Assembly (NCBI GenBank): GCA_009781395.1
Contig: WQYG01000012.1
Coordinates: 1 to 33,539 of the forward strand
Length of the DNA stretch: 33,539 nt
Direction of reading: 5' to 3'
Source of the DNA: Candidatus Bathycorpusculum sp.
GTDB lineage: Archaea; Thermoproteota; Bathyarchaeia; Bathyarchaeales; Bathycorpusculaceae
A program made the translations under genes and the position numbers. The notes beneath the pieces are model-generated. The model saw nothing but the letters and a program-made list of their open reading frames with translations, was not told the DNA's origin and made no database searches. Positions 1 through 33,539 of this stretch are shown here, piece by piece (the first letter of the stretch is position 1; every line of letters starts with the position of its first letter).

Positions 1-107
1 GAGGTCATGTTGCCTCAAAAAAACGTTCGGTGTTTCTTCCAACCATCCATAGTTAAAAGTAATAGGGCAAAAAGGCTCTTTCCATTGCACTTCAATGAAA
101 ACTCATT

Positions 108-287
108 TTATAAAATTTGTTTGAGTTCGGCGTTTTCTTTGACAAGTAAGTTTAGAATGGTATTAAATTGGGTTAATAGATCGTTGATGCGTATATTCAG
201 CAGAGCAAGGGCTTCTTGAACTTGCAAAGACATATTAGGTTTAAGCTGTGCTGTTTGTGTGGGTTCAGGCGTTATTTTTTCATTCAT
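108..287 (-). CDS. small hypothetical protein (59 aa, coiled-coil-like; MNEKITPEPTQTAQLKPNMSLQVQEALALLNIRINDLLTQFNTILNLLVKENAELKQIL)
   Basis: Manual minus-strand translation from ATG (287) to TAA (108-110). It is below the 60 aa cutoff of the ORF track. Leucine-rich amphipathic C-terminal half. Confidence 0.4.
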   Translation of the reverse strand: MNEKITPEPTQTAQLKPNMSLQVQEALALLNIRINDLLTQFNTILNLLVKENAELKQIL

Positions 288-327
288 TCTGTTTTCATCT
301 CATTTAAATAAAAAAGTGTGTTGTGGA

Positions 328-680
328 TTATTGGGTTTTGGATATTGCTATCCAGTTTACTGTAATGTTACCAATTTGTTCTTGTATAGTACATAGGTTG
401 TTGTTTGAAGACATTGGACCAGTGTATACAAGGTTTTCATTTGTATAGTCACCCGAATTGGCTTGTATCATTGAACCACCTGCATGTACGGGATTACCGT
501 TGCCATCACGCAGACATATAGCACGAACATGCGAAGGCACAGAACTGCCAATTGGAGTTGATGTTTCCCCATTACCCGTATTAGCATACCAATCACTAAA
601 CTGGTGATCATGACCTGCATTTGAAAAGGTATATTTGTTTTCAGTATTAGTTTGAGTTACATTATGGTTATGCTTGTGGT
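328..680 (-). pseudogene. open frame without a good start codon: ...HNHNVTQTNTENKYTFSNAGHDHQFSDWYANTGNGETSTPIGSSVPSHVRAICLRDGNG...NITVNWIAISKTQ; possible 5'-truncated extracellular/tail-fibre-like protein
   Basis: The minus frame stays open well upstream of the GTG at 540 used in the ORF track, with protein-like composition. No ATG/GTG/TTG was seen upstream before it runs antiphase into the PPAT gene. The 5' boundary is approximate. Confidence 0.3.
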
Positions 681-1190
681 TTATTTTTGGGGTTGGTTTT
701 GTTTTATTAGGTGGCCTTCTTTGTCTATTTCGTTGGCGCGGATGCGTGTTGTGGATATGGGGGTTTTGTTTTCTGCGGGGACTAGGTTGATTTTTACTAT
801 GTGTAGGGGGGGTAGGTTGGTTTGGAGGCGTTTTTTGTTGATGGTTTCTGCGGTTTTTATGGTTTCTTGGCTTACTATTAGGGCGTCTAGGTTGGTTGTT
901 TGGTTTAGGGTTAGGCCGTAGGGGGTGTGGAGGGGGGAGATTTCGAATCGGTTTTTGAATTCAGGGGTTTTTAGAAAGTTTGTCAAGTCGGTTAGTCGTT
1001 CGTTGTAGGGGGCGACTTTGTGGGTTTTTTGTAGTTGTAGGACGAATTCGTCGCTGGTTAATCCAATATATACATAGTTGCCTACTTCGAAGGCTTTGTT
1101 TAGTAGGGTTTTGTGACCTTTGTGTAGTTTGTCAAAGGTTCCGCCGACTGCGACATTTTTAAAGGGTTGCTTTATCATCATTTTTACCAT
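681..1190 (-). CDS. coaD: archaeal-type pantetheine-phosphate adenylyltransferase (PPAT)
   Basis: N-terminal nucleotidyltransferase motif VAVGGTFDKLHKGHKTLLNKAF and the ISTTRIR motif near the C-terminus. Adjacent to pantoate kinase. Confidence 0.9.
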   Translation of the reverse strand: MVKMMIKQPFKNVAVGGTFDKLHKGHKTLLNKAFEVGNYVYIGLTSDEFVLQLQKTHKVAPYNERLTDLTNFLKTPEFKNRFEISPLHTPYGLTLNQTTNLDALIVSQETIKTAETINKKRLQTNLPPLHIVKINLVPAENKTPISTTRIRANEIDKEGHLIKQNQPQK

Positions 1191-2166
1191 TATCGTTGTC
1201 GTTGTTATTGTTGTTTTTGTTGTTGGTTAGTCTGGCTCCTTGGGGGTCTATTTTGCAGCATAGTACTTGGTTTTTTGGTAGGATTTGTTTGAAGGCTTCT
1301 GTTACTTTTGGGGCGTTTTCTTTTAGGACTATTGCGTGGACGGCTTCGCCTATCATGTTTTGTGTAGCGCCAATAGCTCCTGCGTTGATAGCTAATTGTA
1401 CAAGTTTGTGTACTTGTTTAGTGGCAAAGCCGGTTTTTTGGGCAAATAGCCAGCAGCATTCTAAAAAATTTTCTACACTGGGTTTTTCTAAAATTTTTGT
1501 TAGTGTTTGTCTGCCATAGTGGTTAATTTGGTCATTATTGTTTTTGGAGGAGGAGGGGGATAGGCAGGTTTTAGGAAGGTTGGAGTTGTAAAAGCCGGCT
1601 ACTAGGACGTAGTTGGGGTTGAGGGGTATGCGGTCAATTTTACATATGCCGGGTGCGCCGGGTTTGGTTACAAGGATTAGTCCGCCTCCAACAGATAAAG
1701 AGCTAACTGTGCCTAGGCCTGTTTGAGATTGGATTTCAGCTAGATGTGCAATTTGGCCGATTTGGTTGTAGGTTAAAGGTAGATTTAAGACTTCTTTTAG
1801 GGCTAAGCCTGTTGTTAAAGCTCCTCCGGCGCTAGTTCCAAAGCCCATGCTTATAGGTATGTCAATTTGATGTTCCACTAGTACTGTAAATTTTTGGGAG
1901 GTTTGGTTAAGGATTGTTTGGGTTACATTTTGGGTAACTTTAGCTTCAGGGGCAATTTTGTTGTTTATGGTAATTTGAATGCTGTTTTCTAGAGCAGGTT
2001 TAATGCTGACTTTGGTGTGAACGCCATGTTGAAGGCCAAAACCGCCGCCTGTGGCGCCTACATGTTGTAGGTTAGTGATAGGAGTTCCGTTTGGGTTAGT
2101 TTGGAAAATTTCAAAAAAGCTAGATATGGCGCCGGGTGCGAATGCTTTAGCGGTTTTTTTGGTCAA
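1159..2166 (-). CDS. pantoate kinase (archaeal GHMP-family CoA biosynthesis kinase)
   Basis: Starts AKAFAPGAISSFFEI, with GHMP motif PISMGFGTSAGGALTTGLAL. Overlaps PPAT by 32 nt. Confidence 0.85.
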   Translation of the reverse strand: MTKKTAKAFAPGAISSFFEIFQTNPNGTPITNLQHVGATGGGFGLQHGVHTKVSIKPALENSIQITINNKIAPEAKVTQNVTQTILNQTSQKFTVLVEHQIDIPISMGFGTSAGGALTTGLALKEVLNLPLTYNQIGQIAHLAEIQSQTGLGTVSSLSVGGGLILVTKPGAPGICKIDRIPLNPNYVLVAGFYNSNLPKTCLSPSSSKNNNDQINHYGRQTLTKILEKPSVENFLECCWLFAQKTGFATKQVHKLVQLAINAGAIGATQNMIGEAVHAIVLKENAPKVTEAFKQILPKNQVLCCKIDPQGARLTNNKNNNNNDNDNGKNDDKATL

Positions 2167-2953
2167 CGGTTTCGCCTTTTTTTAGGGGTTTATTTTGGTG
2201 TTGTAGTGTTGGGAAAGCGTTTTGGATAGCTTTAATTATAGGGGGTCCGGCTATCAAAAGGAAGGGGATTTCAGTGGCTATAGTCCAGACAAATATGGGT
2301 AAAATAAAAATGGCTGTTAGAGGGTTGCCGCCGTCGATTGATATGATTGATAAGAATAAGGGGCTTACAAGCCATACGGTTACGGAAAGCAAAAAACCGC
2401 CGGCGATTTGTCCAACTATGGCGCCTATAGCATAACTTCGCCATTCTTTCCAACGTATGGAAACAAGAGTAATAGTGCCTAAGCTTACAAGCACGGTTAA
2501 TATGAAAGCAATTAAAAATATTCTAGTTGATAGGCCGCCAGTCCAAATAGACATGGCAGTTATAGCAGAGGGGTTAGAGAGTAAGGCTATCAAAGAAATG
2601 GATAGGCCTATGGTTGCTAAAGATACGCAGGTTAGGGCTTGTTTTAAACTAATGTTTTTAGTGTATAGGTAGCCTATTAGGAAGAATAAAACAAAATTTG
2701 CCGGAACGCCTGCTGTTAAGCTTAAGGCGGGGTTTCCGTGTACAAATATGTCGCGTATGAATATGCCTATTGCGCCGCTTATGCCGCCAACCCATGGACC
2801 GTAGAGGGCTGCAAAAACTGCAGGTATGATTACGGCGGGAAGAAAGCCTATGCCGTAAAAACTTATAAAACCGGTTAGGTATCCGGCTATGGCGTAGAGA
2901 GCAGAGCAAATGCTTATTACAGCAAGATCTTGGGTTGAAAGTTTGATTTTCAA
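2147..2953 (-). CDS. ECF-type transporter substrate-binding (S component) family membrane protein
   Basis: Multi-TM protein, MKIKLSTQDLAVISICSALYAIAGYLTGF... with a Gly/Pro-rich conserved N-terminal half typical of ECF S components. Overlaps the pantoate kinase start. Confidence 0.65.
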   Translation of the reverse strand: MKIKLSTQDLAVISICSALYAIAGYLTGFISFYGIGFLPAVIIPAVFAALYGPWVGGISGAIGIFIRDIFVHGNPALSLTAGVPANFVLFFLIGYLYTKNISLKQALTCVSLATIGLSISLIALLSNPSAITAMSIWTGGLSTRIFLIAFILTVLVSLGTITLVSIRWKEWRSYAIGAIVGQIAGGFLLSVTVWLVSPLFLSIISIDGGNPLTAIFILPIFVWTIATEIPFLLIAGPPIIKAIQNAFPTLQHQNKPLKKGETVDQKNR

Positions 2954-3361
2954 TCTTTGTTATTCCTTAAACTTGAGTTTAACTTTTAAAAGATGTAAAC
3001 CAAATAAGTATTTCGTTTATAATGTTTAAACATGTTTAAACATAACAAGCAGAAAACAAACACCAAAACACACAACAACCAACCAACCAACAACCCGCCT
3101 ACAACAAAAACACAACACACAATTGTCACATAAAAAATACAACACACTTTAAAACAACCAACAATTGACAGTTAATACAAAACAGAACACACCACCACAA
3201 TAAGAAATAGCTAACCAGATTTAACGCACCCAACAACTAAATAAAAAACACTAACCTCTTGATTGTATTCCCACTAGCATCCATCAAACAACAACAGAAT
3301 TACCCTTTAAAAACAAAAAAAGCAAAAAAAATAAAAATAAGCAACTAGCACTATGAAACGG

Positions 3362-3721
3362 TTACTTTTTATGACGTTTTATGCGATCCTGACGTTGAGT
3401 CTTCTTACGCCAATCCTTCTTACGTTGAGTCTGCATAGTAAAACGTTCCTGCCTAGGCACGTCAAGCTTACGGAAGGGAGACACTTCACGATAAAAAGTC
3501 TCATAACTCATTTTATTATCCTTTAAATCCAAAATAAACTGATTTAACTCCTCTTTTGTCTCACTATCACTAGTTCTATCAAAAGCTTCAACATACACAG
3601 AATACGCTGCATGGAACTGAAAATTTTCGGGATCATCAATTTCAAGTTTTTCAGGGGTTTGTGAATTTTTCTCGTAAGGTTGTTCAGTCATTCTATTTTC
3701 CCAAGTATTTACAATCAACAT
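3362..3721 (-). CDS. conserved-looking hypothetical protein, basic C-terminus (start may be internal, MTEQPYEKN...)
   Basis: Long ORF with balanced composition: IDDPENFQFHAAYSVYVEAFDRTSDSETKEELNQFILDLKDNKMSYETFYREV..., ending RKKDWRKKTQRQDRIKRHKK. Confidence 0.55.
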   Translation of the reverse strand: MLIVNTWENRMTEQPYEKNSQTPEKLEIDDPENFQFHAAYSVYVEAFDRTSDSETKEELNQFILDLKDNKMSYETFYREVSPFRKLDVPRQERFTMQTQRKKDWRKKTQRQDRIKRHKK

Positions 3722-4011
3722 GTTACCTTACACCCTTTTATAAGTGTGCCTACAAAAAACAAAAACCCACAAACCAAACCCCATTAAACCAAAACAAACA
3801 CAAAAACACAAACAACCCCACCCACCCCAACAAAAACACAAAACAAAAACACAAACTCATAAAAAATAACGCCCTAAAGAATAATAGTAAAACAAAAAAA
3901 CCTATGAAAATACAAAACACCCTTTCTCTAAAAACAACAAACTTTACCATTGACAACAAACAAAAAACATAAACCAACACAACTGGAAGATAAATGTAAT
4001 TTCTAAACAGA

Positions 4012-4128
4012 CTACCGTTTAACACATTGCCTTAAAACAGCATCAAAACGATTTGTATCACCATAATCACAGTTTTTACAATCATTTCCACTATCTTGAC
4101 CAAAAGGACAACCTTTTAAATCAGCCAT
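4012..4128 (-). CDS. 38-aa Cys-rich small protein MADLKGCPFGQDSGNDCKNCDYGDTNRFDAVLRQCVKR
   Basis: Manual translation from ATG (4128-4126) to TAG (4014-4012), with SD-like GGTGA about 10 nt upstream. Four Cys spaced C-x9-C-x2-C-x14-C. Below the ORF-track cutoff. Confidence 0.5.
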   Translation of the reverse strand: MADLKGCPFGQDSGNDCKNCDYGDTNRFDAVLRQCVKR

Positions 4129-4296
4129 AACATTTTTCACCAAACACCTACAAGACAACCATTATATAAAAATTACCCCATTTCACAACAAGATTTACCC
4201 AAATCAGAACATTTTAACTCAAACGTTCAAATTTTTAAAGCAAAAAACACAACAAACAACATAACAAACTAGACACAAAAACATAATTGAACAGGA

Positions 4297-4369
4297 TAGT
4301 CCAGAAGAGATTCGAACTCTTGTCAAGGGCTCCAGAGGCCCCTATGCTTGACCACTACACCACTGGACT
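4297..4369 (-). tRNA. tRNA-Gln (anticodon CTG)
   Basis: Minus strand AGTCCAG TG GTGT..GCAT A GGGGC CTCTGGA GCCCT .. AAGAG TTCGAAT CTCTT CTGGACT A. All four arms fold, the anticodon loop is CT-CTG-GA, and CCA is not encoded. Confidence 0.93.
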
Positions 4370-4956
4370 TTATGTTAGTATTACGTAGTTGAAATCCTGC
4401 ATTATAACTTTACCGTTCTAGTTAAACACCAAACAAGCTAAAACTCAGCAACATAATCATCAAACACATACACTGCTAAACGGGGTTTTTGATATTTGTG
4501 TGGGTAACTGTAGAGAATATTTATGTGAAGGCTATGTCGGTTTGTAGGAATTATTTGGGGATAGACCTTATTTTGCTGGCAGACGGGAGAGCAATAACTT
4601 GTAGAAAACTGTCAATTAAGAGAGTGTTTGAAAATAATTTTATATTTATGAGAATTTACAATAATTAGATAGTTTTCATTAATAATTTCATCGCGTAACT
4701 TTTTTTGTAGGGTTTATTTCCAATCATCTCAAGTTTTAGAGTGTTACAATAGCTAATTGTTCAATTTGAAAGCTGGATTATCTGTTGAATCTATTATTTT
4801 TCAAGGGTTATTCAACAGTTCTTTATGGCGGAGAATTTTGTTACTCATATAAAAGCAGGTTATTTTATCGTATGTTTGAACAGTATCAAATTTTTGCTCA
4901 AGTCTTGAGTTTTTGAAGATAGTTTGTAGTAAAATTTAAAGAATGTTTTTATTTAA

Positions 4957-5934
4957 ATGATGGTAATGGTTTGGTTAAAGGTGAAAATTTGCATGGGTAA
5001 AGGTTCAGGTTACGGAAAAGTGATTTTGTTTGGTGAGCATTTTGTGGTTCATGGCGTGGCTGGAATAGTTTCGGCTATTGATTCGTCAACAGATGCTATA
5101 GTGTCAAAAGGTGAAAGTGGTCTTGTTGTTAAAGATGATCGTAAAACTGCGAAGGGTTATAGTGAGGAGAAGCGGCTTCAGCAGATAGAGTCTATTGAGC
5201 GTATGTTGAAGGCTATGGATCTTGATCCTAAATTGCCTTTGGATATTTGGATAGGTGGGAGTCTTCCGGGGTTTAGTGGTTTAGGGGCTTCGGCGGCTAG
5301 TAGTGTTGCTATTGCGCGGGCGATTAATGAAGAGTTTGGTTTGAATCTGTCTAATGAGAAAATTAATCAGGTTGCTTATGAAGCAGAAATTGCGTATGCG
5401 GGTAATCCAAGTGGTATTGATAATACTGCGGCAACATATGGCGGTTTGATGTGGTTTAAAAAGGATTCCACAGGTGGACCTGATCTTGTTGAGCGTTTAA
5501 AAATTCAGATGCCTATTGAAATTGTAATTTGTAGTACAGGCAAAGTTGCTAATACTAAAGCTATGGTTGAAGGGGTTGCTGAACGTAAAAAGGCTAATCC
5601 GGCCAAGTATGAGCCTTTGTTTAGTCAAGCCGGAGATCTAACTGTTGCAGGGCGTAGTGCACTTGAAGCAGGCAAGTTGGAAAAGGTTGGTGAGCTTATG
5701 AATGAAAATCATAGGATTTTACAGGAGATTGGGGTTTCTAGTGTAGAGCTTGATTATCTTGTTGATGTAGCTCGTAAGCAAGGGGCTATAGGAGCTAAAC
5801 TTACAGGTGGTGGAGGGGGAGGTTGTATGGTTGCATTAACTCCTGGCAAAGATTTGCAAGAAAAAGTTGCCAATGCTTTTAGAGCTGAAGGGCTTGAGGT
5901 TTTAGCTACAAAAATCGGGGTTATAGCCCGTTAA
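4957..5934 (+). CDS. mvk: mevalonate kinase (start probably the internal ATG at 4993, MGKGSGYGKVILFGEH)
   Basis: GHMP kinase motifs: GKVILFGEHFVVHG, SLPGFSGLGASAASSVAIARA, GAKLTGGGGGGCMVAL. Confidence 0.92.
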   Translation: MMVMVWLKVKICMGKGSGYGKVILFGEHFVVHGVAGIVSAIDSSTDAIVSKGESGLVVKDDRKTAKGYSEEKRLQQIESIERMLKAMDLDPKLPLDIWIGGSLPGFSGLGASAASSVAIARAINEEFGLNLSNEKINQVAYEAEIAYAGNPSGIDNTAATYGGLMWFKKDSTGGPDLVERLKIQMPIEIVICSTGKVANTKAMVEGVAERKKANPAKYEPLFSQAGDLTVAGRSALEAGKLEKVGELMNENHRILQEIGVSSVELDYLVDVARKQGAIGAKLTGGGGGGCMVALTPGKDLQEKVANAFRAEGLEVLATKIGVIAR

Positions 5935-6013
5935 ACATTTTTTTTCTTTTTAACGTGTTAATGTTTTATTTTTGGTTAGTATTTGTTTGGTTTGGATTTG
6001 TGTTTTTTAAAAG

Positions 6014-7405
6014 TTGAAAGTGGTAGGGTTTTCCAAAAGCTATAAACGGGAACTGCTGTTTATTTTTATTTTTAGGCGAAAGAATTTGGATTTAAGAAGT
6101 TTCATTGAGTCACTTAAGAAAAGTGGCGAGTTAACAAATATTACAGAGTCAGTTTCCGTGGAGTATGAGTTGGCAGGTATAATTAATGCGTTAGGGGAAA
6201 AACCTGTTTTTTTTGAGAATGTTAAAGAAGCGGCTGTTCCGGTTGTTGCAGGGTTGGTTTCGTCTAAAGAGCTTATTTGTCGTTCACTTGGTATAACCAA
6301 AGAGCAATTGTTGCCAAAGCTTTCCTTAGCTATTGATAAACCCATTGAACCAAACTTGGTAGAGGAAGCGGTTTGTCAAGAAGTTGTATACGTAAATGAT
6401 GATGTTGATTTAACAAAGTTGCCAATTATGCGGTATACGGATAAGGATGGGGGGAAATATGTTGCTTCAGCGGTTTCTATAATTAAAGATCCTCAAACAG
6501 GTCAGCGGAACATGTGTTTTCATCGGCTTTTGCTTAAAGATAAAAATCATTTTGTTGCCCGTATAGTTGAAAATCGTGGAACAGATAGTGCGTTAAAGAA
6601 AGCTGGAGGAGAGTTAGATATTGCTATATGTGTGGGTAATTCTACGGCTGTTCTTCTTGCAGCGGCTACTTCGCTTCCAACAGGTGTTGATGAGTTAGGT
6701 ATGGCTAATGCTCTTGAAAAAACAGATCTAGTTAAATGTAAAACGGTGGATCTTGAAGTTCCGGCTGAGTCTGAATTTGTGTTTGAAGGCAAAATTATTA
6801 ATGAGAAAGCCACTGAGGGGCCTTTTCTTGATTTAACAGGTGTAGTTGACCGTATACGTCAGCAACCGGTAATTGAAATTAAATGTGTGACTCATCGTAA
6901 AAATCCAATTTATCAAACTATTTTAGCGGGTAAAAATGAGCACAAGTTTTTGATGGGTATGCCTAAGGAGCCTACAATTTACAATGAAGTAAATAAGGTG
7001 TGTCAATGTAAGGATGTTTACATCACGCCGGGAGGTTGTAGTTGGTTGCATGCGGTGGTGCAAATTCGTAAGACTCATGCAGATGATGGTAGGAAAGCTA
7101 TTTTGGCTGCGTTTGAAGGGCATAAATCTTTGAAACATATAGTTGTTGTAGAGGAGGACATTAACATTTATGACCCTCATGATGTTGAGTGGGCAATTTC
7201 AACACGGTTTCAAGCGGATAGAAATCTAGTTGTGTTGTCAAATCAGCCGGGATCTAGTCTTGATCCTTCAGGTGATCTCTCAGAGGGTAAAAAGGCTACA
7301 ACTGCCAAAGCAGGACTAGATGCAACAACCCCAATTGTGACCACCGGAAAAGGTTTCAAAAAAGAAGACTATATCAAAGTGGATCTAAACAAATATTGTA
7401 AATAA
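6014..7405 (+). CDS. UbiD-family decarboxylase (predicted trans-anhydromevalonate 5-phosphate decarboxylase)
   Basis: UbiD-like sequence (LDLRSFIESLKKSGELTNI..., TDKDGGKYVASAVSIIKDP, HADDGRKAILAAF, EEDINIYDPHDVEWAISTRFQADR). Located between MVK and AcnX. True start is probably near 6085. Confidence 0.88.
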   Translation: MKVVGFSKSYKRELLFIFIFRRKNLDLRSFIESLKKSGELTNITESVSVEYELAGIINALGEKPVFFENVKEAAVPVVAGLVSSKELICRSLGITKEQLLPKLSLAIDKPIEPNLVEEAVCQEVVYVNDDVDLTKLPIMRYTDKDGGKYVASAVSIIKDPQTGQRNMCFHRLLLKDKNHFVARIVENRGTDSALKKAGGELDIAICVGNSTAVLLAAATSLPTGVDELGMANALEKTDLVKCKTVDLEVPAESEFVFEGKIINEKATEGPFLDLTGVVDRIRQQPVIEIKCVTHRKNPIYQTILAGKNEHKFLMGMPKEPTIYNEVNKVCQCKDVYITPGGCSWLHAVVQIRKTHADDGRKAILAAFEGHKSLKHIVVVEEDINIYDPHDVEWAISTRFQADRNLVVLSNQPGSSLDPSGDLSEGKKATTAKAGLDATTPIVTTGKGFKKEDYIKVDLNKYCK

Positions 7406-7411
7406 ATAAGG

Positions 7412-8641
7412 ATGATGAAGGCGAGGAGTAATAGTAGTATGGAGTTAACTAAGCAAGAACAGGCAATGTTAGACGGTAAGGAAGGCTATGCTGTACGTAA
7501 AAGCATGGAAATCCTAGTTGCTTTAGGTGAAATTTTTGATGCAAAAAACTTGATTGATGTGGGTAGTGTTCAAGTTGCGGGGGTTTCGTATCATAATTTG
7601 GGTGATGCGGGTTTAGAGTTTTTGGATTCTCTTGCAAAGGATGGTAAAGTTAGGGTTTTAACTACGCTTAATCCGGCAGGTATGGATCTTGAGAATTGGC
7701 AGCAATTGGGCATAACTGCAGAGTTTGCGGAAAAGCAGAATCTGGTTATTGATGCTTTTCAACGTATGGGCATACTGGTTAGTTGTACTTGTACGCCGTA
7801 TCTTATTGGGAATCTTCCTTTGTATGGGGAGCATATTGCGTGGTCTGAGAGCAGTGCTGTAACGTTTGCTAACTCTGTTTTAGGGGCACGTACAAACCGG
7901 GAAGGGGGGCCGTCAGCTTTAGCAGCTGCATTTGTAGGTAAAACGCCTTGTTATGGTTTGCATCTTGATGAAAACCGTGTGCCGGAGGTGCATGTTCAAG
8001 TTGAAACAGAACTCTCCAAACTGTCAGATTGGGGAGCGTTAGGTTATGCTGTGGGTAAGAAAGCTGAAAATCAGATTCCATACTTAACAGGTATCAAAAC
8101 AGCTCAACTTGATGAACTGAAAAGTTTTTGTGCTTCAACAGTTACTTATGGCACTAAACCCTTATTTTACATAAAAGGCATAACGCCCGGTGCAGATAAG
8201 CAAGTTCAACCTAAAGAGACTGTTACAATTAAAGCAGAGGACATAAAAAACGCGTATGATAGCATTAATGATAATGTTGAAGAAATTGATTTTGTATGTG
8301 TTGGTTGTCCTCATTGTTCAATTAAAGAAATTCAAGAAATCGCAGATTTAATTGAGGGTAAAAAGGTTAAAGGGGACGTAGAGTTGTGGGTGGCAACTTC
8401 TCGAACAGTTAAGCATCTGGCAGATAAACGGGGTTACACAGCAATTATTGAGGCTGCGGGAGGTAAATTTGCATGTGACACCTGTATGGCAGTTGCACCT
8501 CTAAAAGGCAGATTCAAAGCTTTAGCAACTACCTCAGCTAAGGGTTGTTTTTATTCAAGACATAATCTTATGAAAACTAAAATGGGCAGCATGAAAGAAT
8601 GTATTAAAGCAGCGGTGAGTGGAAAATGGAACAGCAATTAA
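7412..8641 (+). CDS. aconitase X large/catalytic subunit (predicted phosphomevalonate dehydratase large subunit)
   Basis: AcnX domain with VSCTCTPYLIGNLPLYGEHIAWSESSAVTFANSVLGARTNREGGPSAL and FVCVGCPHCSIKEI. Overlaps the small-subunit gene. Confidence 0.92.
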   Translation: MMKARSNSSMELTKQEQAMLDGKEGYAVRKSMEILVALGEIFDAKNLIDVGSVQVAGVSYHNLGDAGLEFLDSLAKDGKVRVLTTLNPAGMDLENWQQLGITAEFAEKQNLVIDAFQRMGILVSCTCTPYLIGNLPLYGEHIAWSESSAVTFANSVLGARTNREGGPSALAAAFVGKTPCYGLHLDENRVPEVHVQVETELSKLSDWGALGYAVGKKAENQIPYLTGIKTAQLDELKSFCASTVTYGTKPLFYIKGITPGADKQVQPKETVTIKAEDIKNAYDSINDNVEEIDFVCVGCPHCSIKEIQEIADLIEGKKVKGDVELWVATSRTVKHLADKRGYTAIIEAAGGKFACDTCMAVAPLKGRFKALATTSAKGCFYSRHNLMKTKMGSMKECIKAAVSGKWNSN

Positions 8642-9021
8642 AAGGAAGAATAATTTATAAAGGAAAAGCCGAAGGCGAAGCTCTAGTTACCAATATGCCT
8701 ATAAGCTTCTTTGGCGGCGTAGACCCCAACACAGGTATAGTACTTGAAAAAGGCCACGAACTAGAAGGCCTAAGCGTCAAAAATAAAATTTTAGTATTCC
8801 CTCAAGGCAAAGGCAGCACTGTAGGCAGCTACACCCTATACCGTATGAAGAAAAACAACACAGCCCCCCTAGGCATGATAAACAAGGAAACCGAAACCAT
8901 CGTCGCAGTCGGCGCCATCATAAGCGAAATCCCCTTCATAGACAAAATAGACACCACAAAAATCAAAACAGGCAACAAAATCACCATAGAAAACGAAAAC
9001 ATACACATAATAACACACTAA
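8626..9021 (+). CDS. aconitase X small/swivel subunit, DUF126 (predicted phosphomevalonate dehydratase small subunit)
   Basis: KGRIIYKGKAEGEALVTNMPISFFGGVDPNTG...VFPQGKGSTVGSYTLYRM is characteristic of DUF126/AcnX swivel. Overlaps the large subunit by 16 nt. Confidence 0.92.
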   Translation: MEQQLKGRIIYKGKAEGEALVTNMPISFFGGVDPNTGIVLEKGHELEGLSVKNKILVFPQGKGSTVGSYTLYRMKKNNTAPLGMINKETETIVAVGAIISEIPFIDKIDTTKIKTGNKITIENENIHIITH

Positions 9022-9697
9022 CCACCCTCCTCCTCTTCAACCCCACATATACCACACCACAAACAAACAAATCCTTACAAACTAAAACCCTCAAAAAAAA
9101 TACATAGCCACATCAGAGTTTAACCTCCATAACGACATAAACACTGTTTGTTTGAAACCATTTTTCAATTAACACCCATAATAACACGTTCATTAATAGA
9201 GTAACCTTGTTTCTTTGAACTCTTAAAAACAGGACATAAACAAATTACACCTACAACACCCTTACAAACATTGAAAATTAAAAAACCATATTTTTCAACC
9301 CCACCACAATCACCTCAACTCCAGATATAGATACAAAATTCCGCAGTGTTTTGCACATATAGTTTTTTACTGCACAGGTGTGCGTCAATTTTTCATGCGC
9401 TGATTTTATGTATGTGCAAATTATGTGCCACACACGAAAACAGCTAAAAGTATTAAAAAAATATCTCGACATATTTTTTATAACATACAGTTTTACGTAA
9501 ATAACTGGATTAACTTTTTAAAAAATAAATTTTATTAAAGGTTTTAATTCAGGATGTTGTATGTGTCAAAAAGTTGTAGAGTTTAAGAGGGAATAGGCGC
9601 GCTAACAAGACAAGTCTTACGATTATCTTGCAGCAGTATTCATTAAAACCTCACATTTATCGCTGAGGCACTACCACCCTAAAAAGATGATTGTTTG

Positions 9698-9997
9698 CTA
9701 CAACAAATAATTGTTGTCCTTATTACCAACGCGTAATGTAAAAAGCTTATACGTTGCATACCCCTCTGCAACAAACGGTTCAGACTTGCAAATTGCTTCG
9801 GCCTCTTCATAACTTTCAGCGTTAAAAACGATCATACCTGCTACGCCGGGATACCCTTTAGTTGCCCCACAGAGAACTAGTTGTCCTGCAACATCCAATT
9901 TTTTTATATACTCTACGTGCTTTATAACCATCGCTTTGTTAATTTTGTTGTACGATTTGCCTCTTTCAATTAACATGACATAAGTCAACTTTTCCAT
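9698..9997 (-). CDS. YCII-related domain protein
   Basis: MEKLTYVMLIERGKSYNKINKAMVIKHVEYIKKLDVAGQLVLCGATKGYPGVAGMIVFNAESYEEAEAICKSEPFVAEGYATYKLFTL has the YCII-like pattern. Start refined to ATG at 9997. Confidence 0.75.
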   Translation of the reverse strand: MEKLTYVMLIERGKSYNKINKAMVIKHVEYIKKLDVAGQLVLCGATKGYPGVAGMIVFNAESYEEAEAICKSEPFVAEGYATYKLFTLRVGNKDNNYLL

Positions 9998-10013
9998 ATC
10001 AGTACCTGCCGAA

Positions 10014-10319
10014 TTAGTAACTTTGTACAACAGAGTAAATATTGCTTTTACAGGTGTCAAAGTTAAGAAATGAGTAAAACTTTTCAGCTAACTCATTTTT
10101 ATCGTTTTGTGACAATTCCAAAAAAGCATTAAGAGTATCCATTGTTTCAAACGTTACAGAATCTGCCCATGTATCACCTTCAACAAGTAGTTGAAATGAA
10201 ACATAGCCCTTTTGTTTTGAAACATACTCTTTGACTAGTTTTTCTATTGCAAGTAAAAAGTCTGGAACCGATACACCGTCATTTAGCTTGTAGGTGTTGG
10301 AAAAAACGGCATTAGACAT
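10014..10319 (-). CDS. small protein, possibly ferredoxin-fold/antibiotic monooxygenase-like
   Basis: MSNAVFSNTYKLNDGVSVPDFLLAIEKLVKEYVSKQKGYVSFQLLVEGDTWADSVTFETMDTLNAFLELSQ.... Start placed at the internal ATG at 10319. Confidence 0.5.
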   Translation of the reverse strand: MSNAVFSNTYKLNDGVSVPDFLLAIEKLVKEYVSKQKGYVSFQLLVEGDTWADSVTFETMDTLNAFLELSQNDKNELAEKFYSFLNFDTCKSNIYSVVQSY

Positions 10320-10461
10320 AACTGAGATCTCCGTTCCACCGTTTAGGTTTATGACACACTTTTTCAAGTACACCATCCCGAATAATACTGCAACAGTATA
10401 ACACATTATAAAAGTTTTTCATGGTGTTGTTGCGCTGATTTTTGGTTTTACTCACTTTATT

Positions 10462-10848
10462 TTACCTTATTTTTTTGCGATTACCGTTTTTATCAAAATT
10501 TTTTCTTAAGGCCTTTTCAGTGGGAATAATTGACCCTATGAGAAAAAATGTTTGAATTACTACAAGTATACATCCGAAAGTACTCACATCAGGGGCTTCT
10601 TTTCCTACTACAAAAAACATGGCACTTACCGATAGAGGAAACATAATTAGTCCAATGGTTTGCCAGAGTTTTCCGCAATAATTATGGGCAAATTTCCATG
10701 TATCCTTGTTTTTCATAGACATGTTGGTGCGATACCCAAATATGACGTTAATTTTAGCAGGAGCTTTTTTAACAAAAAAGCTACCAAACCCAATCATCAT
10801 TAAAGGGATAAATAACGACACAAATAACATAAAAATCCAAAAAGCCAT
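10462..10848 (-). CDS. SdpI-like membrane protein
   Basis: Three to four TM segments with the NVIFGYRTNMSMKNKDTWKFAHNYCGKLW motif typical of the SdpI/YhfL family. Confidence 0.75.
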   Translation of the reverse strand: MAFWIFMLFVSLFIPLMMIGFGSFFVKKAPAKINVIFGYRTNMSMKNKDTWKFAHNYCGKLWQTIGLIMFPLSVSAMFFVVGKEAPDVSTFGCILVVIQTFFLIGSIIPTEKALRKNFDKNGNRKKIR

Positions 10849-10866
10849 AGAAGAAACAACTCTTGT

Positions 10867-11331
10867 TTACTCGTCTATAACATAACCTCTATCCATTGCA
10901 ACAGTCAATTCATTAAATAACGTCATAGTTTTTTCACCGCTACTAAAACTTAGGTAAACATCTTTCCCGTTACCGCGTTCAACTCGTATTGTAGGCGAAG
11001 AGTTTAAACGAACAAACAACAAAGTCTCTCCAAGCGTGTCTGATTTAAAATGCCCCTGCAAAACGCCAAATACGTCAGCCCCATTAACCCTTCTACCAAC
11101 ATCCAGCCCACCCATACTACTCTCTATAAGACATATATCAGTTATATCTGAGAAATCAATTGTTAACCCATACATAGCTTTAATTTGCACACTACTATCA
11201 AAAACCGTTACCTCAGGCTCACTCACACTATAAACCAACGCCACACCAACTACAACAAGCACCACCACCGCAACAATAATACCAACAATACCCACTTTAG
11301 TACTTGCACCATTAACTGAAAAACGCTTCAC
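10867..11331 (-). CDS. membrane-anchored PH-like hypothetical protein
   Basis: N-terminal TM (VGIVGIIVAVVVLVVVGVALVYSV) followed by a globular beta-rich domain. In the same orientation and cluster as SdpI. Confidence 0.55.
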   Translation of the reverse strand: MKRFSVNGASTKVGIVGIIVAVVVLVVVGVALVYSVSEPEVTVFDSSVQIKAMYGLTIDFSDITDICLIESSMGGLDVGRRVNGADVFGVLQGHFKSDTLGETLLFVRLNSSPTIRVERGNGKDVYLSFSSGEKTMTLFNELTVAMDRGYVIDE

Positions 11332-12114
11332 ACTAACAACTCCATCAAGATAATGTAAACATAAAATAAAGTTATAAAATTTTCGTACGTGTTTAGCTTA
11401 CTGAAAAAGTCATGGATAATAGTAGCAAATTTCGCGCCAATACCTGTAATCACTACATAGCACTAAATACACACTAATAAAGATAGAAAAAATACGGCCA
11501 CGCATGTTTTTAAGCTTGACATACCATTTTCCCCTCAAAATATAATTAACTATAAAAAAATAAAGTTTTTCTTTTTTATCATGGTTTTTCCTTTCCATAC
11601 TCGGGGGTTTTGGTTGTTATTTAAAGTGTATTGCGTTTGTTCTATAGTTTGTCAATAGAAATAAGTGGTGGCGGGTTGGTGAGCGTGATTGTCTTTTGTA
11701 GACAAATTTTTTGTAACAAGAGATGCCGGTTGAGTAATAGTGTCTCCAATCGATATAATTTTACTATCAACATTAGGCATATCGACAATTCGTACAGTTA
11801 TAGGCTCCGCTTGATTAACAGTTGGGTTTAGGGGTTAGTAACTCACGTTAAACGTTTGAGGTTTTTTATGGTTTTTAGTCAATAAATAAACTAAAAGTTA
11901 TTTCAAAACATTTAGGTTAAATTTTATGTGTGTGTTGTGTTTCTGTGTCATGATGATGGTTCATCTATCTATCTAGATGTTGGTTTTATCTGCTGTGGAG
12001 AGGTTTTTGTTGGAAATTGGGTTTTTAATGTTAGAGTTGTTTGTTGGTGAAGTCTAGTTTAATAGTTTAAGTAGTGTAAAATTAATTAAGTATATTGATT
12101 TAGTTTAGGCGGTA

Positions 12115-12930
12115 ATGATTACAATGAATGATGCACGACCTATTATATTGAAACTTGGGGGTTCAGCCATCACTGATAAAGCGGTGGAGGCATGTCCAAG
12201 AAATGAGTTAATTAACCGTATGGCTGAAGAAGTTAAACGTGCGGATCTTGACAATTTGATTATAGTTCATGGAGGGGGCAGTTTTGGTCATCCGACAGCT
12301 GCAAAGTATGGCATTAAGGAGGGTTTTAAGGAAGGAGATTTAATGCAAAAGTTTGGGTGTGCTGAAACGCATCACATGATGACGGTGCTTAATGGTATTG
12401 TTATGGATGCGTTTATTTTGCACGAGATTCCAGCTGTTAGTGTTGCGCCGTTGAATTGTATGGTAACGGATAATGGTAAAATTAGGACGTTTGATGAGTC
12501 GGCTTTTAAGGCTATGGGTAAATTGATTTTTACGCCGGTAATGTATGGTGATGCGGTTATGGATGAGAAGCTTGGTTTTACTATTCTTAGTGGGGATCAG
12601 CTTGTTACTTATCTTGCGTTGAAGTATAATGCTGAGAGGATTGTTGTTGGGGTTGATACGGATGGTATTTTTGAGGAAGATCCAAAGGTGAATGCTGAAG
12701 CTAAGCCGATAAAGCATTTGAATCTTGCAGAGCTTAAAGCGTTGCAGCCTAAGCTTGGAAAAGCTGATGGGGTAGATGTTACAGGTGGTATGGCGGGGAA
12801 AATTGCGGAGCTTATCCCAGCTGTTGAGGCAGGTATACCTGTTACGGTTACGGGAGCTACGAAAAACTTGTCTATTTACAGAGCCTTAACAGGTCAAAGT
12901 GTATTGGGTACTGTAATAGAGAAGACGTAA
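12115..12930 (+). CDS. ipk: isopentenyl phosphate kinase
   Basis: Amino-acid-kinase fold motifs ILKLGGSAITDKA, IIVHGGGSFGHPTAAKYGI, DVTGGMAGKI. Neighbours are IDI2 and a prenyltransferase. Confidence 0.93.
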   Translation: MITMNDARPIILKLGGSAITDKAVEACPRNELINRMAEEVKRADLDNLIIVHGGGSFGHPTAAKYGIKEGFKEGDLMQKFGCAETHHMMTVLNGIVMDAFILHEIPAVSVAPLNCMVTDNGKIRTFDESAFKAMGKLIFTPVMYGDAVMDEKLGFTILSGDQLVTYLALKYNAERIVVGVDTDGIFEEDPKVNAEAKPIKHLNLAELKALQPKLGKADGVDVTGGMAGKIAELIPAVEAGIPVTVTGATKNLSIYRALTGQSVLGTVIEKT

Positions 12931-12931
12931 A

Positions 12932-14020
12932 ATGGCTGCAGAGAAAACTGAGAGAAGAAAAGCGGAGCATATTCGGATTTGTCTTGAAGAGAAGGCTCAG
13001 GCAAAGAAGGTGACGGCAGGGTTTGAGGATGTAAAGTTTGTTCATCGTGCTTTGCCGGAAGTTAATCGAGAGGATATTGACCTTTCAACTTTTTTTTTAA
13101 ATAAGTCTTTTGCTGCGCCTTTAATTGTGGGGGCTATGACGGGGGGTACGGAGGAGGCTGTTAGGATTAATCAAAATATTGCGGTAGCTGTTGAAAAGCT
13201 TGGGTTAGGTATGGGTTTGGGGAGTCAAAGAGCGGCTGTTGAGAATTGTGCTCTTGAGAGGACGTATGCTGTTGCGCGTAAGTTTGCTCCGAATGCTTTT
13301 TTGGTTGCTAATATTGGTGGTGTTCAGCTTGTTGAGGGTTATGGAGTAAAAGAGGTTCGTAGGGTTGTTGAAATGATAGATGCTGATGCTGTTGCGATTC
13401 ATCTTAATGCGTTGCAGGAGGCTGTTCAGCCTGAGGGGCAGACTGTGTTTAGGGGGGTTTTGGCAAAGATTTGTGAGGTTGCAGGTGAGTTAGATAAGCC
13501 TGTTATTGTTAAGGAGACTGGTGCAGGTATTTGTGCTGAAGATGCTAAAGCTCTTAGAGAGTCAGGGGTAAAGGCTATTGATGTTGGTGGTGTGGGTGGG
13601 ACTAGTTTTGCTGCGGTGGAATATTTTCGGGGTGAAGAAAGGTTAGGTGAGGCGTTTTGGGATTGGGGTATTCCAACGGTGGTAAGTGTTGTGGAGGTTT
13701 TGCAGTCTGTAGAGTTGCCGGTTATAGCGTCGGGTGGTGTGCGTAGTGGGGCAGATATTGCAAAATCGTTAGCTATGGGGGCGGGTTTGGCAGGTATTAT
13801 TCAGCCGGTGTTGGAAACAGCTGTTAGGGGTAGCCGAGAGACAGAACAGTTTCTTTTGGGTTTAATTGATGAGTTGAAAAATGTTTTATTTCTTGTTGGC
13901 GCAGAAAATGTTTCAGGTTTAGGTAAAGTGCCCCTAGTTATCGGTGGTGAAACTGCGCAGTGGTTAAAAATAAGAGGTTTTAATATAGAGGGTTATGCGC
14001 ATAGAGGAGGAGTATGTTAA
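12932..14020 (+). CDS. fni: isopentenyl-diphosphate delta-isomerase type 2 (FMN-dependent)
   Basis: FDEDVKFVHRALPEVNREDIDLSTFFL-type start (FEDVKFVHRALPEVN), PLIVGAMTGGTEEA, GMGLGSQRAAVEN, GVKAIDVGGVGGTSFAAVE, PVIASGGVRSGADIAKSLAMGA. Confidence 0.95.
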   Translation: MAAEKTERRKAEHIRICLEEKAQAKKVTAGFEDVKFVHRALPEVNREDIDLSTFFLNKSFAAPLIVGAMTGGTEEAVRINQNIAVAVEKLGLGMGLGSQRAAVENCALERTYAVARKFAPNAFLVANIGGVQLVEGYGVKEVRRVVEMIDADAVAIHLNALQEAVQPEGQTVFRGVLAKICEVAGELDKPVIVKETGAGICAEDAKALRESGVKAIDVGGVGGTSFAAVEYFRGEERLGEAFWDWGIPTVVSVVEVLQSVELPVIASGGVRSGADIAKSLAMGAGLAGIIQPVLETAVRGSRETEQFLLGLIDELKNVLFLVGAENVSGLGKVPLVIGGETAQWLKIRGFNIEGYAHRGGVC

Positions 14021-15096
14021 AGGTGGATATTGAGAGATTTATTGAAGAAAAAGCGCCGTTAATTGATATAGCTATTGAGAAATATCTTCCGCGTAAATTT
14101 GTTAAGGAGTCAATTCTTTTCCAAGTTACTCCGCCGGCGTATAGTTATAATTTGGAGACTATAGATAGAGCTATAGCAGATCCGATTTGGGATATGCTTG
14201 ATAGGGGTGGGAAGCGTTGGCGTCCGGCTTTGTTTTTGCTTATTTGTAAGGCGTTGGGTAAAGAAGAAGATGATTACGTAGATTTTGCGGCTATTTCTGA
14301 AGTTATTCACAATGGTACGCTTGTTATTGATGATATTGAGGATTCCTCAGAGTTACGGCGTGGGAAGCCTTGTACGTATAAATTGTTTGGATTAGACATT
14401 TCGGTTAATGTGGGTAATGCCATGTATTATATGCCTTTGTTGGCTTTGATGACTAAAGAAGTGGATTTACCTGCCAAGGTGCTTTGTGGTGTTTATGAGG
14501 TTTATGTGCAGGAAATGATTAATCTTAGTATGGGGCAGGCTATGGATATTGCGTGGCATCGTGGGTTAGCAAATGCGGATAATGTTAGTGAGGAGGATTA
14601 TCTGCAGATGTGTGCGTATAAAACGGGTACTTTAGCGCGTATGGCAGCAAAGATGGCGGCAGTTTTTACAGGTGTAGACAAAACATTGGTAGATAAGCTT
14701 GGTCGATTTGCAGAAAGTATAGGGGTTGCGTTTCAGATGCAGGATGATATTTTAGATTTAACGGGACAAGAGTTTGCTAAAAAGAAGGGTGGGGGTGTGG
14801 GTCAAGATATTACGGAGGGTAAACGTACTTTAATGGTTATTTACACGCTTAAAAACGCAACTCAGGTTGATAAAAGGCGTCTTATTGAAATTCTCAACAT
14901 GCATACCAGTGATCAAACTCTTCGTGATGAAGCAATTGCGCTTATGCAGAAATATCATGCTATAGAACATACGGCTCAGTTGGCAGAGAAAATGGTGGTT
15001 GAGAGTTGGAATGAAGTAAACTCTTTGTTGCCTACGTTGGAAGCTAAGGAAAAATTAAAAGCGTTCGCCGAATTCTTGATTAAACGCAATATGTAA
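14014..15096 (+). CDS. polyprenyl (GGPP-type) synthetase
   Basis: Prenyl synthase motifs: GGKRWRPAL, first Asp-rich motif LVIDDIEDSSELRRGKP, second Asp-rich QMQDDILD. Confidence 0.94.
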   Translation: MLKVDIERFIEEKAPLIDIAIEKYLPRKFVKESILFQVTPPAYSYNLETIDRAIADPIWDMLDRGGKRWRPALFLLICKALGKEEDDYVDFAAISEVIHNGTLVIDDIEDSSELRRGKPCTYKLFGLDISVNVGNAMYYMPLLALMTKEVDLPAKVLCGVYEVYVQEMINLSMGQAMDIAWHRGLANADNVSEEDYLQMCAYKTGTLARMAAKMAAVFTGVDKTLVDKLGRFAESIGVAFQMQDDILDLTGQEFAKKKGGGVGQDITEGKRTLMVIYTLKNATQVDKRRLIEILNMHTSDQTLRDEAIALMQKYHAIEHTAQLAEKMVVESWNEVNSLLPTLEAKEKLKAFAEFLIKRNM

Positions 15097-15106
15097 CAAC
15101 ATTTCA

Positions 15107-16930
15107 GTGAGCGTAAAAGATTTGGCACTTCAACAAGATAAAGATCTTAGAGAGTTAATACGGAAGGCAGCGTTGCTTAATGCTGTTTCGCATGAGGGTA
15201 AAGCGCAGGCAGGCGCCATGGTTGGAAAGGTTCTTGGGGAAAGACAAGACTTGCGGTCATGTGTTAAGGAACTGTCAGGTGTGATTAATGAGATAGTTAA
15301 TGAGGTTAATAGTTACTCATTATCTGAGCAGAGGGCTATTGTGGAGCAAAATTGGCCTGAAACGCAAAAGAAGGAAAAACCTGAAGAAAAAAAACTTTGT
15401 GCTCTGCCTAACGCCGACAAGTTTAAGCAGATAATCACAAGGTTTTCGCCTAATCCGGATTGTGTGTTGCATCTTGGTAGTGCTCGAGCGATTGTGCTTA
15501 GTCATGAGTATGCGCGTATATATAATGGAAAGTTTATTCTTCGTTTTGAAGATACGGATCCTAAAATCAAAAAACCGGCCTTAGAATTTTATGAGAGTAT
15601 TCGCAGAGATTTGAAATGGCTTGGTGTGCAGGTAGATGAGGAATACATTCAAAGTGACAGATTGCCCATTTATTATGAGTATGTAGAAAAACTGATTGGT
15701 TTAGATGCGGCTTATGTTTGTGAATGTAAACAAGAAGTGTTCCATAAAATAGCTTTATCAAGACAGGCCTGTCCATGTCGCATTTTGTCGGCTGTAGAGC
15801 ATTTGGATCGTTGGCAAAAAATGTTAAATGGCATCTATAGGGAAGGGCAAGCGGTTGTGCGGGTAAAAACAGAGCTTGATCATCCTAATCCTGCGGTTCG
15901 TGATTGGCCGGCGTTGCGTATTATTGATACCAAAAAATATCCTCATCCGCGGGTAGGTAGCAAATACACTCTTTGGCCACTTTACAATCTGGCGGCAGGT
16001 ATAGATGACTATTTAATGGGTATGACCCATATTATCCGGGGCAAAGAACATTATACTAACATGATACGACAGAAATACATGTATCAAGCCCTCGGATGGG
16101 AATACCCAGAAGCAATACATTATGGCAGACTTAAAATTACAGATGCCTTTTTGAGCAAATCCAAAATTATTGCAGGCATAAAAGAAGGATTATACACAGG
16201 CTTTGATGACCCAAGACTTGGCACTTTTGCTGCTCTACGTAAACGCGGAATTACACCCGAAGCTATCAAAAAAATGATAATCGACGTAGGAATAAAGGCT
16301 AATGATGTTACATTAAGCTGGGAAAATCTGTACGCACATAATCGCAAAATTTTAGATGCCTCAAGTGATAGATACTTTTTTGTCTCAGAACCCATTGAAC
16401 TAAAAGTCAAAGAAATAAATAGAGAATTCACTGCAAAACTACCGTTGTATCCTGAAAAACCCGAACGTGGCGTTCGAGAATACACAATCACACCAAACAA
16501 AAAAGAAGACGAAAACGGAGCGGGGAAGGATGCAGCAGTTAGTTTTTGGGTTTCTAAAAAAGACGCCATGAACATGGAGCAGGGCAAAATAGTTAGATTC
16601 ATGGAACTCTTTAACATAGAAATCACAAAAATAGATCAACAACCAACCATAGATGCTGTTGAAGCTAAACTGTTAGCTGTCGAAGCAAAATACGTCAGTG
16701 AATCTTATGAGGATGTAAGAAAAATCAAGGCACAAATCATTCACTGGATTCCCAAAGACACCGAAGTGCCCTGCGAAATTGTGTTACAAAACGGTCAAAC
16801 CATAAATGGATTTGCTGAAAGTGAAAGCAAAAAATTAAAACCAGACATGATTATACAGTTTGAACGGTTTGGGTTTACACGTGTAGATAAAGTGGACCAG
16901 AAATTGGTAGCTTACTACACCCATAAATAA
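15107..16930 (+). CDS. gltX: glutamyl-tRNA synthetase (archaeal type)
   Basis: ITRFSPNPDCVLHLGSARAIVLSHEYARIYNGKFILRFEDTDP, KMSKS-like LSKSK, and a C-terminal beta-barrel anticodon-binding domain. Confidence 0.92.
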   Translation: MSVKDLALQQDKDLRELIRKAALLNAVSHEGKAQAGAMVGKVLGERQDLRSCVKELSGVINEIVNEVNSYSLSEQRAIVEQNWPETQKKEKPEEKKLCALPNADKFKQIITRFSPNPDCVLHLGSARAIVLSHEYARIYNGKFILRFEDTDPKIKKPALEFYESIRRDLKWLGVQVDEEYIQSDRLPIYYEYVEKLIGLDAAYVCECKQEVFHKIALSRQACPCRILSAVEHLDRWQKMLNGIYREGQAVVRVKTELDHPNPAVRDWPALRIIDTKKYPHPRVGSKYTLWPLYNLAAGIDDYLMGMTHIIRGKEHYTNMIRQKYMYQALGWEYPEAIHYGRLKITDAFLSKSKIIAGIKEGLYTGFDDPRLGTFAALRKRGITPEAIKKMIIDVGIKANDVTLSWENLYAHNRKILDASSDRYFFVSEPIELKVKEINREFTAKLPLYPEKPERGVREYTITPNKKEDENGAGKDAAVSFWVSKKDAMNMEQGKIVRFMELFNIEITKIDQQPTIDAVEAKLLAVEAKYVSESYEDVRKIKAQIIHWIPKDTEVPCEIVLQNGQTINGFAESESKKLKPDMIIQFERFGFTRVDKVDQKLVAYYTHK

Positions 16931-16963
16931 TAAGGGAGAAAGAAGAGGAGAAGGAGAAGGTAA

Positions 16964-17296
16964 ATGCGAAAATCAAATAACGCAATAATTTGGCCAGTCT
17001 ATTTTGATGTTTCAAAAAGTAAAAGTGAAGGCAGACGGGTTCCTAAAAACAAGGCAGTTATTAGTCCTAAAATTTTAGAAATCAAAGAGGCCGCTGACAG
17101 ACTGGGATTACAAAATGACATAAACCCAACAGCTGGTTATCCTAAAACCCCTTGGTTAAAAATGGGCATGCTTACAGTGAAGAAAAATGAACCAAAAGAA
17201 CAAATCATCCTAAAACTTGCAAGCCAACTTACAAACATAAAACTTCAACACCAAGCAGAACTACAAAAACAAACACATCATAACTATAGAAAATAA
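16964..17296 (+). CDS. signal recognition particle protein SRP19
   Basis: IIWPVYFDVSKSKSEGRRVPKNKAVISPKILEIKEAADRLGL is characteristic of SRP19. Confidence 0.9.
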   Translation: MRKSNNAIIWPVYFDVSKSKSEGRRVPKNKAVISPKILEIKEAADRLGLQNDINPTAGYPKTPWLKMGMLTVKKNEPKEQIILKLASQLTNIKLQHQAELQKQTHHNYRK

Positions 17297-17332
17297 ATAA
17301 AATAGAATAAAATAAAATAGAGTTTGTTTTTT

Positions 17333-17728
17333 TTATTGTTTTTCTTTTCCGGCGATCAAGACAGCGTTTATAACTCCGTCTGCGCCTGGTCTGCTGGTTA
17401 CTTTTGCGTGACCAAGGGATGTGTCAATTTCAGCACCTTTGGTAATGACACCTCGACGGTTATAGTCAACGTTTGCGCCGTTTCGAATTACACTTACGAT
17501 TTCTACTTTTTGAGTTTGACCAGTTCTTTGGTCGGTCACTGAAGCAAAACTTTCTGTTAAGACTTTAATTTTTATGTTACCGCCTAAACCTTGAGTGTTT
17601 TTACGTTTGGGTACGCCTATAACTGTTTCAGCAGGATACCCAGCTGCTTCGTACTTCTTTTTTGTACGGTAAACTCTTTTTTTGCCGCCTGTTAGTTTTC
17701 TTTTACGTAAACTGCTATGAGTAGACAT
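17333..17728 (-). CDS. rps8e: 30S ribosomal protein S8e
   Basis: HSSLRKRKLTGGKKRVYRTKKKYEAAGYPAETVIG...NPQGL-like and VDYNRRGVITKGAEIDTSLGHAKVTSRPGADGVINAVLI. Confidence 0.93.
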   Translation of the reverse strand: MSTHSSLRKRKLTGGKKRVYRTKKKYEAAGYPAETVIGVPKRKNTQGLGGNIKIKVLTESFASVTDQRTGQTQKVEIVSVIRNGANVDYNRRGVITKGAEIDTSLGHAKVTSRPGADGVINAVLIAGKEKQ

Positions 17729-17791
17729 TATTCTGCATTCCTTTTAATTCGCGTAGTCACTAACGGTTAATTTCCATATAAACATATCCAT

Positions 17792-18553
17792 TTAAGGTTG
17801 TCCTCCTTCCTTAGAGACATCGCCAAAAATACGTCTCAGCTCACGCTTCATAGAAGAAGTATCCTGAGTTAACCCAAAATAATCTGCAAAATGATCAGTA
17901 GTTTTAAGCGCCAGTGAACGACCTGCACGATCAGACACAATCAACCCCATATCTTTTAACAGTTTTACATGACCATAAGCATGCTGCCCTCGAACCTCAA
18001 TCACCCGCTTCTGAGTAACAGGCTGCCTAAACGCAATATAAGCTAAAGTTTTAAGCGGACCAGACGAAAGCAAAGGACGATTAACCAGTTTCTTTATAAG
18101 CGGAGTAAACTCTGCTTTAACCTGTAAAACATAACGCTCATCTTTTAAAGCCAAAATTTCCAAAGGAGAATTTCTTGCAACATATTCTCGCATAACAATT
18201 TCTACATATTTTTTAACTTTCTTTTTAGAACGACTACTAACAACTTGACATAACTCATTTATATCCAAAGGTCGTCCCGCAACATATAAGGCTGCTTCAA
18301 GAAGGGCTAAATTGTATTTTAACTTCTCAGCCGCTTGAGCTGCATTATCATCTTTATCTTCATCATCATCCTGATTGACTTGTGGTTGCTGACTACTAAC
18401 TTGTTTGGTAATGACTGGGGGTTGTGTAGTATCATCTGTTGCTGATTGGTTTATAGGTATTATTTGTTGTTCTGCTTCGGTTTGTTGGCTGGGTGTTGGT
18501 TGTTCAGTTGTGTTTGTTAGAGTTTCACTTGATTGATTGTTTGATTTTTCCAA
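17792..18553 (-). CDS. scpB: segregation and condensation protein ScpB with N-terminal low-complexity Q/T/D extension
   Basis: KYNLALLEAALYVAGRPLDINELCQVV, NRPLLSSGPLKTLAYIAFRQPVTQKRVIEVRG. Adjacent to scpA and smc. Confidence 0.88.
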   Translation of the reverse strand: MEKSNNQSSETLTNTTEQPTPSQQTEAEQQIIPINQSATDDTTQPPVITKQVSSQQPQVNQDDDEDKDDNAAQAAEKLKYNLALLEAALYVAGRPLDINELCQVVSSRSKKKVKKYVEIVMREYVARNSPLEILALKDERYVLQVKAEFTPLIKKLVNRPLLSSGPLKTLAYIAFRQPVTQKRVIEVRGQHAYGHVKLLKDMGLIVSDRAGRSLALKTTDHFADYFGLTQDTSSMKRELRRIFGDVSKEGGQP

Positions 18554-19298
18554 CTTTTAGGTTCCCCACTGCAATGTATAATTCTTCGGTTTCTTCATTT
18601 TGCCACAAGCTTACTAAACCGTCTTGTGCAAGGAAGAGTAGGTAAATAAACATTCTTAAGGCTTCTATTCGAGTTACGTTTTTAGTTAGTGTTGAGAAGT
18701 CAATAATACCTTGGCCTTGTACTTTTTCAATTAATAATGCGTAGAGTTGGTCAACTTGAGTTTCCAGTTCAGCCATAAATCTGTCGAATTGGGGGAGTAG
18801 ATCTGAAACTGCCGGTAAAACGGGTGTTTGAACTACCATTCGATCTAATCTGGAGAGTTTTTCGCCTTTTAGAACTTCGTCTAAGACTCCAAGTAGGTGT
18901 TGTATAGTTGTTGAGGTTAATTCGTGGCGAAGGGGTAGGAATAGAGGGGGGGGAATGAAGTCGGGGGGGAGTTTTTGTGCTGCAGGTGGAGGGGGGTCGT
19001 TTAGGGTTAGGAGGAGTTTGGATTTCATGAGATAAATTAGTGCTGAGGAGTCTAGGGCTACGCCTGAAGCGCGGAAGTCTACTTTGCCTGTGTGGTCCAT
19101 TTCTGTGAGAAAGGAGCGTAGGAGGTATGCGATGTTTATGCTCCAGGGGGTTCCTAGTTTTTCGAGTTTACTTAGTTCAAAGAGAATGTTCCATGGGGGA
19201 CGTAGGTAGAAGGGTCTGCGGGAGGGTGTTGTTTGGGTGGAGGAAGAGGTTTTTGTTGGGGTGGAAGAGGCGGCGGAGGCGTTGGGGGGGGTGGTCAT
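18525..19298 (-). CDS. scpA: segregation and condensation protein ScpA
   Basis: PWNILFELSKLEKLGTPWSINIAYLLRSFL, C-terminal wHTH-like region (IEALRMFIYLLFLAQDGLVSLWQNEETEELYI). Sits between smc and scpB. Confidence 0.85.
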   Translation of the reverse strand: MTTPPNASAASSTPTKTSSSTQTTPSRRPFYLRPPWNILFELSKLEKLGTPWSINIAYLLRSFLTEMDHTGKVDFRASGVALDSSALIYLMKSKLLLTLNDPPPPAAQKLPPDFIPPPLFLPLRHELTSTTIQHLLGVLDEVLKGEKLSRLDRMVVQTPVLPAVSDLLPQFDRFMAELETQVDQLYALLIEKVQGQGIIDFSTLTKNVTRIEALRMFIYLLFLAQDGLVSLWQNEETEELYIAVGNLKVGKIKQSIK

Positions 19299-22200
19299 TA
19301 TCTGGAGAGTTCTCCTTTTGTTGGTGTTTCAGGGGGGAATTTGGCGGTTACAACGTTTGAGATGCCGTTTCGTTCGTAGACTCCGTAAACTTTTTGGGCT
19401 TTGTTGACCATTTCGGGGCGTAGGCTGATAACTATGAATTGTGTTTTAGTTGCTTCGTCTCGTAGTAATTCGGCGAGTTTGGTTGTGTGGAAGGCGTCTA
19501 AGTGGGCGTCGGCTTCGTCTAGGATGTAAAAGGTTGCGGGGGAGAATTCTCTGAGGCTGAAAATGAAGGCGACTGCTGAGCATGAGCGTTCGCCGCCACT
19601 GGCTCCGCTGACGACGATGGCGGGTTTGTTTGGGAATTGGACTATCATGTCTATGCCGCCGGCGAAGGGTTCTTCGGGGTTTTCTATTTTTAGTAGGGCT
19701 GTTCCACCGCCGGTTAGTTTGTCAAAGTAGCCTTTTAGGCTGTTGTTGATTTTGTCAAAGGCTGACATGAAGACTTTGCGTTTTTTTGCTTCGATTTCGT
19801 CCATAAATGCGACTATGGCTTGTTTTTCGCGTTCTAACTCGTTTAAGCGTACGGAGAGTTCGCGATAACGTGAGATTTGGTCGTCATAGTGTGAGAGGGC
19901 GAGTTGATTGACTGCGCCTATGCGTTCTAATTCGAATTGCATCAGGTGGATAGAGGTGTTTGCGTCTTCGACTTGTTTTTGGTTAACTTCAAAGGCTTGT
20001 TCAAATCCGTATTGGTTAAGCTGGTTTTGTAAGGTTTGATGTTGTAGGTTGCCTGTTTGAATTGTTAGGGTTAACTTGTTGAAAAGTTGATTTGCTTGTT
20101 CGTACTCATTTTCTAAACGGCGTAGTTCAGTATCTATATCATCAATTTGGGTGGTAAATTTTTTGGATTCTTCTCGGGCAGATAAAACAGTATTAGAGAG
20201 TTCGTCACGGTTTTTTTCTAATGCTTCAAGTTCCTTCTTTAAATTGTCTCGTTGTTGTATAGCATCTGTGAGTTCTTTTTCGAGTTTTTTTTGTTGTTGG
20301 CTGGTTTTAGATATTTGGATTTTGATGTTTTTGTAGCCTACGCGTAGTACCGTGTCAAACTGGGATTGTCTTGTAGAAATTTCGGTTTGTAGGGTGCCTA
20401 ATTGTTGTCTTAAAGTTGCGCCTTCTTCACCAATTTTTTCGCGTTGCATTTCTAGATCTTGAATGTGGCTAACATCAGTTTTTTTACGCAACTCTGCTAG
20501 TTCAATATAGTTTTTCTGCATAGATTTTTTAATAGAGTTGCGTTCAGACATGTATAGGCTCATACGGCCTTTGTATGAGGCAATTTCACGTTCTAGTTTC
20601 CCACCATACTTTTCAGTATGTCTAACATTAAGTTGGGTACGTTTAACACTGCGTCTAATTCGGACAACTTCTCGGTCTAAGGTAAGGATGAATTCGTTAA
20701 GCCGAGTCATCTCAATTTTTGCAGTTTCAATTTCTTCGTCAATACTTGATATGTCTGAGCTTCTTTGGGTTAGATGCGTTTGTAGAGCCTTTACGGCTTC
20801 GTCTAGACTGTTTAAAGCGTTTTCGCTTGGAATTATTGTTGAAAAATCAATAGGGGCACGATAGAAACCGCTTTCAAAAGCGCCCGGTTCATACAAGTCG
20901 CCGTTAACCGTTACAGCTCGGTAGCCATCATTTGAAAGTGCAAACCCGGTTTTATCATTTGAAACAACAGCTGTATCGCCGAAAACATAATCAACTGCAA
21001 ACTCGAATTTTTTATCATACTTAAGAAAAGCCACAAGTTGATCAACTACGCCTTCACGCATTGGCGCAATTTTTGTTTTCGGGGGAATAGTTCCCTGTAA
21101 GGGTATGATTTTGATTCGGCCCAGTTTCATACGTCGCAAAGTTTCTGCACACATAAAAGCGGCATCAACATCTTTTACCACTAACGCATCAAGCCAACCG
21201 GTAGCAGCGGCATCAACAGCTTTCTTATAGTTTTTATCAAGTTTAATTAAACTACGAAGCCTACCATAAACACCATTAATAGCACCTACATCACCCATTT
21301 CCTCAATGCTACGTAACGCTTTTTCTTCCTGAGCGATAGTTGCAGCAAGGTCTTTTTGGGTTGCAAATTCTATCACTGCATCTTTAGCAGAACGTGCAAT
21401 CCGCTCAGCCTCAGCGATTTCACTTTGAACCAACTCTTTTTGACCGGATTTACGATTAATGGTGTTTTCCAGATTTTTTAACTGAGTCCTTTGATCTCTT
21501 TGCACCTGTTCAAGACCAATAAGAGACTTTTCTAACTCTGCAAGATTAACAAGAAACTTTTCTTTTCGCACTGTAAAATTTTTAAGACGCCCGGTACAAA
21601 TTCGCATAGCAGACTTGTCTTTAGTGTACTCAGAACGAAGATACGCCAAACGTTTAGTACTGTTTTCGATCTGTAACTCTACACCACGAACTTTTTGACT
21701 ATTACCACTAAGACCCTCCCAAAGCTGAACAGATTCTTTAGCCAACGCATCATACATACCATTTTTTTCTGCAACTTGCGCCTCAAGTTTTTCATGCTGC
21801 AATGTGAAGGCACGAATTTTTAATCGATTATCTCTAATTTCATTTTGAATTGAATCATGACTATCTTGATAATTTTGTGCAACACGCTTCAAACTTTCAA
21901 TACTGGCTTGACCAGAACTAATTTGTGTTGTTAACGGCGTTAAACGCGAACTTAACTCACCAATATCAATTTGAACTTTACGAATTTGAATACTACCCTC
22001 ATCAAGAGCCTCACCACTAAGCTTACGCCACTCACCCTCAATTTCATAACGTTTATTTTTACGCAAATCAAGCTGTTCTCTAAGTTTATCAACACGAGCC
22101 TGAACTTTCTCATGATTAACAACAGACTCCTGAAGCCTTCCATTTAACTGCAAAATGTCATTGGAAACTTTTACAGCTTGAAACTTTTTAGTCTCTTCCC

Positions 22201-22867
22201 GAATAAAAGTATACCGCGAAAGTTGATTACGTTCCCGTTCCAAGTCATCAAGACGCTTTTGAACCTCATCAATCCTACCCATAGCAGTACGAATACTATT
22301 ATCAGCAGAACGCAACTTTTCTTCTGCCTCAGCCTTCTCACCATCATACTGACCAATACCAATCAACTCTTCAATAATTTTTCGACGATCCAAAGGATTA
22401 ATTTCAGTTAAACGAGTAATTTGACCCTGAGGTATGATATTTTGACTCATACTACTAATAGCAGCCATTGAAAGAGTTTCAATTATATGAGTACGACTCA
22501 TCCTTCGACCATTTAAACGATAAACACTCTGACCACTACGATAAACCTCTCGAGAAATTGTAACAGTAGAAGTATCCACAGGCATTAAACCATCAGTATT
22601 GTCAAACTGGACAACCACTTTTGCCATTTTAGATTTTTCCAAACCACCCTTTTCAGAACCATGAAAAATTAACCGCGAAGCATTATCAGCCCTCATCCTT
22701 TTGGTACTTAACTCCCCAAGCGAAAACAATAGAGCATCCATAATATTGGTTTTACCACTACCATTTGGACCAGTAATTGCTGTGAACCCTTTCTCCAGAT
22801 TTACCTTTACCGTCTGCGGTCCAAAAGACTTGAATCCTTTTAATTCAATTCTTTTAATATACGGCAA
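19298..22867 (-). CDS. smc: chromosome segregation protein SMC
   Basis: N-terminal MPYIKRIELKGFKSFGPQTVKV...ITGPNGSGKTNIMDALLFSLGE Walker A, coiled-coils, hinge, C-terminal VSGASGGERSCSAVAFIFSL...YILDEADAHLD. Confidence 0.97.
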   Translation of the reverse strand: MPYIKRIELKGFKSFGPQTVKVNLEKGFTAITGPNGSGKTNIMDALLFSLGELSTKRMRADNASRLIFHGSEKGGLEKSKMAKVVVQFDNTDGLMPVDTSTVTISREVYRSGQSVYRLNGRRMSRTHIIETLSMAAISSMSQNIIPQGQITRLTEINPLDRRKIIEELIGIGQYDGEKAEAEEKLRSADNSIRTAMGRIDEVQKRLDDLERERNQLSRYTFIREETKKFQAVKVSNDILQLNGRLQESVVNHEKVQARVDKLREQLDLRKNKRYEIEGEWRKLSGEALDEGSIQIRKVQIDIGELSSRLTPLTTQISSGQASIESLKRVAQNYQDSHDSIQNEIRDNRLKIRAFTLQHEKLEAQVAEKNGMYDALAKESVQLWEGLSGNSQKVRGVELQIENSTKRLAYLRSEYTKDKSAMRICTGRLKNFTVRKEKFLVNLAELEKSLIGLEQVQRDQRTQLKNLENTINRKSGQKELVQSEIAEAERIARSAKDAVIEFATQKDLAATIAQEEKALRSIEEMGDVGAINGVYGRLRSLIKLDKNYKKAVDAAATGWLDALVVKDVDAAFMCAETLRRMKLGRIKIIPLQGTIPPKTKIAPMREGVVDQLVAFLKYDKKFEFAVDYVFGDTAVVSNDKTGFALSNDGYRAVTVNGDLYEPGAFESGFYRAPIDFSTIIPSENALNSLDEAVKALQTHLTQRSSDISSIDEEIETAKIEMTRLNEFILTLDREVVRIRRSVKRTQLNVRHTEKYGGKLEREIASYKGRMSLYMSERNSIKKSMQKNYIELAELRKKTDVSHIQDLEMQREKIGEEGATLRQQLGTLQTEISTRQSQFDTVLRVGYKNIKIQISKTSQQQKKLEKELTDAIQQRDNLKKELEALEKNRDELSNTVLSAREESKKFTTQIDDIDTELRRLENEYEQANQLFNKLTLTIQTGNLQHQTLQNQLNQYGFEQAFEVNQKQVEDANTSIHLMQFELERIGAVNQLALSHYDDQISRYRELSVRLNELEREKQAIVAFMDEIEAKKRKVFMSAFDKINNSLKGYFDKLTGGGTALLKIENPEEPFAGGIDMIVQFPNKPAIVVSGASGGERSCSAVAFIFSLREFSPATFYILDEADAHLDAFHTTKLAELLRDEATKTQFIVISLRPEMVNKAQKVYGVYERNGISNVVTAKFPPETPTKGELSR

Positions 22868-22903
22868 TTCAGTCCCCTAAACTCCTTCACAACACTTTAC
22901 AAT

Positions 22904-22916
22904 ATGATGTCATCAT
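22904..22916. promoter_or_regulatory. perfect palindrome ATGATG-T-CATCAT upstream of smc
   Basis: Direct reading of aatATGATGTCATCATcata, about 40 nt upstream of the smc ATG. Confidence 0.45.
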
Positions 22917-22921
22917 CATAC

Positions 22922-22937
22922 GTATAAAAACTTATAC
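22922..22937. promoter_or_regulatory. inverted repeat GTATAA-AAAC-TTATAC overlapping a TATA-like element upstream of smc
   Basis: Direct reading of cGTATAAAAACTTATACtta. 6-bp perfect arms, A/T-rich, at a plausible promoter distance. Confidence 0.4.
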
Positions 22938-23260
22938 TTACAATACACATTCACACAATAGACATATGCAAACAACAATGAAAAGAACAAACAAAAAACA
23001 AAAATTGACACAATTTTAAAAAGCCCTTATAGACGTTAGACTTACAAAATAAGTGCTGATTAGCTTGATGACCAGCTAAAAAAAGTATTTGACTGCAACT
23101 CTAATAAATACACAACACCAAAAATCAAGTTTTCAACTATCTGCTATATTTGTTAACACAGGGTTATTTGTGTGTCTGCAAGTTTTATCATGAGTTTTTT
23201 CTTTGGGAGTGTAAACATCTATAAATGCTTAAGTAGGTAAATATTTTTACATATGGACAG

Positions 23261-23485
23261 GTGAGGATATTGAGTTTTGGTAATTCATTAAAAGGTCTTG
23301 GAAAGATTCAAGAGGTGCTTGTTTTGGGGTTAATGGTCATCACAATGGTGGCGCTTTTCTATTTTGATTTTGATTTACCGTTAAAGGTGGGCATTGCGGT
23401 TTTGGCTTTTGCCATGGTTTTGTTGACCAGTATTGCGAGTCAATTGCTTAACATGCAAAAAGAAGCTATGAAAGCGCAGAGATAA
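23261..23485 (+). CDS. small two-TM membrane protein (74 aa)
   Basis: GTG start. VLVLGLMVITMVALFYFDF and LKVGIAVLAFAMVLLTSIASQLL are hydrophobic helices. Confidence 0.5.
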   Translation: MRILSFGNSLKGLGKIQEVLVLGLMVITMVALFYFDFDLPLKVGIAVLAFAMVLLTSIASQLLNMQKEAMKAQR

Positions 23486-23713
23486 AATCAGTGTATTTTA
23501 ATTGTTTTCAGACTTTGTGTAGTGGTGAGTTTTTTGTATGAATTAGGTTGAGTGTGAAGAGGAGGTGTTGTTGTTTTTTGGAGTAGTGTTTGTTTTTTGT
23601 GGTGAGTTTGTTGGGTTTGTAAGAAGGTTCTTTACCTTGTTTGTGTTATAATTATGTGTTATTGTTAGTATCTTGTTAGATGGTGAGGATGGTTGCATGT
23701 ATTGTGTTGGTGC

Positions 23714-23723
23714 ACAATATTGT
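23714..23723. promoter_or_regulatory. palindrome ACAATATTGT upstream of padR
   Basis: Perfect 10-bp palindrome about 40 nt upstream of the PadR start at 23764. Confidence 0.3.
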
Positions 23724-23763
23724 TTGCGCGTCTAGCTATACAATGGTGTTTAAGTGAGATAGT

Positions 23764-24333
23764 ATGCATGTAGAAGAAAAAGCTGCTGGTTGGTTGAAGG
23801 AGACTCAGAAAGGTTACATTAGGATTGCAGTTTTGATATTGTTGAATAAAAAGTCGCATCATGGTTATGAAATGATGAAGGCTTTAGATGAGCGGACTAA
23901 TGGTTTTTGGAAGCCGACTGCGGGTGGAATTTATCCTATATTGCAAGATCTTGAGAATTCGGATTATATTAAGGGGGAGTGGGATTGTGATGCTAAAAGA
24001 AAGAGGAAAATTTATGCTATTACGTCTGAGGGTAGGAGGGTTTTGGAGCATACTTTAGCAAAAGAGAATCGTTTAGTTAATACTATGGCGGATTTGTTAA
24101 AAGAGTATATGAAAGATGTGTTGGATGTAGAGGTTAATAATGCTCAGTTGCCTAAGACGCCTTTGGCGTTGTTTCTTGAGGAGGATAAATGTAATCCTGA
24201 AGATACAAAAAAGGTGTTGGAGAATAAGCGTGCTCATGTTGAGAGTTTTATTAAAAAGTTGCAGGACAATTTGAGTCAAATCAATAAACAGTTAGCTCAA
24301 ATAGAGAAAGAGGAAAATAAGAATAAAACATAA
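23764..24333 (+). CDS. PadR-family transcriptional regulator
   Basis: IAVLILLNKKSHHGYEMMKALDERTNGFWKPTAGGIYPILQDLENSDYIKGEWDCDAKRKRKIYAITSEGRRVLE is a typical PadR winged helix. Confidence 0.92.
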   Translation: MHVEEKAAGWLKETQKGYIRIAVLILLNKKSHHGYEMMKALDERTNGFWKPTAGGIYPILQDLENSDYIKGEWDCDAKRKRKIYAITSEGRRVLEHTLAKENRLVNTMADLLKEYMKDVLDVEVNNAQLPKTPLALFLEEDKCNPEDTKKVLENKRAHVESFIKKLQDNLSQINKQLAQIEKEENKNKT

Positions 24334-24399
24334 TTTTTTTGTTTGCTTGTTTGTTTTTTTGTTTGTTTGTATTTGGGGGTTGGTTGTTGGTAGTTTGGG

Positions 24400-27300
24400 T
24401 TAAGTTGTTGTTGTTTCTGTTGTTGTTGTTTCTGTTGTTTTTTGTTTTTTGTTTTTTGTTTTTTGTTTTTTGAATAGGTGGGTGTATTTGGTGTTGGCTT
24501 CGCCGTATCGGTCAAGGATTGCGTTGTTTATGCGTATCCAGTCTTTGTTGACCATGGACCATATGGTTCGGGTGTTTACGTAGTCTGTGACGTATTCGTT
24601 TATTGTGTCTTGGCGTTGGATTGTGCGTGTGTCCCAGTCTACGTTGATTAGTCCTGCGCTGTGTAGGTGGTTTAGGTTTTGAATTACGGCGTTGTTGTTT
24701 ATGGAGTATTTGAGGCCTCGTTTTAGGTCGTCTATTAGAGAGTCAAAAGTGATTTCGTCTTCGGTGCGTAGGCATATTACTGCAATGATTTCTTGGACTA
24801 GTCTTGAGCGTCTGCTTAGGTATAGGCCGCGTCTTTTGGGTACTAGTAGTTGGTCTACGTAGTAGGAGTGGCGTTTGTGGAACCAGCGTTTAACCATTTC
24901 TGCGAGTGCAAAATAGGCTAGTACTATACCTGCTAGGGCGATAAAGAATGTTGGGGGTAGGGGGGTGAAGTGGAAGTAGGTTTCGCCGAAGGCTGTGAAG
25001 GGGATAGTTAGGGCTATTGCTGTTAGGGCTATGCTGCTTAGGATTAGGTATTTGCCTGGTTTGCTTTTCCAGAAGGGGGAGTGTCGTGTGCGGATGACAA
25101 AGACTATGAGTGTTTGGGTTACTAGGGAGACTACGAACCAGGCGGTTTGGAATAGGGGTTCTTGTTGTCCTATTGCGACGTAGGGTAGGAAGAAGTACAT
25201 GACTATAAAGAAGGTTAGGAAGTCAAAGAGGGAGCTTACCGGTCCAAGGGTTATCATGAAGCTTTTTATGTAGCCGATGTCCCAGCGTTTGGGTTTTTCG
25301 ATGTATTCGGTGTCAACGTTGTCTGTTGTGATGGATGATTGTGATATGTCGTAGAGTAGGTTGTTTAGGAGGATTTGTATGGGGAGTAGGGGTAGGAAGG
25401 CGTAGCCTAGGAAGGGGAGGATTAAAGAGATTCCTAGAAAGCTAAACATGTTGCCAAAGTTGCTGCTTACGCTCATCATGATGTATTTCATGGTGTTGCC
25501 AAAGGTTTTTCGGCCTTCTAGTACGCCTTCGGATAGGACTGTTAGGTCGTTTTTGAGAAGTATGATGTCTGCGGATTCTTTTGCAACGTCTACGGCGTTG
25601 TTAACAGATATGCCTACGTCGCAGGATTTTAGGGAGGGGGCGTCGTTTATGCCATCGCCCATGAAGCCAACTACGTGTCCGTTGCTTTTTAGCAGGGCGA
25701 TTATGCGTTCTTTTTGTATGGGGGTAACTCGGGCAAATACGTTAGCTTCTTCTACAACGCGGGCAAGGGTTTCATCAGACATTTGACTTATAGTGTTGCC
25801 TAAGGCTATGCCTTTTATTTCAAATCCAAGGGATTCGCAGGTTTTGCGGGTAACTTGTTCGTTGTCACCTGTTAAAATTTTTAGTTCTATACCTGCTTGA
25901 GTTAGTAAACGTATGGATTCTTTGGCGGTTTCTTTGGGAGGATCAAGAAAAGCCATAAAGCCCATAAAGACCATGTCACATTCGTCGTTAACAGAGTAGA
26001 CATTTTTTTCTTCTTTTAATTTTTTATAAGCTACCCCTAAGACCCGAAAGCCCTCAGAGCTTAATTCATAATATTTTTGCTCTGCTCTTTGGCGTAATTC
26101 GTCAGTTAAGTCAACAGGTAAACCGTTTATTTCGCAGAAGGAGGAGACTTTGAGAATTTCTTCCGGGGCGCCTTTGCTTATAAAGTATCTTTGGCGATCG
26201 CTTTCTACAACTACGCTTACCCGTCGGCGAACAAAATCGAAAGGCACTTCATCAATTTTTTGATATTCCGATACGTCAATTTTTTCATGTACCAGAATAG
26301 CTTCATCCATAGGGCTTTTTAGACCTGTTTGATAAAAGCTGTTAAGATAACTATACAATAACACTTTATCATCGTCATCACCCTCAGGGTTTACGTGCAA
26401 GACCAAGGTAATTTTGTTTTCTGTAAGAGTCCCCGTTTTATCGGTGCATAAAACGTTCATACTGCCAAAGTTGTCAATAGAGGCTAAACGTTTAACGATG
26501 ACCCCTTTTTTAGACATCACAATAGCGCCACGGGAGAGGTTAATAGTTACAATCATGGGCAACAGTTCAGGGGTTAAACCAACTGCCAAAGCTACAGCAA
26601 AAAGCAACGCGTTTAAAATACCGGCGCTAGTAGGTTGGAGAAACGCGTTAATCATAAAGATTAGAATTACCATAAGTATGGTTATGCGCATCATAAAGAA
26701 GCCAAAGTGTTTAACGCCCTTTTCAAATTCGGTTTCAGGGGCTTTTCCAACAAGTTTACGCGCAATTTTTCCATATTCCGTGGAGCCGCCTGTTTTAACA
26801 ACTAGAGCAGACGCAGTGCCGCTAACAACAGAGGTGCCCATGAAAAGATAATTATGCCAGTCAGTAACAGAGGGATTCTTAGCTTTAATTACTGCAGAGG
26901 TTTTCTCTACAGGAAAAGACTCCCCGGTTAAAGTAGACTGATTAATAAAAAGATCCTTAGCAGAAATAACACGTGCATCCGCAGGCGTTATATCACCTGC
27001 AGAGAGATAAATTACATCACCCGGCACAACATCATGAAGCTTAATCTCCTGCTTTACACACCCCCGAATAACCGTTGCAGTAGTTGTCACCGCCTCCTTA
27101 AGCATCTCAGCTGCGTTCTCAGCCTTATACTCCTGATAAAAATCCAAAATAACACTAATTAAAACAATCGTAAAAATAATAATAACATTAGAAATCTCAC
27201 CTAAAAACCCTGAAATCAAACCTGCAACTATCAAAATAATAACAAGCGGACTCTTAAAATGCAACAAAAAATCAACAACAAGAGAATGCTTATGCTTCTT

Positions 27301-27447
27301 AGCCAACTCGTTACGACCATAAACCTCAAGCCGCCGCTCCGCCTCCTCAGAACTTAAACCATTCAAAGAAGAACCTAAACGCAAACACAACTCATCAACA
27401 GAACTACCCAAAACCTCATCAGACGACAACGGAGGCTGCGCTACCAC
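24400..27447 (-). CDS. mgtA: magnesium-translocating-type P-type ATPase (MgtA/P3B-like) with extra C-terminal wHTH-like domain
   Basis: TGES, DKTGTLTENK and MGDGINDAPSLKSCDVGISV motifs. TM region QILLNNLLYDISQSSITTDNVD is typical of MgtA. About 145 aa follow the last TM. Confidence 0.9.
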   Translation of the reverse strand: MVAQPPLSSDEVLGSSVDELCLRLGSSLNGLSSEEAERRLEVYGRNELAKKHKHSLVVDFLLHFKSPLVIILIVAGLISGFLGEISNVIIIFTIVLISVILDFYQEYKAENAAEMLKEAVTTTATVIRGCVKQEIKLHDVVPGDVIYLSAGDITPADARVISAKDLFINQSTLTGESFPVEKTSAVIKAKNPSVTDWHNYLFMGTSVVSGTASALVVKTGGSTEYGKIARKLVGKAPETEFEKGVKHFGFFMMRITILMVILIFMINAFLQPTSAGILNALLFAVALAVGLTPELLPMIVTINLSRGAIVMSKKGVIVKRLASIDNFGSMNVLCTDKTGTLTENKITLVLHVNPEGDDDDKVLLYSYLNSFYQTGLKSPMDEAILVHEKIDVSEYQKIDEVPFDFVRRRVSVVVESDRQRYFISKGAPEEILKVSSFCEINGLPVDLTDELRQRAEQKYYELSSEGFRVLGVAYKKLKEEKNVYSVNDECDMVFMGFMAFLDPPKETAKESIRLLTQAGIELKILTGDNEQVTRKTCESLGFEIKGIALGNTISQMSDETLARVVEEANVFARVTPIQKERIIALLKSNGHVVGFMGDGINDAPSLKSCDVGISVNNAVDVAKESADIILLKNDLTVLSEGVLEGRKTFGNTMKYIMMSVSSNFGNMFSFLGISLILPFLGYAFLPLLPIQILLNNLLYDISQSSITTDNVDTEYIEKPKRWDIGYIKSFMITLGPVSSLFDFLTFFIVMYFFLPYVAIGQQEPLFQTAWFVVSLVTQTLIVFVIRTRHSPFWKSKPGKYLILSSIALTAIALTIPFTAFGETYFHFTPLPPTFFIALAGIVLAYFALAEMVKRWFHKRHSYYVDQLLVPKRRGLYLSRRSRLVQEIIAVICLRTEDEITFDSLIDDLKRGLKYSINNNAVIQNLNHLHSAGLINVDWDTRTIQRQDTINEYVTDYVNTRTIWSMVNKDWIRINNAILDRYGEANTKYTHLFKKQKTKNKKQKTTETTTTETTTT
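24438..24472. repeat. five perfect tandem copies of heptamer TTTTTTG (AAAAAAC on the mgtA coding strand) within the mgtA 3' end
   Basis: Direct reading; units at 24438, 24445, 24452, 24459 and 24466. Confidence 0.9.
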
Positions 27448-27720
27448 TGCACCATCGCTCTCTAAACTTTCCGAAACAGCAAAATCTTCTTGCTTGCTTA
27501 ACGCAGTAACCTCCTAACAACACTTGAATAGTCACACTAATTCCCAGTACACACCACAACAAGCTTAAAACAGTTTCTTAAACAAAACACAAAACACCAC
27601 CCAAAACAAAACCCTCCAAACAACAACAAAAAACCCACACCACAACAACACCCACCTCAAAGCTTTTTATAAGACGCAAATACAACATACACAACGAGTC
27701 CCTCGCGAAACGGATTTGTC

Positions 27721-27758
27721 AGTTACCCCAATATACACACAAATATATCGGGGTAACT
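27721..27758 (-). promoter_or_regulatory. strong hairpin: AGTTACCCC-G-ATATA (TTTGTGTG) TATAT-T-GGGGTAACT
   Basis: Inverted repeat read directly. On the minus-strand RNA the only mismatch becomes a G-U wobble, giving a continuous 15-bp stem with an 8-nt loop. Confidence 0.75.
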
Positions 27759-27846
27759 CAACCACAACAACACACTATCTACTTGTAACGACATAAAATA
27801 AAGTAAAATATCTGTTGGAGATAAGCTTGTTGCATCAACAAAGAAA

Positions 27847-30336
27847 TCATTCGCCATCCTTGCGAAGACCAAGTTTCTTTTTTAGCCAATCCTCAAACAA
27901 CTCACCCCCACCTGTAGAAGCGTAAGCAGCCTCCATATTATTCCTCACAACCACTGTATTTGGATGCGCCTCCCCCAATCTTTTAACAATACAATAACTT
28001 TTAAGATACCACACCAACGCCTTCGCATAATCACCCAAACTATCATAGACGCTTGCGATGTTGTTGTAGGTACATGCAGTATCAGGATGCTCCTTACCCA
28101 ACACCTTCTCACGGATAGCTAAAGCTTTCATACACCACTCCAAAGCCCGCTCATACTCACCCTGCTCACGGTAGACTCCAGCGATGTTGTCGTAAGTAGT
28201 TGCAGTAGAAGGATGCTCCTTACCCAACACCTTCTCATATATAGCTAGGGCTTTTTCAAACCACTCCAACGCCACCTCAAAATCACCCTGCTCACGGTAG
28301 ACTCCAGCGATGTTGTGATAAGTAGTTGCAGTAGAAGGGTGTTCTTTATCTAACACCTTCTCTTTTATGGTTAGGGCTTTAAAATTCCACTCCAACGCCA
28401 CCTCAAAATCACCCAAACTATCATAGACTCCAGAGATGTTGTTATAAGTAATTGCAGTAGAAGGATGCTCCTTACCGAATACTTTTTCATCAATAGCTAG
28501 GGCTTTTTCAAACCACTCCAACGCCTTCGCATAATCACCCTGCTTACGGTAGACCTCTGCGATGTTGTGATAAGTAGTTGCAGTAGAAGGGTGTTCTTTA
28601 TCTAACACCTTCTCTTTTATGGTTAGGGCTTTAAAATTCCATTGTAAGGCTTTGGTGTAATCCGCAGTATCATCATAGTACCTTCCAAGCCAGAGCATTA
28701 AAGTTGCAAGCGTTTCGGTTTGGGTTTGTTTTTCAAAAAAATAGTCTGCTAAAGACTCCGCAAAAGGAACATATAACTCGGCCTTTTTGAAAATTTCGTT
28801 TGAATCCCAAGAAACATCACTGGCCAACTGTTCTACTAACCGGCGATGATTATCAAACAGTATGCTTGTTGTCTGGGAAAGCACCGCCACCTTCACCAAC
28901 TGATGCATAGCATAAAAAGAACCCGACAACGTTGACTTTTCTTCTTGTTTATGCTCATGGAACATTAGCCAGGTGAGTTTGGATAAGTTGTTTAATGCAA
29001 GACGACAATCATCTTCATCTATATTTGCGTCTTCGCATAGCCATTGTACGCAGGTTTTTTGCTCAAGGGGTAAACTTGGAAATAAAGCAAACATCTCAAG
29101 AACCTTCCTCTCCAAACAATTTTTAATGTCTTTCAAAGGATAAAGTTTGTTAAATTCCTCTTGCAGGGTCTCATCGTTAAGTCCTTTGCGTATGTCAAAT
29201 TTTTTGGCTTCTAATTTTTGGGTTAACTCGGCAATAGTCCAGTTATGAGCTTTAGTCATTGTACCAAGACGCGTTAATGCCAAAGGGTTACGTCCAGCCC
29301 GATTTTTAACAATATCCAAAAGAACTTTCTCATCAACATCTGGCAAACGATAATTTTTAGTGTCATATCTATTGGCTTTAAAGATTTGTACACAGGCCTC
29401 TTCAGAAAGAGGCTTAATAGGTTCGTTTGTAAATTTTTCAGGCGACGTTCGAGAAGCAAATAGCACTGTTGCATTCAAAGTAAACAATTTACTAAAAGTT
29501 TCATCTATTGCAAGGGTTTGTTTTTGTTCTGTTTGTCGTAAACGGTCATCATCAATTAAAAGCAGTACAGATTTGTCTGCACACAATTTCTGCATATAAC
29601 TCCAAACAGCATCTACAGTCTTATCCCCTGGATAATCAATTTGTTGCATCAAATCGCTATCCATAGAACCCTTATAGGTTACCAAAGCAATATGAGCAAA
29701 CGACGCATTTGGCTTATTTGCAAAGTGGGTGTATATTTTGTTTAGTGTTTCTGTTTTGCCAATACCGCCCATACCTGTCAAACAAATACGGGGTCTGTTG
29801 TTTTGTAGCTTTTTACAGAGTTCCTTAACAAAATCATCTATACCCTGTAGATACTTGTTTTCCCAACAGGGCGTTTTGGGAGTTAAATTGTACTCAGGAT
29901 TAAAAACCATCGGGGAGGTGTTTTTCAAAATTTGCAAGATCTCTGACTGGGCTTGTATGGATGCTAAATGGAATTGTAGCTCAAAATTTTTGTAAAGTTC
30001 ACTGTTTTTATCTTTACAGAGTTGAGCGTGAAAATTTGAGATAAAACAGTTAATGACCTCTATGGGGAACTTGTTTAATTCTTTTTCAACGATTTCTTGT
30101 AAAACTTTAATGGTGCCTGAATTTTTATTTAGTGAAGAAAATGTTTCGGGAACAGAGGATGAGATGTTTTGGTATTTTTGTTGTTTGGCGGTGTCTTGCC
30201 AAGCATTTATCAGGCAGTCTTGAAGCTGTTCAATATGATTTGTTGGGTTGCATTTTTTGTATGCGTCGTATGCAATTTTTAATAGACTTGTGCAACTAGC
30301 TATAGCCTGTAAAGCGGTTAATGCTTCCATGAACAT
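27847..30336 (-). CDS. STAND NTPase: NB-ARC domain plus C-terminal TPR repeats, novel N-terminal helical domain
   Basis: Walker A GMGGIGKTETL, Walker B-like VLLLIDDDRL, sensor-like VLFASRTSP, NRAGRNPLALTRLG (GLPL-like), winged helix, then six 42-aa TPR_12-type repeats. Confidence 0.88.
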   Translation of the reverse strand: MFMEALTALQAIASCTSLLKIAYDAYKKCNPTNHIEQLQDCLINAWQDTAKQQKYQNISSSVPETFSSLNKNSGTIKVLQEIVEKELNKFPIEVINCFISNFHAQLCKDKNSELYKNFELQFHLASIQAQSEILQILKNTSPMVFNPEYNLTPKTPCWENKYLQGIDDFVKELCKKLQNNRPRICLTGMGGIGKTETLNKIYTHFANKPNASFAHIALVTYKGSMDSDLMQQIDYPGDKTVDAVWSYMQKLCADKSVLLLIDDDRLRQTEQKQTLAIDETFSKLFTLNATVLFASRTSPEKFTNEPIKPLSEEACVQIFKANRYDTKNYRLPDVDEKVLLDIVKNRAGRNPLALTRLGTMTKAHNWTIAELTQKLEAKKFDIRKGLNDETLQEEFNKLYPLKDIKNCLERKVLEMFALFPSLPLEQKTCVQWLCEDANIDEDDCRLALNNLSKLTWLMFHEHKQEEKSTLSGSFYAMHQLVKVAVLSQTTSILFDNHRRLVEQLASDVSWDSNEIFKKAELYVPFAESLADYFFEKQTQTETLATLMLWLGRYYDDTADYTKALQWNFKALTIKEKVLDKEHPSTATTYHNIAEVYRKQGDYAKALEWFEKALAIDEKVFGKEHPSTAITYNNISGVYDSLGDFEVALEWNFKALTIKEKVLDKEHPSTATTYHNIAGVYREQGDFEVALEWFEKALAIYEKVLGKEHPSTATTYDNIAGVYREQGEYERALEWCMKALAIREKVLGKEHPDTACTYNNIASVYDSLGDYAKALVWYLKSYCIVKRLGEAHPNTVVVRNNMEAAYASTGGGELFEDWLKKKLGLRKDGE
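27949..28704 (-). repeat. six tandem 126-nt (42 aa) TPR-coding units, with a 252-nt two-unit higher-order duplication
   Basis: Protein repeats TTYHNIAxVYRxQGDxxxALEWFEKALAIxEKVLGKEHPSTA. Near-identical DNA blocks offset by exactly 252 nt (28321 vs 28573; 28251 vs 28503). Confidence 0.92.
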
Positions 30337-30791
30337 ATCACGCTAGATTATATAGAAAAATCGGGTATAAAAAATAATGTGCCTGTTCAATGGGTCTTCT
30401 TGGCATTTATAAATGGTGGTGTATGCTTGTTTGTTGGAGGTAATTTTTAATCTGTTGTGTTTTTGGGGTTGTGGGAAGATTGTTTAAGACTTGGGGGGTA
30501 GTTAATTTAGTCATGTGTAGTGTGTGTGATTGAATAATGTGCGCTGTATATAGTATATTACAGTTGGTGGAAGTTAGTTTTTTGGTTGTTTGTGGGGGGG
30601 TGTTTGGGGTGTTTTGAATGTTGTTTAATGCGTTTTGTGTTCTACTGTTGTACACTTGTGTTTTTAGATGTCTAAGTGTATTTTTTGAGGTTTTGATACG
30701 TTGGTTTAATTTTTCAGTCGTTTTTTGTATTGCTATGTTATGTCTTAACTTTTAAAACTTATACAAATACTAAGATGCTCAGGTCTATAAC

Positions 30792-33539
30792 ATGAATGTT
30801 TTAAACACTAATACATCAAAACAACATACCCAACCCGCTCATACACAAAGCGGCCACAACAAACCGTGTTCTTCCCCAAAAACACTCACCAAACAACAAA
30901 AACAAAACAACCAAACAAAACGTGGGATGTTTAACAGCATAAACCCTGTTACGTTTAACTTAAATTTTACTTCTAAAACTAATTTACAAAAACGTTACCG
31001 TAACAGCACAATTTTTACGCTTATATCTGCACTATGCATGTTTGCACTATTACTCTCCCTCTTTTCCTCATACAGCAGTGTTGCTCCTTTTGCCTTAGGA
31101 GCCACCTCTAATAAAGAGGTTACAAACTCAGCAGAACTTATAGCTGCAATCACTGCAGCCCCTACCGGAAATTCTTGGGTCATCGCCCTTAAAAACGACA
31201 TACAACTAACAGCCACACTTACCATACCCTCAGGTAAAAACATCACTTTTGTGAGCATATATGAGGAGGGGGTTAATGCCAATACAGCGGCTTTTTGGAA
31301 ACTTGTCGGCCAAAATAACGAAGATACCATTATCGTTAGCAATAACGGTATTTTGAGACTGGGTTCTTCAGCTGAGGCTAACGACGGCATTACTGTTACT
31401 CATGCAAATGGTCAAGCCGGCAGAGGCATAACAATCAACAGTGGCGGTACACTTATCATAAATAGTGGAGAGATCTCAAAAAACACCGCTGATAAGGGTG
31501 GTGGAGTGAACAACAAAGGCTCTTTTACTATAGCAGGCGATAACGTTGTAATTGCCAACAACACCGCAACCAACAGTGGTGGGGGCGTATATATCGAGCA
31601 GAAGTGTACCTTTAAGGTAACAGGCAATAACATGATAATTGCCAACAACACTGCCCCACTTGGTGGAGGTATGTACAATTGGTATGGAACTTTTGAAGTG
31701 ACAGGCGACAACATGATAATTGCCAACAACACTGCTACATCTAATGGTGGAGGTGTGTGGAGTCGAGAAAATTTTAAGGTAACAGGCAATAACATGATAA
31801 TTGCAAACAACAAAGCCGGCTATGGTGGCGGTGCGTATGTTGATGGCGGTGCTTTTGTGTTGTCAGGCGATAACATGATAATTGCCAACAACACTGCTAC
31901 ATCTAATGGCGGAGGTGTGTACAATCGGCTTGGTTCTTTTGAGATATCAGGTGATAATATGATAATTGCTAATAGCACTGCCAATAATGGTGGGGGTGTG
32001 TATAACGATAATTTTGGCAAGATTGTTGTGTCGGGAGATAATATGGTATTTGCCAACAATACGGTGCGTTCTTATGGTGGTGGTATGTGGAACGGGGGTT
32101 CTTTTGAGGTATCAGGAGATAATGTAGTGATTGCTAACAACATTGCAGCCATGTATGGCGGTGGTATATACAACAACGATGGCACTGTTACTATGTCGGG
32201 TGATAATGTGGTGATTGTTAACAATACTGCCACTAGGTACGATGGTGGAGGTGTGCATGTGCAGTTCGGTTCTTTTAGCATGCTTAATGGCATAATTTCA
32301 GGTAATACTGCAGGTGGTGATGGTGGGGGTATATGTAGCTGGGGCACTTTTGTCACATCCGGTGACATAGTGATTACCAACAACAAGGCCGTCTGGGGTG
32401 GGGGTGTATGCCACAGCAACAGGTCTTTTGATATGTTGGGAGATAATACAGTAATTGCCAACAACACCGCAACCCGTGACGGTGGTGGTGTGCATATCAT
32501 ATCAGGCACTGTCACCATATCAGGCGATAATGCAGTAATTGTCAACAATACCGCACGCGATAGTGGTGGAGGTGTGTGCATAGAGTCCGGCACTTTTAAC
32601 ATGCTTAATGGCATAATTTCTGGCAATACTGCAGGTGGTGATGGTGGTGGCGTATACAACTGGGGCACTTTTGTCATATCCGGTGACATAGCGATTACCA
32701 ACAACAAAGCCATCTGGGGCGGGGGTGTGTTCAACATCAGGTCTTTTGAGGCGTCTGGAGATAACATTGTAATTGCAAACAACACTGCCTCTTGGGGTGG
32801 GGGCGTATACAACTTTGATGGCACTTTTACTGTAACGGGAAATAACATGATAATTTCAGGTAATACAGTTATTGGTGATGGCGGGGGGGTGTGTAACTAT
32901 GATGGCACTTTTACTGTAACGGGAAATAACATGATAATTGCAAACAACACTGCCTCTTGTGGTGGGGGTGTATGCAACGATGGAGGTACTGTTGAGATGT
33001 CTGGAGGCACGATAGCTAACAACACTGCAACCCATGGTGGCGGAGTATTCAGCTGCTATGGTTCTTTTGAGGCATCAAAAGATAGTATGGCGATTATCAA
33101 CAATATTGCTACCGGTAGTGGTGGGGGTGTGTTCACATGGCACGGTAATTCTTTTGTTATGTCTGATGGCGTTATTGCCAATAACACAGCATACAACGGA
33201 GGGGGCGTGTTTGTTGAGGACAGCTCTTTTATTATGGGGGGCGGTAAAATTGCCAATAACACAGCCAACTCTGGCGGCGGCATATATGTTGCCGATGATG
33301 GTTTTGTTAATTTGTTGGATGGGACAATTTCAGGTAATGTGGCTTCAGGTAATGGCGGGGGCGTTTGGATTACAGACACCACCACAAATCTACACAGGCT
33401 TACTGTTGCCAATACAGTAGTATTTTTAAACAATATTGCTTCCAGCGCACACAACATACACCCGGACCACGAACACCACTACAACACCCACATCGGCCCA
33501 AAAGTAACATGGACCGAACCCTTCACCCACGGATACAAC
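30792..33539 (+). CDS. large secreted/surface Pmp-like (beta-helix) repeat protein, 3' end outside window
   Basis: Frame open for 916 codons from ATG 30792 (alternative start 30927, MFNSINPVTF...) to the window end. Hydrophobic segment STIFTLISALCMFALLLSLFSSYSS, then many GGG[VIM]xN...[FV].[VIM]SGDNMIIANNTA repeats. Missing from the ORF track because it has no stop in the window. Confidence 0.88.
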   Translation, partial: MNVLNTNTSKQHTQPAHTQSGHNKPCSSPKTLTKQQKQNNQTKRGMFNSINPVTFNLNFTSKTNLQKRYRNSTIFTLISALCMFALLLSLFSSYSSVAPFALGATSNKEVTNSAELIAAITAAPTGNSWVIALKNDIQLTATLTIPSGKNITFVSIYEEGVNANTAAFWKLVGQNNEDTIIVSNNGILRLGSSAEANDGITVTHANGQAGRGITINSGGTLIINSGEISKNTADKGGGVNNKGSFTIAGDNVVIANNTATNSGGGVYIEQKCTFKVTGNNMIIANNTAPLGGGMYNWYGTFEVTGDNMIIANNTATSNGGGVWSRENFKVTGNNMIIANNKAGYGGGAYVDGGAFVLSGDNMIIANNTATSNGGGVYNRLGSFEISGDNMIIANSTANNGGGVYNDNFGKIVVSGDNMVFANNTVRSYGGGMWNGGSFEVSGDNVVIANNIAAMYGGGIYNNDGTVTMSGDNVVIVNNTATRYDGGGVHVQFGSFSMLNGIISGNTAGGDGGGICSWGTFVTSGDIVITNNKAVWGGGVCHSNRSFDMLGDNTVIANNTATRDGGGVHIISGTVTISGDNAVIVNNTARDSGGGVCIESGTFNMLNGIISGNTAGGDGGGVYNWGTFVISGDIAITNNKAIWGGGVFNIRSFEASGDNIVIANNTASWGGGVYNFDGTFTVTGNNMIISGNTVIGDGGGVCNYDGTFTVTGNNMIIANNTASCGGGVCNDGGTVEMSGGTIANNTATHGGGVFSCYGSFEASKDSMAIINNIATGSGGGVFTWHGNSFVMSDGVIANNTAYNGGGVFVEDSSFIMGGGKIANNTANSGGGIYVADDGFVNLLDGTISGNVASGNGGGVWITDTTTNLHRLTVANTVVFLNNIASSAHNIHPDHEHHYNTHIGPKVTWTEPFTHGYN
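31490..33360 (+). repeat. about 20 or more degenerate tandem coding units of roughly 81-84 nt (27-28 aa) in the Pmp-like protein
   Basis: Recurring aacatgataattgccaacaacactgc...ggtggaggtgtg units, e.g. near 31626, 31710, 31791, 31873 and 31957. Confidence 0.88.

Follow-up and report, generated by a model that had tools for sequence, protein, structure and literature searches.

The window (the whole 33,539-nucleotide stretch of DNA analysed here) ends in a truncated gene. Its product is likely an extracellular beta-helix stalk anchored in the membrane of a termite-gut bathyarchaeon, whose genome has about 60 such paralogs, and most plausibly acts as a non-enzymatic adhesin. The family as a whole probably supplies adhesins with which cells keep hold in the gut, judging by its presence in two separate termite-dwelling lineages and its absence from most relatives in the genus. 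The open frame, its repeats, the paralogs and their distribution are read from sequence and the fold is predicted, whereas signal cleavage, the C-terminus of this copy, surface display, adhesion and adhesion targets are what we infer.

A genuine gene at the contig end

From an ATG at 30792, a plus-strand frame runs without a stop through 916 codons up to base 33539, where contig C12 of the source genome, which the window spans in full, ends and the gene is cut (Table 1). A frame of this length would arise by chance at the same base composition with P ~1e-25, and we confirm 30792-33539(+) as a genuine, 3'-truncated gene. The first-pass annotation had described an uninterrupted plus frame reaching the window edge and had dismissed the antisense ORFs listed for the region as by-products, and both observations hold. 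The gene is missing from the default ORF list solely because its frame continues past the contig end. Comparison with the closest paralog suggests Met46 as a possible true start. With up to three mismatches allowed, the last 36 bases of the contig have no second occurrence in the genome.

The source genome (2,128,005 bases in 163 contigs) matches the termite-gut MAG Emb289P3_bin80, assigned to phylotype 2 of the termite-gut Bathyarchaeia and recovered from the termite Embiratermes neotenicus (P3 compartment; PMC7886697), a phylotype now placed in the genus Bathycorpusculum (PMC10684969). In so fragmented a metagenome assembly the feature could in principle be an artefact, i.e., bin contamination or a frame that happens to be open in repetitive DNA, and Pmp-like repeats do occur in protists and bacteria too (PMC10715098). 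We consider this exceedingly improbable, however, as the contig is shared with archaeal GltX, isopentenyl phosphate kinase, SMC and aconitase X, the SMC tree puts the contig within the genus, and more than 60 homologs exist in the same genome, with many more in sister genomes. Archaeal neighbours, SMC placement and frame-length statistics rule out contamination or a chance ORF.

Elsewhere in the window, the genes at 4957-14020 (mevalonate kinase, a UbiD-family decarboxylase, both aconitase X subunits, isopentenyl phosphate kinase and a type 2 IPP isomerase) presumably represent the archaeal modified mevalonate pathway. On the minus strand, an 829-aa NB-ARC-like ATPase with TPR repeats (27847-30336) adjoins the surface-protein gene; it resembles STAND-type sensors, though PADLOC gives only a weak TPR match. 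Ten adjoining stretches of related genomes, covering the MgtA and/or SMC side, held neither a match to this ATPase nor a copy of the beta-helix family, and the position of the beta-helix gene is not conserved as far as these ten contigs reach.

Table 1. Features of the truncated surface-protein gene (positions in the window).
Feature	Position	Strand	Remarks
Truncated Pmp-like beta-helix surface-protein gene	30792..33539	+	916 codons, 3'-truncated; Met46 (30927) as alternative start
Signal/transmembrane segment, residues 70-104	30999..31103	+	hydropathy; paralog comparison; ends ...VAPFALGA
Conserved N-terminal domain, residues 105-232	31104..31487	+	cap and first beta-helix coils; profile A1
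Beta-helix, ~24 coils of 25-29 aa	31488..33377	+	GGG[VIM] / xNNTA repeats, Chlam_PMP PF02415
C-terminal cap, start only	33378..33539	+	...VTWTEPFTHGYN; cut by contig end

Protein architecture and predicted fold

Residues 70-98 are strongly hydrophobic (Kyte-Doolittle 19-residue mean up to 2.38) and form the sole such segment in the 916 aa; an SPFALGA-like motif at the end of the signal/TM segment turns up again in paralogs. The segment would act as an export signal or a membrane anchor, with putative cleavage. This hydropathy peak is the membrane/signal segment that had been noted at first pass, and together with the archaeal contig neighbours it supports the accompanying suggestion of an exported surface protein in an archaeon. 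The N-terminal domain (N-domain) that follows gave no solid match to any Pfam family, but our own profile for it, A1, matches at 31113-31538 with E 8.5e-48.

The remainder of the protein is dominated by a repeat that combines GGG[VIM]-aromatic with xNNTA. GGG occurs at 25 places, spaced 25-29 aa apart in nearly all cases, and 22 of the 23 GGG[VIM] motifs fall within residues 245-870, vs a mean of 1.05 and a maximum of 5 in shuffled sequences. An HMM search against Chlam_PMP, which the first-pass annotation had proposed as a check, returned a match (PF02415, 6.1e-15) well above the curated cutoff (54.2 vs 20.6 bits). Another of its proposed checks, structure prediction, also came out in favour of a beta-helix: the AlphaFold2 model of residues 105-916, for which named termite homologs were aligned as input, places short strands in one continuous series (pLDDT 91.8, pTM 0.87), and the protein is thus predicted to form a long beta-helix, presumably right-handed, going by the fold class. 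A sequence search of solved structures yielded nothing useful. Foldseek against the PDB returned generic beta-helix proteins, autotransporter adhesins and lyases among them, with no match below E 0.001—much like the outcome of DALI searches with chlamydial Pmps (PMC10715098).

Full-length paralogs and the missing C-terminus

The closest paralog by N-domain, L039 on contig C26, is 64% identical and a sister with support 100/99. Its 1340 aa between stops comprise the N-domain, 20 repeats, a cap, Flg_new (Listeria-Bacteroides) repeats (1.1e-20) and a FILTED membrane domain (2.4e-20, 72.9 bits vs a cutoff of 40). The last residues of the truncated protein, VTWTEPFTHGYN, begin a conserved cap that is homologous to, and in paralogs runs on as, WTxPFTQGYNNYDISY. 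Going by L039, the missing C-terminus of the window gene is expected to bear Flg_new repeats and a multi-helix FILTED anchor. Contig C26 itself opens inside a FILTED domain (L039 1-200) on the plus strand, some 300-400 bases ahead of the closest paralog; we conjecture that this tail could complete the window gene at its 3' end, the two genes then lying in tandem.

Other paralogs combine a Pro/Ser/Thr-rich linker with one C-terminal TM, or lack a C-terminal TM. Among the 37 members of the source genome that were read, 36 have a hydrophobic N-terminal segment and 19 a hydrophobic C-terminal one, the rest being without one or cut. The anchor anticipated at first pass is thus found as a FILTED membrane domain in the closest full-length paralog, while the Ig-like repeats suggested alongside it gave no Pfam match in the cut window protein or the bathyarchaeal relatives scanned. 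Flg_new repeats number 74 in the genome, many of them in other large ORFs; contigs C1, C8, C40 and C44 carry further ORFs of great length (1225-2273 aa) that contain Flg_new, mostly outside the beta-helix family. The longest N-domain members seen are open frames of 2576 aa (G038:C107) and 3595 aa (G093:C72).

A large family in two clades of the genus

Behind the window gene stands a large multigene family that was not visible from the window itself. The source genome holds 63 near-complete N-domain copies in ~61 ORFs, occupying ~98 kb or ~4.6% of the genome, both figures being lower bounds given that several copies are cut by contig ends.

Across the taxonomic family, the N-domain was found in 16 of 91 genomes, all of them within the genus (16/32) and none among the 59 genomes from other genera, with 1 to at least 46 scored copies per positive genome. 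In an SMC tree of 30 genomes the positives fall into two separate clades with good support (10/10 and 5/5), plus G024, which has a single copy and sits beside a genome without any; the presence label requires 3 changes on this tree vs 10.3 when labels are shuffled. FILTED follows the same pattern: 14 of the 15 multi-copy genomes have it above cutoff, and no match passes the cutoff in any of the 16 genomes lacking the beta-helix family. All eight family-bearing bathyarchaeal genomes traced by name are termite-gut MAGs, spread over both clades; the termite link rests on these eight named positives. The two positive clades fit the published termite lineages TB1 and TB2, which are polyphyletic with non-termite MAGs between them (PMC10684969).

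The N-domain tree does not keep the copies of the two clades apart and mixes them in several supported groups, although the tree has only 134 columns and an unsettled bootstrap, and its details are rough. One set of copies, G021 against G032/G013, is 75-79% identical, more alike than SMC is between the clades (66-74%), while proteins of this family otherwise diverge faster than SMC; this pattern suggests gene transfer between the two termite lineages.

Elsewhere in the phylum sample (398 genomes), the N-domain appeared in three genomes of one genus of the same order, one copy each. In Bathyarchaeum tardum M17C the single copy (L172 2783-4021) is chromosomal, lies between two conserved-looking genes and is ~47% identical to the termite copies. 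As this cultivated organism, enriched from sediment, is free-living (PMC10477458), the N-domain is not exclusively host-linked. A termite-gut Eggerthellaceae MAG also encodes a distant N-domain, as part of a 1170-aa protein that includes ChW and Ig-like domains (L070 1827-5336); the scan of named genomes used a profile from a four-sequence subset, the first profile being too diverse, which limits the census, especially for bacteria. It is possible, if somewhat doubtful, that the two termite-gut lineages each built their beta-helix/FILTED repertoire from a low-copy gene of the kind that persists in free-living B. tardum, partly by mutual transfer within the gut, i.e., that the family is a traded attachment toolkit marking the move to an insect host.

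Function and alternative readings

We propose that the protein would be exported via its N-terminal signal/TM segment and that the N-domain would cap and seed a parallel beta-helix of ~24 coils projecting from the cell. Conserved glycines and asparagines would build the helix core, whereas loops and coil number would differ between copies, such that many parallel variants could bind differing gut surfaces (e.g., particles, other microbes, host cuticle) and attachment could help a hindgut fermenter escape washout. Termite Bathyarchaeia must grow fast enough to withstand washout unless attached to a gut surface (Loh et al., PMC7886697).

Two other readings have to be weighed against an adhesin. 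Polysaccharide lyases and phage tailspikes often have beta-helices too, which counts against it, and the protein might instead be a cell-anchored carbohydrate-active enzyme, a lyase- or pectinase-like catalytic stalk degrading plant or soil polysaccharide in the hindgut. The weak Foldseek matches do include PL6 alginate lyases and pectin methylesterases, and Pectate_lyase_5 weakly touches 3 of 16 N-domains, but this Pfam family is described as a putative adhesive domain, the window protein matches no lyase or esterase family, and its near-identical coils, as seen in repeats and model, appear to offer no unique catalytic site. The dozens of variants, ranging from 3 to over 20 coils, suit a stalk better than an enzyme, and we regard catalysis as quite unlikely.

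Slightly less unlikely, yet still improbable, is a surface-variation or shielding coat, in which the proteins would be spacers or decoys diversified against viruses or host defences without specific adhesion. Such a coat would accord with the many paralogs, their high divergence (end branches median 0.43) and variable genomic locations, and with the G tracts of 6-7 upstream of and within the gene. On the contrary, there is neither a long slippage tract nor any set of near-identical copies indicative of recent gene conversion, and one supported ortholog group hardly varies in ORF length (710-722 aa across four genomes), which argues for fixed functions. We retain the adhesin as the preferred reading.

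If so, the family is a concrete candidate answer to how termite-gut Bathyarchaeia avoid washout, for which attachment had been left as a possibility (PMC7886697). Its presence sets two clades that include termite-gut members apart from the remaining genus, and it could serve to mark host association in the genomes of a class that is familiar chiefly from sediments. The single-copy homolog of the cultivated B. tardum offers an experimental entry. For adhesins in Bathyarchaeia, our literature search matched work on vertebrate gut archaea only (most subscription journals lay outside it), and a term search found none in the available text of Loh et al. (PMC7886697) and Protasov et al. Pmp-like beta-helices in Methanobrevibacter and sets of adhesin-like proteins (ALPs) in gut methanogens are already known; what appears to be new is how large the bathyarchaeal set is, how it is distributed over clades and how its proteins are built.

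Comparison with known systems

The repeats resemble those of chlamydial Pmps (PF02415) in that paired motifs would stabilise ~27-residue rungs of a long beta-helix (PMC10715098). Of the first-pass comparison, the GGG[VIM]/NNTA repeats and Pmp-likeness at the repeat level stood, whereas the likeness to the chlamydial GGAI/FxxN tetrapeptides did not: GGA[ILV] is absent from the window protein and FxxN occurs only 3 times, and family-wide GGA[ILV] numbers 42 vs 902 for GGG[VIM]. Neither PMP_M nor an autotransporter barrel was matched in the truncated window protein or in the scanned relatives, among which L039, L062 and L069 are full-length, and the full-length bathyarchaeal relatives have C-terminal membrane helices instead of the barrel. 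By sequence, then, this protein has Pmp-like repeats but is not a chlamydial Pmp. Pmp-like proteins have been published for Methanobrevibacter, Phycisphaerae and Trichomonas, with GGGM variants in Phycisphaerae (PMC10715098).

With the ALPs of gut methanogens the family shares a large paralogous set, an N-terminal membrane segment and a beta-helix domain (PMC11532034). ALPs make up 10.7-10.9% of the Methanobrevibacter smithii and Methanosphaera stadtmanae genomes (PMC11532034), vs at least 4.6% for the bathyarchaeal family, yet Chlam_PMP repeats, the main theme here, occur in only 1 and 2 ALPs of those methanogens. The ALPs also belong to another phylum, and the bathyarchaeal N-domain is distinct; the archaeal Big (Ig-like) domains typical of ALPs had no Ig-like Pfam counterpart in the cut window protein or the bathyarchaeal relatives scanned, the ALP domain having no curated model in the scan. 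FILTED surface proteins (NF052597) are matched by the closest full-length paralog, which ends in Flg_new repeats and FILTED, whereas in many paralogs the C-terminus has one plain TM or no TM at all, and the window copy ends before the FILTED region. The Flg_new/ALP gains of other host-associated archaea concern other lineages and mostly other repeat types, with no Pmp-like expansion in the accessible portions of the reports (PMC9723798, PMC7883539), but Methanimicrococcus blatticola and host-associated Methanomassiliicoccales have likewise gained repeat surface proteins relative to their free-living kin.
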